DNA of 64,000 bases from Chloroflexota bacterium. GTDB taxonomy: Bacteria > Chloroflexota > UBA6077 > SHYK01. The notes under the pieces are model-generated. The model had not been told where the DNA came from. It did not search any database and saw nothing but the letters and a program-made list of their open reading frames with translations. Position 1 is the stretch's first letter. Every line of letters begins with the position of its first letter. Below, one piece after another: positions 1-64,000 of this stretch. The stretch covers positions 1 through 64,000 of the forward strand of contig DASRDP010000121.1 of the NCBI GenBank assembly GCA_035652535.1. The letters are read 5' to 3'. A program made the translations under genes and the position numbers.

Positions 1-684
1 CGGTCGCGGAGGGCTCGTCGGCGTTGCGGATGGCGCTTCAGCCGAGCCAGGCAGCGCCGCGGCCGTCGTGGGGCGCGAAGCTTGCTCTTCAAAGGGCAGG
101 GTCGGCTGAGCCCGCGGCGTGCCGGCGATTGGCACCGCAAGACCAGTGCTGCTCGCCGTCGGCCGCGGACGAACCGCTGTGGCATCCAGGAGACGCGCCA
201 CCGCCACCGGCGTCCCCGTGGTGCTTTGCGGGGCTCGGTGCGCCTGCTGGAGATCGGTGGCCCGTCCAGCGATCTCGTCCGTCGTCGCGAACACGGGCGA
301 CCGGTCTTCAGTATCCCGCAGAGCGTTGTCGATGGCGCGCTGGTCGCTCGCCGCCTCGGACAACACCTCCGGGCGGACGGGCCCGAGGCGATGGGAGACG
401 CTGATGAAGCTGACGCGCGGCGCGCCGGACTCCTCGTCCGGCGCGATCACGGCGTAATCCGTGGTGCGTCCCGCGTCCGGCGAGTAGTCGGCGAAGAACT
501 CGCGATTCAGGAACGTCCCGCTGTAGCGTGTGGGCGTGGCGAACGCGATCGCCCCGCGATAGCTCACGATCAGCACGATGGCGAGGGACGTTCCGACGAG
601 GGTGACGAGCGCGAGGTAGAGGACCGGTGCAAAGGCCGCCTCGCTTCGACGCCCATGATCGTCGGCATCATCCGGCCGGACCAC
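1..684 (-). CDS. membrane-anchored extracytoplasmic protein, unknown function (3' end cut by window edge)
   Basis: The reading frame is open from a GTG at 684 to base 1 (228 codons) and continues off the window. An in-frame TGA lies two codons before the GTG and a purine-rich stretch (AGGGGGAG) lies upstream, which supports this start. After a short charged N terminus (VRPDDADDHGRRSEAAF) there is one strong hydrophobic segment (VLYLALVTLVGTSLAIVLIV, about residues 20-40), then a polar domain containing SGTFLNREFFADYSP. The visible end is Pro/Thr/Ala-rich and looks like a wall-spanning or linker region. The topology suggests a single-pass protein with its bulk outside. It lies 172 bases downstream of the sensor cyclase on the same strand and may be its partner. 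I do not recognise the family; the existence of the gene is reasonably sure, its function is not. Confidence 0.6.
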   Translation of the reverse strand, partial: MVRPDDADDHGRRSEAAFAPVLYLALVTLVGTSLAIVLIVSYRGAIAFATPTRYSGTFLNREFFADYSPDAGRTTDYAVIAPDEESGAPRVSFISVSHRLGPVRPEVLSEAASDQRAIDNALRDTEDRSPVFATTDEIAGRATDLQQAHRAPQSTTGTPVAVARLLDATAVRPRPTASSTGLAVPIAGTPRAQPTLPFEEQASRPTTAAALPGSAEAPSATPTSPPRP

Positions 685-856
685 CCCTCAGACTCCCCCT
701 GGCTCATCCGGGCGACCGGCGGTGGCGGCCTGACCGAGCCCGCACCAGGGATCTTCGAGGGCTTGGACCATGCTCAGCGGCATCCATGCATGGCGCCGGG
801 GATACGCCTCTTGGCGAGGGCGCCGGGCGCGGCACCCCATAAGCCTTCGCAGCACG

Positions 857-2770
857 CTACGCGCGGGGCGCTGCCGCGCCACCCTGTTCCTTTAGGAGGC
901 CGTCATAGGCGCGCCGACGCGCAGGCGGCACGGCATTCATTCGCCCGAGAATCGGATACACGAGCGTGTCGCGGGTTCGTCCGCGCAGTCGTATGCTCCA
1001 AGGACGGCCAACCTCCACGACGTCGCTCGCCTGCTTATACGTTTCCTCGCTGATCAGCAGATCCCATCCGACTTCCTTGCACAGCTCCTCGATGCGCTGA
1101 GCGGTATTAACCGCGTCGGAGATGATGGTGTACTCCATCCGGTCCGTTGAGCCGATGTTGCCGACGACTGCCGTCCCCGTGTTGCCGCCTATTCCCATTC
1201 GGATCGGCGGCGCGCCCTCCCGGACGAGGGCCTGGTTGAACGCCTCACACGTCTCGACCATCTCCACCATCGCGAGGACGGCCTTGCGGGCGTGATCCGG
1301 ATACCACTCCGTGGCGCCAAACTTCGCGAGGATGGAGTCGCCCATGTACTTGTCGACTTCGCCGTCATACTTGGTGATCGCGGCGACCATGGCTTCGAAG
1401 TACCGATTGAGAAAGTCGACGAGCGCTTCGGGCTCCATTTTCTCGGAGAGCGGCGTGAAGTCCCGAATATCGCTCTTGAACACGGTGATCTCCCGGCTTA
1501 CCCCACCCATGCTCAGCTCGCCGGCCTGGATCAACCGATAGACTTTGGGGCTCATGTAGCGTTCGATCGCTGCCCGCGACCGCTCTCGCTCGCGAAGCCC
1601 GCCACGCATCTCGTTGAATGCCTCGGTGAGGATCCCGTGCTCGTCCTCCGTTCGTACGGGAACTTCGAAGTCGAGGTCATTGCGGCGGACGCGGTCGGTC
1701 GCCTCCACGAGGGCATACACCGGCTGGGTGATGCGCCGGGCCAGGGCGATGCCGATGGCGAGAACGAGGACCAGGACGCCGGCGAAGAGGACGATCATCG
1801 CGACGCGGGCCTGAGCGCCACGCTCCTCGATGATGTTGATCACGTTCCCCGTCCCGACGACGAAGTTGGGCTCGCGCCGAATCGCCAGGGCTCCGAGGGC
1901 TTCGACGTACAGAACGTCGCCCACCCGGGAGCGCCGCACGACGACGTCGTTGCCGCGAAGGGCCGCTGCGCGCTGGTCGCTGGGCAGCGTCAGCGCCTCC
2001 GCCAGGGTCGAAGCCGAAGCCCGAATGGTGCTCACCATCGGCGAGCCGTCGACGTCGTAGATGGTGATGCCCCTGGAGCCGGCTTCCTGGCTCAGTCGAC
2101 TGGCGACCTCATCGATGGGCACGCTCACCGCGATCGCGCCCACGAGGTCGTCATCCAGGCGCACTGGCGCCGCGGATACGAACATCCGCCCCCACGGGGT
2201 CGCGACGATGCCCGCGTACTTGTCTCCCAGCTGGTCGGATGCGCCGCGCAGCACATATTGGATCGGCGCCGACTGCCCAGCGCTGGGGTCGACGCGCGCC
2301 GACGCGTCCGGACCGAGGCTGGTGGCGCGCAGAGAGAGGAGCTGCGCGCCGTCCGCGCCAAACACGTCCACGTAGGCGATTCGGTCGTTCGCGGCGATCG
2401 GCGCGATCAGTCGCTGGAGCGCCGCCGTATCGTTGTCCGCCAGCGCGCGGTCGACACCCTCGGTGAAGGCCATATGCCGTAGCGACGTCAGGTTGCGGTC
2501 TTCGAGCAGCACCATCGCTTCGTTGGCCGACCGCCCCGCCGCTGCCAGCTCCTCCCGGTACTTCTCCTCCAGCGAGCTGTCCAGCATGTCGATGGTGATG
2601 CGCGTGGCCAGGAGGGCCACGAGGACGAGGAGAACGAGATAGGGGAGGATGATCTTGCCCGCGATCCGGCGGGTGAACAGGCTACGCGCGGCAACGAGGA
2701 CATTTGCGCCGCGCCCAAATGGCGGGGCGGAGGCGGCAGGTGACGCGGGGGTGGACTCGGCTTCGATCAT
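857..2770 (-). CDS. membrane sensor adenylate/guanylate cyclase (extracellular sensor-HAMP-class III cyclase)
   Basis: This 637-residue protein makes cyclic nucleotide in response to an external signal. The ATG at 2770 (MIEAESTPAS) directly precedes the first membrane segment; a longer upstream extension has no membrane or domain features. Order: transmembrane helix about 39-58 (ILPYLVLLVLVALLATRI), a roughly 280-residue extracellular CACHE-like sensor, a second helix near 345 (VLFAGVLVLVLAIGIALARR), HAMP, then a class III cyclase domain. Both metal-binding aspartates are visible (D434 in KSDIRDFT, D478 in DKYMGDSIL), as is the Lys-Asp pair linked with adenine choice (K474; D in ISDAVNTAQR) and the Asn/Arg transition-state residues of that motif. 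The domain therefore looks active and ATP-specific. It follows the ABC permease by 53 bases, so it is probably cotranscribed with the sugar importer. Ligand and effector are unknown. Confidence 0.9.
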   Translation of the reverse strand: MIEAESTPASPAASAPPFGRGANVLVAARSLFTRRIAGKIILPYLVLLVLVALLATRITIDMLDSSLEEKYREELAAAGRSANEAMVLLEDRNLTSLRHMAFTEGVDRALADNDTAALQRLIAPIAANDRIAYVDVFGADGAQLLSLRATSLGPDASARVDPSAGQSAPIQYVLRGASDQLGDKYAGIVATPWGRMFVSAAPVRLDDDLVGAIAVSVPIDEVASRLSQEAGSRGITIYDVDGSPMVSTIRASASTLAEALTLPSDQRAAALRGNDVVVRRSRVGDVLYVEALGALAIRREPNFVVGTGNVINIIEERGAQARVAMIVLFAGVLVLVLAIGIALARRITQPVYALVEATDRVRRNDLDFEVPVRTEDEHGILTEAFNEMRGGLRERERSRAAIERYMSPKVYRLIQAGELSMGGVSREITVFKSDIRDFTPLSEKMEPEALVDFLNRYFEAMVAAITKYDGEVDKYMGDSILAKFGATEWYPDHARKAVLAMVEMVETCEAFNQALVREGAPPIRMGIGGNTGTAVVGNIGSTDRMEYTIISDAVNTAQRIEELCKEVGWDLLISEETYKQASDVVEVGRPWSIRLRGRTRDTLVYPILGRMNAVPPARRRAYDGLLKEQGGAAAPRA

Positions 2771-2823
2771 GCTCGCCTGGCTCGATCGGAGGGTTCTCGG
2801 CCGCGGGATTCTATCCCACAACG

Positions 2824-3714
2824 CTACCCTTTGATCGATCCGGCGATGATTCCGCGGACGACAAAGCGTTGCAGACTGAAAAACACCGCGAGCGGAACAG
2901 ACATGGAGACGAAAGCAGCGGCGGTGAGAAGCTGCCAATTCTGTCCGAGCGAGTTCACCAGATTGCTCACCGTCACCGTCATCGGCGCGACGTCCGGCGA
3001 GCCTCCGAGAAACACGAGCGCAACCAGCAGGTCGTTCCAGACCCAGAGGAACTGAAAGATCGCCAGCGACGCGATGGCCGGACCGGACACCGGTAGCACG
3101 AGACCAAAGAATACGCGGGGCGGCGACGCGCCGTCGACCTCCGCGGCCTCGAGCATCTCGCGCGGAAGCGCCGCGAAGAAGTTCCGCAGTAGGTACACGG
3201 CGAGGGGCATTCCGAACCCCGTGTGGGCGAGCCAGACGGCGAGGAACGTCCCGTTAAGACCGAACAGCGTGAAGAGCTGAAGCACCGGGATCAGCGTGAC
3301 CTGGATCGGGACGACCAGCAGGCCGACCACCGCGAGCGACAGGATGGTTCGCCCGGGGAACTCCATCCAGGCGAAGGCGTAGGCCGCGAACGCGGCGAGC
3401 ACGATCGGGATGACGGTGGCCGGCAGGCTGATGACCACGCTGTTCGCGAAGCTTTGGGCCATATTGTTCGCCGAGAGCACCCGCTGGTAGTTCGCCAGGG
3501 TGAACGCGAAGGGCGGCGTGAAGGCGGTCCACCAGCCGCTCGCGGCCACGAGGGCGGGCGGGCGGAGCGAGCTGACGAAGAGGGCGACCGTGGGTAGCAT
3601 CCACACGACGGCTATGCCGACGACCGCGAGATGCACGAGAAGGCGCATCGCCCACCGACGCGCCGCAGCGGAAGCCGAGCCACCAGGTCCCGCCCACGCC
3701 GCTAACGTGATCAC
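2824..3714 (-). CDS. carbohydrate ABC transporter permease, MalG type
   Basis: Inner-membrane permease subunit (296 residues) of a carbohydrate ABC importer. About six hydrophobic segments are visible, with the MalG-type N terminus (LLVHLAVVGIAVVWMLPTVALF). The cytoplasmic EAA loop, which docks on the ATPase, is present as EMLEAAEVDGASPPRVFFG. Its start overlaps the stop of the upstream permease by four bases (3711-3714), a sign of translational coupling in the order receptor, MalF-type, MalG-type. No ATPase gene follows; a sensor cyclase does. The substrate cannot be read from the sequence. The gene looks intact and full length for the family. Confidence 0.93.
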   Translation of the reverse strand: MITLAAWAGPGGSASAAARRWAMRLLVHLAVVGIAVVWMLPTVALFVSSLRPPALVAASGWWTAFTPPFAFTLANYQRVLSANNMAQSFANSVVISLPATVIPIVLAAFAAYAFAWMEFPGRTILSLAVVGLLVVPIQVTLIPVLQLFTLFGLNGTFLAVWLAHTGFGMPLAVYLLRNFFAALPREMLEAAEVDGASPPRVFFGLVLPVSGPAIASLAIFQFLWVWNDLLVALVFLGGSPDVAPMTVTVSNLVNSLGQNWQLLTAAAFVSMSVPLAVFFSLQRFVVRGIIAGSIKG

Positions 3715-4685
3715 CTTGCCCCCTGCTGGCGAAAACGCCGGAGATTGAGCGCGATGGCCGGGACGACGGCCAGCAGGAGGACCACGGCGAGCGCGCTCGC
3801 GTGCCCGAAGTCCCGGACCGTGAACATCTCCTTGTACATCCGATTCGCGATGACCTCGGTCTCGTAGTTCCCATTCGTCATCACGTAGACGATGTCGAAG
3901 GCTTTGAGCGCGAAGATCACCATCGTGGTCGCCACGACCGCGATGGTGTCGCCGAGCATGGGGATCACGACAAAACGAACGGCCTGCAGCTCCGTCGCGC
4001 CGTCGACGCGCGCCGCCTCACGAATCTCTGAGGGAACACCCTTCAGCGCGGCGGAGAGGACCACCATGCAGAATCCAGTCCAGACCCACGCCGCCGCGAC
4101 AATGAGGGCCAGATTGTTCCAGGGCGGGTTGTCGATCAGCCAGGCATGTGGGTCGAATCCAGGCGCCACGAACATCAGGAAGGCGTTCAGCGTGCCGGTC
4201 TGCGGCAGCGGTGGCGGACGGAACTCGTACATCAACCGCCAGATGACGCCCGCCGCGACGAAGGAGATCGCCATCGGCAGAAACACGACCGCCTGCGCCA
4301 CCCGCTCGTACCGCACTTGGTCGGTGAGGAGCGCGATGGTCAACCCCAGGAGGACCACCGCGGTCGGGAAGACGACGATCCACAGGAGGTTGTTTCGGAG
4401 GGCGACCTGCACGCTCGGATCGCCCAGCACGGACGCGTAGTGGGCGAGCCCAATCCACGCGCCGGTCGATGGATTGCGCACGGACAGCAGGACCGTATTG
4501 ACGGTGGGAAGAACGAGAAATGCCACGACCGACGCGAGGGCGGGCGCCAGCCACAGCCATGGGCGCGCCGCGCGCCGGCCGTTTTGCGGCAGGAGGCCCA
4601 GAATGCGCTCGCCAACCGTGACGTAGACGACGCCCGAGGTGACGACTGCCGCCACGGCGGCAATGGCGACGACAAGTCGATCCAT
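3711..4685 (-). CDS. carbohydrate ABC transporter permease, MalF/UgpA type
   Basis: First membrane subunit (324 residues) of the importer. A hydrophobic N-terminal helix (LVVAIAAVAAVVTSGVVYVTV) precedes the usual six-helix core. The EAA loop reads EIREAARVDGATELQAVRF, the classic form for the sugar family (CUT1). The ATG at 4685 lies 40 bases after the receptor gene and the stop overlaps the next permease start. Together with the receptor and the MalG-type permease it forms a three-gene uptake unit that must borrow an ATPase encoded elsewhere, as is common for CUT1 systems that share a MsmX/UgpC-type ATPase. Polar residues within the core are consistent with sugar or polyol uptake, but the substrate is unknown. 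Confidence 0.93.
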   Translation of the reverse strand: MDRLVVAIAAVAAVVTSGVVYVTVGERILGLLPQNGRRAARPWLWLAPALASVVAFLVLPTVNTVLLSVRNPSTGAWIGLAHYASVLGDPSVQVALRNNLLWIVVFPTAVVLLGLTIALLTDQVRYERVAQAVVFLPMAISFVAAGVIWRLMYEFRPPPLPQTGTLNAFLMFVAPGFDPHAWLIDNPPWNNLALIVAAAWVWTGFCMVVLSAALKGVPSEIREAARVDGATELQAVRFVVIPMLGDTIAVVATTMVIFALKAFDIVYVMTNGNYETEVIANRMYKEMFTVRDFGHASALAVVLLLAVVPAIALNLRRFRQQGAR

Positions 4686-4725
4686 CGCTCCTCAGATGCT
4701 CCGGAGGCGCTGGCGCGTTCGTGAT

Positions 4726-6048
4726 TTACGTGGCGTAGGCGCTGGTCCGAACCGAGTCGAGCGTCGAGAGGATGGAATCAAGCGAGTCTGGATTGTTGAC
4801 GTAGTCGAGGATGGCCTTCCAGAAGGCCGTGTTCATCGCGTCCGGCATGAGGTCAGAGGCATCGAAGCGCACGGTCCGCGCACCGGTCAGGAGCTGTGCC
4901 GAGCGGGTGGACAAGGGGTCCGGATAGTCGGTCAGGGGAACCTGTCGGTTCGGGGAGATCGCGCCGCCGCGCTTGACCCAGATGGCCTGCGCCTGTGGGG
5001 TGCTCAGATATTTGACGAGCGCGCGGGCCTGCGGCGTGTCTTTGAACATGCCGAACAGGTCACCGGCGGCCTCGACGGCTCCGGCATACTGCGAATCGAT
5101 GTCCGGGAAAGGGAAGAAGTCGAAATCGTCGACGGGGTTGAGCCCTGGGTTGGCCTGAAGGAAGAAGCTGGTGATGAAGCTGGCCTGGTGGTGGAGATAG
5201 CACCGCGGGGGATCGCCGAACATCGGGGTGCCCGCGTCGCCGAAGTTCGTCGCCAGCATCCCCTGGCGCCCGCCAAAGACCATCCGGGGATCGGCGACGA
5301 TCTGGCCCCACGATTGCCAAGCGCGTTTGATCTCCGGCGAGCTCCAGGCGAGCCTGCCCTGATACCACTGGTCGTACACGTCCGGTCCTGCCTGGCGAAG
5401 CACGATGTCCTCGAGCCAGTCGGTGCCCGGCCACCCGCTGGACGCGCCACCCTCCAACCCGATGCACCACGGAGTGACACCGGAGTCCGCGATGCGGCGG
5501 GAGAGCGCCATCAGCTCGTCCCATGAGGCCGGCTTTTGGTAGCCGGCCCGGGCGAAAGACTTCGGGTCGTACCAGATGAGCCCTTTCGCCGCGGCCTTGA
5601 TGAAGATCCCGACCTGCTTACCGTTCACCTGCCCGAGCCGCAGCCACTCGTCCGAATACTGATCCCGCATCGCCGACATGTCGAGGACGCCGGCGAGATC
5701 CACCAGGTGGCCGCCCCGTGCCAGCTCCGCCATCTGCCCGGGCCCCGGGAGACCCGCGACATCCGGGGGGTTCCCGCCCTGGACGCGGGTCGTGAGCACG
5801 GCGTTCAGATCGCGCGTCGACTCGTATTGGACGTGAACGCCGGTCTGATCTTCGAAGGGTTTGACCATGGCGAGAAAGCTGTCCTGCTCGTCCCCGCCCC
5901 AGGTTGCCAGGACGTCGACCGAGCCGCCAAGCTTTCCCGAGGATTCGGCGCCCGGCCGCTGCGCAGCCTGCGGCGTGCAGCCCGCGACAAGCGCCAGGGC
6001 GATTGAAGCTACGACGAATCGGGCACGCCGTGCCAGCCAGATGCTCAT
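4726..6048 (-). CDS. carbohydrate ABC transporter substrate-binding lipoprotein
   Basis: Extracellular receptor (440 residues) that captures the sugar and delivers it to the two permeases. The ATG at 6048 (MSIWLARRARFV) has a strong GGAGG upstream and is followed by a lipoprotein signal ending LALVAGC, so the mature protein is anchored through that cysteine. The extracellular-binding family 1 fold is visible: SVDVLATWGGDEQDSFLAMV at the N terminus, GLIWYDPKSFARAG, and aromatic-rich ligand segments (GGASSGWPGTDWLED). Length is normal for the family. It is the first gene of the minus-strand unit and is divergent from the TSUP transporter gene, with 276 bases between them. In-frame codons further upstream lack a signal peptide and were not used as the start. 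Confidence 0.93.
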   Translation of the reverse strand: MSIWLARRARFVVASIALALVAGCTPQAAQRPGAESSGKLGGSVDVLATWGGDEQDSFLAMVKPFEDQTGVHVQYESTRDLNAVLTTRVQGGNPPDVAGLPGPGQMAELARGGHLVDLAGVLDMSAMRDQYSDEWLRLGQVNGKQVGIFIKAAAKGLIWYDPKSFARAGYQKPASWDELMALSRRIADSGVTPWCIGLEGGASSGWPGTDWLEDIVLRQAGPDVYDQWYQGRLAWSSPEIKRAWQSWGQIVADPRMVFGGRQGMLATNFGDAGTPMFGDPPRCYLHHQASFITSFFLQANPGLNPVDDFDFFPFPDIDSQYAGAVEAAGDLFGMFKDTPQARALVKYLSTPQAQAIWVKRGGAISPNRQVPLTDYPDPLSTRSAQLLTGARTVRFDASDLMPDAMNTAFWKAILDYVNNPDSLDSILSTLDSVRTSAYAT

Positions 6049-6080
6049 GGCGCCTCCAGCCGCGGGAACGACCCCTCTCC

Positions 6081-6089
6081 AGATTAGCA
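6081..6089 (-). promoter_or_regulatory. possible extended -10 element for the sugar ABC operon
   Basis: On the minus strand this stretch reads TGCTAATCT, an extended -10 (TGn followed by TAATCT) 33 bases before the receptor ATG at 6048. No convincing -35 hexamer was found 16-18 bases further upstream, which is tolerated by extended -10 promoters. It is the best candidate in the 276-base divergent region, but it is a short motif and could be chance. Confidence 0.3.
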
Positions 6090-6324
6090 CAGCCGCGGGG
6101 CCAGAAACGCCGTCCTGCATCCGCTCCCCGCGCATTGGGCGGTCGACGCCAGGCGGGTGGGCCGATGCTTCTGGTAGGATGTTGACGGCGATCGCGCGCG
6201 GCCCCTCACCGCGGTGAGCCCCGGCCCGCGCCCCCATTCGCTTCGGATCGCCCCAGCCCGACGCCGACTCATGTCGTGCGGCGGCTTGCGCCCATCATCC
6301 CATCCAAGCGGTCGGAGTGCGTAC

Positions 6325-7098
6325 GTGGACCCTGTGCTGCCCTGGCTCATGCTCTTCGCCACGGCGATCTTCGGAGGCTCTCTCAACGCCGTCGCCGGCG
6401 GCGGGACGTTTTTGACCTTTCCGTCCCTGGTGTTCGCTGGCATCCTGCCCAAGACGGCGAACGTGACTAGCACCGTCGCCCTCTGGCCCGGCACATGGGC
6501 GAGCGTCGCCGCCTACCGGCGCGAGCTGGCGCATCACCGCCCGGCGCTCGTGGCGGTGCTGGCAAGCGCGAGCCTGCTGGGCGGCCTCAGTGGCTCGCTC
6601 CTCCTGCTGAGCACGCCGCAGATCACTTTCGTTCGCCTGGTCCCGTTTCTTCTGCTCATCGCGACGGTCCTCTTCGCGTGCGGGCGAAGTCTGACGAGCT
6701 GGCTGACACGGTGGACCCAGGTGAGCGACGCGACGTCGCGGCGATCACTCGTGGGGCTCTGGGTAGCTCAGTTCGTGATGGCGATCTACGGCGGCTATTT
6801 CGGCGGCGGGCTCGGGATTCTCATGCTCGCCGCGTTCGTGGCCATGGGGATCGACGACATCCAGGAAGCGAACGCGCTCAAAAGCCTGCTGACGGCGTGC
6901 ATCAACGGTGTCGCGGTCATCGTCTTCGTCTTGTCGGGCATCGTCGTGTGGCCGCACGCGCTGGTCATGCTCGGCGGAGCCGTCATCGGCGGGTATGGCG
7001 CTGCCTCCATCGCGCGCCGCATCGACCCCCGCTTCGTACGGGCGTTCGTCGTTGCGGTCGGGGCGACGATGACGCTGCTCTTCTTCTTCCGGGCGTAG
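6325..7098 (+). CDS. sulfite exporter TauE/SafE (TSUP) family membrane transporter
   Basis: Integral membrane protein of 257 residues with about eight hydrophobic segments, in the TSUP family whose members move sulfite, sulfoacetate or related organosulfur anions. The two family half-repeats are visible: AIFGGSLNAVAGGGTFLTFP near the N terminus and YGGYFGGGLGILMLAAF in the middle, both glycine-rich motifs of the pore. I chose the GTG at 6325 (VDPVLPWLM) because a GGAG at 6314-6317 sits seven bases before it; the in-frame upstream extension is polar and has no family match. The gene is alone, divergent from the sugar importer and convergent with a small lipoprotein gene, so context does not reveal the substrate. 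Confidence 0.88.
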   Translation: MDPVLPWLMLFATAIFGGSLNAVAGGGTFLTFPSLVFAGILPKTANVTSTVALWPGTWASVAAYRRELAHHRPALVAVLASASLLGGLSGSLLLLSTPQITFVRLVPFLLLIATVLFACGRSLTSWLTRWTQVSDATSRRSLVGLWVAQFVMAIYGGYFGGGLGILMLAAFVAMGIDDIQEANALKSLLTACINGVAVIVFVLSGIVVWPHALVMLGGAVIGGYGAASIARRIDPRFVRAFVVAVGATMTLLFFFRA

Positions 7099-7152
7099 CG
7101 CCGCGGCGCGTGCGTCCCGGACAGTCAGGGCACAATCGAGGGAGCTGACCCG

Positions 7153-7707
7153 CTAGGGTGCCGGCGTCGGCGTTGCGATGACCCCCTGGCCCTCGGGCAG
7201 CGGGGTCAGCTGGATCTGCAGAGACGGCATCGCGGCGGGCGTCGGATTGACCGCCACGCCGATCGAGGTCGATCCCGATCCCATCTGGTTGAGCTGCGTC
7301 ATCATGTCCTGGATCGCCGATAGGTCGACCATCTGGCTGATGGACGATAGGTCCGGCGTCGGGATCTCCGCGCCCGTCGGTGTCGCGGTGGCAGCCGCCT
7401 CCCCGGTCTGCGCGGCGGTCGCATTGGGAGCGTCGCCGGGGTCGGCGGATTGGCCCGATCCGGCCTCGTCGGGCGGCGTCGCGTCCTCGGCCAACTCCGC
7501 CAGCGCGACCATGGCGCGGGTCTGGATCTCCTGACCGATGGCAGACGCGTTTTGATCGCCGCGCGAAACGGACTGGACGGCGATGGAATCGACGGTGACC
7601 GGCTGCGGGCTGCAGGCGGCCGCCGAAGCCCCTAACAGCAGGACCGCGACAGCGCTGACGACTCCCGCATGAAGCTCGCTTGTGCGTCGGGAAAATCGGT
7701 TTGGCAT
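7153..7707 (-). CDS. small Pro/Thr/Ala-rich putative lipoprotein, unknown function
   Basis: 184-residue secreted protein of no recognised family. It has a basic N terminus (MPNRFSRRTSELH), a hydrophobic stretch (VVSAVAVLLLGASAAAC) and a cysteine that could be lipidated, although the -3 position of the lipobox is Ala rather than the preferred Leu. The rest is low in aromatic residues, rich in Ala, Thr, Pro and Ser, with short ATPTPAP-like ends typical of surface linkers. A small amphipathic block (ISQMVDLSAIQDMMTQLNQM) is the only compact-looking part. It is convergent with the TSUP gene and divergent from the glycosyltransferase gene. The signal peptide and codon bias make it likely real. Confidence 0.6.
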   Translation of the reverse strand: MPNRFSRRTSELHAGVVSAVAVLLLGASAAACSPQPVTVDSIAVQSVSRGDQNASAIGQEIQTRAMVALAELAEDATPPDEAGSGQSADPGDAPNATAAQTGEAAATATPTGAEIPTPDLSSISQMVDLSAIQDMMTQLNQMGSGSTSIGVAVNPTPAAMPSLQIQLTPLPEGQGVIATPTPAP

Positions 7708-7910
7708 GTCCCCACTCGTGTACGGAAATTGGCGCTTCGATCAGTGTACCTGACTGGTCTGTCTCCGTCGCGGGCCCCGCTCATCTGTTGGACGGCCGGG
7801 CGGTGTGATCGCACGCACACCCCGGGCTCCAACAGCGCCGCGACGGAATCGCCTTCGCCTTCGGCCGGTCGACTCCGGACATCGCCGCCCACTCCTGCTA
7901 AAGTACGGGC

Positions 7911-9923
7911 ATGCCAGCGCACCGGTCGCGCATCTCACTGGTGGCGACCGTCCTCAACGAGCGACGAAGCCTCCCCGCGCTTCTCGCCTCCATCGCCGAC
8001 CAGACGCGCGCTCCTGACGAAGTCATCATCGTCGACGGCGGATCCGACGACGGCTCCTACGAAATCCTACGAACGTGGGCGTCCGAGAGCCCCGATCGCA
8101 CGGCGCTTCAGGTCCCGGGCGCCAACATTAGCCGCGGGCGAAACGCGGCCATCGCTCGCGCATCTGGCGACATCATCGCGGTCACGGACGGGGGCGTCCG
8201 CCTGGACCCCGCATGGCTCGAGCGGTTGGCCCAGCCTCTCGAAGCGGACTGCTCGATCGACGTGGCCAGCGGGTTCTTCACTTCCGACCCCCGCACGCTC
8301 TTCGAGTGGGTCCTCGGGGCCACCGTGCTCCCAACCGGGGACGAAATCGAGCCGGGCGGATTTCTCCCGTCCAGTCGTTCGGTGGCGATCCGCCGGTCGA
8401 TGTGGGAAAAGGCTGGCGGATATCCCGAGTGGCTCGACGTTTGCGAGGACCTGGTGTTCGACCGCGCGTTACAGGCTGCCGGGGCGCAATTCGTGTGGGT
8501 CCCGGACGCCATCGCGCGGTTTCGGCCTCGCGCCGGCTTCCGCGCATTCTTCCGCCAGTACTATCGCTATGGACGCGGCGACGGGAAAGCGGACCTGTGG
8601 CGAGCGCAACACGTCATGCGCTACATCGCGTTCGCGGCGGGGGCTCTCCTCCTCGCGCGAGCCCGGAGGCAGCCCGGCGCCGCGGGCCTGCTCGTGGTCG
8701 GCACCGCCGCGTACGCGTATCGTCCGGCGCGCAGGCTGGTGTCGAGCGCGCGAGCTCGGCCCACGGACGACGACGGCCGCGAACCGAACGCGCCGAGGTG
8801 GGACCAGCGCAGCGGGCCAGGAGACCGCCACCCGCCGTTCACACCCGGCGATTCCGTCGACTTCGTGCGCGCTGCCGCGCTGATCTTGCCGATCCGGATC
8901 GTCGGCGACGTTGCGAAGATGCTGGGGTACCCGGTCGGCCTCCTCTGGCGGACCACCCACCGCGACCGCATCCCCGCGGCCGGCCTGCGCGACGACGTTG
9001 CCGCTGCGCGCCCACGCCCCGTCGCCGCCACCGGCAGTTGTGACGTGACCGTAATCATCGTCAATTACAACACGCGGGAGCGACTTCGCTCCTGCTTGCG
9101 ATCGGTCGCCCGGAGCAACGGGCCGCCCACGATTCAGGTCATCGTCGTAGACAATGCGTCGTCGGATGGCAGCGCGAATATGGTTGCAGCGGAGTTCCCA
9201 GACGTCGAGCTGGTGCGCAATTCGGCGAACGTTGGCTTCGCGAGAGCCAATAACGGCGCGATCGAGCGTTCGTGCGGACGCACGGTTCTGCTCTTGAATC
9301 CAGACACCGAGCTTCCACCAGACGCCCTCCCGACACTCGTTGGTTATCTCGATGCCCATTCCGATGTCGGAGCTGTCGGCCCGAAGCTGGTTCTTGCAGA
9401 TGGAACGCTCGATCTGGCATGTCGCCGCAGTTTCCCGACGCCTTCGGTCGCCTTTTACCGGCTCTCCGGGCTATCTCGTCTGTTTCCGGGACATCCGCGA
9501 TTTGGACGCTACAATCTGCGGTTTCTGGACGCTGACGTCGAGGTGGATGTGGACGCGGTTTCGGGCGCCTGCATGCTCGTTCGGCGGGAGGTCATCGACC
9601 AGGTGGGTGGGCTCGATGAGCGCTTCTTCATGTACGGTGAGGATCTTGACTGGGCGTATCGCATCAAAGCCCAGGGATGGCGCATCCGATACAATCCGGG
9701 AGTGGTCGTGCGGCACTATAAGGGAGAGGCGAGCCGCCAGGACAGCCAGCGCGCCACCATCGCCTTTTACGACGCAATGCGGCTGTTTTATGAGAAGCAC
9801 TACCGCTCATCGACGCCCCCGGCGCTCCGCGTGGTAATCGTGGCGGGCGTGTGGGCGCGGTTGATGTGGTCACTCGTGAAAAATGCGCTGCGAGCACCCA
9901 GCCAGCGTCGGGTGGCGACGTGA
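7911..9923 (+). CDS. bifunctional glycosyltransferase with two GT2 domains
   Basis: 670-residue protein with two GT-A (family 2) domains in one chain. The first, residues about 5-270, shows ATVLNERRSLPALLASI, VDGGSDDGS and CEDLVFDRAL and ends in a short hydrophobic region (AAGALLLARARRQPGAAGLLVVG). The second, residues about 378-650, is of the WbbL rhamnosyltransferase type: VNYNTRERL, VDNASSDGS, NVGFARANN, LLLNPDTELP (nucleotide/metal site), SGACMLVRREV and GLDERFFMYGEDLDWAYR (catalytic acid region). A Pro/Asp/Arg-rich linker of about 100 residues joins them. It likely adds two sugars to a lipid-linked repeat unit. Sixty-three bases downstream lies the initiating sugar transferase, so both probably serve one polysaccharide. 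Confidence 0.9.
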   Translation: MPAHRSRISLVATVLNERRSLPALLASIADQTRAPDEVIIVDGGSDDGSYEILRTWASESPDRTALQVPGANISRGRNAAIARASGDIIAVTDGGVRLDPAWLERLAQPLEADCSIDVASGFFTSDPRTLFEWVLGATVLPTGDEIEPGGFLPSSRSVAIRRSMWEKAGGYPEWLDVCEDLVFDRALQAAGAQFVWVPDAIARFRPRAGFRAFFRQYYRYGRGDGKADLWRAQHVMRYIAFAAGALLLARARRQPGAAGLLVVGTAAYAYRPARRLVSSARARPTDDDGREPNAPRWDQRSGPGDRHPPFTPGDSVDFVRAAALILPIRIVGDVAKMLGYPVGLLWRTTHRDRIPAAGLRDDVAAARPRPVAATGSCDVTVIIVNYNTRERLRSCLRSVARSNGPPTIQVIVVDNASSDGSANMVAAEFPDVELVRNSANVGFARANNGAIERSCGRTVLLLNPDTELPPDALPTLVGYLDAHSDVGAVGPKLVLADGTLDLACRRSFPTPSVAFYRLSGLSRLFPGHPRFGRYNLRFLDADVEVDVDAVSGACMLVRREVIDQVGGLDERFFMYGEDLDWAYRIKAQGWRIRYNPGVVVRHYKGEASRQDSQRATIAFYDAMRLFYEKHYRSSTPPALRVVIVAGVWARLMWSLVKNALRAPSQRRVAT

Positions 9924-9986
9924 TGGTGGGAGCGTCGCCATCTCATCGCCCAGACCTGACGTGACACGATACGGGAGCGACTGACG

Positions 9987-11540
9987 GTGGCGAACGAGTT
10001 CGCGCGCGTCGAACATCCCCGTGCTTCCCTTGTCGCGGCGGTCCGTGACTCCGATGCGCTCGCGACTCGGCCCCTGCCACGCCGCGCCGTTCGAACGGGC
10101 CGCGTCATCCGGACATCGTGCGTGCTGGCCATGGTGGTGGGAGACGTCGCGGCCATCGTCCTCGCGTTCCTGCTCGCGTACCAGATTCGCGCCGCGATGG
10201 AGCCCAGGCCCAGCCGGCTGACGCCCTTCAGCGACTATGTCCCGACGCTCGCATTCCAGATCTTCGCGCTCGTCGCCACCATCGCCCTGATGCGACTTTA
10301 TCTGCCGAGGCGAGGCGCATCGCATTCCGAGCACCTGGGCGCGATCTTCCTCGCCGTGACCATCGGGAACGTGATGGCAATGGCGCTCGCCGCGTTCAGC
10401 CTGCGGGGACTGGACGTGCCCCGTCCGATGCTCATCTACGCCTGGGGACTCTCGATCCTGTTCGTGTGGGTCAGCCGCCTCGCCATCGAGCAGGGGATGC
10501 GTCTGGCGCGCCGCGCCGGCCTGGATCCCGAGCTGATGATCATCATCGGCCCGGGAAACGAGGGACACACCATCCTTCGCAAGATTCTGGCAGCGCCCGA
10601 GCTGGGATACCGAGTAATCGGGTTCGTGGGCACCGGGGAGCCCCTCGGCGGGGCGGTGGACGGCGCGGCGCCCCCCGTGTCGCTCCCCGGCGCCGCGAAT
10701 GGCGTCGACCCGCCCGTCTTGGGTAGCCTCGGCGATTTGCCGCGGCTCCTCGAGATGTCGGGTGCCCGCGAGGTCGTCGTCGCCGACCCCGAATTGACCC
10801 ATGCGGAAGTCCTCGACGTCGTCGCGGCCTGCGACCGGGCCCGCGTCAACGTGAAAGTCTTCCCCGACGTCTTCCAGCTCGTGGTCCGCGAGGTGGGCGT
10901 CAGCGAGCTGGGCGGGCTGCCGATGCTGCGCGTTCGCGACGTGAACCTGCGTGGCTGGAACCTCCTCGTCAAGCGCGCGCTGGACATCGTCCTGTCCGCG
11001 ACGCTCCTCATCCTCCTCTCGCCGGTGATGATCGCGGTCGCCATCGCAGTGAAGCTCAGCTCTTCCCAGGGGCCGGTCTTCTTCATCCAGGAGCGCGTTG
11101 GCGTCGACGGCAGGCCTTTCGCGTGCGCCAAATTCCGAACCATGCACGTCGACGCGGAGGCTCAGACGGGACCGGTTTGGGCGCTACCGGACGACGCGCG
11201 GACGACCCGCCTCGGGCGCTGGCTTCGCCATTACTCCATTGACGAGCTGCCTCAGCTCGTCAATGTCCTCATGGGCGACATGAGTCTCGTGGGCCCAAGG
11301 CCCGAGCGGCCGTACTTCGTGGAGCAGTTTCGGCGCTTCATCCCCCGGTACGAGAAGCGACATCAGGAGAAGGCCGGCGTGACCGGGTGGGCGCAGGTGA
11401 ATGGGCTACGCGGCCAGTCGCCGATCGAGGAGCGGACCCTCTATGATTTGTTTTATGTCGAGCACTGGTCCCCAGCGTTCGACCTCAAGATCCTGATCCA
11501 AACGATCGCCGCGGTGGTGCGCGGCCGCAACGCCTACTGA
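9987..11540 (+). CDS. polyprenyl-phosphate sugar phosphotransferase (initiating exopolysaccharide transferase)
   Basis: 517-residue membrane enzyme that moves a sugar-1-phosphate from a nucleotide sugar to undecaprenyl phosphate, the first step in exopolysaccharide or O-unit assembly. It has the full WcaJ-like layout: several N-terminal membrane helices (VLAMVVGDVAAIVLAFLLAY and others), a central CoA-binding/Rossmann-like segment (ELMIIIGPGNEGHTILRKI) and the C-terminal bacterial sugar transferase domain from about residue 329 (KRALDIVLSATLLILLSP). That domain contains CAKFRTM, SIDELPQLVNVL, GDMSLVGPRPE and KAGVTGWAQVNGLRG. The start is a GTG at 9987 with GGGAG about nine bases upstream. It follows the double GT2 gene closely and probably supplies the lipid-linked primer for it. 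Confidence 0.94.
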   Translation: MANEFARVEHPRASLVAAVRDSDALATRPLPRRAVRTGRVIRTSCVLAMVVGDVAAIVLAFLLAYQIRAAMEPRPSRLTPFSDYVPTLAFQIFALVATIALMRLYLPRRGASHSEHLGAIFLAVTIGNVMAMALAAFSLRGLDVPRPMLIYAWGLSILFVWVSRLAIEQGMRLARRAGLDPELMIIIGPGNEGHTILRKILAAPELGYRVIGFVGTGEPLGGAVDGAAPPVSLPGAANGVDPPVLGSLGDLPRLLEMSGAREVVVADPELTHAEVLDVVAACDRARVNVKVFPDVFQLVVREVGVSELGGLPMLRVRDVNLRGWNLLVKRALDIVLSATLLILLSPVMIAVAIAVKLSSSQGPVFFIQERVGVDGRPFACAKFRTMHVDAEAQTGPVWALPDDARTTRLGRWLRHYSIDELPQLVNVLMGDMSLVGPRPERPYFVEQFRRFIPRYEKRHQEKAGVTGWAQVNGLRGQSPIEERTLYDLFYVEHWSPAFDLKILIQTIAAVVRGRNAY

Positions 11541-11661
11541 TCGGCCCATCGGTCACCGATCACGCCGCTCAGCGCGCCGTTTCTCGCCCAGCGCCCTCGC
11601 TTTCGCACGGATGTCTCAATGGCGGCCCAGCGTTGCTGGCCATTCGGTAAAAACGCAGGAC

Positions 11662-12246
11662 ATGACGAAGCTCATCGTCGGCCTGGGGAATCCCGGGCCG
11701 CGCTACCACCACACGCGCCACAACGTCGGTTTCGCGGTCGTCGCCGAGCTGGGGCGACGGCACAACGTGCCCGGCAGGAGCCGAGGCCCGGTCATCGTGG
11801 GCGAAGGCGCCATTTCGGGCCAGCCGGTCGTCCTGGCACAGCCAACCACCATGATGAACGCGAGTGGCGCGCCCGTCGCGCTCCTGCGCAAGCGCCACAA
11901 CGTTTGGAGCCTGGATGATCTCCTGGTCGTCGTCGACGACATGGACCTCGCCCTCGGCACCGTTCGCCTCAGGCCCCGAGGGAGCGCCGGCGGCCACAAC
12001 GGGCTCAAGTCCATCATCGACGCCCTGGGAAGCCAGGACTTCCCGCGGCTCCGCGTGGGCATCGGTCGTCCGCCGCCGGGGGTGGACCCCATCGACTACG
12101 TCCTCACGCGCTTCAGCCCAGCGGAGCGGGCCACGATTGAGAAGGCGATTGCGACCGCCGCGGATGCCGTGGAATGCTGGATCGAGCATGGAGCGGACGA
12201 GACGATGAACCGGTTCAATCGAACCTCCGCACCGGGCTCACCGTGA
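11662..12246 (+). CDS. pth: peptidyl-tRNA hydrolase
   Basis: 194-residue cytoplasmic enzyme that releases tRNA from peptidyl-tRNA dropped by stalled ribosomes. The ATG at 11662 (MTKLIVGLGNPGPRY) matches the invariant N terminus; an in-frame ATG 51 bases upstream adds unrelated residues. The catalytic histidine is in TRHNVGF, the catalytic-site aspartate in VVVDDMDL, and the conserved GSAGGHNGLKSI and FPRLRVGIGRP blocks are present. Position directly before mfd is a common arrangement in bacteria. The gene is complete and normal in length. Confidence 0.96.
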   Translation: MTKLIVGLGNPGPRYHHTRHNVGFAVVAELGRRHNVPGRSRGPVIVGEGAISGQPVVLAQPTTMMNASGAPVALLRKRHNVWSLDDLLVVVDDMDLALGTVRLRPRGSAGGHNGLKSIIDALGSQDFPRLRVGIGRPPPGVDPIDYVLTRFSPAERATIEKAIATAADAVECWIEHGADETMNRFNRTSAPGSP

Positions 12247-12299
12247 CGCGCCACCGAACGCGTCGACGTTTCCGCGCCACCCGGCCGGCGTGACGCCCC

Positions 12300-15200
12300 A
12301 TGAGGCTCAACCGGCTGCTCTCAACGATCCGGCGAGACGCGGGCTACGCGGCCCTACGAGACCGCCTCGTCGACTCGGCGGCTTCCGATGCGATCGAGGC
12401 ATCGCGCCGCGCCGGCGCCAGTCGAGTCCGAGAGCCCCTCCGGATCTCGCTCCTGGATGCCGCGAAGCCGGCGTTCCTCGCAGCGCTCCACGCGGAGCTG
12501 CGTCGCCCGACGATCGTTCTGGTGAGCCGCCTCGCACGCGGTCGGCAGCTCGCCCAGGAGCTGGAATCCTGGTCAGAGGACCCGGCCTCGGTGTATCTCT
12601 TCCCCGACCTCGACGCCCTCCCCTATGAGCGGCTGCCTCCCGGCCCCGAGCACCTCTCGATGCGGATCGAGGCGATGCTCGCCCTCGCCACGTCGGCGCA
12701 GCCCGCGGCCGCCCCTCCTCTCGTCGTGGCGACGGCCCGCGCAGCCATGGACCGAATCATGGCCCCGGACGCATGCCGGGCGACGACGTGGACCGTGGCC
12801 GTCGGCGATCGGATCCGCCCGGACCGGCTGATCGGGGACTGGGTCCGCGCGGGATACGAGCCCACATCGGTGGTCGAAGGGCCCGGCGAGTTCGCCCGGC
12901 GCGGCGGAATCCTCGACGTGTTCCCGCTTGGAGTCCGCCAGGGCTCGATGGCTCCACCGGCGACGCGCCCAGCGTTCCGCATCGAGCTGTGGGGGAACGA
13001 CGTCGAGTCGATTCGTCTATTCGACCCAGCCACGCAGCGATCGGGCGAGCGCGTCGATCGGTTCGTCATCGGACCCGGACACGAGGTGCTGGTCGGAGAC
13101 TCGACGGTCGCCCGCCGAGCGCAGGAGATGCTGGACCTGAGCCGCGCGCGGCCGCGGGTTCGGGACGACGTCGAGGACGAGCTGCGCATGTTGGGCGAGG
13201 GGAAGACCTTCGCGCTGCTCGAGTGGTATCGAGGACTTCTCGGGTCCGCGTCGATTCTCAGCTATCTGCCACCGAACGGGCTACTGGTCGTGGACGAGAT
13301 CGGCGCCGTGGCCACGACGGCGCGCTCCCTCGAGCGCCAGGCTGAGGAGCTGGCGATCGATCTGGTCGATCGGGGGGAGGGGCCTGCGGGTGTGCCTCGA
13401 CCCTACTGGACGTGGACCGAGCTGGAGGAGACTCTGGGGCGAGGCGACCTCGGCGCTCCGTCGCGCCCCCTCCGGCTCGACTTCGCCCTCGACGCGGACG
13501 CCCTCGACGGCGCATTCGTCCCGGCCCCGGCGTACCAGGGCGCCATCCAACGCCTAATAGACGACGCGCGGGCGCCCGCCGTCCGCGATGGGCGGCCGGC
13601 GGAGCATACGGTCGTCGTGAGCCAGCAGGCAGCGCGGCTGGCGGAGCTATTGCGCGACGACGCCGTGGCTTTTACCGAGCTGGCGGACGGAATGGCCGCG
13701 AGCGAAAGCGAGCCCGTGCACGGCTTTATTCTGGCCCACGGCGTCCTCGGCGAGGGATGGATGAATCGCGAGATCGGGCTTACCCTCCTCACGGACCGCG
13801 AGATCTTTGGGTGGGCCAAAGTCCGACGGGCGGGTCGCCGTCTGACCGTCTCCGCCCGTGAGCGCTTCTTGAGCGATCTGGAGGTTGGGGGGCTCGTGGT
13901 CCACGTCGACCACGGCATCGGTCGATTCCGTGGGCTGGTCCGCATCGCAGACCGCGAAACCGGCATCGCGCGGGAGTACCTGGACATCGAGTACGCCGAA
14001 CGTGGGCGGCTTCGGGTACCGGTCGAGCATGCCGATCGAGTCTCGCCCTACATCGGGGCGGGAGAGGCGCTGCCCGCGTTGACCAGGCTGGGAAGTGGCG
14101 AGTGGCATCGAACGAAGCAGCGCATCCGCGGCGCCGTCCAACGGATCGCCAAGGACTTGGTGGAGCTATACGCGCGCCGCGAGCTGGCGGCGACGGACGC
14201 GTTCGGCGAGGACACGCCGTGGCAGATGGAGCTGGAGGCGTCGTTTCCCTACGTCGAGACACCGGACCAGCTCCAAGCCACCGCGGAGGTGAAGGAGGAC
14301 CTCGAGCACCCGCGCCCTATGGACCGCCTGCTTGTGGGAGACGTGGGATACGGGAAGACGGAAGTCGCGCTTCGGGCGGCCTTCAAAGCCGTGAACCAGG
14401 GCAAGCAGGTCGCCGTGCTCGTGCCCACCACCGTACTCGCGCAGCAGCATCTCCAGACGTTCCGCGAGCGACTCGCGCCGTTCCCGGTGCGGGTTGAAAT
14501 GCTGTCGCGATTCCTCACCGACCGGCAGGCGCGTGACGTCATCGAGGGTCTGCGCGACGGGCGCGTCGACGTCGTGATCGGAACCCATCGCCTGCTCCAG
14601 CGGGACGTGGGCTTCAAGGACCTCGGGCTCGTGATCATCGACGAGGAGCAGCGATTCGGCGTCGCCCACAAAGAGCGCTTCAAAGAGCTCCGAACAGAAG
14701 TCCACGTCCTCACCCTCTCGGCGACGCCCATCCCCCGCACCTTGCACCTCTCGCTGGTCGGGGTGCGCGACCTCAGCATGATCCAGACGCCACCGGAGGA
14801 GCGCCTACCGATCCGGACCGCGGTCGCCGAGCACGACGAGGGATTGATTCGCGAAGCGATTCTGCGCGAGCTGGACCGCGGCGGGCAGGTCTTCTACGTC
14901 TCGAACCGCGTCCATTCCATCAACCAGGTGGCCGCACGGCTCTCCGCGTTGGTTCCGGAAGCGCGCATCGTCGTCGGCCACGGACAGATGAGCGATGAAG
15001 AGCTCGAGGAGGCAATGCTCGCCTTCGCCAATGGCGACGCGGACGTCCTGGTGTGCACCACGATCATCGAGGCTGGGCTGGACCTCCCGAACGTGAACAC
15101 GATCATCGTGACGAATGCCGATCAGTTCGGCCTGTCCCAGCTCTACCAGCTCCGGGGGCGCGTCGGGCGCGCCTCCAACCGCGCGTACGCCTACTTTCTG

Positions 15201-16019
15201 TATCCGCGCGACCGCCAGCTCACCGAGATCGCCGAGAAGCGGCTTCGCGCGATCTTCGAGGCCACCGAGCTGGGCGCCGGCTACCGGATCGCGCTCAAGG
15301 ACCTCGAGATTCGGGGAGCGGGGAACCTGCTCGGCGTGGAGCAGCACGGCCACATCAGCGCCGTGGGCTTCAATCTCTATTGCCGGCTGCTGGCCGAGGC
15401 CGTCGATCAGCTCAAGACGCTTCGGGAGCAGTCGCTCGAACGGGAGGGCGAACCCGGGGAGGGCGGGCTGAGAATGGAGCGCGTGCTCTCCGGCGCGGCC
15501 ATCGAGACGCCTACCGCGAGCATCAATCTTCCCCTCGACGCGTCGCTACCGCCGGACTACGTCGAAGACGAATCCGCGCGACTCAACCTCTACCAGCGGC
15601 TCGCGTCGGTCCGCGATGGCCCCGCCCTCGGAGAGCTGATGGCGGAGATCGAGGACCGCTTCGGCCCTCCCCCCGAGCCAGCCATGAACCTCTTCTACCT
15701 TCTCAGCCTGCGTGTCGCCGCCATCGAAGCCGGGATCGAGGAGGTTCTGGTGGACGCCGGCCAGATCGTGGCTCGATTCCGGGAGTCGCGCGCCATCGAC
15801 GCGGGACGGCTCGCCCACGATCTGGGATTTCCCATTGAAGCGCGCAGCAACCAGGTTCGCATCCCACTCGGTCGTGGCGCGGGGTGGACGACGCGCCTGC
15901 GCGACCTCGTCGACGCGCTCGCCGCATTGCCCCAGTCATCGGATGACGGCCGCGGCGCAGCAGGATCGCGGCCCGGCGCGACGTCCCGTCCCGTTGCCCG
16001 CCCTGCCAGGCAGAAGTAG
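12300..16019 (+). CDS. mfd: transcription-repair coupling factor
   Basis: 1239-residue ATP-driven DNA translocase that removes RNA polymerase stalled at lesions and recruits UvrA. The N-terminal UvrB-homology region is seen in LFPDLDALPYERLPPGPEHL and GEFARRGGILDVFPLG. The RNA-polymerase-interacting module includes VHVDHGIGRFRGL and EYLDIEYA. The RecG-like helicase core carries Walker A GDVGYGKTEVA (about 679), the DEEQRFGV box, SATPIPRTLHLSL, and motifs V-VI (IEAGLDLPNVNTI, QLYQLRGRVGR). The C-terminal TRCF domain follows (LPPDYVEDESARLNLYQRL). Its length is typical. It lies 53 bases after pth on the same strand and is probably cotranscribed. Confidence 0.97.
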   Translation: MRLNRLLSTIRRDAGYAALRDRLVDSAASDAIEASRRAGASRVREPLRISLLDAAKPAFLAALHAELRRPTIVLVSRLARGRQLAQELESWSEDPASVYLFPDLDALPYERLPPGPEHLSMRIEAMLALATSAQPAAAPPLVVATARAAMDRIMAPDACRATTWTVAVGDRIRPDRLIGDWVRAGYEPTSVVEGPGEFARRGGILDVFPLGVRQGSMAPPATRPAFRIELWGNDVESIRLFDPATQRSGERVDRFVIGPGHEVLVGDSTVARRAQEMLDLSRARPRVRDDVEDELRMLGEGKTFALLEWYRGLLGSASILSYLPPNGLLVVDEIGAVATTARSLERQAEELAIDLVDRGEGPAGVPRPYWTWTELEETLGRGDLGAPSRPLRLDFALDADALDGAFVPAPAYQGAIQRLIDDARAPAVRDGRPAEHTVVVSQQAARLAELLRDDAVAFTELADGMAASESEPVHGFILAHGVLGEGWMNREIGLTLLTDREIFGWAKVRRAGRRLTVSARERFLSDLEVGGLVVHVDHGIGRFRGLVRIADRETGIAREYLDIEYAERGRLRVPVEHADRVSPYIGAGEALPALTRLGSGEWHRTKQRIRGAVQRIAKDLVELYARRELAATDAFGEDTPWQMELEASFPYVETPDQLQATAEVKEDLEHPRPMDRLLVGDVGYGKTEVALRAAFKAVNQGKQVAVLVPTTVLAQQHLQTFRERLAPFPVRVEMLSRFLTDRQARDVIEGLRDGRVDVVIGTHRLLQRDVGFKDLGLVIIDEEQRFGVAHKERFKELRTEVHVLTLSATPIPRTLHLSLVGVRDLSMIQTPPEERLPIRTAVAEHDEGLIREAILRELDRGGQVFYVSNRVHSINQVAARLSALVPEARIVVGHGQMSDEELEEAMLAFANGDADVLVCTTIIEAGLDLPNVNTIIVTNADQFGLSQLYQLRGRVGRASNRAYAYFLYPRDRQLTEIAEKRLRAIFEATELGAGYRIALKDLEIRGAGNLLGVEQHGHISAVGFNLYCRLLAEAVDQLKTLREQSLEREGEPGEGGLRMERVLSGAAIETPTASINLPLDASLPPDYVEDESARLNLYQRLASVRDGPALGELMAEIEDRFGPPPEPAMNLFYLLSLRVAAIEAGIEEVLVDAGQIVARFRESRAIDAGRLAHDLGFPIEARSNQVRIPLGRGAGWTTRLRDLVDALAALPQSSDDGRGAAGSRPGATSRPVARPARQK

Positions 16020-16079
16020 ACTCCGGGCGCTCGGACCGGTCGGCACGAGGGCCTGATTCAGCATATCGACGATCGCGCG

Positions 16080-16108
16080 GTACCGGGCAGACGGTACGAA
16101 ACCTTTTT
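16080..16108 (+). terminator. weak intrinsic terminator after mfd
   Basis: A six-base-pair inverted repeat (GTACCG at 16080-16085, CGGTAC at 16092-16097, six-base loop) is followed after six bases by TTTTT (16104-16108). It lies 61 bases after the mfd stop. The stem is short and the T run is not adjacent, so it would be a modest terminator. Confidence 0.35.
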
Positions 16109-16137
16109 AGAGAAGGCCAACCGCGTAGCGGGGAGCA

Positions 16138-16336
16138 TCATTCGGGGCCGTCATCCTCGGTCTCGGGGATCCGGGCGTACCCACGAGCATATGCCTCCGC
16201 CTCACCCTGTGACGGGCAGCTCTGCGTCCAGCGCCTGCACGATCAGCTCGCTACGGCTCTGGCCCGGCGCACGCGATCCTTCGAGTAGCCCGAGCAGGTC
16301 TGCCGGAAGACTAAGGGAAATTCTTGCCGATTTCAT
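16138..16336 (-). pseudogene. ribbon-helix-helix (CopG-like) antitoxin-type gene, apparently frameshifted
   Basis: From an ATG at 16336, with GAGGAGG seven bases upstream, the frame reads MKSARISLSLPADLLGLLEG and continues through SRSELIVQALDAEL, the usual ribbon-helix-helix DNA-binding pattern of CopG-type antitoxins. It then hits TGA at 16202 (44 residues). One base over, an open frame continues as GEAEAYARGYARIPETEDDG to a TGA at 16138, closely resembling the normal acidic C terminus of this family. The simplest reading is a single indel near 16205-16215; a naturally short 44-residue protein is the alternative. No toxin reading frame is visible in the 118 bases between it and mfd. It is divergent from the kinase gene, with 69 bases between the two starts, so it could once have regulated that promoter. 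Confidence 0.6.
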
Positions 16337-16405
16337 CGTCGCCTCCTCGGGGCGATCATACTCACGGTATGATCGCCCTGAATACATCCGAGGGGAATGG
16401 GCGCC

Positions 16406-19400
16406 ATGCTGAGCGAGCGGCAGCAGCGGCAGGTCGATCGCTTCCTCGACGAGGCCGAGGCCGCGCTCGCTGCCCACGACTGGGGGAACGCACGGATCGC
16501 CGTGGAGGCCGTGCTGGCGCTCGACGCAGCCAACGCCGACGCGCGCGCCTTTCTCACGGTGGTCGAGCGCGCGGCTGGGGCGGCTCCCGGCGCGACTCCT
16601 TCCACGACGCCCGAGGGCGCCTTGCAGACCGCTGCGGTGGAGCCCGCGGCCGCGACTCCCAATGCGTTCTGCGATGGGCGCTATGAAGTCAAGCGCTTCC
16701 TCGGCGAGGGCGGCAAGAAGCGCGTCTTCCTCGCCCACGACACCAAGCTCGACCGCGACGTCGCCTTCGCGCTCATCAAGACCGATGGGCTCGATGACGA
16801 GGGGCTGCTCCGCATCAGACGCGAGGCCCAGGCCATGGGCCGCCTCGGTGATCACCCCCACATCGTGTCCGTATACGACATCGGCGAGCTTCCCCCCGCC
16901 CGAGCATCCGCTTTGGATGGTGGGCGGGCCACACCTTTCCTCGTCTCCCAGCTCATGGCCGGCGGCGACGTCGAAGGACTCATCGAGCGCGCCGACAACC
17001 ACCGTGTCCCCCTGGCCTCCGCCCTCACCATCGCCGACCAGGTGTGCCAGGCCCTCGCCCACGCCCACGCCCACGGCATCGTCCACCGCGACTTGAAGCC
17101 GGGGAACGTCTGGCTCACTGCTGACGGCACGGCAAAGCTGGGCGACTTCGGTCTCGCCGTCGCCCTCGACCGTACGCGCCTCACGCAGGCGGGCATGATG
17201 GTCGGCACGGTGAGCTATATGCCGCCGGAGCAGGCTATCGGCGGCGAGGTCACCCCGCGCTCCGACCTCTACTCCCTCGGCGCCATGTTGTACGAGCTGA
17301 CGACCGGCCGCCCGCCCTTCGTCGGAGACGAGGCCGTCGCCATCATTACCCAGCACCTAAACACCCCACCGGTGGCGCCGACCTGGCATGCCCAGGACCT
17401 GCCTCCGGCGCTCGAGGCCCTCATTCTTCGCCTCCTCGAGAAGGACCCGGCGAAGCGGCCGGCCTCGGCCGCGGAGGTCAGGCAGCTCATCGCCGGCGTG
17501 GTCTCGGACATCGGGCACGGTTCGGGAGCTGGACCATCGCCGGGACCGTCGGCCTCAGGCATGACAGATGGAGCGACCGGGCTTGGGGCATCCGGCGCAA
17601 ACCCCATCTATCGCCGCGTGTTCGTTGGGCGAGAGGCAGAGCTGAAGCAGCTCCAAGTGGCCTTCGATGCCGCGCTCTCCGGCCAGGGCTCGCTCATCGC
17701 CGTGGTAGGTGAGCCAGGCATCGGGAAGACGGCGCTCTGCGAGCAGATCGCCACCTACGCCGCCGTGCGCGGCGGAAAGACGCTCGTCGGTCATAGCTAT
17801 GAGGAGGGCTCGCTGTCGCTCCCGTATCTCGCTTTCGTGGAATCGCTCCGAAGCTACGTCCTCGCCCGCGACCCAGACGGATTGAAGCAAGACCTGGGCA
17901 GTGGAGCCGCGGAGATCGCCCGAATCATCTCGGAGGTCCGCGACCGGGTCCCAGTGGAGCTTCGGCCAGCCGGCGACCCGGAAGATGACCGCTGGCGCCT
18001 CTTCCAGGCGGTGACGGGATTTCTGCGCAACGCGGCCCAGGTGCAGCCCGTGCTCCTCGTCCTGGAGGACCTCCACTGGGCCGATCGCGGCACCCTCGAC
18101 TACCTCCTCCACCTCGCCCGCAATCTCACCGGCGCGCGGCTGCTCGTCCTCGTCACGTACCGCGACGTGGAGGTCGATCGTGCGCACCCGCTCTCGGGCA
18201 CGCTGGCTGAGCTTCGTCGCGTGGCCGCCTTCCAGCGCATTGCCCTCCGCGGCCTCACCGTGGACGAAGTGCATCGCATGATGAACACCATTCGGGGAAA
18301 CGAAGTTCCCTGGAGCGCGGCCGAGGCGATCCACCGCCAGACGGAGGGCAACCCCCTGTTCGTTCAGGAGGTGCTGCGCTACGTCGCCGAGGAGGGCATC
18401 GTTGCTCGCGAGGGCGGCCGGTACATTCGCGCCGATGGCGGCGAGCCCGGGCTGGGCATCCCGGAAGGACTCCGCGACGTCATCGGCAAGCGCCTGTCCC
18501 GCCTGAGCCCGGAGTGCAACCGCCTGCTAACCGTCGCGGCCGTCATCGGCCGCGAGTTCGCCCTCGACGTGCTGAGTCGCGTGGCCCGGATCAGCGAGGA
18601 CGAGGTCCTCGCCGGGTTGGAGGAAGGGCTCAAGGTTGGTGTGCTGGAGGAGCAAGCGCGGGTCGGGGGCGTCCTCTATCGCTTCTCGCATGCCATGTTT
18701 CGCCAGACGCTATACGAGGAGCTGAGCGCAGCTAGGCACATTCGACTCCACCAGGACGTCGGCCGGGCCATCGAAGAGGTCCATGCCCGACGCATCGACG
18801 ACCATACGTCTGAGCTGGCGGAGCACTTTTCCCACTCGTCCGACCCGACGGACCTGGCGAAGGCTGTGGCCTATGGGGAGCGCGGCGCGCAGCGCGCGAT
18901 GGCGGCCTACGCCTACGGCGAGGCGATCCGCCTGCTGGAACGCGCAATCGAGGTTCAGGAGGTGCTCGATCCGGACGACACCGCGCGTCGCTGCGATCTG
19001 ACGCTGGCCCTCGGTCGGGCTCTGCTCCCCGCGGGGGAGCCGCGTCGGGCCCACGAGAGCGCCGCGCCGACGGCGTTCGCTCTGGCAGAAGAATTGGGTG
19101 ACCGTGCGAGGGCGGCTTCGGCCGCCCTCCTCGCGCTCGCCGGTATGAACCGAGCCACTACCGCGGCGATCGCCTCCGGCGGAGAGGAGTGGCGCGTCTG
19201 GTGCGAGCGGGCTGATCGCTACGCGGCGCCGGGCACGCTCGAGCGCGTACACACCGACCTGGCCCTCGCCGCGCGTGCCCAGGCGACCCGCGACCGTCGG
19301 CGGCGGCGGGCGCTGATCCGCGGCGCCGTGTCCCTTGCCGGCGAGATCGGCGACGCCGAGGCCGCGGTCGAGGCCACCTACCAGCTCCTCTTCGCCCTCG

Positions 19401-20368
19401 ATACCCCACTGGAGGAGCCCGAGCGTGCGGAGGCCGCGCGACGCGTCGTGGCGTCGAACCGGGCATCGGCCAGTGCACGTGGCCAGGTGCGGGTGCTCTG
19501 GCGCGCCGCGTACGCCCTCCTCGCGGCCGGTGACCGCGAGGCGTTCGAGTCCATCTTTCGGGAGATCGCCTCTCTCGTGGACCGAACGCCCGACGCCGGC
19601 GTCCAGGTGTACCCTCTCTTCGGCCCGGCCACCCTCGCCATTCTCGACGGGGACTTGGAGGGCGCGCTGGACGTGGCAAGGCGAATCGCCGAGCGGGGCG
19701 AGGAGGTGGGCGCGACCGGGGTCGGCCGCATCAACTCCCACCACTTCCAGCTCCGACCCCTGCTGCACCTCGGCCGCGGCGGGGACGTGCTCGCCTGGGA
19801 CGATGGTGGGTTCGGAGGACTGGGACCTTGGCGCGGGGTCCTGGCTCTTGCACACTGTGGCCGGCTCGATGAAGCGCGGAGCGCTGCGCAACCGCTGTAT
19901 GCGCAGGCCAACCAGGACGAGTTCATGTCGGTCAACACGCTCGCGTGGCTGCTCGAGGCCATCACCATCGTCGGTGACGGCACACGAGCCGGGGTGCTGG
20001 CAGAGCGCCTTCGGCCAGCGGCGTCCGCAGTGGCGGCCTCCAACGCCGACGCGACATGCTTCGCGCGGCACGTCGGCGGCGCCGCGCACCTCGCCGGCGA
20101 TTACGACTCGGCGCGCGCGCTGTACGACCTCGCGCTGGAGGCGTCGGAGCGCGTTCGCTTTCGGCCCGAGATCGCCCTGACTCGGCTCCAGCTCGCTGAG
20201 CTGCTCCTCGACGATGGTTTCATCGCCACGCTGTTGCCCGAACGGCGAAAGGCGAGCCAGGAAACGGCGCTGCGCCACCTCGGCTTCGCGGTCGACGAGC
20301 TGCGCGCCATGAAGATGCATCCGGGCCTGGAGCGAGCATTGCGCCACAAGGGTCTTCTGCACGCATAG
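16406..20368 (+). CDS. giant Ser/Thr protein kinase fused to an AAA ATPase and TPR-like region
   Basis: About 1320-residue cytoplasmic signalling protein. I prefer the ATG at 16406 (MLSERQQRQVDRF) because AGGGG at 16391-16395 is ten bases away; an ATG at 16397 is too close to it. After a short helical segment comes a Hanks-type kinase, residues about 90-365: GEGGKKRVFLAHD loop, lysine in FALIKTDG, HRDLKPGNV catalytic loop, DFGLAV, and SYMPPEQA. An AAA_16 type ATPase begins near 410 (RVFVGREAEL) with Walker A GEPGIGKTAL (about 434) and Walker B LLVLEDLHWAD (about 550). The last 600 residues are alpha-helical and TPR-like (AVAYGERGAQRAMAAYAYGE). All kinase catalytic residues are present. No membrane helix or DNA-binding domain was seen, so the output is unknown. 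Confidence 0.92.
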   Translation: MLSERQQRQVDRFLDEAEAALAAHDWGNARIAVEAVLALDAANADARAFLTVVERAAGAAPGATPSTTPEGALQTAAVEPAAATPNAFCDGRYEVKRFLGEGGKKRVFLAHDTKLDRDVAFALIKTDGLDDEGLLRIRREAQAMGRLGDHPHIVSVYDIGELPPARASALDGGRATPFLVSQLMAGGDVEGLIERADNHRVPLASALTIADQVCQALAHAHAHGIVHRDLKPGNVWLTADGTAKLGDFGLAVALDRTRLTQAGMMVGTVSYMPPEQAIGGEVTPRSDLYSLGAMLYELTTGRPPFVGDEAVAIITQHLNTPPVAPTWHAQDLPPALEALILRLLEKDPAKRPASAAEVRQLIAGVVSDIGHGSGAGPSPGPSASGMTDGATGLGASGANPIYRRVFVGREAELKQLQVAFDAALSGQGSLIAVVGEPGIGKTALCEQIATYAAVRGGKTLVGHSYEEGSLSLPYLAFVESLRSYVLARDPDGLKQDLGSGAAEIARIISEVRDRVPVELRPAGDPEDDRWRLFQAVTGFLRNAAQVQPVLLVLEDLHWADRGTLDYLLHLARNLTGARLLVLVTYRDVEVDRAHPLSGTLAELRRVAAFQRIALRGLTVDEVHRMMNTIRGNEVPWSAAEAIHRQTEGNPLFVQEVLRYVAEEGIVAREGGRYIRADGGEPGLGIPEGLRDVIGKRLSRLSPECNRLLTVAAVIGREFALDVLSRVARISEDEVLAGLEEGLKVGVLEEQARVGGVLYRFSHAMFRQTLYEELSAARHIRLHQDVGRAIEEVHARRIDDHTSELAEHFSHSSDPTDLAKAVAYGERGAQRAMAAYAYGEAIRLLERAIEVQEVLDPDDTARRCDLTLALGRALLPAGEPRRAHESAAPTAFALAEELGDRARAASAALLALAGMNRATTAAIASGGEEWRVWCERADRYAAPGTLERVHTDLALAARAQATRDRRRRRALIRGAVSLAGEIGDAEAAVEATYQLLFALDTPLEEPERAEAARRVVASNRASASARGQVRVLWRAAYALLAAGDREAFESIFREIASLVDRTPDAGVQVYPLFGPATLAILDGDLEGALDVARRIAERGEEVGATGVGRINSHHFQLRPLLHLGRGGDVLAWDDGGFGGLGPWRGVLALAHCGRLDEARSAAQPLYAQANQDEFMSVNTLAWLLEAITIVGDGTRAGVLAERLRPAASAVAASNADATCFARHVGGAAHLAGDYDSARALYDLALEASERVRFRPEIALTRLQLAELLLDDGFIATLLPERRKASQETALRHLGFAVDELRAMKMHPGLERALRHKGLLHA

Positions 20369-20727
20369 GCGACGCAGAATGCGCATGGCGGGGCATACGC
20401 GATGTCATGAGCCCGCGGATTCTGTAGGTAGCCGCCGGCGCCCGTGGACGACCGCTAGAACGACGACGACACTCCGATGGTCGCCGCCCAAATTACGTCC
20501 GCCAAGTCCGGGCGATTCGCGTTACCTCGGCGGTGCGCACGGTCGCACCATCGCGAATCGCCTGCTGGGCTCGTTCTACTATCGCCGCCAATAGAGCAGG
20601 GGCACAAGCTCCTCCGCGTCGAACTCCTCCGCATACTTCGGAGCATCTCAGCAACGTCATCTTTTCTCAAGGCCGCGAGGTTCCTCACTCGTCCGCTTCC
20701 ACGTCAATTCTCCGCTGAGCGGCGTGG
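20369..20727 (+). other. 359-base region without a convincing gene
   Basis: It lies between the convergent kinase and M24 genes. Short reading frames exist on the minus strand, one of 55 codons starting MTLLRCSEV and a neighbouring frame encoding YAEEFDAEELVPLLYW. Neither has a ribosome site plus family match, and the two frames overlap, so this may be a decayed small gene or chance. No strong hairpin with a T run was found. Confidence 0.4.
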
Positions 20728-21921
20728 CTACCCTGCTGCGACGAGCAGCTCCACCTTGCGGTCGCCCAGCTCCCGATAGCCGTCCTGCGTGACCACCAGG
20801 CTCGTCCCACCGAGGAGCGTGTCGTCGGCGTCGGGCGCGACGAGGGTGGGCGAGATGCTGTAGACCATGCCCGGCTGCAGCGTGAAGTCGCCCCGGCCGC
20901 CGCGCGGGGCGCCCCGGCTGGCGATCAGGAACGACGGCCCAGGAAATTCAGGCACGTCGATGCCGTACTGGTGCATTTGGGAATGGGGCGAAGATCGGAA
21001 GCCGGTCTGTCTGCACGCGCCCTCGTAGACGGAGGCCAGCTCCCCGTGCGTAACGCCCGGCCGTACGTGGCGCAGCACTTCGTCGCGAACGTGAAGGACG
21101 GCGTCGAACATCGCGCGGTGGGCTGGCTTGGGCTCGCCGAAGGAGATCTCCTGGTCGCTGTGGCCGCCGTACCGGTGGTACTCGGCGTGGGCTGTGAGGG
21201 TCCCGATGTCGCCTGGTTGGATCTGGCGGTCGCGCCCCAGCGCGCCGAGGATGGGGTTCTGCTTGGGGACCGCGCCGAACGTAAAGCCGAGCGACGAGTC
21301 GAGGTCGCCGCCAGCCTCCCACATGGCCTTGATGCCCTCCTGCACCACCTCAATTCCTCGCATGCCCGGTCGGGCAACGCGGTGGATTCGCTCCACGGCC
21401 AGGTCGAAGAGCACGTTCGCACGTTCGATGAGCGCAATTTCTTCTTCGCTCTTGATCGTGCGCAGGTCGAGGAAGATGTCGGTCACATCCTCCAGCTTCG
21501 CGTTCGGCAGCGCTTGCTGGAGCTGCGCGTACATGCCGTGACTGAGCCCGCCGATGGCCGCGCGCGAGTCCGCGACCCCGATCGTGCCCCGTTCGAGGCG
21601 CAGCTCGCGAACGCGGTCCGCGACGGTCGCCGCGTCGCCGCCGGCGCGGATGTCCTTGACCCAGTCCTGCGCGTCCACGAGCACCTGCGCGGGTACGTCT
21701 ACGAGGTGCCGACGGTTGAGGGCCACCATGAAGGGCTCGTCCCGAGTCGGGAAGACGCCGACCTGTTCGCCGGGCAGTCCGTTGGACAGATACAACAAGT
21801 TACTGCCCACAACCACCACGCAGTCCACGCCGCGCTCGGTCAGTCGCGCGCGCAGCTCGGAATATCTTCGGTCGCGCTCGCCCAGGGTGAGCCGGGGACC
21901 ATCGCCAGTAACCGTCGCCAT
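20728..21921 (-). CDS. M24 (Xaa-Pro aminopeptidase/creatinase-like) protein with degenerate metal site
   Basis: 397-residue protein with the creatinase N-terminal domain (RYSELRARLTERGVDCVVVV, LLYLSNGLPGEQVGVFP) and the pita-bread M24 domain (IKSEEEIALIERANVLFDLA onward). The M24 ligands normally lie in D-x-G, D-x-T-R, HE-x-G-H, EP and E motifs. Here the corresponding places read GTLTAHAEYHRYGG, HSDQEISFG, MHQYGIDVPEFPG, GMVYSISPTL and LGGTSLVVTQDG. Most ligands, including both glutamates, are replaced, so a standard dinuclear metallopeptidase is unlikely. Creatinase is a known metal-free precedent in this fold. The ATG at 21921 faces the riboflavin kinase gene, with 69 bases between. Its substrate is unknown. 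Confidence 0.88.
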   Translation of the reverse strand: MATVTGDGPRLTLGERDRRYSELRARLTERGVDCVVVVGSNLLYLSNGLPGEQVGVFPTRDEPFMVALNRRHLVDVPAQVLVDAQDWVKDIRAGGDAATVADRVRELRLERGTIGVADSRAAIGGLSHGMYAQLQQALPNAKLEDVTDIFLDLRTIKSEEEIALIERANVLFDLAVERIHRVARPGMRGIEVVQEGIKAMWEAGGDLDSSLGFTFGAVPKQNPILGALGRDRQIQPGDIGTLTAHAEYHRYGGHSDQEISFGEPKPAHRAMFDAVLHVRDEVLRHVRPGVTHGELASVYEGACRQTGFRSSPHSQMHQYGIDVPEFPGPSFLIASRGAPRGGRGDFTLQPGMVYSISPTLVAPDADDTLLGGTSLVVTQDGYRELGDRKVELLVAAG

Positions 21922-21990
21922 GAGACACCTCCTGATCGTCGGGCGGCCAATTTTGGTTCGACTATACTGCTGGCCGGAGGGACGTCAAGA

Positions 21991-22425
21991 GTGAGCGAGT
22001 TCGGCGCGGCGATGCCGGTCGTGCTGCGCGGAATCGCCGTGTCGGGCCTGGGAAAGGCAACGGCATTCACACAGCTCGACTGGGTTCAGCGGCAATTCGA
22101 AGCGCGGCTCGGTTTTCGCGCGTGGCCGGGCACGTTCAACGTGCGCATCGTCGACCAGCAGGAGCAAGCCCGATGGGACGCGCTCTCCACGCGCCCGGGC
22201 ATCCCCATCGACCCGCCCGACGCTCGCGGCTGTCTCGCGACCTGCTTCCCTGCCCTCGTGGCCGACTCCCTTCCAGGCGCAATCATCCTGCCCCACGTGG
22301 CCGGATACCCCCAGGACCAGGTCGAGCTGGTGACAGCGGAAAGCGTGCGCGCGCGCCTCGGCTGCGTCGACGGCGATCCCGTCCTCGTGCGCGTGCCGCC
22401 GCTCGTTGGATGGCGTGCTGGATGA
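21991..22425 (+). CDS. stand-alone CTP-dependent riboflavin kinase domain protein (DUF120, archaeal RibK type)
   Basis: 144-residue protein matching the archaeal-type riboflavin kinase, which makes FMN using CTP. The motifs in order are GIAVSGLGKATAFTQLDWVQ, LGFRAWPGTFNVRI, CFPALVADSLPGAIILPHVA and ESVRARLGCVDGDPVLVRV, corresponding to the nucleotide-flavin cradle of that fold. The GTG at 21991 has GGAGG ten bases upstream; an in-frame ATG at 22012 would cut the first strand. The long frame further upstream lies antisense to the M24 gene and is not coding. Its TGA overlaps the next ATG by four bases. Bacteria normally use RibF, so an archaeal-type enzyme beside a flavin-fold protein is notable. 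Biochemical activity is inferred. Confidence 0.8.
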   Translation: MSEFGAAMPVVLRGIAVSGLGKATAFTQLDWVQRQFEARLGFRAWPGTFNVRIVDQQEQARWDALSTRPGIPIDPPDARGCLATCFPALVADSLPGAIILPHVAGYPQDQVELVTAESVRARLGCVDGDPVLVRVPPLVGWRAG

Positions 22426-22940
22426 CGCCGGCTTCCGATGTCGAACGGCCTTCGGACGCGGCCGCCGCCCGGGCCGAGGCCCTCACCTACCTTGCAGCCC
22501 ACAACACCGTCTCGCTGGCAACGGTGGGGGCCGACGGCGTGTGGGCGACCACCGTCTTCTACGCCAGCCGCGACTTCACGTTGTATTTCCTCTCCGAGCC
22601 GAAGACGCGGCATGCGCAGAATGTGGCCGCGAATCCATCAGTGGCCGCCACTATCAACGAAGACTACCGGGACTGGCGTCAGATCAAGGGGATCCAGATG
22701 GCGGGAACCTGCGCGGAGATCACCGGCAAGCGCGAGCTGGCCCAGGCGCTGGCGGCGTACGTGAAGAAGTACCCGTTCGTGGCGCAGTTCCTCTCCCCCG
22801 GCCAGCTCCTCCGCGGAATGCAGGTCGCCGGACGGGCGCTGGACGTCCGGCTCTACCGGATCGCGCCGACGCGGATCCTGTACCTCGACAATGAGCGCGG
22901 CTTCAGCAATCGACGGGAGATCCCCCTGGAGGCGAAATGA
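22422..22940 (+). CDS. pyridoxamine 5'-phosphate oxidase-like flavin-binding protein
   Basis: 172-residue split-barrel protein of the PNPOx-like superfamily, whose members bind FMN or F420. Visible features are ALTYLAAHNTVSLATVGADG, WATTVFYASRDFTLYFLSEP and HAQNVAANPSVAATINED, the usual strand pattern around the flavin phosphate. The ATG at 22422 overlaps the stop of the riboflavin kinase gene, and its own stop overlaps the VOC gene, so the three genes are translationally coupled. Coupling to an FMN-producing enzyme suggests an FMN cofactor. The sequence does not give the substrate, and true PNPOx residues for pyridoxal phosphate are not evident. Confidence 0.85.
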   Translation: MTPASDVERPSDAAAARAEALTYLAAHNTVSLATVGADGVWATTVFYASRDFTLYFLSEPKTRHAQNVAANPSVAATINEDYRDWRQIKGIQMAGTCAEITGKRELAQALAAYVKKYPFVAQFLSPGQLLRGMQVAGRALDVRLYRIAPTRILYLDNERGFSNRREIPLEAK

Positions 22941-23338
22941 CGATCCGACGGCTCGACCACGTCGCCATCACCGTCCGCGATCTCGATCGGTCCATCGCGT
23001 TCTATGCTCGCCACTTCGGACTGGACCCCTACTTCGTCGAGCGCGATCGTCCGCGTGGCCCACGCGCCATCGCCTACCTCCGGTCGAGCCAGGGCGTGCT
23101 CGAGCTCACCCACGACCCCGATCGAGCTTTGGGCGCGGGCTTTCACTTCTGCTTTGTCTCCGACGACTTCGACGCCGACGTGGCCCGGCTTGTGGCGGAA
23201 GGGGTCGCGGTGAAGGCGCCGCCGCATCCCACGGCCGCGCGCGAGCCATCGGAGCAACACTGGCTCCGGACGGTGTTCAGCGGTCCCGACGGGGAGGAGA
23301 TCGAGGTTCGGGGTCCAAGTCACGAAGTTGTGACCTGA
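22937..23338 (+). CDS. VOC-family (glyoxalase/dioxygenase fold) protein
   Basis: 133-residue single VOC module that would dimerise to form two metal sites. The likely ligands are the His in RRLDHVAITV, the Glu in VLELTHDP, the His in GAGFHFCFVS and the Glu in GEEIEVRGP, all in their usual places. The pattern DLDRSIAFYARHFGLDP is typical of VOC enzymes acting on small hydrophobic or thiol substrates. It is the third gene of the coupled riboflavin kinase/PNPOx/VOC unit (four-base overlap at 22937-22940). The reaction is unknown; isomerase, lyase, dioxygenase and resistance proteins all share this fold. Confidence 0.87.
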   Translation: MTIRRLDHVAITVRDLDRSIAFYARHFGLDPYFVERDRPRGPRAIAYLRSSQGVLELTHDPDRALGAGFHFCFVSDDFDADVARLVAEGVAVKAPPHPTAAREPSEQHWLRTVFSGPDGEEIEVRGPSHEVVT

Positions 23339-23359
23339 AAACTGCAACAATTGTCACAA
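23328..23359. repeat. 7-bp inverted repeat at the end of the VOC gene
   Basis: TTGTGAC (23328-23334) and GTCACAA (23353-23359) are perfect inverted arms separated by 18 bases. The left arm contains the end of the VOC reading frame. There is no T run, so a protein-binding operator is as likely as a hairpin. It marks the left border of the AT-richer intergenic region. Confidence 0.35.
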
Positions 23360-23779
23360 ACGTCCATAATCGCGTCGACGGGCACGCACGGTGCCATCCA
23401 CGCGGTGAAGGTTTGACGCCTCATCGTTACATTTCCACGGGCCGGACGTAACATACGGCTCATTTCCCACGTCTTGACGTTGAAAGAATCGGGCGTAATA
23501 CTCTTGTCATGTTTTTCTGGCTCGTTCTTGTCACGAGTGCGGATTAACTGGATAGACCTGGACGATCACACGATAGATGGTCGAGAACGGACCGAATTGC
23601 AGTAACGCGTGAACGCACGGCTCCACGCGGCGTTGCATCGCTGTAATCAGGAGCCAGCGCTGTTCGCCGCCGTCCTTATCGACGCGGCGTTGTGAACCCG
23701 TCCAGGTAGCAAGACAAGACACTCCTTTTCCGCACATTGCTTCCCCAAAACCCCTCCTTAGGAGGCGTTTGCACGACTG
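23339..23779 (+). promoter_or_regulatory. 441-base regulatory region before the glycan locus, with a sigma70-type promoter
   Basis: This region is visibly richer in A+T than its surroundings and holds no credible gene. TTGACG at 23474-23479 and TAATAC at 23496-23501 are spaced by 16 bases, a good sigma70-type promoter pointing at the glycan locus. It leaves a leader of about 270 bases. Near its end CCTCCT (23753-23758) and AGGAGG (23760-23765) form a tight inverted pair that includes the likely ribosome-binding site of the next gene, 14 bases before its ATG. A regulated leader is possible. Confidence 0.5.
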
Positions 23780-26404
23780 ATGTCGCGTACGGGACAGCAC
23801 GATCACAGAGCGACAATCTGTAGCGGCGGCTCCATCGCAGCTCCGGCTCGCCACAACGGCCGCACCGTCGAGCCATACCAGACCTCTGAGGTCGGCGCCG
23901 CTCAGTCCCGCCCCAGGGCCATTGGGAAATTCCTGTTCGCCGGTGCCGAAAAGCTCTACGTCCGAGGCGTCACCTACGGCGGCTTCCGGCCCAATTCGGC
24001 CGGCGATGAGTTTCCAGAGCCGCGCGTCGTCGACCGCGACTTCGGTCGGATGGCGGCCAACAACATCAACGCCGTGCGCACCTACACAGCGCCGCCGGTT
24101 TGGCTGCTCGACCTTGCGGCGAAGCATCGCCTGCGGGTCCTCGTCGGAATCCCGTGGGAGCATCACGTTGCATTTCTCGACGATGGGACCCGCGCGCACT
24201 CGATCCGCGCCCGCGTCCGCGCTGCCCTGGATGGCTGTGCGCAGCACGATGCGGTCCTCGGATTCTCGATCGGCAATGAGATTCCCGCGGCCATCGTTCG
24301 CTGGTATGGCCCCTCCCGGATCGAAGGCTTCCTCCGCCAGCTCTACGAAGACGCAAAGGAAGTGGATGCTAACAGCCTGATCACCTACGTCAACTTTCCA
24401 TCGACCGAGTACCTGGATCTGGGTTTTCTCGATTTTCTGTGCTTCAACGTCTACCTCGAGCATTGCGACGACTACCTCGCCTACGTGGCTCGTCTCCAGA
24501 ACCTGGCATCAGACCGGCCGCTCATCATGTCGGAGATCGGATTGGACAGCCTGCGCCATGGCGACTTGGCGCAGGCGTCCCTCGTCGCGAGCCAGGTGCG
24601 AACGGCGTTCGCCAGCGGCTGCGCGGGGACCTTTGTGTTCTCCTGGACGGATGAGTGGCATCGCGGCGGTGAAGAGGTCCAGGACTGGGCGTTCGGATTG
24701 ACCGACCGAGAGCGCCAGGAAAAGGCGGCCCTGGGCGCCATCCGCGCCGCCTATCGAATCACACCGTTTCCGCGCGATTATCCCTGGCCCCGGGTTTCGG
24801 CGGTTGTCTGCAGCCACAACGGCGCTCGCACGATTGCTCGCTGTATCGAGGGTCTCAAGGCGCTCGATTACCCGGACTACGAAGTGATTGTCGTCGACGA
24901 CGGATCGACGGACGCCACGCCAGAGATCGCCGCGCAGCCGGGTGTACGCCTTCTTCAGACAGGTCAGAACGTGGGCCTCGCGACCGCGCGGAACCTCGGC
25001 ATGGAAGCTGCATCGGGCGATCTGATCGCGTACATCGACGACGACGCGATCCCCGACCGCCACTGGCTCCAATATCTCGCGTACACGGCCACCACGACGG
25101 ATTGTGGGGCCGTGGGTGGCCCTAACCTGCCACCGCCGCACATCTCGACGGTCGCGCAGTGCGTTGCCAACGCTCCCGGCGGACCGACCCACGTGCTCCT
25201 GTCGGATACCGACGCCGAGCACGTTCCCGGCTGCAACCTCGCCGTCTGGAAGACGAAGCTCGCGGCCATCGGCGGCTTCGATCCCCAGTTCTGGACGGCG
25301 GGCGACGACGTCGACGTGTGTTGGCGGCTCCAGGACCGCGGGTGGCGGATCGCCTTCAGCCCCGGCGCGCTGGTCTGGCACCACCCGAGGGATTCAATTC
25401 GCGGGTTCTGGCGCCAGCAGCGCGGCTATGGAAAGGCGGAGGCGCTTCTGGAGCGAAAGTGGCCAGAGAAGTACAACGCCGCCGGTCATCGGACTTGGGG
25501 CGGGCGCATCTACAGCCCGGTTCGATTGCCGCCCCTTCCGTGGAATCGCGGGCGCATCTATCACGGCACGTGGGGGAGTGCGCCCTTCCAGTCGGTCTAT
25601 GCGCCGGCCCCCATGATGCTCGACGCGCTCCCGCTCATGCCCGATTGGTTTCTTCTCATCGTCTTCGTCGCGGCGCTTGGCCTGCTCGGCGTCGCCTGGC
25701 GACCCATGCTCCTCACCATACCGATTGCCCTGACGATGCTGGGCACATCCTTCTTGCACGCGGCGGCCTCCGCGGCCAGGGCGTCCTTCCCGCGCCGGCG
25801 CGGAATCCGTTTGTTGAAGCTTCGCGGCATGACCGCGTGGCTCGTTCTGATCCAGCCCCTCGCGCGGCTCGATGGTCGCCTCCGACACGGGCTGACACCC
25901 TGGCGCTGGCGTGTCACGGATGCGCTCGCCCCGCCCATACCGAGAACCAAAACCTCCTGGCAGGAGCGGTGGCAACCGCCCGCCACGTACCTACGAGCTA
26001 TTGAGCTGGCCATTCGCGCTCGGGCCGCCCACGTTCGGCTCGGCGGCGAATTCGAGCGCTGGGACATCGAAGCGCGCGGGGGCGTGCTTGGCGCTGTGCG
26101 CCTGCGCATGGCCACGGAGGAGCACGGGCGCGGCCGCCAGCTTCTTCGATTCCGCATCTGGCCGGTGGCGCTTCGACGCGTGGTGCTGATCGTGTGCATC
26201 TGCGCCGTGCTTGGACTCGCCGCGGCGCAGGCTTCGGTTGGCACGGCGCTCGTCTTCGCCCTCATGGCGGCGCTGGTGCTGACCCGCCTCATCGCCGAGT
26301 GGAGCGCCACGACCGCGACCGTATTGGGCGCCATCCCGCGCGATGTTCTGGAACGCGCCGACACCGCGGACCCGGAGCGATCCGCCACCGAGGGCGCAGC
26401 GTGA
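23780..26404 (+). CDS. glycoside hydrolase (clan GH-A fold)-GT2 glycosyltransferase-membrane fusion protein
   Basis: 874-residue protein combining sugar cleavage and transfer. Residues about 50-330 form a TIM-barrel hydrolase of clan GH-A: VRGVTYGGFRPN, RMAANNINAVRTYTAP, the acid/base Glu at 167 (GFSIGNEIP) and the nucleophile Glu at 252 (IMSEIGLDS). From about 335 a GT2 domain follows: VSAVVCSHNGARTI, VVDDGSTDAT, YIDDDAIPDRHW, WTAGDDVDVCWRL. The C-terminal third has membrane segments (DWFLLIVFVAALGLLGVAW, VVLIVCICAVLGLAAAQ). The ATG at 23780 has an AGGAGG 14 bases upstream, somewhat far. The stop overlaps a 23-codon frame leading into the ABC fusion gene. Hydrolase and transferase could act in turn on one surface glycan, or the hydrolase could be a transglycosylase. 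Confidence 0.88.
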   Translation: MSRTGQHDHRATICSGGSIAAPARHNGRTVEPYQTSEVGAAQSRPRAIGKFLFAGAEKLYVRGVTYGGFRPNSAGDEFPEPRVVDRDFGRMAANNINAVRTYTAPPVWLLDLAAKHRLRVLVGIPWEHHVAFLDDGTRAHSIRARVRAALDGCAQHDAVLGFSIGNEIPAAIVRWYGPSRIEGFLRQLYEDAKEVDANSLITYVNFPSTEYLDLGFLDFLCFNVYLEHCDDYLAYVARLQNLASDRPLIMSEIGLDSLRHGDLAQASLVASQVRTAFASGCAGTFVFSWTDEWHRGGEEVQDWAFGLTDRERQEKAALGAIRAAYRITPFPRDYPWPRVSAVVCSHNGARTIARCIEGLKALDYPDYEVIVVDDGSTDATPEIAAQPGVRLLQTGQNVGLATARNLGMEAASGDLIAYIDDDAIPDRHWLQYLAYTATTTDCGAVGGPNLPPPHISTVAQCVANAPGGPTHVLLSDTDAEHVPGCNLAVWKTKLAAIGGFDPQFWTAGDDVDVCWRLQDRGWRIAFSPGALVWHHPRDSIRGFWRQQRGYGKAEALLERKWPEKYNAAGHRTWGGRIYSPVRLPPLPWNRGRIYHGTWGSAPFQSVYAPAPMMLDALPLMPDWFLLIVFVAALGLLGVAWRPMLLTIPIALTMLGTSFLHAAASAARASFPRRRGIRLLKLRGMTAWLVLIQPLARLDGRLRHGLTPWRWRVTDALAPPIPRTKTSWQERWQPPATYLRAIELAIRARAAHVRLGGEFERWDIEARGGVLGAVRLRMATEEHGRGRQLLRFRIWPVALRRVVLIVCICAVLGLAAAQASVGTALVFALMAALVLTRLIAEWSATTATVLGAIPRDVLERADTADPERSATEGAA

Positions 26405-26472
26405 ACCAGACCGTCCATCGGTCCATGCGCGTCCGATCCGGACTCGACCGCGACGAGCGAGGCGGTCGGTGA
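26401..26472 (+). CDS. possible 23-residue coupling peptide between two glycan genes
   Basis: A GTG at 26401 overlaps the TGA of the hydrolase-GT2 gene (GTGA, 26401-26404). The frame ends in a TGA at 26470-26472 that overlaps the GTG of the ABC fusion gene (GTGA, 26469-26472). The product would read MNQTVHRSMRVRSGLDRDER and three more residues. Its function, if any, may be to carry ribosomes across the 64-base gap. It could also be accidental. Confidence 0.3.
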   Translation: MNQTVHRSMRVRSGLDRDERGGR

Positions 26473-29400
26473 AGGACATTCCCCGCGCCCTGCGCTACCT
26501 ACGCCCATACCTGGGGCTCGCCGCCGTCTCCGCGGCGATCATGGTTCCCATCACGCTGACGACCCTCCTCACTCCGTGGCCGCTCACGATTCTCGTCGAC
26601 AACGTGCTTGGGCAGAAGCCGATCCCGGGCGTGCTGGCCACGTTCCTGGGCGATTGGGGGCAGGACAGGCGGACGCTCTTCATGCTGGCCGTGGGATCCG
26701 GCGTCGTCATCGCGGCGGTGAGCGGAGGCCTGAACGTCCTCGCGAACTACGTGAACACCAAGCTCGAGCAGCGAATCGTGCTCGACTTTCGCGCCGAGTG
26801 TTTTGAGCACGCGCAGCGTCTCTCGGTGCCCTACGCCGATCAGGTGAGTACCGCGCGACTCATGTACGGAATCAACTTCGAGGCCACATCCGTGGGCGCC
26901 ATCATCATGGCGGTGGAGCCGCTCGCCCAGGGTGCGCTGACGATCATCGGCATGGTCTGGGTCTCCTTTCACATCGATCCGCTCCTTGCGCTCGTCTCGA
27001 TGGCCGTGGTCCCATTCCTGTATTACGCGGTCGGCTACTACGCCACCCACATTCAGCAGCGGCTGCTCATCGTCAAGGGAATGGAGGCGGACTCCCTCTC
27101 CATCGTCCACGATGCCCTTGCCATGCTCCGGGTGGTCATCGCCTTCGGACGCGAGCGCCACGAAGTGCAGCGATTTCGAAGCCAGGGCCAGCGGGCGGTG
27201 GATGCGAGGGTCGGGATCACCGTTCGGCAGACGGCGTTCACGCTCGCCGTCAATACCATCACCGCGGTGGGCACGGCCCTCGTCCTGGGCCTGGGCGCGT
27301 ATCAAGCGATGCAGGGCCGCCTCACCGCCGGGCAGCTCCTCGTCATTCTTTCGTACGTCGCGGCGGTCTACAAACCCCTCGAGCAGATCAGCTACACGAT
27401 CGGATTGCTCCAGGACCGCCTCGTCGGCCTGCAAATGGGGTTCCACGTCCTGGACACCGAGCCGTCCGTGCGGGACTGGCCGACGGCTGCGCCGGTCCCG
27501 CGCGTCGACGGCGCCATCGAGTTCGATCGGGTCCATTTCAGCTACCCCGGCCGTCCCGATACACTCCGCGACATCTCGTTTCGGGTTGAAGCCGGCCAGG
27601 TAGCCGCGGTCGTCGGCGCGACAGGCGCGGGGAAAACGACGCTGGTCAGTCTGATCCCCCGGTTCTACGACCCGACCGACGGGCGGATCTTGCTCGACGG
27701 TATCGATACCAAACAGATCACCCTGGCTTCACTTCGGGCGCAGGTAAGCTTCGTCCCCCAGGAACCTGTGCTCTTCAATGGGAACGTCCGGGACAACATC
27801 CGCTATGGCCGACTCGACGCTACCGACGACGAGATCGTGGAAGCTGCGCGCGCGGCCAATGCCCACGACTTCATCGCCCGCCTGCCCGCCGGCTACGAGA
27901 CGACGGTTGGCGAGCGCGGCGTCCAACTCTCTGGCGGTGAGCGTCAGCGACTGTGCGTCGCGCGGGCGTTTCTCAAGAACGCTCCGATTCTCATTCTCGA
28001 TGAGCCGACGTCATCGATCGATTCGAAGACGGAAGAGGTGATTCTCGACGCGCTGGACCAGCTCATGATCGGCCGAACCACATTCATGATCGCTCATCGA
28101 CTCTCCACCATTCACAACGCGGACCTGGTGCTGGTGATGGACCGCGGCGAGCTGGTCGAGATCGGACACCCGGACACGCTGTGGGCAAAACAAGGCATCT
28201 ACCGCCAGCTCCACGACGCACAGGTCGGCCGACGCACGTCCCGTACGGGTCGGTCCAGCCCGGTCGGGGCCGATGGTCCCGCGCGCGCATCCAGCACCCC
28301 GGACCCATCGCCGTATCGCGTGGCGTGGCTCGCCCCCTCGGTCCCCTCGGTCATGCAGCCAGGTGCTGAGACGGGGATCCGCGTCACGGTGCGCAACGCG
28401 AGCCACGCCCCGTGGGCGTCGACCGACCGTGACGGCACCTGCCCACCGGTTCGGCTCGCCTACCACTGGAGATCCGCCGACGGGGAGATCGCCGTGTGGG
28501 ATGGAGAGCGCACACCGCTCCCGGTTGATCTCGCCCCAGGCGAAAGCGTCAGCGTCGACTCCGTTCGCATCCGAGCGCCCGATTGCCCCGGCAGCTATCG
28601 GCTGGAGATCGCGCTCGTCCACGAGGGCGTCGCGTGGTTCGAGGAGGCGGGAGGGGACGTCCTCGCGCTCACGGTGGACGTGCAGCCGGAGGCCGCTCCG
28701 GCTGCAACTCCCCCGTTCCTGGCGGCAGAGCCGCGGGCAGAGGCGCCGACCCTCGTCGTCGGCAGCGGTCGGAGTCGCGGCGTCAACTTCGCGGGATATT
28801 TGCGCACGGAGAGCGGGGTCGGATCAGCGGCGCGCGGATACGTCCGTGCGCTTCGACATTCGGGTACGCCGCTGGCTCTTCACGACCTCTCATCCCTCAC
28901 GGGAAACCGTTCCCAGGATGACACCCTCGCGGCGGTGGAGCAGGGCCACCCGTATGCCATCAACATCCTGTGCGCAGATATCGAACCCCAGGTGTCGACG
29001 GTCGCCCACCTGGGTCCGGATTTCTTCGACGGCCGCTATACGATCGGGATATGGGCCTGGGAGCTGCCCGCTTTCCCCGATAAGTGGCGCGATCGCTTCG
29101 CCTACTACGACGAGATCTGGGTTGCCACCTCGTTCATCGAAAACTGTCTCGGTCCGATCGCGCCCGTCCCCATCACGCGGATTCCTCCCGCGCTCACGCC
29201 AACGGAGGCCGGGTCACGCGAAGATGGCAGGCGTCGAATCGGCGCCGAGCCCGATGACTTCGTCTTCCTCTTCATATTCGACTTTCACAGCCACGCCGCG
29301 CGGAAGAATCCGGGCGCCATCGTCGAGGCGTTCCAGCGCGCATTCGGCCCCACCGACCGCGCGAGGCTCGTCCTCAAATGTGTCAACGGCCATGCAGATC

Positions 29401-30299
29401 CTCGGTCCATGGCCGAGCTTCTGGATCGGAGCGCCGAGCGCTCGATCGCCATCTACGACGAATACTGGTCCACCGCGCAAATCCGCGATCTCACGGCCGC
29501 CTGCGACGCCTACGTCTCGCTCCACCGAAGCGAGGGTACGGGGCTGACGATCACCGACGCCATGGCGCTGGGGAAACCCGTCATCGCCACCGGCTGGTCC
29601 GGAAACATGGACTTCATGACGAGCCGCAATAGCTTTCCCGTCGAGTACGCCCTGGTGCAAATCGAGGAGACCGTCGGCCCGTACCGAGCGGGGGAAACCT
29701 GGGCGGACCCGTCCGTCGATCACGCGGCGGACCTGATGCGTCGCGTCTTCGAAGACCGGGAGATGGCTCGCGAGCGGGGCGAGGCCGCGCGGCGCGACAT
29801 GGCCAACCAGTATTCAGAGGAGGCGGTCGGCCGGATCATCTCGACGCGCCTCGAGGCCATCGACACGCGGCGGAATCTCGCGGCGTATCGCCAGAACGTG
29901 TGGGCGCACTTTTGGGACTACCAGGATCTCGGTCGGCGCATCCATTCCGCGGTGGGACGCGCTGCCCCGGCGGGGTCGACGATCGCCGTGGTGAGCAAGG
30001 GCGACCCGGCGATCCTTCTCGTGAACGGCTGGCGCGCGTGGCACTTCCCCTGCGGGGACGACGGTTCGTACGCGGGCTTTCACCCGACCGACGATGCGCA
30101 GGCGATCGCGCAGCTCGAGGCTGCCCGAACACGGGGGGCCGCGTTCCTCGTGTTCCCGCATACCGCGCTCTGGTGGTTCGAGCACTACACGGGATTTCGC
30201 GCCCACCTCGGCGATCGCTACCCCTGCGTCCTCGACGAGCCGGGGACGTGCCAGATCTACGACCTCAGGGAGAGAAACCATGGCGTCGAACGAATTTGA
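26469..30299 (+). CDS. ABC exporter-Ig-like domain-GT4 glycosyltransferase fusion with unrecognised C-terminal domain
   Basis: About 1276-residue fusion. Residues 1-330 are an MsbA/lipid-A-type exporter membrane domain (ALRYLRPYLGLAAVSAAIM). An ABC ATPase follows: Walker A GATGAGKTT (about 383), signature LSGGERQRL (about 488), Walker B ILILDEPTSS, switch IAHRLST. At about 615-745 there is an Ig-like beta domain (PGAETGIRVTVRNASHAPW, PGSYRLEIALVHEGVAWFEE) resembling carbohydrate-binding tails of glycan exporters. A GT-B glycosyltransferase (about 765-1160) shows GVNFAGYLRTESGVGSAARG, FHSHAARKNPGAIVEAF and SEGTGLTITDAMALGKPVI. The last 110 residues form an aromatic-rich domain (AWHFPCGDDGSYAGFHP, LVFPHTALWWFEHYTGF) that recurs in the next gene. 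The GTG at 26469 has GAGG six bases upstream. Export and glycosylation seem physically linked. Confidence 0.9.
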   Translation: MKDIPRALRYLRPYLGLAAVSAAIMVPITLTTLLTPWPLTILVDNVLGQKPIPGVLATFLGDWGQDRRTLFMLAVGSGVVIAAVSGGLNVLANYVNTKLEQRIVLDFRAECFEHAQRLSVPYADQVSTARLMYGINFEATSVGAIIMAVEPLAQGALTIIGMVWVSFHIDPLLALVSMAVVPFLYYAVGYYATHIQQRLLIVKGMEADSLSIVHDALAMLRVVIAFGRERHEVQRFRSQGQRAVDARVGITVRQTAFTLAVNTITAVGTALVLGLGAYQAMQGRLTAGQLLVILSYVAAVYKPLEQISYTIGLLQDRLVGLQMGFHVLDTEPSVRDWPTAAPVPRVDGAIEFDRVHFSYPGRPDTLRDISFRVEAGQVAAVVGATGAGKTTLVSLIPRFYDPTDGRILLDGIDTKQITLASLRAQVSFVPQEPVLFNGNVRDNIRYGRLDATDDEIVEAARAANAHDFIARLPAGYETTVGERGVQLSGGERQRLCVARAFLKNAPILILDEPTSSIDSKTEEVILDALDQLMIGRTTFMIAHRLSTIHNADLVLVMDRGELVEIGHPDTLWAKQGIYRQLHDAQVGRRTSRTGRSSPVGADGPARASSTPDPSPYRVAWLAPSVPSVMQPGAETGIRVTVRNASHAPWASTDRDGTCPPVRLAYHWRSADGEIAVWDGERTPLPVDLAPGESVSVDSVRIRAPDCPGSYRLEIALVHEGVAWFEEAGGDVLALTVDVQPEAAPAATPPFLAAEPRAEAPTLVVGSGRSRGVNFAGYLRTESGVGSAARGYVRALRHSGTPLALHDLSSLTGNRSQDDTLAAVEQGHPYAINILCADIEPQVSTVAHLGPDFFDGRYTIGIWAWELPAFPDKWRDRFAYYDEIWVATSFIENCLGPIAPVPITRIPPALTPTEAGSREDGRRRIGAEPDDFVFLFIFDFHSHAARKNPGAIVEAFQRAFGPTDRARLVLKCVNGHADPRSMAELLDRSAERSIAIYDEYWSTAQIRDLTAACDAYVSLHRSEGTGLTITDAMALGKPVIATGWSGNMDFMTSRNSFPVEYALVQIEETVGPYRAGETWADPSVDHAADLMRRVFEDREMARERGEAARRDMANQYSEEAVGRIISTRLEAIDTRRNLAAYRQNVWAHFWDYQDLGRRIHSAVGRAAPAGSTIAVVSKGDPAILLVNGWRAWHFPCGDDGSYAGFHPTDDAQAIAQLEAARTRGAAFLVFPHTALWWFEHYTGFRAHLGDRYPCVLDEPGTCQIYDLRERNHGVERI

Positions 30300-30999
30300 G
30301 CAGCGGACGGCCGCCGCGCGCCCCACCGTGCAGCGCGAAAACATCGCGTCCGAAATCGCGCGGCTGTGTGAGACGGAGTCATCGGTCCGCGCACAGCTGA
30401 TGGACGCGATCGGCGCATTCGAGGAAGCGTCTCGGCGGTTGCAGTCACAGCTCTCCGATTTGTCCCGCGACGTGGATGAGCTGCGGGCGAGCGGGCAAGA
30501 TCGAGCCGCGGGCGCCAGCGCTCGCGCGACGGATGACCCGTACCGCGGGCTGATTCGGCGGGTTCGCGAGGTCGTGCAAACCATCGTTCCCGCGGGGGCG
30601 ATCGTCGCCGTTGTGAGCAGAGGCGACGACGATCTGCTGGACTTCGACGGGCGCGAGGGCTGGCACTTCCCGCGAAACGCGGACGGCGTTTACGCCGGCT
30701 ACCATCCGGCAGACAGCGACGAGGCGCTCGCTCACCTGGAGCTTCTCCGTGCGAAGGGCGCCGGCTACCTCCTGTTTCCCAGCACGGCGTTCTGGTGGCT
30801 CGACCATTACGTGGACTTTGCCGCGCACCTGACGAGTCGACACACGCGGATCTGGGGCGACCGTCGCTGCATGGTTTTCGGCCTCGACGGCCAGCCGGCC
30901 GAGCAAGCGCCGCCGCCTCGCGGCCCGGAACAGCGAGGTTTCCTGCGCCTGATCGAGCGACATCGACACAGAAATGCAGCGCGGTCGGCCTACCCATGA
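30280..30999 (+). CDS. coiled-coil protein with the same aromatic-rich domain as the ABC-GT fusion
   Basis: 239-residue protein. The first 90 residues form a probable coiled coil (ENIASEIARLCETESSVRAQ, LQSQLSDLSRDVDEL). Residues about 105-205 carry the domain also found at the C terminus of the preceding fusion. Paired segments are IVAVVSRGDDDLLDFDGREG with TIAVVSKGDPAILLVNGWRA, HFPRNADGVYAGYHPADSDE with HFPCGDDGSYAGFHPTDDAQ, and LLFPSTAFWWLDHYVDFAAH with LVFPHTALWWFEHYTGFRAH. I do not recognise the domain family. The ATG at 30280 lies 20 bases inside the fusion gene with AGGGAGA upstream, and the stop overlaps the next ATG, so it is made together with both neighbours. A role in recognising or scaffolding the glycan is an inference. 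Confidence 0.82.
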   Translation: MASNEFEQRTAAARPTVQRENIASEIARLCETESSVRAQLMDAIGAFEEASRRLQSQLSDLSRDVDELRASGQDRAAGASARATDDPYRGLIRRVREVVQTIVPAGAIVAVVSRGDDDLLDFDGREGWHFPRNADGVYAGYHPADSDEALAHLELLRAKGAGYLLFPSTAFWWLDHYVDFAAHLTSRHTRIWGDRRCMVFGLDGQPAEQAPPPRGPEQRGFLRLIERHRHRNAARSAYP

Positions 31000-32159
31000 G
31001 CCGCATCGTCGTCAGCGGCGCCCTGGCGAATAAGCCCGGGAACGGGGGTAACGCATGGTCACGCTTGAGCTGGCTCCGCGGATTTCAGCAGCTCGGATTT
31101 GACGTGGCCTTCATCGAGCAGATCGATCCGAGCGTGTGCGTGGCAAGCGACGGGTCGACGGCTCGGGTCGAAGAATCCGTAAACCTGGCGTACTTGTGGG
31201 ACGTCGCCGAGGCGTTCGACCTCGCCGGAAGCGCGGCGCTAATCGATTGCCGCGGCGGCCTGTGCTTCGGCATGACCGCCACGGAGCTGCGCGATCTCGC
31301 CGACGACACCGCCCTGCTCGTGAACATCGGAGGGCATTTGCGCGTCGATTGGCTGCGGGGCAGGTTTCGACGCACGGCGTTCTTCGACGACGATCCGGGC
31401 TTCACGCAGTTCTGGTGGGCGGCGGGGCGGGCCGATCTCCTCCCCGACCACCACCATTACTGGCTTACCGTCGGCGCAAACATCGGGCAGGAGGGCTGCC
31501 CGGTCCCGACCTGCGGCCTTCCGTGGCAGCCGGTTCGCCCCCCGGTCACGCTGGACGACTGGGCGACGTCGTCCGACGGCGCGAAGGATCGATTCACGAC
31601 GGTTGGCACCTGGCGCGGCCCGTACGGCCCCATCGAATGGAACAGCACGACGTACGGACTGAAGGTCCACGAGTTTCGAAAGTTTCTGGACCTCCCGCGC
31701 CGAAGTCCGCACCGGTTTGAGATCGCTCTCGACATTCACCCTGCCGACGCGGTTGACCGCGACGCGCTTGGCCACCACGGTTGGCGGCTCGTGGACCCCA
31801 GGATTGTGGCGGACAGCCCGGCTCGATTTCGCGCGTACGTCCAGGAATCTGGCGCCGAGTTCTCAGCGGCGCAGGGGATGTACGTGAGATCACAGGGTGG
31901 GTGGCTCAGCGATCGTACCGTTCGGTACCTGGCGGCAGGGCGGCCGGCCGTCGTGCAGGACACGGGGATCGCGAGGTCCATTCCGGTCGGCGAAGGGCTT
32001 CTGGTTGTGCGCACCGTCGAGGAAGCGGCGCGCGCCGTCAACTCCGTCGCTCGCGATTATGAGCGCCACGCTCGGGCCGCGCTTCAGCTTGCTCGTGAGT
32101 ATTTTGACGCCAACCGCGTTCTGACAAGCCTCCTCGAGGAGATAGACCTGGCCTACTGA
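30996..32159 (+). CDS. GT-B-like glycosyltransferase, paralogue A
   Basis: 387-residue protein with a GT-B style Rossmann start (MSRIVVSGALANKPGNGGNA) and a C-terminal half like CgeB/YkvP-type transferases: GGWLSDRTVRYLAAGRPAVV followed by IPVGEGLLVVRTVEEAARAV. The middle holds DDDPGFTQFWWAAG and ANIGQEGCPVPTCGLPWQPV. It is clearly paralogous to the gene at 36921-38072, sharing the N-terminal motif, the CPVPTCG block and the final GEGLL segment, in the same order. Its ATG overlaps the stop of the preceding gene. Donor and acceptor are unknown. No signal peptide was seen, so it probably acts in the cytoplasm. Confidence 0.8.
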   Translation: MSRIVVSGALANKPGNGGNAWSRLSWLRGFQQLGFDVAFIEQIDPSVCVASDGSTARVEESVNLAYLWDVAEAFDLAGSAALIDCRGGLCFGMTATELRDLADDTALLVNIGGHLRVDWLRGRFRRTAFFDDDPGFTQFWWAAGRADLLPDHHHYWLTVGANIGQEGCPVPTCGLPWQPVRPPVTLDDWATSSDGAKDRFTTVGTWRGPYGPIEWNSTTYGLKVHEFRKFLDLPRRSPHRFEIALDIHPADAVDRDALGHHGWRLVDPRIVADSPARFRAYVQESGAEFSAAQGMYVRSQGGWLSDRTVRYLAAGRPAVVQDTGIARSIPVGEGLLVVRTVEEAARAVNSVARDYERHARAALQLAREYFDANRVLTSLLEEIDLAY

Positions 32160-32255
32160 ACGGCGGATGCTCGGTCGATTGCCCAGAAGTCCGCCGCCTG
32201 AACCGACCGCGTGGCGCCAGGCCTTCGAGGCCAATCAGGAATTGGGGATTCACCG

Positions 32256-32678
32256 ATGGACGACGCGTTTCTGGAACCCCGGGAGAACATCGACACCGCG
32301 GCCCTTCTCGCCAGGCTCAAGTCATACAGTGAAGCCGTGCCTTCGGCAGGCGCGGGACAGCATGGAGACGGAGCCCCAGAGCTCAAGCTGTCACGCGCGC
32401 TCAGAGAACAAGCGGAGCTGAACCGCCACATCGTCACCGCCATTCGAAACCTCGGGGACTTCCTGGACGAAATCGACGCGCGGGTCATTGCGCTCGAGCG
32501 TCGGGATGCCCGAGTCGAACGGACGGGCGACGGCGTCGCCGAGCGCGCCGCGTCGAACGACGGAGTTGGTTCGGGCCCAGATGCCGAAGGCGTGATCGAG
32601 GCCCTGCGTGCCAGCCTGCGCGTCAGCCTCGCGGGGCTGGACGCCATGCTCGCCGACCGACACGGGAGGCCGCGATGA
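32256..32678 (+). CDS. small coiled-coil protein of the glycan locus, unknown function
   Basis: 140-residue acidic, helical protein beginning MDDAFLEPRENIDTAALLAR. A long heptad-like stretch (ALREQAELNRHIVTAIRNLG, then DEIDARVIALERRDARVERT) suggests a dimeric coiled coil. The ATG at 32256 has GGGGA seven bases upstream. The stop overlaps the methyltransferase start (ATGA at 32675), so the two may form a complex. O-antigen chain-length regulators such as WbdD use a coiled coil beside a methyltransferase, but here the parts are separate genes and the link is only a suggestion. Confidence 0.7.
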   Translation: MDDAFLEPRENIDTAALLARLKSYSEAVPSAGAGQHGDGAPELKLSRALREQAELNRHIVTAIRNLGDFLDEIDARVIALERRDARVERTGDGVAERAASNDGVGSGPDAEGVIEALRASLRVSLAGLDAMLADRHGRPR

Positions 32679-33529
32679 CGGGGAGCCACGCGCGGCAACC
32701 GACAGCGCCAGGGCATGAAGAGGATGATGCGCAACTGACCGCCGCGGAGATCACGCGGATTGCTGACGCCCTCGAGTCGCTCTGCGAACGCCTCGATCAG
32801 CTCGGCGCCGTCTTTTCGGCCGGAGTAGGAAGCGATCAGGCGCTCGCCGAGTCGCCCTCGTTCGACTACGTTGGATTCGCGGAACGGTTCCGCGGATCGC
32901 GGACGGAGATCAGAGAGCGGCAGTCGCACTACGCCGCGTTGTTCCACGGCAGACGCCACGTCGTGGACCTCGCGTGCGGTCGCGGCGAGTTCGTGGAGCT
33001 TCTGTGCGAACAGGACGTTGGCATCCTCGGCGTGGATCGGAGCGCCGAAATGGTCGAAGCGTGCGCAGGCCGCGATCTTCCCGTCATTCAGGCCGACGTG
33101 TTCGCGTACATGGACGCTCAGGCCGAGAAGAGTCTGGATGGGATCGCTTCGTTCCAGTTCATCGAGCATCTCGCTCCGAGCCAAATCTTACGCCTCCTCT
33201 TGCTCGCCGAGCGGACCCTCATCGATGGCGCTCCCATCGTGCTGGAGACCGTGAATCCGAGCTGCCCTGAGGCCTTCGGTGACTTTTACCTTGACCCAAC
33301 GCACGTCCGACCTGTGCCCCCGGGGCTCCTCGTCTACCTGTTCGAGCGCGCGAACCTTCGCGTTGAGTCCGTGAGGTTCACCGCGCCCGCGCGCGATGGC
33401 CCGATGGAAAAGGTGCTGCGAGTCGCTCCCTATGGGCAAGCCGACACCGCGGCCTACCGAGACTACGCGGTCGTAGGAGCCCGGGCGCCGCGTAGGAGCC
33501 GGCGCGAGAATTTTTCAACTCGGGACTGA
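32675..33529 (+). CDS. SAM-dependent methyltransferase of the O-antigen/LPS type
   Basis: 284-residue class I methyltransferase. After a helical N terminus the sequence runs FDYVGFAERFRGSRTEIRER, a pattern typical of methyltransferases in O-antigen loci. The SAM site follows (VVDLACGRGEFVELL), with VDRSAEMVEAC for the ribose and FQFIEHLAPSQILRLLLLAE after it. The ending (LETVNPSCPEAFGDFYLDPT, HVRPVPPGLLVYLFE) matches the same group. It probably methylates a sugar or the non-reducing end of the growing glycan, which could stop chain growth. It is translationally coupled to the coiled-coil gene before it, and the next glycosyltransferase starts six bases after its stop. Confidence 0.9.
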   Translation: MTGSHARQPTAPGHEEDDAQLTAAEITRIADALESLCERLDQLGAVFSAGVGSDQALAESPSFDYVGFAERFRGSRTEIRERQSHYAALFHGRRHVVDLACGRGEFVELLCEQDVGILGVDRSAEMVEACAGRDLPVIQADVFAYMDAQAEKSLDGIASFQFIEHLAPSQILRLLLLAERTLIDGAPIVLETVNPSCPEAFGDFYLDPTHVRPVPPGLLVYLFERANLRVESVRFTAPARDGPMEKVLRVAPYGQADTAAYRDYAVVGARAPRRSRRENFSTRD

Positions 33530-33534
33530 GAACG

Positions 33535-36500
33535 ATGCAGATTCACCAATTCCATTCCGGTACCGCCGTTGGCGACGCCATCACCAACGAGATGCTCGCC
33601 ATCCGCGCTGCGCTGGAACGGGCCGGCTACGAATCCCACATCTACGCAGAGCACATCGATCCCGCGTTGCGCGACCGCATCTCCACCATCGATGGGTACC
33701 AACCCAACCCGGACAACGTCCTCCTCGTTCATCATTCGATGGGATTCGATTGTTTCGACCGAATCGTTTCGCTTCCCGATCACAAGATTCTCGTCTACCA
33801 CAACATCACTCCTGGAGCCTTTTTCGTCGGCAACCCGCACCTCGCCGCATACGCGGAACGAGGTCGCGAACAGTTGCGCGCGTACCGCGAGCACGCAGCG
33901 TTCGCCTTCGCGGACTCCGAGTTCAACGAGCGCGAGCTGCGCGACCTCGGCTTCGCCAAGACTGCCGTCCTGCCGGTGACATTTGGACTCGACGACCTAT
34001 TGCGCGTTCCTCCGACGCAGGAGATCTTGAGCCGATCGTCTGGCCCGATGAACGTGCTGTTCGTTGGACGAATCGCTCCCAACAAGCGCCAGGACGACCT
34101 CGTGCGGATGCTCGCCCATTACCGGCGGCGCTTCGACCCCCGAGCGCGCCTCACCCTCGTCGGCGACTACGACCGGACCGATCCGTTCTACCGGGAGCTG
34201 CTGCGCGTGATCGCCGAGCACGATGTCGACGGGGATGTCATGCTGACGGGGAAAGTCAGCGACGCTGATCTCGTCGCCTACTACAGGTCCGCGTCCGTCT
34301 ACGTCTCGATGAGCGAGCACGAAGGGTTCGGCGTGCCGTTGGTCGAGGCCATGACGTTCGACGTGCCCGTCGTCGCGTTCGACGCCGGGGCCGTCTCCTA
34401 CACAATGGGCGGATCCGGACTCGTCTTCCGCCAGAAGCGGCTCCCGATGGTCGCGGCGCTCGTTCGTGAGGTGGTTCAGGACGTCGGACTGCGTCGAAAG
34501 GTCCTGGATGCTCAGCGAGCCCGAGTCGACGCCTTGCGGCCCGGCGGATTCTTGCAGCGTCTTCTCGCGATCGTTGGCGACGTGACAGGCCGCCAAGATG
34601 GCGCCTCATCCGGCGATTCGCTGCGCATTCAGATTCAGGGCCCGTTCGAGACCAGCTACAGCCTGGCCATCGTCAACAGGGCCCTCGCCCGCGGTCTCTC
34701 CCAGATCGCGGGGACGGACGTGACCCTCCATCCGACCGAGGGTCCCGGTGATTACACCCCGCGGGCCGAAGACCTGGTCGACAAGCCCGACCTCGAGGCG
34801 ATGTGGCATCGCGACGCTACGCGCAGGCCGGCTGACGTCGTGATCCGCAACGTGTACCCACCGCGTGTCCGAGACCTCGATCCGCGTCAGACGAACCTCT
34901 TGAACTTTGCCTGGGAGGACTCGTTGATCCCGTCCGAGTGGGCCGACGACTTCAATCGCTTCCTGGACGGAGTTCTCACGCCATCCCACCACGTCCGATC
35001 GGTGCTTCGGAACTCGGGCGTGGCCATCCCCATCGAGGTCATCGGGAACGTCGTCGAGCGGCCGGCGAATTCCGACGAGGACGCGGCGCCCTTCACGACG
35101 GCCAAGGCGTTCAGGTTCCTCCACATCTCGTCCGGCTTTCCGAGAAAGGGATGCGACGTTCTCCTGCGCGCCTTCACGACGGAATTTTCGGCAAGCGATG
35201 ACGTGGCGCTCATCGTCAAGACGTTCCCCAACATCCACAACGACGTCGGCGACCAGGTCACGGAGCTGCGGCGCACGGTGCCCAACTGTCCGGAGATTGT
35301 TCACATCGACGAAGACTTACCCCCATCGGCAATGGCTGCCCTGTACCGGAGCGCGTCGTGCCTGGTCCAACCTACGAGGGCCGAAGGCTTCGGACTGCCG
35401 GTCGCCGAGGCCATGCTCGCCCGGGTCCCCGTGATCACCACCGGCTACGGCGGGTCCACGGACTTCTGTCGCGACGACACCGCGATCCTCCTCGACTACC
35501 GGCTCGTCCCTTCGGAAAGCCATCTCGGCGTGGAGGGGGCCGAATGGGCGGAGCCCGACGAAGGGCAGCTCCGGCGCCACATGCGAAGGATGGTGGAGGA
35601 TCGCTGCTCGCGCGCCGTACAGCGACGCGTGGACGCGGGATTCGAGACGATTCGACGGGACTACAGCCAGGACCGGGTCGCGGGGCGAGCGCTGGAGACG
35701 ATCGCGCGCCTTCGGACGCCCCGGGCACGGCCCCTCCATATCGCCATGGTCTCCACGTGGAACACCCGGTGCGGCATCGCCGAGTACGCGCAGAACCTCG
35801 TCGCGGCGACGCCCCCGATGGACGCGCGCTGGACCGTCGTGGCCGCCGAGGGCGAGCCGCTCAGTCCGGATTCGCCCAATGTCGCGCGTTGCTGGCGCGA
35901 CCGGTGGCACGGCGACCTGAGCCGCGCGATCGACGTCATCGAGCAGGCAGACGCGGACGTCGTCCATTTCCAATTCAATTTCGGCTTTTTCGAGCTGCAC
36001 GACCTGGCGCGGGCGATCCGGCTCCTGAAACAAAGCCGACGCGCGGTGATCCTCACGTTGCACGCGACGTCCGACGCGACGATCGACGGACGAGTGGTCT
36101 CTCTTGGCGAGATCGCGCCGGCGCTTCGAGACGCAGATTGCATCTTCGTGCACACCCACGACGACCGGAGGCGCCTCGCCAGCCTGGGAGTTCGGGGAAA
36201 CGTTGCCAGATCCCCACATCCCTACACTCCGTACCCCGACCGGGACCGATGCGATGTTCGGCGGAGCCTTGGGATCTCCCGTGCTCCCATCATCGCGATG
36301 TTTGGCTTCGCGCTTCCTCACAAGGGGCTGATGGAGACCATCGAGGCGCTCGCGCTGCTTCGCGAACGCTATCCCGATGTGCTGCTTCTCGCCCTAACCG
36401 CGCTCCATCCGGATGCGCGCTCCCGCGCATACCACGAAATCTGTCAGGAACGCGTACGGGCGCTGGGCTTGGACCGACACTGCGCCATCATTTCCGAGTA

Positions 36501-36903
36501 CCTCGAGGCGCGGCAAATTCTTGCCGGCCTCCAGGCATCGGACGTCGTCGTGCTGCCCTACCACGAGAGCGCAGAATCGGCGAGCGGAGCTGTTCGTCTC
36601 CCGCTCGCCTCGAGCCGACCGGTGCTGACCACTCGGCAGCGAATCTTCGCCGACGTGGCGGACCTCGTGTATCAGATCGACGACGCGTCGCCGACGGGTA
36701 TCGCAGACGGGATAGTGACCATTCTGGAAAACCCCGACCTCGGCGGCGAGATCGTAGAGCGCGCGAGCGAACGCGTCCGCCACGATTCCTGGCAGGCAGT
36801 CGCCGCCACGCAGCTCAAGATCGCGAATGGCATCTGCCGGAAACGCCCGGGGGACTCGCGGGATCGATCCGTCGATCGGCCTCAACACACGTTCGCCGCC
36901 TGA
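33535..36903 (+). CDS. triple-domain GT4 glycosyltransferase
   Basis: 1122-residue cytoplasmic protein made of three consecutive GT-B domains. Domain 1 (1 to about 355) opens with MQIHQFHSGTAVGDAITNEM and carries VLFVGRIAPNKRQDDLVRML and SEHEGFGVPLVEAM. Domain 2 (about 360-730) opens LRIQIQGPFETSYSLAIVNR and carries HISSGFPRKGCDVLLRAF and TRAEGFGLPVAEAM. Domain 3 (about 735-1100) opens HIAMVSTWNTRCGIAEYAQN and has FGFALPHKGLMETIEAL and YHESAESASGAVRLPLASSR. Domains 1 and 2 keep the E-x-x-G-F-G-x-P-x-x-E nucleotide-sugar motif; domain 3 has a variant of it. The protein could build a trisaccharide stretch in one pass. It starts six bases after the methyltransferase gene. Confidence 0.92.
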   Translation: MQIHQFHSGTAVGDAITNEMLAIRAALERAGYESHIYAEHIDPALRDRISTIDGYQPNPDNVLLVHHSMGFDCFDRIVSLPDHKILVYHNITPGAFFVGNPHLAAYAERGREQLRAYREHAAFAFADSEFNERELRDLGFAKTAVLPVTFGLDDLLRVPPTQEILSRSSGPMNVLFVGRIAPNKRQDDLVRMLAHYRRRFDPRARLTLVGDYDRTDPFYRELLRVIAEHDVDGDVMLTGKVSDADLVAYYRSASVYVSMSEHEGFGVPLVEAMTFDVPVVAFDAGAVSYTMGGSGLVFRQKRLPMVAALVREVVQDVGLRRKVLDAQRARVDALRPGGFLQRLLAIVGDVTGRQDGASSGDSLRIQIQGPFETSYSLAIVNRALARGLSQIAGTDVTLHPTEGPGDYTPRAEDLVDKPDLEAMWHRDATRRPADVVIRNVYPPRVRDLDPRQTNLLNFAWEDSLIPSEWADDFNRFLDGVLTPSHHVRSVLRNSGVAIPIEVIGNVVERPANSDEDAAPFTTAKAFRFLHISSGFPRKGCDVLLRAFTTEFSASDDVALIVKTFPNIHNDVGDQVTELRRTVPNCPEIVHIDEDLPPSAMAALYRSASCLVQPTRAEGFGLPVAEAMLARVPVITTGYGGSTDFCRDDTAILLDYRLVPSESHLGVEGAEWAEPDEGQLRRHMRRMVEDRCSRAVQRRVDAGFETIRRDYSQDRVAGRALETIARLRTPRARPLHIAMVSTWNTRCGIAEYAQNLVAATPPMDARWTVVAAEGEPLSPDSPNVARCWRDRWHGDLSRAIDVIEQADADVVHFQFNFGFFELHDLARAIRLLKQSRRAVILTLHATSDATIDGRVVSLGEIAPALRDADCIFVHTHDDRRRLASLGVRGNVARSPHPYTPYPDRDRCDVRRSLGISRAPIIAMFGFALPHKGLMETIEALALLRERYPDVLLLALTALHPDARSRAYHEICQERVRALGLDRHCAIISEYLEARQILAGLQASDVVVLPYHESAESASGAVRLPLASSRPVLTTRQRIFADVADLVYQIDDASPTGIADGIVTILENPDLGGEIVERASERVRHDSWQAVAATQLKIANGICRKRPGDSRDRSVDRPQHTFAA

Positions 36904-36920
36904 TGCGCGAGGATTGGTGA

Positions 36921-38072
36921 GTGAAGAAGCTCCTTGTGAGCGGCATGCTCGCCGCGACGCCGCATCACGGCGGAGCGACCTGGGCCACGCTCCAGTACGT
37001 TCTCGGCCTGCGCCGCCTCGGCCACGACGTCTTTTTCATCGAGCCGGTCGCGGCAGCGTCGCTCGTGCCGACCGGCGCATCCCTCCTGGCTTCGGACAAT
37101 GCCGCCTACTTTCTGGCGACGGTCCGGCGCTTTGGCCTGGACGGCTCGGCGGCGCTCCTCCTCGCTGGAACCAGGGAAACCGTTGGCGCAACGTTTGGCG
37201 ACCTCCAGCGCGCTGCCGCCCGTTGCGACGCGCTCATCAACCTTTCCGGCGTGCTGGCCAGGCCGGAGATCACCAGCAGTATCCCCATTCGCGCGTACGT
37301 AGATCTCGACCCCGCCTTCAATCAGCTGTGGCATGCGGTCGAGGGGATCGACGTCGGGATGGCGGATCACACGCATTTCATCACGGTTGGACTGGGTCTC
37401 GGAGAGCCCGACTGCCCGGTCCCCACCTGCGGTGTGACCTGGATTCGCACGCTGCCGCCGGTCGTCCTCGATCGCTGGCCGGCTGTGGACCCGCCGGATG
37501 CCGGTCCGATAACGACGGTCGGCAACTGGCGCAGTTACGGCTCTATCGAAGTCGACGGCGTCCTGTTTGGACAGAAGGCGCACTCCACGAGGCAGCTCAT
37601 GGATATCCCCACGCGCTCGCGCGAGCGATTCCTTCTCGCTCTCTCGATCCACGCGCATGAGCGCCGCGATCTGGACGCCCTCGCGCGGCACGGCTGGACG
37701 ACCATCGACCCGACAAAGGTCGCCGCGTCGCCCGACGCGTACCAGCGCTTCATCCAGCGCTCGTACGCCGAGCTGGGAATCGCGAAGAGCGGGTACGTGC
37801 TGTCCCGCTGCGGCTGGTTTAGCGACCGGTCGGCCTGTTACCTCGCGACCAGTCGCCCGGTCGTCGCCCAGGAGACCGGCTTCAGCCGGCACGTGCCGAC
37901 CGGAGAGGGGCTGCTCTCCTTCGCCTCCGTTGACGAGGCGATCAGCGCGCTGGAAGCGGTTCGCGCTGACTACCGACGACATGCGATCCGGGCCCGCGCC
38001 CTGGCGGAGGAGCTCTTCGGCTCTGATCTCGTCCTGTCCCGAATCCTCCGCGAGATCGGGGCGGCCTCGTGA
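36921..38072 (+). CDS. GT-B-like glycosyltransferase, paralogue B
   Basis: 383-residue paralogue of the protein encoded at 30996-32159. Shared landmarks in order are VSGMLAATPHHGGATWATLQ (N-terminal glycine loop), RRLGHDVFFIEPV, YVDLDPAFNQLWHAV, LGEPDCPVPTCGVTWI, CGWFSDRSACYLATSRPVV and VPTGEGLLSFASVDEAISAL. The GTG at 36921 has GAGG eight bases upstream. The stop overlaps the GTG of the kinase-like gene by four bases. Two diverged copies flanking the triple GT4 suggest two related transfer steps, or one active and one structural partner. The donor is unknown. Confidence 0.8.
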   Translation: MKKLLVSGMLAATPHHGGATWATLQYVLGLRRLGHDVFFIEPVAAASLVPTGASLLASDNAAYFLATVRRFGLDGSAALLLAGTRETVGATFGDLQRAAARCDALINLSGVLARPEITSSIPIRAYVDLDPAFNQLWHAVEGIDVGMADHTHFITVGLGLGEPDCPVPTCGVTWIRTLPPVVLDRWPAVDPPDAGPITTVGNWRSYGSIEVDGVLFGQKAHSTRQLMDIPTRSRERFLLALSIHAHERRDLDALARHGWTTIDPTKVAASPDAYQRFIQRSYAELGIAKSGYVLSRCGWFSDRSACYLATSRPVVAQETGFSRHVPTGEGLLSFASVDEAISALEAVRADYRRHAIRARALAEELFGSDLVLSRILREIGAAS

Positions 38073-39058
38073 TCCGCTCGCAACCCGGCGGGATTGGCTT
38101 CGATCTCACGGATGCGATTCGGGACATCGTTGCCGCGAAGCTCGGCCCACGCCCCGCCGTCGTGGCCGTCGAGTCGCGCCCGTCGCCCAGTCGAAGCAGC
38201 GCGGCGCTGGACGAGGTCGAGGTCACCCGCGCCGACGGTTCGGTCATCCGCCTCGTGTGCAAGGACGCGGGACACGACGCGTACCCCGGCAGCGCGAGCG
38301 TGAAGCCGCGATTCGTGGTCGACCCCGTGCGCGAGATCGAGACCTATCGCGTCGCGCTGGACCCATACGGCGTCGGCCCCACCTGGTTCGGCGCGATCGT
38401 GGAGCCGCGATCCGCTCGATACGTGCTGGTACTCGAACTGGTGCAGGGGTCGCTGTTGTTTCAGATCGGCGGCCTGGAATCATGGCTTCACGCCGCCGGC
38501 TGGGCCGCGCGATTTCATGATCAGCTCGCCCCTGCCGCCCGAGCGATCGCGCCATCGGCCCACCTCCTCCGATACGAGGAGCGCTACTACCGTACCTGGA
38601 GCGATCGGGCGCGAGCCTTTGCCCGTGGGAGCGCCAGGCACGACCAGATTGACGCGGTCGTCGACGCGCACGACGCGGCGATTCCCCGCCTCCTGTCGCT
38701 TCCAGCAACCGTGATCCACGGGGAGTTCTTCGCGGCGAACATTCTCATTCGCGACGATGCGTCCCAATCGGTCTGTCCCATCGATTGGGAGATGGCGGCC
38801 ATCGCGCCCGGACTCATCGACCTCGCCGCGCTCGCGGCTGGAGGATGGAGCGAGTCGGAGCGGTCGGCCATCATCGACGCGTATCGCGGCGCATCCAACA
38901 CCTACGGCCGATGCGCGGACCCGGCGTTCGCGGACGCCCTCGATGCATGCCGCCTCCATCTCGCGGTGCGGTGGCTCGGGTGGTCGCCGAGCTGGGTTCC
39001 GCCCGCCCACCACGCCCACGATTGGCTCGCGGAAGCCCAGCGCGTCGTGAAAAATTAG
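38069..39058 (+). CDS. aminoglycoside-phosphotransferase-fold kinase of the glycan locus
   Basis: 329-residue protein with a protein-kinase-like (APH) fold. The catalytic loop is TVIHGEFFAANILI, with Glu where most APH enzymes have Asp (HGD), and the metal loop is CPIDWEMAAIAPGLIDLAAL. An N-terminal lobe with VTRADGSVIRLVCKDAG could carry the ATP-binding lysine. It is the last gene of the locus and is coupled to paralogue B by a four-base overlap (GTGA, 38069-38072). It may phosphorylate a sugar or the glycan rather than an antibiotic. Its stop overlaps the stop of the convergent FkbM gene. Confidence 0.85.
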   Translation: MIRSQPGGIGFDLTDAIRDIVAAKLGPRPAVVAVESRPSPSRSSAALDEVEVTRADGSVIRLVCKDAGHDAYPGSASVKPRFVVDPVREIETYRVALDPYGVGPTWFGAIVEPRSARYVLVLELVQGSLLFQIGGLESWLHAAGWAARFHDQLAPAARAIAPSAHLLRYEERYYRTWSDRARAFARGSARHDQIDAVVDAHDAAIPRLLSLPATVIHGEFFAANILIRDDASQSVCPIDWEMAAIAPGLIDLAALAAGGWSESERSAIIDAYRGASNTYGRCADPAFADALDACRLHLAVRWLGWSPSWVPPAHHAHDWLAEAQRVVKN

Positions 39059-40071
39059 ATCCCCGCCGTCGTCTCCTGGGGTTGCGCCAGGATATCCAGA
39101 TGGTCGCTGGCGCGCGCATCGTACACCGACATGATGCCCGGGATGTCCCGGTCAAAATCTCCGACACTGCCTTCCGGCTCAATGACGCCAAGTCGGTAGC
39201 GAAGACGCGTGAGCCAACGAAGATACTCCTCTCCCTGGATGTGCGAGATGCCGGGCATGGAGCCGGGGCTGAATTCGGTCACGATCACCGGACGGTCCGA
39301 CTCGATAACGCTTTGGCAGCCCAAAAGCGCGTTGTATTCCGCCCCTTCGACGTCGATCTTGATGAACCGTATGGGACGTTTTTCAGCGGTCAAGGCGTCA
39401 AGCCGCAAACAGGGCACGGTCTCCATCGCCATGAAGGCGTCTGTGAATTCCGGCGGAAGATCCGAGGTCGTTCCGTTCGAATAAGACGAGTTCAGAATTA
39501 GCAGGCCCGTCGCGCGGCCGGCCGCTGCCTGCACGGCGGTGACGTTATCGAAGCCGTTCACCCGGCGGCTCGCCTCGAGCAGCTTGACGTTTTGGGGATT
39601 CGGCTCGACGGCCAGGACGTGGCCAGTGGGTCCAACGATCGATGCGGAAAGCATGGTGTAGTAGCCGATGTTCGCGCCGACGTCGACGACGTTCATCCCG
39701 GGCTTGACGAACCGGCGGAACACGCTCGTGACGCCGGGCTCGTAGCTGCCCTTGCGCAGCTGCGCGCTGACGGCAAGGTCGTCCGCGGCGGTCAAGATCT
39801 TGAATCCTTCGATCTCGGTTACTGCGATCCCCTGCGGCGGTTCGCGCCGGAGGAGGCCGCGCTGCTGGAATTCGAGCGAGAGCAGATAGGCGCTCACGAC
39901 CCCTTCGAGCTCGGCGCCCTCATACCCTGAGTGGCCCCTCCACTCTTCGCGGTGGGGGCTCCGCCCGAGGAGAAGGCGAAAGCAGTAGAAGATGTCGTCG
40001 AGGGTTGCGTGGGGATCGTACGGGATCGACCATGGCTCCCGCCCGGATTCGACATCGGGATTCGTCGCCAT
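39055..40071 (-). CDS. FkbM-family methyltransferase with a DUF4214-like N-terminal extension
   Basis: 338-residue protein. The FkbM methyltransferase core is clear: NVVDVGANIGYYTMLSASIV (SAM site), VLAVEPNPQNVKLLEASRRV, and IRFIKIDVEGAEYNALLG. FkbM enzymes methylate sugar or polyketide hydroxyls, so a glycan-modifying role fits the neighbourhood. Residues about 25-75 (DDIFYCFRLLLGRSPHREEW) resemble the short R-x-L-G-R-x-P helical repeats found in many surface-associated proteins, though the match is weak. The ATG at 40071 has GAGGCGA upstream. The gene converges on the kinase-like gene; the two stop codons overlap within 39055-39058. Confidence 0.9.
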   Translation of the reverse strand: MATNPDVESGREPWSIPYDPHATLDDIFYCFRLLLGRSPHREEWRGHSGYEGAELEGVVSAYLLSLEFQQRGLLRREPPQGIAVTEIEGFKILTAADDLAVSAQLRKGSYEPGVTSVFRRFVKPGMNVVDVGANIGYYTMLSASIVGPTGHVLAVEPNPQNVKLLEASRRVNGFDNVTAVQAAAGRATGLLILNSSYSNGTTSDLPPEFTDAFMAMETVPCLRLDALTAEKRPIRFIKIDVEGAEYNALLGCQSVIESDRPVIVTEFSPGSMPGISHIQGEEYLRWLTRLRYRLGVIEPEGSVGDFDRDIPGIMSVYDARASDHLDILAQPQETTAGI

Positions 40072-40166
40072 GATCGTCGCCTCGCGTCATTCGCCGCCGA
40101 ACTCGGCGCCTCATGTCATCGTAGCAGCGAAGAGGGTATCGCGAACAGCGGACAGCGCAGTGAGGA

Positions 40167-42371
40167 TCAGAGCCGACGCTCGGGGTTCAGCGCCTGGTCG
40201 TAAAACCGCAGGTAGTCAGGGATGTGGGCTGCCCAGTAGTCGCCGTCGTGGTCGCCCGGAAATTCCTGGAAGACGGTGGCGATGCCACGCCGATCGAGCG
40301 TCGTGTGAAGCTGCTCGACCCGCTCGAGCCAGTCGTCCTCGTCCCCAACGTCGATCCAGATCTGCAGCTGGTCGATGTCGGGGGCGCTACGAGCAAGAGA
40401 GATCGGGTCGCGCGTCTGAAAATCCGCCCCCTCGCCCAGAAACGGCCGCGAGCCGTCGTCCCGCGGCAGGGATGGGCTATGGGCGCCGACCACGCCGAAG
40501 ATCTGCGGATTGTGGAACGCCTGAGTCAGCGCGCCAGCGCCGCCCATGGATAACCCGCCGATGGCCCGGTGGGCTTGGCCCGGCAGCACGCGGTACGTCG
40601 CGTTGATGTGGCGCACCAGATCGTGGGCGATGTAGTCGCCGTACTTGGGGCCATCGTCCGCCAGGTTCACCCAGTAGCTGTAGTCCCCCTGGGGCAACAC
40701 GATGATGAGGGGCATGATGACCTTCGCAGCGATCATCCGGTCGGCGACGTCGATCAGCCCGTATGCGGCCCACTCCTCGTTGGAGCCGCTATATCCGTGG
40801 AGCATGTACAGCACCGGGTACCGCCTCCCCTCCGTCTCGTAGTCCGGCGGAAGGTAGATGAGGTAGGGCATCTCCTTGCTCAAGGACGGGCTGTAGAACT
40901 CCATGTTCCGAAACAGCCCGCGAATCTGGCCGACGTACGGGCTGGCCGGCGGCTCGCTGGATGGGAGATGTTGGGCAAGCGGCTGCCGCAGGCTCGGGCG
41001 CGGGAGCGCCACCGGCGTATCGGCACCTCGAGGCGGCCGGCCGGGGACCGGAGTCCCGAAGGCGCGCGCCACGCGAGAGGCGTAGGGGTCCGGCTCCACG
41101 GTTGCCGATGCCAGGCCAGGCACCGTCGGGGAGGGATCCAGCGGCAGCAGAACCAGACACGCAATCGTGGCGGCCGCCGGCCAGGCGTACCGGGCCCAGC
41201 CCCGATTCGGGCTCACGAAGAGGACGCGCAGGCGAATCAGCAACCAGATGATCAAGAGCGAGACGATCTGGATCACCCCGTTGAACGGGCCGACGAGCCG
41301 ATCGGGCAGGGTGAGGGAATCGACGAGCAGCGCCACAGGAATCGCCAGGACGACGTGCGCCGCGTACGCGTAGAGCGCGCTCTGCCCGAGGGGGATGAGA
41401 AACCACCCAAGCCCGCGCCGGATCGGCACCCACAGCTCCGTGACCAGCAAGTAGAAGAACCCGAATACCACAACGGACGCGACGATCCGTCCCGGCCGCA
41501 CGTCTCCTTTTGCGAAGAGCATCTCCAACAGGAACACCTGAACCGTGCGGACGCGATCCGGGTCCGTGGGCCAGAGCCATGCGAGATTTCCGGTCAGGTC
41601 ATAGATGGCGATGAGGAGGGCGAAGAGGCCGCCTGAAACGAGCAGCGCGGCGCGTCGGGGGAACGCCGCGAGGCGGCGCGTCAGCGTCCCATGGTGCCAG
41701 CCGAGCACCATGCCGGTGATGAAGAACACCTGCCAGGCCGACAGGTAGAAGAGATTGTTGCCCGCGATCTGCCAGGGGAATTCCGCCTGGTCCGGGAAGA
41801 ACTGGTAGGCGGCCCACACCAGCCACGAGAGCGCGAGGACCACAGCCGTTCGACCCTGAGACAGCATGGCGAGAGCCAGAGGCGAGAGCAGGATCACGAT
41901 GGTGTACAGGAGCGGGATGTCAACCAGGTAGTAGGTGCGGTGCAGGGTGAGGATTGAGACGACGAAACCGACCGGGTCCTCGAAGCTCACGCCCTGAGCC
42001 CAGTGCAGGTCGAGCTGCTCAGAGAGCGGGATGAAGAGCAGCGAGAGGGTGACCGTCAGGAGATACAGCGTAGCCGAGCGCTCGATCGCCCGCCGAAGCG
42101 ATGCGCCCAGCCCATCCCGCTCGACGAGCCGTCGATAGACGAGACCCATCACGAGACCGGAGATGAAGATGAACGCCTCGGCGGCCGAGGTGTAGAAGCG
42201 ATTGCCGCCGGTGAGCCCGTAGAGGACAGAGGGCCCGGCGAGATGGTCCACGACCATCGCGAAGACACAATAGCCGCGAAGGAGATCGATCCGGACATCC
42301 CGTCCCGCTTCGGTGGGCACATAGGGGCCCCAGCGTGTCGAGTCGTGGGACGCGGGCGGAGCGCGGTTCAT
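40167..42371 (-). CDS. OpgC-type membrane acyltransferase fused to a PF00756-type esterase
   Basis: 734-residue protein. Residues about 20-385 form a multi-helix membrane domain with the OpgC signature DVRIDLLRGYCVFAMVVDHL, GGNRFYTSAAEAFIFISGLV and LYAYAAHVVLAIPVALLV; OpgC adds succinyl groups to periplasmic glucans. A Pro-rich linker follows. From about residue 490 there is an esterase-D type alpha/beta hydrolase: YLIYLPPDYETEGRRYPVLY, MLHGYSGSNEEW, nucleophile Ser608 in GGLSMGGAG, Asp in WIDVGDEDDWLERV, and His near 708 in PGDHDGDYW. The hydrolase would face outside. The chain could add and remove acyl groups on an extracellular glycan. It is divergent from a secreted hydrolase gene. Confidence 0.9.
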   Translation of the reverse strand: MNRAPPASHDSTRWGPYVPTEAGRDVRIDLLRGYCVFAMVVDHLAGPSVLYGLTGGNRFYTSAAEAFIFISGLVMGLVYRRLVERDGLGASLRRAIERSATLYLLTVTLSLLFIPLSEQLDLHWAQGVSFEDPVGFVVSILTLHRTYYLVDIPLLYTIVILLSPLALAMLSQGRTAVVLALSWLVWAAYQFFPDQAEFPWQIAGNNLFYLSAWQVFFITGMVLGWHHGTLTRRLAAFPRRAALLVSGGLFALLIAIYDLTGNLAWLWPTDPDRVRTVQVFLLEMLFAKGDVRPGRIVASVVVFGFFYLLVTELWVPIRRGLGWFLIPLGQSALYAYAAHVVLAIPVALLVDSLTLPDRLVGPFNGVIQIVSLLIIWLLIRLRVLFVSPNRGWARYAWPAAATIACLVLLPLDPSPTVPGLASATVEPDPYASRVARAFGTPVPGRPPRGADTPVALPRPSLRQPLAQHLPSSEPPASPYVGQIRGLFRNMEFYSPSLSKEMPYLIYLPPDYETEGRRYPVLYMLHGYSGSNEEWAAYGLIDVADRMIAAKVIMPLIIVLPQGDYSYWVNLADDGPKYGDYIAHDLVRHINATYRVLPGQAHRAIGGLSMGGAGALTQAFHNPQIFGVVGAHSPSLPRDDGSRPFLGEGADFQTRDPISLARSAPDIDQLQIWIDVGDEDDWLERVEQLHTTLDRRGIATVFQEFPGDHDGDYWAAHIPDYLRFYDQALNPERRL

Positions 42372-42522
42372 GGCGGGAGGAGCCTCGCGGTCATGTAGGT
42401 CCGGACCGGTCCGCGGCAGCGCTGTGTGGGACCCATGCTCGAATTTGTACCACAGCGTCCCGGCCGCTTCTTACGATTCTCTTATGTTAGACTGATGACC
42501 CCAGGAGGTCACCAAACTGTCA

Positions 42523-43512
42523 TTGCAGCGCAGCGACGAAGTCAACCGCGCCCGCCGTCGGCCACTCGCGCGCCTCGGCCCCTGGACCCTGGGATTCTTG
42601 CTCTTCGCCTGCGCCGCCGGCCTCGCTCGCCTGGCCACGCACGGCGCGGCCGCCCAGGAGCTGCCGGCGGCGCCTATCGACCCCATGAGGGCCGACTCGG
42701 CGGCGCAGGCTGGCGCCGATCAAACGGCAATCGATGTGGGCGGCACGTCAGCCGATCTGCAGGTGGAGGAGTTCGCGATCCACGTTCCGCCACTCCGTAG
42801 TCGGCCGTTGACGCCCCTCGTGGTCCTCCACGGGATGGGCGGCACGGGCAGCGACGAGGCGGACGCCCTGCGCCAGCAAGCCGACGAATTCGGGTGGGCC
42901 GTCCTAGCGCCGACCTTCGGGTACGGCGATTGGCGGGACCCGGCAGAGCTGCGGATCGAGGACCCGGCCAACGCGACGCGCATCGCGACCATGCTCGACC
43001 GGCTCCCGGACCTGATCGGCCACAACACTCGGCGACATGCCCTGGTCTACGGATTCTCTCGCGGAGCGCAGACCGCCCATCGGTTCGCGCTGGCCTTCCC
43101 TCGGCGGGTCGAGGCCGTGGCGATGATGTCGTCCGGCACCTACACGCTCCCAGTCTCGTCGACCGATGGGACGATGGCGCTGCCGTTCCCGTTCGGGGTG
43201 AGTGATTTTCCCGACCTCTTCGGGTGGTCGTTCGACGCGGATGACTTCTCTTCGATCCCCTTCTGGATTGGCGTCGGCTCGCAGGACGTCGATCCATCCG
43301 ACGTGCCGCACCAGTGGGACCCGTACCTGGGCGATGAGCGCGTCGAGCGGGCCCAGTCGTACGCGCGCTGGCTGCGCCGCGCGGGCGTCCAGGCCCAGGT
43401 TCAGGTGTTCCCCGGGACCGGGCACGGCGAGACCGCCGAGACCCGAAGCGCGGCCGTTCGCTTCCTCGCACGCGTCGACGAGGCGGACGGCACCGGCAAC
43501 CCGTCCTCCTGA
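42523..43512 (+). CDS. secreted alpha/beta hydrolase (esterase/depolymerase-like)
   Basis: 329-residue protein with an N-terminal signal (LGPWTLGFLLFACAAGLARL, then THGAAAQE). The catalytic serine is in LVYGFSRGAQTAH (about residue 178), the acid probably in GVGSQDVDPSD, and the histidine in FPGTGHGETAE. VVLHGMGGTGSDE supplies the oxyanion-hole region. The start is uncertain: an AGGAGG at 42503-42508 is 14 bases before the TTG at 42523 and eight before an in-frame CTG at 42517, and no in-frame ATG fits. Substrate unknown; an extracellular ester is likely. It lies 10 bases before the acetyltransferase gene. Confidence 0.82.
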   Translation: MQRSDEVNRARRRPLARLGPWTLGFLLFACAAGLARLATHGAAAQELPAAPIDPMRADSAAQAGADQTAIDVGGTSADLQVEEFAIHVPPLRSRPLTPLVVLHGMGGTGSDEADALRQQADEFGWAVLAPTFGYGDWRDPAELRIEDPANATRIATMLDRLPDLIGHNTRRHALVYGFSRGAQTAHRFALAFPRRVEAVAMMSSGTYTLPVSSTDGTMALPFPFGVSDFPDLFGWSFDADDFSSIPFWIGVGSQDVDPSDVPHQWDPYLGDERVERAQSYARWLRRAGVQAQVQVFPGTGHGETAETRSAAVRFLARVDEADGTGNPSS

Positions 43513-43522
43513 CGAACGTCCG

Positions 43523-44041
43523 GTGACCGAGCACGCGGCGGCTTCCCCGGCCGACGACCACGCCGTCCGCGTCCGTCAGATGGGTGCAGGGGACGTCCCC
43601 GCCTTTCTCGAGCTGATCCAAGCGCTCGCCGACTACGAGCGCCTTCCCGGGCCTGACCCTGCGGCGCGAGCGCGCCTGGCGCTGGATGCCGTGGCCGAGC
43701 CGCCGCCGTTTTTCGTTCTGCTGGCCGAGCGCGGCGGGCGCGCAATCGGGTACGCGCTGTATTTCATGACGTACAGCACGTTTTTGGCGCGGCCGTCCCT
43801 GTACCTCGAGGACATCTTCGTGCTGGAGCGCGAGCGCCGCCACGGCGTCGGTCATGCGCTGATGCGCGCCCTGGCGCGCGAGGCGGTCGCGCGGGGCTGC
43901 GGCCGGATGGAGTGGCAGGTGCTGAAGTGGAACGCCCCCGCTATCGAGTTCTATCGCGGGCTGGGCGCCGCGCCGCTCGACGATTGGGTGGGTTACCGCC
44001 TGACCGCCGAGCAGATCCAGCGCATCGCGGAGGAGCCGTAA
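43523..44041 (+). CDS. GNAT acetyltransferase, spermidine/spermine N1-acetyltransferase-like
   Basis: 172-residue GNAT enzyme that transfers acetyl from acetyl-CoA to an amine. The acetyl-CoA loop is ERRHGVGHALMRALAREAV. The stretch YFMTYSTFLARPSLYLEDIF and the later VLKWNAPAIEFYRGLGA closely follow the SSAT (polyamine acetyltransferase) pattern. The GTG at 43523 is ten bases after the upstream stop and lacks a clear ribosome site, so the exact start is tentative. Polyamine or lysine-type substrates are plausible but not proven. It converges on the ornithine cyclodeaminase-like gene, a possible link to amino acid/polyamine turnover. Confidence 0.88.
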   Translation: MTEHAAASPADDHAVRVRQMGAGDVPAFLELIQALADYERLPGPDPAARARLALDAVAEPPPFFVLLAERGGRAIGYALYFMTYSTFLARPSLYLEDIFVLERERRHGVGHALMRALAREAVARGCGRMEWQVLKWNAPAIEFYRGLGAAPLDDWVGYRLTAEQIQRIAEEP

Positions 44042-44053
44042 GAGCCCAGCCGT

Positions 44054-45043
44054 CTACGTCGGCAGCTCGGTCCCGAGGCCGAGCTGCCGCGCGCGCTCGT
44101 ACACGTACTTCGCCGCCGCCACGTCGTGGACACCCGACCCGGCATTGAGGCACACGATGATCTCGTCGTCCGAGCGCCGGCCCGGATCGCGGCCGGCCAC
44201 CACGTCGGTAATCTCCACCATGCCGCCGTCGGGCGGTAGCTCCCCCGACTGGATCAGGTCATACACGGCCTGCATCGGCGGCACGTGGGCCATCACCTCT
44301 TCGGCGGATGTCGTGACGATTCGGCTCGCGCGGCGGATGCTGGCGACGTCGAACTCTTCGGGCGTATTGGAGATAACCGTGCACCCGGGGCTGATGGCCT
44401 CGCCGTTGATGACGGGCGTGCGAGTGGCTGTCGCCATGACCACGACGTCGGCGCCGTGTACGGCCTCGTCGCTGGATCGGCAGTCGATGGTCTTCACGCC
44501 GAGCCGCGATCCGATGAAGGCGCAGAACTCCTCTCGATGGGCAGGGTCTCGGCTGAAGACCTGGACCGTGTCGATGGGCCGCTGAGACCACGCGGCCTCG
44601 GCCGCCCAGCGGGCGATGCGCCCCGTTCCGATGACGCCCAGCACACGCGCGTCGGCCTTGGCCAGATACTTCGTGAAGGGCCCGTCGGGCGCCGCGCTCC
44701 GAACGCCGTGCACCAGTTCGTCGGAGATGATGCACCGCAGCGCCATCGTCTCGTAGTCCCAGTACACGAGGAGCACGCCACCCCCGTGCCCGCGCGCCGT
44801 CGCCCCCAGCCGACAGGCCGTCCCCATCCCCGGGATGATGGCGGGCAGGATCCGCAGGTCGCGCTCCCAGGGACGGCCGGTCCCGCGCCCGTCCCGCAGC
44901 GGCGGGTGGACCAGACGGACGCGATACTGGGTCGTGGCGACGCCCTCGCCGATGATGCGATACGCCTGCTCGAAGCTCGGAACCACCTCCTTCATGCGGA
45001 GGTCCATGTCTCCGGTGTCCTGATGGGAGAGGTACAGGACCAT
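44054..45043 (-). CDS. ornithine cyclodeaminase/mu-crystallin family protein
   Basis: 329-residue NAD(P)-dependent protein. The Rossmann motif is VLGVIGTGRIARWAAEAAW, followed by VQVFSRDPAHREEFCAF and ADVVVMATATRTPVINGEAI. The N-terminal dimer domain contains LRILPAIIPGMGTACRLGAT. Family members include ornithine cyclodeaminase, alanine dehydrogenase and ketimine reductase; the motifs do not separate them. The ATG at 45043 is divergent from the DinB-like gene, with 64 bases between. It converges on the SSAT-like gene. Complete and normal in length. Confidence 0.9.
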   Translation of the reverse strand: MVLYLSHQDTGDMDLRMKEVVPSFEQAYRIIGEGVATTQYRVRLVHPPLRDGRGTGRPWERDLRILPAIIPGMGTACRLGATARGHGGGVLLVYWDYETMALRCIISDELVHGVRSAAPDGPFTKYLAKADARVLGVIGTGRIARWAAEAAWSQRPIDTVQVFSRDPAHREEFCAFIGSRLGVKTIDCRSSDEAVHGADVVVMATATRTPVINGEAISPGCTVISNTPEEFDVASIRRASRIVTTSAEEVMAHVPPMQAVYDLIQSGELPPDGGMVEITDVVAGRDPGRRSDDEIIVCLNAGSGVHDVAAAKYVYERARQLGLGTELPT

Positions 45044-45107
45044 GTTCTGCTCCTCGGGCGTCCCGGTTATGATTGGCGCGTCAGCAATTGATTCGGAGGT
45101 GCCGAAC

Positions 45108-45557
45108 GTGGAGGTTCGCCTCGATACGCTCGGTCGATGGTTTCACGAGATTCACGAACGGTACAGGCAGGTCGTGGTCGACCTCGCGCCGGAAGCCCTG
45201 AGCTGGACCCCTGGGCCCGAAACCAACAGCATCGCGGTGCTCGTACGCCACACGGTCGCTTCGGAAAAGGGAATGCTCTTCGGCCTCGCAGGCCATCCAG
45301 TCGACCGGAATCTCCCAGCCGACTTCGTTTCGCGCCCGACGACCGCGAGCGAATTACTGCGGCTGCTCGACGAGGCGGATGACCGCGTCGACGAGATGTT
45401 CGCCCTGATCTCCGAGGATGCGCTCACGGCGTCGTACTCGCGCCCCCACGACCAGGTCTTGACCGGAGTGGAGTGGGCCGTCAACACGTACGGCCACGCG
45501 AAAGAGCACATCGCCCACGCCGAGCTGACGGCCCAGCTCCTTCGATTCACGAGGTAA
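45108..45557 (+). CDS. DinB-superfamily protein
   Basis: 149-residue four-helix-bundle protein. The GTG at 45108 (VEVRLDTLGRWFHEIHERYR) has a good GGAGG at 45095-45099, eight bases upstream; in-frame codons further upstream lie too close to or before that site. Histidines in AVLVRHTVASEKGM and in GHAKEHIAHAELTAQL sit where DinB proteins bind a metal. Some members are thiol-dependent S-transferases, but most have no known activity. It is convergent with the broken ABC-receptor gene, six bases between ends. Confidence 0.85.
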   Translation: MEVRLDTLGRWFHEIHERYRQVVVDLAPEALSWTPGPETNSIAVLVRHTVASEKGMLFGLAGHPVDRNLPADFVSRPTTASELLRLLDEADDRVDEMFALISEDALTASYSRPHDQVLTGVEWAVNTYGHAKEHIAHAELTAQLLRFTR

Positions 45558-45563
45558 GCCGCC

Positions 45564-46750
45564 TCACGACCGGTCCCACTCGAAGATGTTGCGGGTCGTA
45601 TCGGTGCCGACGTGTTTGGGGCCTGTCACGCCCTTGACCATGAGGGTGGGCACCACCTCCCAGTACAGCGGCATAAGGACGACGTTGCCCATCAGCTCGC
45701 GCAACATGTCGCGGATGATGGCCGTGCGCTCGCCGTCGTCGATCGTCACGTTCAGGCGTTCGAAGAGATCGTCGGCAACGGGACTGTTGTAGCCACCGCG
45801 GTTGAAGCCGCTCCATCGGTTGGCCGCGCTCGGGATCGCGCCCGAATACATACGGTCACCTGATTGCCCGTCCCTTCCCACCGGCGCTTCAGATCGAGTG
45901 CCGCGTCGAGATCTACGGTGACGGGCAGCACCACGTCCAGCTCGCCCGCCAGGATACCGGCGACCAGCGCGTTGGGATCGCCCACGAATCGAACGACGAT
46001 CCGGTCCAGTGGCGGCCGGCCGCGATAGTAGTCGTCGAAGCGCGCGAGATCCAGATGCGACCCCAGCTCCCAGGATTCCAGCTTGTATGGCCCCAGGCCG
46101 ATGAACTCGGTCGTGAACCACGGGCTGTTGGTGAAGGCTTCTTTGTCCCGCTCATAGAGATCCCCGAGGATGTGGCGCGGACGCACGACGCCGATGTTTC
46201 CCTGGGGCGCGTCGACGTACGTGCCCGACCGGTGGATCACGAAGTTCAGGGGATCGGGCGCGCTGGCCGACTGCATGAAGCGGCGCTGGCTGCCGGTCGT
46301 CGGGAGGTCGGGGTCCATAAAGATCTGGAACGAGAAGAGGAGATCGTCGGATGTGAAGGGCGCGCCGTCGTGCCAACGGACGTTCCGGTGCAGCCGCCAG
46401 GTCGTGTCCATCGTCCCGTCGGCATTGACCGTCCAGGTCCCCTCAGCGATCGATGGCAGGGCCAGGGCGAGCTGTGGCTCCCATCGATCGAGATCCTTCT
46501 CGACGGCGAGCCGGTCGTGCACCATGATTTTGATACTGCCGGCCCCGCCTGCCGTCGTGCCCGTGGCCTGGCCGAACAGGACGCCGAGGTCGGTGGGCTC
46601 GCGCTGGATCCCGACAACGAGCGTCTTTGCGGGCGGGGCCGCCTGCCCGCCCGTCGCAGGACCTGGCGCTGGCGCGGACCCGCTGGCACCGCAGGCAGAG
46701 AGGACGAGGGCGAGGCCGACAAGAGCCGGGCGGCTCGCCCAGCTCGGCAC
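45564..46750 (-). pseudogene. broken peptide-type (family 5) ABC substrate-binding lipoprotein, internal deletion plus frameshift
   Basis: The 5' part reads as a normal extracellular solute-binding protein: lipoprotein signal ending LVGLALVLSAC, then KTLVVGIQREPTDLGVLFGQ, NVRWHDGAPFTSDDLLFSFQ and IGLGPYKLESWELG, ending at DLKRRWEGTGNQVT (near 45860). The sequence then resumes in another frame with SGAIPSAANRWSGFNRGGYN, RDMLRELMGNVVLMPLYWEV and the terminal NIFEWDRS. The intact relative at the right edge of the window has about 180-190 residues between the matching points, so around 550 bases are missing. I used the GTG at 46750, which gives a 20-residue signal; an ATG at 46837 is possible. 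No permease or ATPase genes are nearby. Confidence 0.82.
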
Positions 46751-46946
46751 GCAAGTCAAGGGCGATGGTCTCTCGCGAAATGGCTCGCGCGACGTCGCAG
46801 CATTTCGTGCGCTCCAACTGGACTGGGTGACAGGCATGGTGCAGGGCTAGTTATAACCCCGCCGCGCCGGCGCGGCGGAGCATTGAAGGCGATCCGGTAG
46901 GATTGAGCTGCGTTTCCGCATACTCGTGTCCTGCCGGGGGTGCGTT

Positions 46947-48458
46947 GTGTCCGAAAACCTTTTCGACCGCCTTCGGGCGGGCTTCCCCAGAGATCCAGGC
47001 AAACCCGCGCTCGTTTTCCCTGAAGGTGGCGCGCAAAGCTATGCCGAGCTTTTGGCGCGATCGGGTCAAATGGCGCGCGCGTTGACCGACGCTGGGCTGT
47101 CGGCAGGCGACCGCGTCGCCGTCCAGGTCGAGAAATGCCCGGACTTCCTCGCCCTCTATCTCGGGTGCTTGCGCGCTGGGACTCCGCTCGTTCCGATCAA
47201 CCCAAGCTGCACGGTCGCCGAGGTGGCGTACTACGTGCGCGACTCGGGGACCGCGCTCCTGCTCGGAGCGCCCGAGCGAATTGCCGCGCTTGAAGCCGCT
47301 AGTCGCGAGGCGGGCGCCAGGCGCGTTGAGACCCTGGACGTCGACGGGACATCGGGGACATTTCAGCAGCGCGCGGCCGCAGCCCCACCGGACTTCGAGT
47401 CCGTCGCTGTCTCGGGTGCGGACCCCCTCGCCGCGATTCTCTACACGTCCGGCACGACGGGAGCGCCCAAGGGAGCCATGCTCACGCACGCGAACCTGAT
47501 CGCCAACACCGAGGCCCTGCACGAGGCGTGGGGTTGGCGGGCAGACGACGTGCTCCTCCACGCGCTCCCGCTTTTTCACGTCCATGGGCTGTTCGTGGCC
47601 GCCACCGCGGCGCTGGGGGCAGGCGCGACCATGCTATTCCTCCCGAGGTTCGACCCATCCCAGGTGATCGAGCTTCTTCCGCGGGCAACCCTCTTCATGG
47701 GTGTGCCCACCATGTACCACCGGCTCGCTGCCGACGCGGATCTCACTCCCGCGGTATGCGAGTCCGTACGCCTGTTCGTGTCCGGGTCGGCGCCGCTCAG
47801 CGTCGCCGACTTCAACGCGTTCCGGCAGCGAACGGGCCACACCATCCTCGAGCGGTATGGATTGACGGAGACAGGCATGAACATCTCCAATCCCCTCCAG
47901 GGCGAGCGCAAGCCCGGCAAGATCGGAGTGCCGCTGCCGGGCGTTCGCGTTCGGCTCGTCGACGCGGAAAAAGGGACGGATGTCGCACAGGGGGATGTCG
48001 GCGAGATCTGGGTGCGGGGTCCCAATGTGTTCGCCGGTTACTACCACGCGCCCGAGAAGACCGCCGAGACCTTCGTGGACGGCTGGTTCCGTACCGGCGA
48101 CCTGGGTCGACAGGACGCGGATGGCTACTACGAAATCGTGGGCCGCGCCAAAGACCTGATCATCAGCGGGGGGCTGAACGTCTATCCCGCGGAGGTAGAG
48201 AACGCCCTGGGCGCGATCCGTGGCGTGGAGGACTGCGCCGTGATCGGGCTGCCGGACCCGGATTGGGGCGAGCGAGTGACGGCGGTCATCATCCGAGCGT
48301 CTGGCGCCGAGCTGTCGGCGGACCAGGTCATGGCGGAGGCGCGGACCCGCCTCGCGCCATACAAGTGCCCGCGTCGAGTGGAGTTTGCCGAGACGCTGCC
48401 CCGAAACGCGATGGGGAAGGTGGAGAAGGCGCGCCTCAGAACCATCTATAGCAGCTGA
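46947..48458 (+). CDS. matB: malonyl-CoA synthetase-like AMP-forming acyl-CoA ligase
   Basis: 503-residue member of the AMP-binding ligase family, which activates a carboxylic acid as acyl-AMP and then forms the CoA thioester. The P-loop is ILYTSGTTGAPKGAMLTHAN. The MatB-type blocks are ALPLFHVHGLFVAATAALG, ILERYGLTETGMNISNPLQG, ERKPGKIGVPLPGVRVRL, YHAPEKTAETFVDGWF and the A10 lysine region LPRNAMGKVEKARLR. These follow malonyl-CoA synthetases more closely than long-chain ligases. The GTG at 46947 gives the usual N terminus; a GTG 21 bases upstream adds a Cys-rich leader. Malonate as substrate is likely; methylmalonate is also possible. The symbol is by family likeness. Confidence 0.82.
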   Translation: MSENLFDRLRAGFPRDPGKPALVFPEGGAQSYAELLARSGQMARALTDAGLSAGDRVAVQVEKCPDFLALYLGCLRAGTPLVPINPSCTVAEVAYYVRDSGTALLLGAPERIAALEAASREAGARRVETLDVDGTSGTFQQRAAAAPPDFESVAVSGADPLAAILYTSGTTGAPKGAMLTHANLIANTEALHEAWGWRADDVLLHALPLFHVHGLFVAATAALGAGATMLFLPRFDPSQVIELLPRATLFMGVPTMYHRLAADADLTPAVCESVRLFVSGSAPLSVADFNAFRQRTGHTILERYGLTETGMNISNPLQGERKPGKIGVPLPGVRVRLVDAEKGTDVAQGDVGEIWVRGPNVFAGYYHAPEKTAETFVDGWFRTGDLGRQDADGYYEIVGRAKDLIISGGLNVYPAEVENALGAIRGVEDCAVIGLPDPDWGERVTAVIIRASGAELSADQVMAEARTRLAPYKCPRRVEFAETLPRNAMGKVEKARLRTIYSS

Positions 48459-48603
48459 TCGGCGCGCGCCGTTACAGCCGTGCGACAGCTCCCCCCGCAC
48501 TCTTGTGCCGATCAGGCTGACCGTGTTACATGAATACCGTTGGTGTTCGGTCACGGACGCTACCCCCGGACGGGGCTTTGGCAGAGGTTCCATCCGGATG
48601 AAG

Positions 48604-48660
48604 GCAGCAGCGATCGCCCAGCGAGAGGCTGGGGGGTAAAGCTGCTGCGTTTTTGTTTCT
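48604..48660 (+). terminator. terminator or attenuator hairpin in the leader of the first repeat protein
   Basis: GCAGCAGC (48604-48611) pairs with GCTGCTGC (48641-48648), enclosing a second six-base-pair helix (CCCAGC at 48617-48622, GCTGGG at 48628-48633, GAGAG loop). A T-rich run (GTTTTTGTTT) follows directly. It lies 146 bases after the malonyl-CoA ligase stop and only about 25 bases before the likely TTG start of the next gene. It may end the ligase transcript, or act as an attenuator in the leader of the surface protein. Confidence 0.6.
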
Positions 48661-48686
48661 GCCGAATCCCATTTGGAATCGAGCTG

Positions 48687-51332
48687 TTGTCGAGTCGAAT
48701 CCTCCATCTCCCTGAGCACACGCTTCTGGTCTCAGCCCTGCTGGCCTTGATCGGTATGGCGATCCCGTCCGTGGCATCTGCGGCGGGAACGTCAGGGTCC
48801 GGGACGGGAGGCGCCCTCAGCACCGCTACCCGCGCAGTAACCGGCGCCGCGAGCGGTGCAAGCCAGTCAGCAGGCGGTGTGACGAGCGCCACGAGCAGCG
48901 TCGCGAGCACCGCGAGCCACATCGCGAGTGGCGCATCGAACGGGGGCTCCCAGGCCGGGAGCGCAGCCAATGCAGCCAGCCACGCGGCAACGGGAGCAGG
49001 CCCGACCGGCGCGCCGCCGAAGGCCCCGCAACCCGGACCTCGCGGGGGCGCGGCGAACGCGACCGAGTTGCTCGCGAATAGCGCGGGCCGACTGGTGCAG
49101 AGCGCCACCGCTCGCGTGTCGAGCCCGTCGGTCGCGCCGGGGCCCGGCGCCGGCGCCACGACACCGCTCCACCAGTCGTCGTCGACGGGCGGCGAAAGGG
49201 CGGCCGGCTCATCCGGCCCATCCGCCGTTCCGGGACCCAGCGCGGGCGCGACAACCCCACTCCACGGGCAATCGGATCCGTCGGCCGGCGCAGCGACCAA
49301 TGTGGCAAGCGTGACCCGTCCGGTCTCGTCCGTGGTCAACACCGTAACCGGCGCCAGCCCAATCAGCGCGGCCTCCATGGGAGGCACCGCCCGCGACCTG
49401 ACGGCGCGGGGCGCATCCAGGCCGTCCAGCCCAGCGAGCGCCGCAATTGGATCGGCGACGAGCGCCGCGCCGCCCGTAGTCAACTCGGTCGTCCGATCCC
49501 CTCGCACCGGCACGGCCTCCGCCGGATCGTCCGAGCGAAGCTCCATTCCGACGACCGCGTTCGGGCGTGCGGGCGCATCCCTGGCGGCGCCGTCCACGAC
49601 GGCGGGCGCGATTCCGCAACGATTGCCGGCCGTTGGCTCGGCAACCCACGGCCTGGCGCCCGGGACAACCCGCGGTGCGCTGTCCGCTGCGGCGGGTGCC
49701 CTCGAATCGCCAGTCGTCGGGACGACGTCGGCGCTTCGGCAGCCGCTGGAGAGCGCGCCCGCTCTGATCCAGGCGCCATCACAGCGCACCACGAGGCTGG
49801 CTCGGCAAGGGACCGGGCTCGCGGCCATCACATCCGGACCAACTGGACCGACCCAGCCCGCCACCTCACCCCTCGCTCCGGCGGCCCTGACCCAGACGGG
49901 CAGCTCCCTGCTCCAGGCCACCATCCGCGGTGCTGCGGGGACCATCGACAGCCTCTCGGGACCCGTGGCCCACCCGCTTCCGACCATCCTTGCCCCAACG
50001 ACTTCGTTGACCGAGGAGCTGGCGCCGACCGTCACGCCGGTGGCGACCACCCTCCAGCCGACCGTGCGTCTCGCGGGAGGCGCCGTCGCGAACCTGGCGG
50101 CGCCCGTTACCCAGCCGCTGGCGGCGACGGTCGCGCCGGTGGCGACCACCCTCGAGCCGACCCTGAACATCATCGGCGGGAGCATCGAGTCCGCTATCGC
50201 GCCCACTGCGCAGCCCGTCGTGACAGCGGTCGCTCCCGTCATCGCGCTCGTCCAGCCAACCTCCAGCTTTGCTACCGGCACGCTTGAGCGCCTCGCGGCG
50301 CCGCTGACGGAGCCCTTCGCGGCCGCAACCGGCCCGATCGGTGCCGCGATCCAGCCCGCCAAATCGGGGCTCGCTCCGGTCTCGGACTTGACCGAGCCGC
50401 GTGCGACAGCCACCGGCCCGGTGAATTCCGTGGTAGGAACCGCATTGAGCCTCCTGGGCGACCGCGTCGGGGCGGTCACTGAGCCGATGAGGAAGCCCTT
50501 CACGTCAGCCCTTGCCCCCGTGGCCGAACTGGCCCAGCAGTCCGATGCGCTGGGCCAGCAAGGCATCACGGCCGTCGACGGCGTGGCCGGTGCAGTCCAG
50601 GACGTTCTCGTCGGGCTCGAGGGGGGAGTCGAAACCGAGAGCGTGTCGTTCGGTGGTCGACCTCGCGTCCGCCCGTCCGGCGTGTCACCGGACGCGCCAT
50701 CAGCACGGGTGGGAGGAGGAGCCTCAGCTCTGCCGCAGCCCTTCTCAGCGCAGGACGCGGTCATCGGCTCCTTCCCGGCGTCGTCAGTTCGCAACCCGGA
50801 CCAGTCGCATGACGGGACAGGCGACGAGGACGGGCCCGGCGCTGGCCCAGCCGCGCGAAATGGTGTCCTCGCGTCCGCGCCGGCGGCGAACCCCGCGACG
50901 ATCCTTCGGCTCCCAATGGGCGGCGGCGGATCCTCGCCCGAGCGCGGACCCGGCCAGGCTATTGGTGCGCCGCAATCGGCCCACGTCGCCGCCTTCGGCG
51001 CATCCACGCGCCGGTCAGAGGCCGACGCAAAGGCCAGGCCATCTTCCCTTTCCGCGCCGAAGATCGCGGCTCGCGCGGTCCGCGGCGCGGTCGTGGCGCC
51101 GCTCAGCCCCTTCTCCCCGCTCCGAAGTCCGGTTCCGCAGCCGCCCCTGGGATCAGTCACGCCTTTCGGCCTGCTCGCCAACGGCGACGCCAGCGGTGGC
51201 GCCAGCGCGGGGGGAGCGGTTGCCATCCTTCTCACTTCAATCCTGATCCTCCTCCGGCCGCTTGGCCGTGTTGCCGCCCGGACCGAGCGGCTCCCGAGCT
51301 GGGCGTTCGCCCCAGCTGCACCCCCAGGCTAG
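48687..51332 (+). CDS. large secreted Ala/Thr/Pro/Ser-rich repeat protein with C-terminal membrane anchor
   Basis: About 881 residues of no recognised family. The N terminus is a signal peptide (HTLLVSALLALIGMAIPSVA, then SAA). There is a long low-complexity body rich in Ala, Thr, Pro, Ser and Gly, with motifs such as GPGAGATTPLH and GPSAGATTPLH. Between about 50,030 and 50,330 it has at least three 33-residue units of the type TVTPVATTLQPTVRLAGGAV, TVAPVATTLEPTLNIIGGSI and AVAPVIALVQPTSSFATGTL. One hydrophobic helix (AVAILLTSILILLRPLG) followed by Arg residues near the C terminus should anchor it. The TTG at 48687 is the best start; an in-frame TTG at 48540 would place the leader hairpin inside the gene. 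Probable cell-surface stalk or adhesin-like protein; function unknown. Confidence 0.68.
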   Translation: MSSRILHLPEHTLLVSALLALIGMAIPSVASAAGTSGSGTGGALSTATRAVTGAASGASQSAGGVTSATSSVASTASHIASGASNGGSQAGSAANAASHAATGAGPTGAPPKAPQPGPRGGAANATELLANSAGRLVQSATARVSSPSVAPGPGAGATTPLHQSSSTGGERAAGSSGPSAVPGPSAGATTPLHGQSDPSAGAATNVASVTRPVSSVVNTVTGASPISAASMGGTARDLTARGASRPSSPASAAIGSATSAAPPVVNSVVRSPRTGTASAGSSERSSIPTTAFGRAGASLAAPSTTAGAIPQRLPAVGSATHGLAPGTTRGALSAAAGALESPVVGTTSALRQPLESAPALIQAPSQRTTRLARQGTGLAAITSGPTGPTQPATSPLAPAALTQTGSSLLQATIRGAAGTIDSLSGPVAHPLPTILAPTTSLTEELAPTVTPVATTLQPTVRLAGGAVANLAAPVTQPLAATVAPVATTLEPTLNIIGGSIESAIAPTAQPVVTAVAPVIALVQPTSSFATGTLERLAAPLTEPFAAATGPIGAAIQPAKSGLAPVSDLTEPRATATGPVNSVVGTALSLLGDRVGAVTEPMRKPFTSALAPVAELAQQSDALGQQGITAVDGVAGAVQDVLVGLEGGVETESVSFGGRPRVRPSGVSPDAPSARVGGGASALPQPFSAQDAVIGSFPASSVRNPDQSHDGTGDEDGPGAGPAARNGVLASAPAANPATILRLPMGGGGSSPERGPGQAIGAPQSAHVAAFGASTRRSEADAKARPSSLSAPKIAARAVRGAVVAPLSPFSPLRSPVPQPPLGSVTPFGLLANGDASGGASAGGAVAILLTSILILLRPLGRVAARTERLPSWAFAPAAPPG
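50027..50330 (+). repeat. 99-bp (33-residue) degenerate tandem repeats inside the first surface protein
   Basis: The segment GCCGGTGGCGACCACCCT recurs exactly 99 bases apart (near 50,036 and 50,135). The third unit is more diverged. Each unit encodes a proline-flanked, probably helical block with the pattern x-V-A-P-V-x-x-x-x-x-P-T. The spacing keeps the reading frame. Confidence 0.6.
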
Positions 51333-51615
51333 GCGCCCCACCCGCCCTCGCGCGACTCATCGTCGTTCGGGACGCGACCGGCGCCAAGCGCATCTGCTGC
51401 TGCCAGCGCAGGCGCCAGCCGTGGGCCCATTCAACGAGCCTGTCGTCGCGAGATCGAGGCGGGTGGCGGCGCCCACTTCGGGTCTCGACCCTGCCAGGTC
51501 GCCCGGTGCACGGCGCCCCACCCGTCCTCAACGGGACTCCGCCGGATCGCGTGTGCAGATGCGCGTCACCAGCGGAAAACGAAACGGAATCAGCAACAAC
51601 CAGGAGGTTGCATCA

Positions 51616-53841
51616 ATGCAACTCTGCAACCGAACCGGGGGCTTGCCCCTTCACCGCCTGGCCGGCCTCGCCGTGGGTCTCGCGCTAGCCAGCGCGTTCC
51701 TTCTCCTGACCGGGCCCGACGCGGCGTCGGCGCAAGTCCTCTCACCGGGCGGCGTGCTCGGCGGGTCCTCCGGAGGCGGGCAAGGCGCGGCGCCCGGCGG
51801 CATCGTACCCAGCGCGCCTCCGGCGGCTCCCCTCGCCAATGGCCCGAGCCTTCCGGGCGCAGGAGGGGCCACCTCCCCGGCTGTGGGTGGCTTGAGTCAG
51901 CCGGGCGGTGGCTCGCCCGCTGGCGGTGGACTGAGCCAGCCGGGCGGAGCAACGCTGCCGCTCAGCGGGCCGAGCACGCTCCATAACACCGGTTCCGGCT
52001 GCTGCCAGTCGCAGCCGTCGGGCGTGTCGAGTGACGGGCCATCGCACGGCTCGAACCCGTGCTGTCCGTCGCAGCCGTCGGGCGTGTCGAATGAGGGGCC
52101 ATCGCACGGCTCGAACCCGTGCTGCCAGGCATCCCATCCGTCTCAGCAGACGAGCGCGACGAATGTCGGCGCCAACGGTGGAAACGCGTCGAGCAAGTCG
52201 AGCAGCACCGGTGGCAACGGCGGCAATGCCAGCGCAGGGTCGAACTCCGCGAGTCATTCCCTCATCGCCATTCAGGGCGTGAACGTCGCGCCCCAAACGG
52301 CGATCCAGGGAACCGGACATGGAGACAACTCCAGCAGTAACTCCGTGACCAGCCAGTCGAACAACAGCGCCACCGGCGGCAACGGGGGCAAGAGCAGCAG
52401 CAGCGCCAGCAGCACCGGCGGGAACGGCGGAACCCAGACAGCCACTGCCAACGGCGGCGGCAATGGATGGATCAGCGGGTGCTGCGGTGGCTCGCACGGC
52501 GGAAGCAGCGTCAGCGCGGGCAACTTCGGCGCGAACGGCGGCAATGCGAAGAGCCACTCGGAGAGCACGGGCGGCAATGGTGGAAGCGCCAGCGCCGGCT
52601 CGAACTCGGCGAACGGTTCGCTGGTCGTCGTTCAGGGCGTGAACGTGGCGCCGCAGACGACCGTCCAGCTCACGGGCCACGGCGACAACACCAGCTCGAA
52701 CTCGGTCACGAGCCAGAGCGGCAACACGGCCGTCGGCGGCAGCGGCGGCAAGAGCACCAGCTCGGCGACGAGCTTCGGCGGCAATGGCGGCTCCCAGACG
52801 GCCACCGCGAGCGGCCAGGGATCGAGCGATTCCTCCAATTGCGGGTGTGATTCCCACCAGTCCTCGGGCCAGCGGGTATCCGCGAAGAACGCCGGCGCAA
52901 ACGGCGGGAACGCGCGCAGCTCGTCCGAAAGCTCCGGGGGCAACGGCGGCAACGCGAGCGCCGGATCCAACGGCGCCGGGCACTCGGCCGGCGTGATCCA
53001 GGGGATCAACGTGGCCCCGCAGTACACGCACCAGGGAGGTGGGCATTCCCACGGTTCCTGGATGAGCGGCGGAGACTCGTGCGGGTGCGACAGCACGAGC
53101 GGCGGCAACAGCAGCTCGAACTCGGTCACGAGCCAGAGCGGCAACACGGCCGCCGGCGGCAACGGCGGCAAGAGCACCAGCTCGGCGACGAGCTTCGGCG
53201 GCAACGGCGGCACCCAGACGGCCACTGCGAGCGGCCAGGGATCGAGCGATTGGTGCGGCTGCGACTCGGGCGATTCCGGCTCCTGGAACGGTGGCTGGTT
53301 TGGCCAGAGCGATTCACCGGGCTATGCCGGCGGGATCTGGTCGAACGCGTGTGGTTGCTACTCCAGCCATCCGCACGGAATGCCCTCGGTCGTCAGCGCG
53401 ACCAACAAGGGCGCCAATGGCGGGAACGCGAAGAGCCACTCCGAGAGCACGGGCGGCGACGGCGGCAACGCCAAGGCTGGCTCGAATGGCTCGAAGGGCT
53501 CCATCGGCGCGGCGCAGGGCGTGAACGTCACCCCTCAATGCGCCAATGGCGGCGGGATCCGTGACCCCTGGGGCTGCTCGTCTCCGAAGTCGAGCGGATC
53601 CGAGTGGTCGAACGGCGGCTCCTCCGGGGACTGTGGCTGCGACTCGTCCGGCGGGATGAACACCAGCGACAACTCGGTCGTGAGCCAGAGCGATAACAAC
53701 GCCACCGGTGGCAACGGCGGCAAGAGTCGCTCGCGGTCGCTGGCCGTGGGCGGCGAGGGCGGCACGCAGAGCGCGGCGGCCGGTGGAGACCAGGGGTCGG
53801 CCAACAGCTCGGCCGACCCGATGTCGCCGTCGGACCGCTAG
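51616..53841 (+). CDS. large secreted Gly/Ser/Asn-rich repeat protein with vicinal-cysteine repeats
   Basis: 741-residue secreted protein. The ATG at 51616 has AGGAGG eight bases upstream and is followed by a clear signal (LAGLAVGLALASAFLLLTG, then PDAASAQ). The N-terminal third is Gly/Pro/Ser-rich. At 52,000-52,128 a 20-residue unit (CCxSQPSGVSxxGPSHGSNP) repeats with paired cysteines. From about 52,170 to 53,790 two alternating blocks recur four times: GANGGNAxSxSESxGGNGG leading to VxQGVNVAPQ, and SNSVTSQSxNxAxGGNGGKS leading to GGNGGxQTATA. The pattern predicts a beta-rich solenoid or fibre. Asn/Gln spacing slightly recalls curli repeats, but the curli consensus is not met. No membrane anchor or sorting signal was seen. 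Family unknown; likely a matrix or sheath protein. Confidence 0.8.
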   Translation: MQLCNRTGGLPLHRLAGLAVGLALASAFLLLTGPDAASAQVLSPGGVLGGSSGGGQGAAPGGIVPSAPPAAPLANGPSLPGAGGATSPAVGGLSQPGGGSPAGGGLSQPGGATLPLSGPSTLHNTGSGCCQSQPSGVSSDGPSHGSNPCCPSQPSGVSNEGPSHGSNPCCQASHPSQQTSATNVGANGGNASSKSSSTGGNGGNASAGSNSASHSLIAIQGVNVAPQTAIQGTGHGDNSSSNSVTSQSNNSATGGNGGKSSSSASSTGGNGGTQTATANGGGNGWISGCCGGSHGGSSVSAGNFGANGGNAKSHSESTGGNGGSASAGSNSANGSLVVVQGVNVAPQTTVQLTGHGDNTSSNSVTSQSGNTAVGGSGGKSTSSATSFGGNGGSQTATASGQGSSDSSNCGCDSHQSSGQRVSAKNAGANGGNARSSSESSGGNGGNASAGSNGAGHSAGVIQGINVAPQYTHQGGGHSHGSWMSGGDSCGCDSTSGGNSSSNSVTSQSGNTAAGGNGGKSTSSATSFGGNGGTQTATASGQGSSDWCGCDSGDSGSWNGGWFGQSDSPGYAGGIWSNACGCYSSHPHGMPSVVSATNKGANGGNAKSHSESTGGDGGNAKAGSNGSKGSIGAAQGVNVTPQCANGGGIRDPWGCSSPKSSGSEWSNGGSSGDCGCDSSGGMNTSDNSVVSQSDNNATGGNGGKSRSRSLAVGGEGGTQSAAAGGDQGSANSSADPMSPSDR
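52000..52128 (+). repeat. 60-bp tandem repeat encoding a 20-residue double-cysteine unit
   Basis: Two full copies (52000-52059 and 52060-52119) and the start of a third. They differ at only a handful of positions. Each copy begins with a Cys-Cys pair, then the block SQPSGVS and GPSHGSNP. The near identity points to recent duplication or gene conversion. Confidence 0.85.
52691..53254 (+). repeat. two nearly identical 144-bp direct repeats 420 bp apart
   Basis: The stretches near 52691-52834 and 53111-53254 differ at only about ten positions and keep the reading frame (offset 420 bases, 140 residues). They encode the SNSVTSQSGNTA to ATASGQGSSD block. More diverged copies lie near 52,330 and 53,670. 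Such repeats could allow copy-number change by recombination. Confidence 0.8.
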
Positions 53842-53881
53842 AGTCCTGAGGGAGGCATGCGGCGCCAGGCTGTGGGCTGCC

Positions 53882-54040
53882 CTCACCCCCGCCCTCTCCC
53901 GCTTCGGCGGGAGAGGGGGCATGCGAGGCCCTTCGCCCCGTTTCGGCGGGAGCGGGGGCATTCGAGGCCCTTCGCCCCGCTTCGGTGGGAGCGGGGGCAT
54001 TCGAGGCCCTTCGCCCCGCTTCGGCGGGAGCGGGGGGCCC
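53882..54040. repeat. 39-bp tandem repeat block, about four copies, each with an internal hairpin
   Basis: The unit starts ATTCGAGGCCCTTCGCCCC at 53999 and 53960, and as ATGCGAGG... at 53921, an exact 39-base period. A related partial unit precedes it at 53882. Each contains an inverted GC stem around CTTCGG or TTTCGG (CCCGCTTCGGCGGG type), a stable tetraloop hairpin. The block lies between two convergent genes and encodes nothing convincing. It resembles the dispersed palindromic repeats of high-GC genomes. Confidence 0.8.
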
Positions 54041-54091
54041 GGTCACCTTGGCGCCGCTGCCTCGACGCACTCCGCGACCAACCGATCGCGA

Positions 54092-54127
54092 AACCGGTGT
54101 GGGGGGAGCGCTCCCCCCACACCGGTT
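54092..54127. repeat. perfect 36-bp palindrome between convergent genes
   Basis: AACCGGTGTGGGGGGAGC (54092-54109) is followed directly by its exact reverse complement (54110-54127). Transcribed in either direction it would form a very stable hairpin with almost no loop. There is no T run. It lies in the 354-base region between the Gly/Ser-rich protein and the carboxypeptidase gene, and may act as a two-way transcription barrier or a protein-binding site. Outside this palindrome and the 39-bp repeats, the region shows nothing. Confidence 0.85.
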
Positions 54128-54195
54128 CACTCCCGCGACCCGAACCCAGCCGCCAGACCGCACACGAACGAGCTGCGGCTCGCTCGCGGCGACGG

Positions 54196-55023
54196 TCAAC
54201 CCGCGCTGAGGATGGCGAGTACGGCCCGGACGCCCGCCAGATTACGGCCGAGCTCCGCCTCCGTCGACGACGTCAGCTCGACCAGGATCGCGGCGTAGCC
54301 CTGGTCGCCCATCCAGACGTTCATGCTTCCGGTCGCTCGATAACCCAGCAGGCTCCTGGCGCCGCCGGCCCCGCTCCGCCGGTAGCCCGCGGCGTCGGCG
54401 TAGGCGTCGGCGAGGCGTCCGGACAGCTCCGTGCGGCCGCCGAAGATGAATCCTCCGCGACTGTGGTAATTAATGGTGAAGAGCGGGTCCGTCTGCAGGA
54501 TGTAGTCGCGCTCGGCCTGTGTCTCCGGCTCGGAGAACGGCTCCGCGCCTCCGATACCCGGGCGAAACACACCATTGCTGTCGGCGGCGTCGGCCGCCCA
54601 GTCCGGCCCGCCCCAGTTGCGGTTCGGGTCCACCCCGCTGGCGTATTGTCGGGCGCCCGAGGCGAGGCCGTCTGGGTTTGCGACGGTCATGACGTCCAGA
54701 TGAAGATTCGGCGGGATCTCATCGACGTGTTCTTGAAAATGCGCCAGGAGCTGCTCCGCCAGGCGAACGGTGTTCGCCTCGGGGCCGCCGTGCTGCCCGC
54801 CGATGATGAAAAGCGACGACGGACCATCCCCGACGCGGGAGACGACGAGCGGCCTCCCCTCCTGAGACACGCCGATTACCATCTGGTCGTCCGCGCCGGC
54901 CGGTCGCGGCCCTGGCGCCCAAGAATAGACGACGGCGGCGAAGACGAGGCCGACGGCGAGTCCGCCGATCCGCACGGCGACGGGCCGCCGAGCGAGCCGA
55001 GTCGCGGATTCGCCCACGCTCAC
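54196..55023 (-). CDS. secreted M14-type zinc carboxypeptidase-like protein
   Basis: 275-residue protein with an N-terminal membrane or signal segment (VAVRIGGLAVGLVFAAVVYS). The M14 zinc site is intact: His and Glu in IIGGQHGGPEANT and the third His in TINYHSRGGF. Substrate-binding residues are in VANPDG and DPNRNWGG, and the catalytic Glu is in AAILVELTSS. M14 enzymes trim amino acids from peptides, including cell-wall peptides. The GTG at 55023 overlaps the stop of the upstream gene (GTGA, 55020-55023); a start 204 bases upstream would lie inside that gene and is not supported. The substrate is unknown; location suggests wall or exogenous peptides. Confidence 0.88.
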   Translation of the reverse strand: MSVGESATRLARRPVAVRIGGLAVGLVFAAVVYSWAPGPRPAGADDQMVIGVSQEGRPLVVSRVGDGPSSLFIIGGQHGGPEANTVRLAEQLLAHFQEHVDEIPPNLHLDVMTVANPDGLASGARQYASGVDPNRNWGGPDWAADAADSNGVFRPGIGGAEPFSEPETQAERDYILQTDPLFTINYHSRGGFIFGGRTELSGRLADAYADAAGYRRSGAGGARSLLGYRATGSMNVWMGDQGYAAILVELTSSTEAELGRNLAGVRAVLAILSAG

Positions 55024-55880
55024 CCGCCGCCGAACCGCTTTTCGATCGCTTCCAGCTCGTCGTTCCCTTGCCGACTGTAGAACTGCTGCATCTCCTCGAT
55101 GCCGGGAATCCCCGCGAAATAGCCGGCCGTGGTGCCCGTCCGCTTCAGCTCTTCCAGCAACAGCTTCTGGGCATGGAGCGCCGCCGTTTGGAGCGCCCCC
55201 GGGATCACGCCGCAGTTCGCCCCCCACTCCTTGTACTGCTTCGCCGTGGCGCCGCGAGGCAGCACGCCGACGAGCGCGGCCGGGGTCGCGGCTCGCAACG
55301 CTCGAACGGCCTTCTCGTCACCGCCGGCCCATGCCGCGTCGGCTCCCGCCTCGACGCATTCGGCCAGCCGCTCGACGACCTCCTTCGGGTCGCCCTTGAC
55401 TTCGGACCGAGCGATGATGATGAAGTTCGGGTCAGAGCGAGCGTCGACCGCCGCTCGAATCTTGTTCACCATCTCCTTGCGCGAGATGGTTTCGCCCTCG
55501 ACGCCCTGGTGCGTGGGCCGCTTTGGGGTGACCTGGTCCTCGATGTGGATCGCGCATGCGCCCGCCCGCTCGTACTCGCGTATTGTCCGCACCACGTTCA
55601 CGACGTTTCCGAAGCCGGTGTCTGCGTCGGCGATGACGGGCAGATCGCACCCGTCCGCGAGGGCCCAGATTCGGTCGAGCATCTCGTGCATCGTGAGGAC
55701 GCCGGCGTCCGCGTAGCCCATGGTTCGGTGGAAGACGCTCCCCGACGCGTGGATGGCGGGAAAGCCCATCCGCTCGACCAGCCGGGCGGTGAGAGGATCG
55801 GGGCAGCTTGGGGCCACGACGAGGTCGGCCCCGTTGAGCATCGTTCGAAATGCCTGGCGCCGCTCAGCGGCTGATCGCAT
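55020..55880 (-). CDS. isocitrate lyase/PEP mutase superfamily enzyme (not a classical lyase)
   Basis: 286-residue TIM-barrel enzyme. The metal and substrate motifs are LPVIADADTGFGNVVNVV and AIHIEDQVTPKRPTHQGVEG, and GSVFHRTMGYADAGVLTMHE is also typical. In isocitrate and methylisocitrate lyases the loop after the Glu-Asp pair reads K-K/R-C-G-H with a catalytic Cys; here it reads KRPTHQ, so the Cys is absent. Oxaloacetate decarboxylase or another C-C or C-P bond reaction in this family is more likely. It is cotranscribed with the M14 gene (four-base overlap). Confidence 0.87.
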   Translation of the reverse strand: MRSAAERRQAFRTMLNGADLVVAPSCPDPLTARLVERMGFPAIHASGSVFHRTMGYADAGVLTMHEMLDRIWALADGCDLPVIADADTGFGNVVNVVRTIREYERAGACAIHIEDQVTPKRPTHQGVEGETISRKEMVNKIRAAVDARSDPNFIIIARSEVKGDPKEVVERLAECVEAGADAAWAGGDEKAVRALRAATPAALVGVLPRGATAKQYKEWGANCGVIPGALQTAALHAQKLLLEELKRTGTTAGYFAGIPGIEEMQQFYSRQGNDELEAIEKRFGGG

Positions 55881-56054
55881 CGCTATCCTCCCGGGCGATT
55901 TCGCCCGGGCTATGGTACCGCCTCAGCTGCCCCGCAGAGCGCTGCGCGAGCCCCGCGATGGTGTGTAGAGGACCCAGGCGATGGTGGACAGCTGCTGGAT
56001 CGTGGGCTCGGCTGGGGACAAGCCCTACCGGACGGGAACGGCAGATTCGACTTG

Positions 56055-56073
56055 GGCGGGGTTTTTCCCCGCC
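56055..56073 (-). terminator. GC hairpin after polA
   Basis: GGCGGGG and CCCCGCC form a perfect seven-base-pair stem around a TTTTT (AAAAA on the other strand) loop, 12 bases after the polA stop. No T run follows in the polA direction, so termination may be weak or depend on other factors. It separates polA from the PEP-mutase-family gene. Confidence 0.45.
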
Positions 56074-56084
56074 GGAACGTTGAG

Positions 56085-58892
56085 CTAGTACATCGCGCCC
56101 CAGTTCGGGGCCGCGCGCAGATCCACGACCAGCGGTACGCTCAGGATCAGGGCGCCTTCCATGATCTCCTTCGCCATCGCTTTGAGGTCGTCCAACTCTT
56201 CGTCGGGCGCCTCAAAGAGCAGCTCATCGTGCACCTGCAGAACCATGCGCGACCGCATCGCCCGATCCGCCATCGCGTCCCGGAGGCGCGTCATCGCGAT
56301 CTTGATGATGTCGCTGGCTGTGCCCTGAACCGGGGCATTGATGGCCATGCGCTCGCCCGCCGCGCGCACGGCATGGACGTGCGACCGCAGCTCGGGAATC
56401 GTGCGCTTCCTTCCAAGGAGGGTTGACACGGAGCCCGTCTCACGCGCCTCGGCGATGAGCCGCTTCTGGAATGCGCTGACGCCGTTGAATCGCTCGAAGT
56501 AGTTGCGGATGAAGTCGGCTGCCTGTGCCTGCGTCAGCCCCGTCTGCTCGGCGAAACCGAAGGCGCTGATTCCGTAGATGATGGCGAAGTTCGCCGTCTT
56601 GGCGAGGCGGCGCTGATCGGGAGTCACCGCGTCGACCTCGACGCCGAACAGCTCGGCCGCCGTGGCCGCGTGCACGTCGAGGCCCAGACGGAACGCCTCG
56701 AGGAGGGTCGGGTCCTGGGTCAGGTGGGCCTGGACGCGCAGCTCGATCTGGCTGTAGTCGGCAGACAGGAGCTTCCAACCGGCCTCCGGGGCGATGAACG
56801 CCTGGCGGACTCGCCGTCCCAGCTCGGTACGCACCGGGATGTTCTGGAGATTCGGCTCGGCGGATGAGAGGCGGCCCGTTGCGGCCACCGTTTGATTGAA
56901 GGTCGTATGAATCCGCCCGGTCTCCGGGTGCACCAGGAGCGGGAGCGCATCGACGTAGGTCGACTTCAGCTTGGTCAGCTCCCGATGCTCGAGGATGAGT
57001 TCGATCACCGGATGGACGCCGCGCAGCGATGTCAGGACGTCGGCCGCCGTCGACGCCCGCCCGGTGGCGGTCCGCTTCCCGCCCCCCAGCGCCAGCTCGT
57101 CAAATAGCACGGTCGCGAGCTGCTGCGACGAGTTGATGTTGAACTCGTGGCCGACGGCCGCGAATATCCCGCTCTCGACGGTCGTGAGGCGCTCGTGCAG
57201 CTCGCGGCTGAACTCCATCAGATACGGGACGTCGACCGCGACTCCGGCCAGCTCCATCGATGCCAGCACGTCGACCAGCGGCAACTCCACCTCGTGGTAC
57301 AGCTCGTCGAGACCCGAGTCGGTCAGCTCGCGCAGCAGGATCGGCTCCAGCTCGACAAGCGCTTCGGACTCGTCGCACAGGTGCGCGGCCATGCGGTCGA
57401 TGGGGACGGCATCGAGCGGAAGCGCCGACCGTCCCTCGCCGGTCACGCTCTTGATGCCGGGTAGCTCGCGGTTGAGCCGCGACCACGACAGGTCCTGGAG
57501 GCTCAGCGTGCGCTGCGAGGCCTCGACGAGATAGGCGGCGAGGCTGGAGTCGAAATCTGCGCCGCGCAGCGACACGCCGCAGCGCGCCAGCGCAACCATC
57601 GCTTGCTTCACGTTCGGGCTCGACTTGCGGATGCTGGGATCCTCGAGGAAGGGCCGCAGGACCTCCAGCGATTCCCTCAGGGGCAGCGGCTCGCGCCGAT
57701 CGTCGCCTGACCCGCACGCGGCGCCCGAAAATGGGACGGCGAACGTTTCGCCCCCCGGGACCGCCACCGCGAGCGAGAGGATCTCGGCACGCATGGCGTC
57801 GGGACGGCTGAAGAGCCAGACCATGCCGACGCCCCGGTCGCCGCGCGAGTCGGAATCGGTCAGGTGGCCGACGAGACTCCGCAGCTCCTCGACGGAGGGG
57901 ACGACCCGGCGGTCTGACCGCGTTGTCGCGCGGCCGCCGGCGGGCTCCACCGCGATCAGCGATAGCTGGTGACCGTTGGCGCTGGCCGCTCCATCGCGCG
58001 TCGGCGGCCGGTGCGCCGGCTGAGCGCCCGGCGCTGCGGGCAGCCGCTCGATAAGGGTGCGAAATCCCAGCTCGTGGAACAGCGCAAGCACGTGCGCCCG
58101 GTCCGGCTCGCGAACGGCGCAGGCGTCCAGCTCCAGCTCGATAGGCGCGTCGCGCCGGATCCGCGCCAGGTCGTGAGCCAGGCGCATTTGATCGGCGTAA
58201 GGTCTGAGCTGGTCGCGCAACTTCGGCCCGAGGTCGTCGAGGTGGGCAAGAATGCCCTCGACGTCACCATAGGTCTGCAGGAGCTTCGTCGCCGTCTTAT
58301 CGCCGACTCCCGGCACGCCGGGGATGTTGTCCGATACGTCCCCGCGGAGCGCTCGCAGATCGACGAGCTGGCCGGGATCGAGACCGTACCGCTCTCGGAC
58401 TCCGTCCTCGTCATACAGCACGGTGTCCGTCACGCCGCGGCGCGGCACCAGGACCTTGACCCGCGGCCCGACGAGCTGCAGCGCGTCCGTGTCGCCGGTG
58501 ACCACGATGACGTCGACACCCTGTTCGGACATCCGCGCTGCCATGGTCCCGAGCAGATCATCCGCCTCGAGCCCGTCCACCCGAAAGATCGGGACGTACA
58601 AGGCGTCGAGGACTTCGTGGACGCGGGCGAATTGGTGGGCGAGCCCGTCCGGGGTGGGCGGGCGCGTGCCCTTGTACGCCTCGAAGCGCTCGTGGCGAAA
58701 GGTGGGCTTCGGCGTGTCGAACGCGGCGGCGATGTGCGTCGGGTGCAGGTCGTCGAGCGCCCGAAGCAGCATCATGGTGAAGCCGTAGGTCGCGTTGGTC
58801 AGCTCACCCTTGGCGCTCGTCAGGGGTGGCAGAGCGTGAAAGGCGCGGTGGATGAGCGAGTTGGCGTCGAGGGCGAGGAGCGTGTGAGCCAT
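56085..58892 (-). CDS. polA: DNA polymerase I
   Basis: 935-residue repair and Okazaki-fragment polymerase. The 5' nuclease domain opens TLLALDANSLIHRAFHALPP and includes FRVDGLEADDLLGTMA and DNIPGVPGVGDKTATKLL. The middle domain sits where 3'-5' proofreading normally lies, but the catalytic D-x-E pattern is replaced (VGMVWLFSRPDAM), so proofreading is probably lost, as in several other bacterial Pol I enzymes. The polymerase motifs are complete: A LLSADYSQIELRVQAHL, B RLAKTANFAIIYGISAFGFA, C LQVHDELLFEAPDEE. It starts nine bases after rimI, at the end of the thiL-tsaE-tsaB-rimI unit. Confidence 0.97.
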   Translation of the reverse strand: MAHTLLALDANSLIHRAFHALPPLTSAKGELTNATYGFTMMLLRALDDLHPTHIAAAFDTPKPTFRHERFEAYKGTRPPTPDGLAHQFARVHEVLDALYVPIFRVDGLEADDLLGTMAARMSEQGVDVIVVTGDTDALQLVGPRVKVLVPRRGVTDTVLYDEDGVRERYGLDPGQLVDLRALRGDVSDNIPGVPGVGDKTATKLLQTYGDVEGILAHLDDLGPKLRDQLRPYADQMRLAHDLARIRRDAPIELELDACAVREPDRAHVLALFHELGFRTLIERLPAAPGAQPAHRPPTRDGAASANGHQLSLIAVEPAGGRATTRSDRRVVPSVEELRSLVGHLTDSDSRGDRGVGMVWLFSRPDAMRAEILSLAVAVPGGETFAVPFSGAACGSGDDRREPLPLRESLEVLRPFLEDPSIRKSSPNVKQAMVALARCGVSLRGADFDSSLAAYLVEASQRTLSLQDLSWSRLNRELPGIKSVTGEGRSALPLDAVPIDRMAAHLCDESEALVELEPILLRELTDSGLDELYHEVELPLVDVLASMELAGVAVDVPYLMEFSRELHERLTTVESGIFAAVGHEFNINSSQQLATVLFDELALGGGKRTATGRASTAADVLTSLRGVHPVIELILEHRELTKLKSTYVDALPLLVHPETGRIHTTFNQTVAATGRLSSAEPNLQNIPVRTELGRRVRQAFIAPEAGWKLLSADYSQIELRVQAHLTQDPTLLEAFRLGLDVHAATAAELFGVEVDAVTPDQRRLAKTANFAIIYGISAFGFAEQTGLTQAQAADFIRNYFERFNGVSAFQKRLIAEARETGSVSTLLGRKRTIPELRSHVHAVRAAGERMAINAPVQGTASDIIKIAMTRLRDAMADRAMRSRMVLQVHDELLFEAPDEELDDLKAMAKEIMEGALILSVPLVVDLRAAPNWGAMY

Positions 58893-58901
58893 GTGGCAGC
58901 C

Positions 58902-59558
58902 TCAATCGATGCGGAGCCGGTCCATGAGAAGCCGGCGATTCTCTTCCAGCGTCCGCTGGAAAGCCGGCGAGTCCAGCAGCTCCGTCGTCATGATCAGCGC
59001 GTCCTCGCCGTCGTCGCTATAGTATCGCCTGCGAATGCCCGCGTCGTGGAACCGGTACTTGCGGTACAGCGCCTGAGCCACGGTGTTCGAAACGCGGCAC
59101 TCCAGGGTGACCGTCTCCGCGCTCAGCTCGCACGCATGATCGATGAGGGATACGAGCAGCAGGTCCCCGATCCCCTCTCCGCGGAAGGGAGGATCGACGG
59201 CGATGGTGGTGATGTGCGCCTCGTCGACCATCATCCACATGCCGGTGTAGCCCACGATCGTCTCCAGCTCGAAAGCCTCTTCAGCGCTGTAGAGCCGCCC
59301 GGCGCGCACGAGGCCTTTCAGCTTGCCCAGCAGCCCGTCGGCACCGTCGTGGCTGTTGGCCTCAACGGGAAATCGCGGATCACGGCGCGGCGCGACGATC
59401 TCCGGCACGCGCTTGGCGACCACGTAGTACGCCATCTTATTGCGCTCGATCTCTCGGCGATATGCCGAAGGCGGCCACGCGGTGGGAAACGATTCGTTCT
59501 CGATGGCCGAAACCGCCGGAATGTGGCGGATCTCCATCGACTCGATCACGTATTTCAA
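58902..59558 (-). CDS. rimI: ribosomal-protein-alanine N-acetyltransferase-like GNAT enzyme
   Basis: 218-residue GNAT protein of the RimI group, which acetylates the N terminus of ribosomal protein S18 and related targets. Core motifs are DEAHITTIAVDPPFRGEGIG (acetyl-CoA loop), VTLECRVSNTVAQALYRKYR and RYYSDDGEDALIM. About 60 residues between the first and second strand (PRRDPRFPVEANSHDGADGL) are an insertion relative to compact RimI. The start is unclear: TTG at 59558, GTG at 59549 and ATG at 59537 are all in frame, and the first keeps the full beta strand. Placement directly after tsaB is the usual bacterial arrangement and supports the name. Confidence 0.88.
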   Translation of the reverse strand: MKYVIESMEIRHIPAVSAIENESFPTAWPPSAYRREIERNKMAYYVVAKRVPEIVAPRRDPRFPVEANSHDGADGLLGKLKGLVRAGRLYSAEEAFELETIVGYTGMWMMVDEAHITTIAVDPPFRGEGIGDLLLVSLIDHACELSAETVTLECRVSNTVAQALYRKYRFHDAGIRRRYYSDDGEDALIMTTELLDSPAFQRTLEENRRLLMDRLRID

Positions 59559-59643
59559 TCGATTCGAATGCAGCGCTCACTCACCTGCAGCGACGCGGTC
59601 TGCTGCCACTGCGAACACAGTCCGCCATTTCTACCAGACAATG

Positions 59644-59694
59644 GCCCGTCCTCGCTCAGTGCCCGTCCTCGCTCAGTGCCCGTCCTCGCTCAGT
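59644..59694. repeat. three tandem 17-bp copies spanning the tsaB stop codon
   Basis: GCCCGTCCTCGCTCAGT occurs three times in a row (59644-59660, 59661-59677, 59678-59694). The tsaB stop (TCA on the plus strand, 59690-59692) lies in the third copy. The copies look identical, so the array arose recently, probably by slippage or unequal exchange. Confidence 0.85.
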
Positions 59695-60373
59695 GAAGGT
59701 AGATCGGCTCGACGGCGCCCGTCACCGCGTCCCCCCGCCGGATGCGAAGGGCCGCCAGCTCAGCGAGGTGCCCGGCGCGCCGGGCGCTGGCGGCGGGCGA
59801 CGATAGCTCCAGCCGCTCCCCGTGACTCCGCTCCACGCGTTCTCGGGCTGCCGCGTCGAGATCGACGGCGAGGAGCGCTCGCTCCGCGATGGCCAGAGCG
59901 AGAAGATCCCCGAGCCCCGCGCCCTCGATCCCGGATTCCGCTTCCACGTGCCGGACCGCGCGCCGGTAGCGCGCAGTAGCGTAGCGACCCCGGCCGACCT
60001 CGATGGCGGCGCGGACAGAGCGAGGAGCCTTACTCTCGGCCGCGCCCGGAGGACAGGATCCCCAGACGATGACCTCGAGGGTTGGAACCTGGACCAGATC
60101 GAGGCCCAACGCTTCCGAGAGCCCGAGCGCCGTCGAGATCCCGACCCGGAGACCGGAATACGAGCCCGGCCCCACGGCGACCGCGATGGCGGTGAGCATT
60201 CCGCGATCGAGGCTTCCCAAGCGCAGCATCGCATCGATGGTGGGGAGGAGCTGGCTCGAGTGGCGCCGACCGCTGTGCCACACGCACTCCGCGATCACCT
60301 GCTCCCGGTATACCGCGACACTGGCCGTCGCGCCGGAGGAATCAATGGCGAGGATGGTTTCGATGTCCAGCAC
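59690..60373 (-). CDS. tsaB: tRNA threonylcarbamoyladenosine biosynthesis protein TsaB
   Basis: 227-residue ASKHA-fold protein that works with TsaD and TsaE to make the t6A modification at tRNA position 37. Characteristic sequence: ILAIDSSGATASVAVYREQV, GRRHSSQLLPTIDAML and AVAVGPGSYSGLRVGISTAL, the last being the TsaB hallmark. The GTG at 60373 gives the usual N terminus and overlaps the tsaE 3' end by 32 bases. The C-terminal residues (AVEPIYLH) match the family end. The stop lies in a triplicated 17-bp repeat. Confidence 0.95.
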   Translation of the reverse strand: MLDIETILAIDSSGATASVAVYREQVIAECVWHSGRRHSSQLLPTIDAMLRLGSLDRGMLTAIAVAVGPGSYSGLRVGISTALGLSEALGLDLVQVPTLEVIVWGSCPPGAAESKAPRSVRAAIEVGRGRYATARYRRAVRHVEAESGIEGAGLGDLLALAIAERALLAVDLDAAARERVERSHGERLELSSPAASARRAGHLAELAALRIRRGDAVTGAVEPIYLH

Positions 60374-60863
60374 CTCCGCTTCTCTGCAGCGCACGCGCGT
60401 CCGTGGAAAACGCCACGAAGGCGTCGCGCAGCCGCTCCGACGCCGTCTCGATCTCGATCTGTCGCTCGGTCTCCCCCGTTGCCCGCAGGAGGATGCGCGT
60501 CGCATCGCGCACGAGGTCAGGCGGCAGGGCGCCGGGCCATTCCACGACGCAGACGCCGCTTCCGCCGAAGTACTCGGCCAAAGCCTCGAGCGTTGTCCCG
60601 TCCATCTGCTCGACCCGGTAGAGATCGATGTGGAAAAGGGGAGCTCGCCCATCGTATTCACAGGCGATGACGAAGGACGGGCTCGTGACCTGGTCGGCGA
60701 CACCCAGACCGCGCGCCAGGCCCTGGACGAGCGTCGTCTTCCCGGCGCCAAACGCGCCATCCAGGAGCAGGACGTCGCCAGCCTGGACGGCACGTCCCAG
60801 CGCTTCACCCAGCGCGCGCGTCTGATCCTCGCTTCGCGTGAGCACAGACGCTCGCTCACCCAT
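60342..60863 (-). CDS. tsaE: tRNA threonylcarbamoyladenosine biosynthesis ATPase TsaE
   Basis: 173-residue P-loop ATPase that regulates the TsaB-TsaD complex. Motifs: Walker A LLLDGAFGAGKTTLVQGLA, VTSPSFVIACEYDG, FHIDLYRVEQMD and CVVEWPGALPPDL. The ATG at 60863 has GGAGGG about seven bases upstream. A longer frame upstream runs through the end of thiL and is not coding. The 3' end overlaps the tsaB start by 32 bases, so translation is coupled. Confidence 0.95.
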   Translation of the reverse strand: MGERASVLTRSEDQTRALGEALGRAVQAGDVLLLDGAFGAGKTTLVQGLARGLGVADQVTSPSFVIACEYDGRAPLFHIDLYRVEQMDGTTLEALAEYFGGSGVCVVEWPGALPPDLVRDATRILLRATGETERQIEIETASERLRDAFVAFSTDARALQRSGGAGHRNHPRH

Positions 60864-60880
60864 CTCGTGCCCTCCGCGCG

Positions 60881-61912
60881 TTATCCACGAAAGTGCTCGT
60901 ACCCGGCGACGACCGGCTCGACCCGCGTGCCGTCGGGCATCCGCAGGCGCGCCCGCGGGCGGTCGCACTCCGGCTCCGCCACGGAGCCGACCACGATGAG
61001 CGGCCGCAGTCCGCGCGCCTTGAAGAGCGCCTGGGCGCGATCGAGCGTGGCCGCCGGCGCGACGCATACCAACTCGTAGTCCTCACCACCGGCGAGGGCC
61101 AGATCCAGCGCATCGCCGCCGAAGAGCGCCTCGATCCCAGGAAATCGCGGCACGCGCGCGGCGTCGATGAGCGCGTCGACCCCGCTTCGCTCGCAAATGT
61201 GGTTTACGTCGGCGACGAGCCCATCGCTCACGTCCATGCCGCATCGGATCCCCGCCTCGACCGCCGCGAGCCCTTCCGCGACGCGTGGCATCGGGCGCAG
61301 GTGGGCGTGTCGCAGGAGGGAAGCGGCCGCATGATCGCCCCCCTGATTCACGCGCCCGGTGAGGAGACGCAGGCCGCCCGCGGAGCCGCCCAGGGGCCCG
61401 GTGACCGCGATAGCATCGCCGGGTTGGGCGCGAGATCGCTCGAGCACGGGCAGGTCGGAGGAATCGACGACCGGGAGCGAGTCGCCGACCACCGTGACGT
61501 GGATACTCACGACGGGGCTTCGCACGACGTCTCCTCCGACGACGCAGCATCCGAACTCCGTGCCGCAACTTCGCATTCCGCGGTAGAGCGACTCGATGTC
61601 CGCGACCTCGCGGTCACCCGGCAGCCCGAGCGCGACGAGCGCATACCGGGGCCGGCCGCCCATGGCGGCGATGTCGCTGATGTTCTCAGCCAGCGCCTTC
61701 CACCCCAGCTCTTCCCACGGGGTAGTTCTGAGGTCAAAATGGACGTCCTCGACCAGCGCATCGGTCGTTGCGAGGGCGAGCGCGCCAGACGCCGTGCGCC
61801 ACACGGCCGCATCGTCGCCGATGCCAATGACGAGGTCCGGACAGGTTTGCGCACCGAGCGTGCACGCAAGCCGATCGATCAGCGCGAATTCACCGATTTC
61901 GGAGACACGCAC
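60881..61912 (-). CDS. thiL: thiamine-monophosphate kinase
   Basis: 343-residue cytoplasmic enzyme that phosphorylates thiamine monophosphate to thiamine pyrophosphate, the last step of TPP synthesis. Visible PurM/ThiL-fold motifs: EFALIDRLAC, VIGIGDDAAVWRTASG, TTDALVEDVHFDL, WKALAENISDIAAMGGRPRY, CGMDVSDGLVADVNHI and LAGGEDYELVCVA. The start is a GTG at 61912. The thiL-tsaE-tsaB-rimI order is widespread. Its promoter region is shared with the divergent phosphoesterase. Confidence 0.96.
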   Translation of the reverse strand: MRVSEIGEFALIDRLACTLGAQTCPDLVIGIGDDAAVWRTASGALALATTDALVEDVHFDLRTTPWEELGWKALAENISDIAAMGGRPRYALVALGLPGDREVADIESLYRGMRSCGTEFGCCVVGGDVVRSPVVSIHVTVVGDSLPVVDSSDLPVLERSRAQPGDAIAVTGPLGGSAGGLRLLTGRVNQGGDHAAASLLRHAHLRPMPRVAEGLAAVEAGIRCGMDVSDGLVADVNHICERSGVDALIDAARVPRFPGIEALFGGDALDLALAGGEDYELVCVAPAATLDRAQALFKARGLRPLIVVGSVAEPECDRPRARLRMPDGTRVEPVVAGYEHFRG

Positions 61913-61947
61913 AATTCGCTTCCGAACGTTCGAACACTCTCGATGAG

Positions 61948-61994
61948 ATTATAGGTGGCACATTAACCGTGCCTATAATCCTGAGATAGGATTA
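61948..61994. promoter_or_regulatory. symmetrical divergent promoter with TATAAT on both strands
   Basis: TATAAT is present on the plus strand at 61974-61979, 20 bases before the phosphoesterase ATG, and on the minus strand at 61948-61953, 36 bases before the thiL GTG. Both lie in the arms of an imperfect inverted repeat (ATTATAGGTGGCAC at 61948-61961, GTGCCTATAAT at 61969-61979). Each promoter's -35 region would overlap the other's -10. A second inverted pair, TAATCC (61976-61981) and GGATTA (61989-61994), covers the ribosome site (TAGGA) of the phosphoesterase gene. Confidence 0.6.
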
Positions 61995-61998
61995 CACG

Positions 61999-62721
61999 AT
62001 GCGTATCGCAGTCGTTTCCGACATCCACAGCAACCTCGTGGCCCTGCGAGCGGTCCTCGAAGACATGGGCACCGTCGACGCGATCTGGTGCCTCGGCGAC
62101 TTCGTCGGCTACGGGCCGCGCCCCAACGAGTGCGTCGCGCTCCTTCGCGAGCGGGGCGCGAGCGCGATCGCCGGCAACCACGACCTCGCGGTGGTCGGGG
62201 CGATCTCCACCGATGAGTTCAATATCGAGGCGGCGCGCGCGGCCGATTGGACCGCTCAGGAGCTCACCCCGGAATCGCGGGGCTTCCTTGCCGATCTGAC
62301 GCCGACCTCTACAGTCGATGGGGTCACCCTTGCCCACGGCAGTCCCCGCGAGCCGATCTGGGAGTACGTGTTGGACTCGCGGGCGGCCCAGGCCAGCTTC
62401 AACCTCCTGGACACAAAGCTGTGTTTTATTGGGCACAGCCACATCCCCTCGGCGTTCGTGGAAGCCCCGACAAAGATCGTCGTGAAGCACATGACGAGTG
62501 GCAGCCACTGTGAAGTGTCCGAGTACAAGATGATCGTGAACCCCGGTAGTGTCGGCCAGCCCCGCGACCACGATCCGCGGGCCGCCTACCTGATTTACGA
62601 CACCGACGCGGCCGCGATGGAATGGCGGCGCGTGCCCTACGATATCGCGGAGACGCAGCGACAAATGCGGAAAGCTGGGCTCCCGCGGTACTTCGTCGAG
62701 CGGTTGTCCTTCGGCTCCTAA
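61999..62721 (+). CDS. calcineurin-like metallophosphoesterase (YfcE/diadenosine-type)
   Basis: 240-residue dinuclear metallophosphoesterase. All five metal motifs are present: VVSDIHSNLVALRAVL, WCLGDFVGYGPRP, AIAGNHDLAVVG, LAHGSP and CFIGHSHIP, with MIVNPGSVGQPRD at the end of the core. This matches the small YfcE/serine-threonine-phosphatase-like group that hydrolyses phosphodiesters or diadenosine polyphosphates in vitro; the natural substrate is not known. The ATG at 61999 has TAGGA seven bases upstream. Divergent from thiL and convergent with the ABC receptor at the right edge. Confidence 0.92.
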   Translation: MRIAVVSDIHSNLVALRAVLEDMGTVDAIWCLGDFVGYGPRPNECVALLRERGASAIAGNHDLAVVGAISTDEFNIEAARAADWTAQELTPESRGFLADLTPTSTVDGVTLAHGSPREPIWEYVLDSRAAQASFNLLDTKLCFIGHSHIPSAFVEAPTKIVVKHMTSGSHCEVSEYKMIVNPGSVGQPRDHDPRAAYLIYDTDAAAMEWRRVPYDIAETQRQMRKAGLPRYFVERLSFGS

Positions 62722-62731
62722 GCGCCCGTTG

Positions 62732-64000
62732 CTAGCTCGCCTGCGGTCGCATGTCCCACTCGTGGATGTTCCAGGTGTGCATGATCTGCCCGTTGTGCGA
62801 GGTGCCGGTCGCGATCTGTACACCCGTCAGTCCGCCGCCCACGGGGATCGAGTCCGGGTCATATGTCAGCGGCATCAGGGGCAGATCCGAGGTCAGAACG
62901 CGCACCATCTCTCGCTCGATGGCCACGCGCTTCGTCTCCTCGAGCGCCGAGACGAACTCGCGGTCGAGCGCATCCCACACCGGACTCGAGTAGGCGCCCC
63001 GGTTTGAGCCGGCCCATTTGTTCTCCGGCGTGGGGATGGCGCCGCTGCGCAGGCTCCTGAGAATCGTGAGGGGCGGCATCGACCCGCGGGAGATCTCGAC
63101 GCCTGTGTACTGAGCGCGCGCAACACGGTCGCGCAGCTCCTGGGGCGTTTGCTGCTCGAATGTGCCCTCCACGCCGATGCCCTTCCAGTTGTCTGCGATC
63201 ACAAGCGCTTCGTTCGGATCGTCGCGATCGCGCATCTTGACGGAGAAGCGCTGGCCGCCCTTCTCCAGCACGCCGTCAGGGCCACGCTGCCAGCCGAGGT
63301 CGGCCAGGATGGCGATCGCGCGCTGGGAATCGAAGGGGTATTTCGTGATGGCGTCCTGGATCTGCGGGTACTGGGTGAAGCTGGGGTGGACCCAGCTATC
63401 GGCAACCGTTCCGAATTGTCCGTACATCGCTCGGGCGAACTCTTCCCGGTTGACGGCGAGGAGGAGCGCCTGCCGCGCCCTTGCGTCCGACAGGTCGGCG
63501 GGCTGAGCGGTACGGCCCTTCTGCGGCTCCATGAACTTCCACCGAGCAACCTCGATCAGGCCCGTGCCGTACCCGCTGGATTCCCAGTCCTGTTTCACGA
63601 GCACGAGCGACTCGAAGTCCGGTCCGCCGGGCGGCAGGAAGAGCTGAATGGCCCGCGCTTTGAGGTTCGCCAGCAGGGTGTTCGCGTCGGGAATGAAGCT
63701 GACGCGCACCACGTCGATCTTCGGACGGCCGAGGAAATATCGCTCGAAGGCCCGAAGCTCGAGATCGGAGCCGCGCTCCCAGCGCTCGACTCGGTAGGGA
63801 CCCAGCCCGACGTACGCGTCGCTGAAATAGGGCTGCGCGATGAGCGCGTCCTTCGCGTCCTGATAGGGCTGCTCAAGGAGGTGCCGGGGGAGGGTGAACA
63901 GCTCTCGATGCCCGATTCGGTCGGCGTACGGATACAGCTCCGACCACGTGAGGACGGCCGTTGTGCTGTCCCGAACGTCGACGCTGCTGATGAGCCGAGC
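62732..64000 (-). CDS. peptide/nickel-type (family 5) ABC substrate-binding protein, N terminus beyond the window
   Basis: 422 residues are visible; the frame is open to the right edge, so the signal peptide and first lobe are missing. Family 5 features include YVGLGPYRVERWERGSDLEL, LLLAVNREEFARAMYGQFGT, FPFDSQ-like YPFDSQRAIAILADLGWQRG, RSGAIPTPENKWAGSNRGAY and the terminal IMHTWNIHEWDMRPQ. Extracellular lipoprotein receptors of this type bind oligopeptides, nickel complexes or sugars. It is related to the broken gene at 45564-46750, and shows what that gene has lost. A GTG in the middle of the frame (63712) is not the start because the family pattern continues upstream of it. Confidence 0.92.
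   Translation of the reverse strand, partial: ARLISSVDVRDSTTAVLTWSELYPYADRIGHRELFTLPRHLLEQPYQDAKDALIAQPYFSDAYVGLGPYRVERWERGSDLELRAFERYFLGRPKIDVVRVSFIPDANTLLANLKARAIQLFLPPGGPDFESLVLVKQDWESSGYGTGLIEVARWKFMEPQKGRTAQPADLSDARARQALLLAVNREEFARAMYGQFGTVADSWVHPSFTQYPQIQDAITKYPFDSQRAIAILADLGWQRGPDGVLEKGGQRFSVKMRDRDDPNEALVIADNWKGIGVEGTFEQQTPQELRDRVARAQYTGVEISRGSMPPLTILRSLRSGAIPTPENKWAGSNRGAYSSPVWDALDREFVSALEETKRVAIEREMVRVLTSDLPLMPLTYDPDSIPVGGGLTGVQIATGTSHNGQIMHTWNIHEWDMRPQAS

Follow-up and report, generated by a model that had tools for sequence, protein, structure and literature searches.

Silk-like and chorion structural proteins, which are eukaryotic, carry alternating small residues on one face of a strand, Gly-rich turns and Cys outside the core. 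The RTX beta-roll consists of consecutive GGxGxDxUx nonapeptides, and sortase-anchored surface proteins combine LPXTG with a C-terminal transmembrane segment. Judged by features and not by sequence alignment, the nearest functional likeness of the protein described here would be MspA, the sheath protein of methanogenic archaea. In the MspA sheath, amyloid structure and disulfides between chains are together believed to give stiffness (PMC6242892), and the cysteines sit in non-core regions, outside the fibril core (PMC5618241).

Here we analyse a window of 64,000 nucleotides from a Chloroflexota bacterium, which contains a gene for a Gly/Ser-rich protein built from four repeat units. We favour, tentatively and with a probability of about 0.45, the reading that its product is a lineage-specific secreted structural matrix protein of no known family, in which Cys-bearing loops would be cross-linked or metal-bound.

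The gene, its surroundings and the search for relatives

The open frame spans 51262–53841, and we placed the gene start at ATG 51616, 8 nt past an AGGAGG. The features at the level of the locus are as follows.

48687–51332, plus strand: upstream neighbour and possible partner, rich in Ala, Gly, Ser, Pro and Thr, with ~33-residue repeats; start codon uncertain, a frame from TTG 48540 being also open
51602–51607, plus strand: Shine-Dalgarno sequence AGGAGG, 8 nt ahead of ATG 51616 (read directly)
51616–53841, plus strand: orphan gene for a probably secreted repeat protein, 741 aa (dN/dS among units; GC3 near that of polA)
51616–51732, plus strand: signal peptide, aa 1–39, with Arg, a hydrophobic core and ASA before Q (sequence and hydropathy; cleavage site placed by rule)
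54092–54127, no strand: loop-free perfect palindrome, its arms 18 bp each, where two genes converge; possibly a terminator

The reading frame, coordinates and motifs given for this gene in an earlier note all hold. The product consists of 23% Gly, 20% Ser, 10% Ala and 8% Asn, such that Gly and Ser together make up 43%, and hydropathy detects no membrane segment beyond the signal peptide. The host genome (4.45 Mb in 168 contigs, 98% complete) contains no Omp85, for which 7 of 14 control genomes were positive; a single membrane is therefore likely, and Sec export would free the protein outside. The earlier claim of secretion is thus borne out by a signal peptide assigned by rule and by the lack of Omp85, and the product is probably exported by Sec to the cell exterior. 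The polA gene of the window is 61–68% identical to polA from the family's other genera, showing that the contig belongs to this lineage. Since the GC3 of the repeat gene (0.856) is close to that of the adjacent polA (0.871), the gene looks resident and not freshly imported.

The upstream neighbour adjoins the repeat gene in the same direction, and its protein has an N-terminal hydrophobic stretch and a C-terminal transmembrane segment followed by Arg. Going by this adjacency alone, the two proteins may be partners; that they jointly build a sheath, as the earlier note had suggested, would be a guess from the same arrangement. No homologue of the neighbour was found among 29 class genomes, and co-occurrence of the two genes was not seen, neither having a homologue in the searched class genomes. 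In the stretch past polA of class genomes, the ORF at 42674 gave many matches of low identity and the neighbour gave a few; these were obtained with low-complexity masking off and were rejected as composition artefacts. We recognised no partner, chaperone or cross-linking enzyme near the repeat gene, the remaining neighbours being metabolic or housekeeping. In eight class genomes (two with only 3–5 kb of sequence there), the flanking genes were missing from the stretch past polA, as was any ORF rich in Gly, Ser and Asn; gene order past polA is thus not conserved in relatives, placing the repeat gene and its neighbour in a variable region.

Two further repeats lie downstream. At 53898–54036 there are four copies of a GC-rich, hairpin-like 39-bp tandem repeat (CGCTTCGGCGGGAGNGGGGG), found nowhere else in the window, which resembles REP-type elements. 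At 59644–59695, a 17-bp direct repeat (GCCCGTCCTCGCTCAGT) occurs in 3.1 exact copies shortly upstream of the GNAT acetyltransferase gene at 58902–59558.

The homologue search that the earlier note had called for was run and detected no relative. In line with its description of a protein unlike any family, we found no match in Pfam (at E up to 1), NCBIfam, PHROGs, PADLOC or PDB sequences, no paralogue in the host genome, no credible homologue among 29 class and 400 phylum genomes, and no relatives in plasmids, phages, viral contigs or, across two scans, a collection of genome contigs. These results are to be read with the caveats that low-complexity filters can mask proteins of such composition, that the four other family genomes searched were 76–88% complete and that the searched set was without a same-genus genome. 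The weak profile matches G027 and G009 (E 0.04–0.08) fall on EF-P and histidine-kinase genes read in a different frame, and G053 (E 0.005) has no repeat of this kind; we took all three as chance. We inspected 23 matches to QG[VI]NV[AT]PQ in the genome contig collection, none of which has the surrounding repeat, and a nucleotide-pattern scan of the class returned the repeat gene alone, plus unrelated glycine-coding stretches.

Repeat architecture and constraint

Downstream of the signal peptide, the protein is organised as follows.

51733–51999, plus strand: Gly/Pro/Ser-rich linker, aa 40–128 (from the translation)
52000–52128, plus strand: CC-bearing 20-residue repeats, CC at aa 129, 149 and 169 (60-bp tandem repeat with 91% matches; Cys positions)
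52153–52512, plus strand: unit 1, aa 180–299, CC linker
52168–52251, plus strand: example of cassette A, two 14-mers, GANGGNASSKSSST and GGNGGNASAGSNSA; counterparts in units 2–4 at aa 305, 427 and 599
52273–52296, plus strand: QGVNVAPQ core of unit 1; starts in the other units at 52633, 52999 and 53515
52336–52359, plus strand: SNSVTSQS core of unit 1; starts in the other units at 52696, 53116 and 53668
52375–52458, plus strand: example of cassette B, two 14-mers, GGNGGKSSSSASST and GGNGGTQTATANGG; counterparts in units 2–4 at aa 374, 514 and 698
52513–52878, plus strand: unit 2, aa 300–421, CGC linker
52879–53394, plus strand: unit 3, aa 422–593, CGC in both the mid-loop and the linker, with an insertion rich in Trp
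53395–53838, plus strand: unit 4, aa 594–741, mid-loop with two single Cys and a CGC, Cys-free C-terminal tail

Each of the four units, 120–172 aa in size, runs from cassette A through QGVNVAPQ, a loop, SNSVTSQS and cassette B to a linker or tail, the linker usually bearing Cys. The four alternating copies of two blocks described previously are present, with QG[VI]NV[AT]PQ at aa 220, 340, 462 and 634 and SNSVTSQS or DNSVVSQS at aa 241, 361, 501 and 685. The tandem CC-containing 20-mers described with them are also real, with CC exactly 20 residues apart, but form a separate N-terminal block outside the four-fold repeat. In each unit, insertions are seen at two sites, in the mid-loop and in the linker between units.

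The finest level of the architecture, absent from the earlier description, is a set of sixteen 14-residue repeats arranged in eight pairs, with a spacing of exactly 14 residues within every pair. Their consensus is G-[GA]-N-G-G-x-[ASQ]-x-[SA]-x-[SA]-x-[SGA]-x, in which G1, G4 and G5 are invariant, positions 9 and 11 are Ser or Ala in every copy, and N differs in 3 of 16. Compared with 200 shuffles scanned over offsets 1–139, the identity at offset 120 (0.276) exceeded the maximum (0.195), and the identity at offset 14 (0.193) fell in the top tail of the same null.

Within each 14-mer type, invariant columns account for 13 of 16 at positions 7, 9, 11 and 13 versus 4 of 20 elsewhere (p = 6e-4, which is descriptive since core boundaries were set by eye on the alignment and the compared positions were picked post hoc). 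These alternate invariant positions hold small residues, and the pattern GG-x-[AS]-x-[SA]-x-[SA] has 13 matches versus 1.0 in shuffles. Such alternating invariance is what strands should give when small residues are packed along one face and the other face is free, and we read it as the signature of a two-faced beta-strand, from which a beta-sheet would be a further step.

Between units, dS is 0.55–1.02 and dN/dS is 0.24–0.53, as measured among copies within one gene, there being no orthologue. Silent-site divergence of this size together with dN/dS well below 1 indicates that the protein pattern is under selection and kept in this frame, and that the similarity of the units is not merely due to recent duplication or conversion. 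Both this constraint and the exact 14-residue pairing with alternating invariance are hard to explain if the product is instead a secreted, intrinsically disordered Gly/Ser/Asn polymer, such as a slime or hydration layer, whose repeats grew by duplication and whose cross-links form via Cys alone. We consider this alternative unlikely, albeit the best placed of the competing explanations: the Gly and Ser content and the freely varying loop lengths speak for it, as does the absence of predicted structure. AlphaFold2 models of one unit and of two units had a pLDDT of ~32, nowhere reaching 50, and lacked secondary structure, but since the alignment held only 3–4 repeat rows, these models are weak evidence, neither for nor against a fold, the beta-solenoid proposed in the earlier note included.

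Cysteine placement and the proposed assembly

All 14 Cys of the repeat region fall within its 222 loop residues, with 0 in 340 core residues (p = 2e-6, descriptive for the same reasons), and the Trp and Tyr of this region are mostly in loops as well. Nearly all Cys of the protein lie in paired motifs, comprising four CC pairs and five CGC. The Cys are therefore placed where the cross-linking envisaged by the earlier note is possible, namely in loops only, and the pairs may form disulfide cross-links.

The same confinement of Cys to CC and CGC pairs could point to an extracellular metal binder, in which CC, CGC and His loops would hold soft metals such as Cu or Zn, with the Gly modules as spacers. 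The 18 His of the 741-aa protein, 13 of them in the repeat region and 9 of those 13 in loops, fit this explanation. We nevertheless regard it as improbable, as the scanned neighbours include no metal-handling gene, no metal-binding family is matched, and the conserved portion is the Cys-free core.

A functional amyloid resembling curli or chaplins is the least probable explanation, since, despite the Asn/Gln/Gly content, the fit of SNSVTSQSG in units 2 and 3 to a degenerate curlin pattern and the Val/Ile-rich Aggrescan hot spots that run into QGVNVAPQ in units 1–3 (not unit 4), Pfam is empty and both measures stay at shuffle level (degenerate pattern, 2 versus 1.1 in shuffles; hot spots, 6 versus 5.6). 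The protein also gave 0 matches to the NX5QXG and N-x-psi-x-psi-x-Q kernels, and the amyloid-like character proposed for it earlier gains no support.

In the structural matrix reading that we favour, the signal peptide would direct the repeat protein to Sec and, the cell probably being without an outer membrane, the protein would be free outside. Each unit would give four short strand-like segments from its 14-mers, each a GGNGG turn followed by nine residues with small Ser/Ala along one face, and further strands would form around QGVNVAPQ and SNSVTSQS. These strands could pack via the small-residue face into beta-rich, silk-like modules, leaving variable loops at two fixed points per unit to carry CC/CGC, Trp/Tyr and His. 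The loops would then form disulfides between adjacent chains, or would bind metal, giving an insoluble matrix or sheath. We infer beta structure, assembly, cross-linking and a sheath or matrix role from the sequence. A bolder version, a new class of bacterial fibre in which a silk-like beta stack with GGNGG turns is locked by CC/CGC and held to a monoderm cell by the anchored neighbour, seems to us a long shot.

Comparison with known systems

Like MspA of Methanosaeta and Methanospirillum (PMC6242892, PMC5618241), the repeat protein has a signal peptide, long imperfect repeats, conserved Gly/Asn/Gln and Cys outside the core, and no curli-like operon surrounds its gene. In contrast, MspA is archaeal, with ~80-aa repeats and amyloid properties that have been shown. 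The regularly spaced amyloidogenic segments of MspA were not clearly recovered here, the Aggrescan hot spots running into QGVNVAPQ in units 1–3 but not in unit 4. Extracellular repeats rich in Ser/Gln/Asn/Gly are shared with CsgA (PF07012; PMC10192328), but curlin repeats measure 23 ± 5 aa and carry N/S-x-psi-x-psi-x-Q kernels (PMC10192328), whereas the repeat protein has 120–172-aa units, a 14-aa sub-repeat and no kernel. Membership with CsgA/CsgB is rejected on the lack of a Pfam curlin repeat match and of kernels; moreover, since the host is without Omp85, no outer membrane is expected for a CsgG-type route.

Chaplins (PF03777; PMC5618241) are likewise secreted surface proteins of monoderms in which Cys are important and which have anchored and free members. 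Their domains are short and hydrophobic, whereas the repeat protein is strongly hydrophilic, and Pfam finds no PF03777 domain in it. The polyglycine II sandwiches of PE_PGRS proteins (PMC10216338) also place GGN triplets in a surface protein, but PGRS triplets are tandem GGX, whereas here the GGNGG motifs are set apart by nine other residues; GGxGGxGGx occurs 0 times in the repeat region, and there is no PE domain match. GGNGGN recalls the opening of the RTX nonapeptide, but the period is 14 and not 9, there is neither Asp6 nor a hydrophobic residue at position 8, and even a loose consecutive form of the RTX repeat gave 0 matches. Sortase anchoring was discarded, there being no LPXTG from the repeat region to the C-terminus and no transmembrane segment past the signal peptide.

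Alternation, turns and Cys placement are alike in silk or chorion proteins and in the repeat protein, but there is no homology, and neither GAGAGS silk nor collagen patterns occur in it. For now, the gene is an orphan; its regularity is real, and its role is inferred. If assembly proceeds as proposed, it would represent a repeat family new to extracellular materials, belonging to a lineage of uncultured bacteria and following a simple rule in which a turn is joined to an alternating small face and Cys are confined to loops. It would then be a disulfide-locked analogue of silk, or of an archaeal sheath, from a bacterium without an outer membrane.
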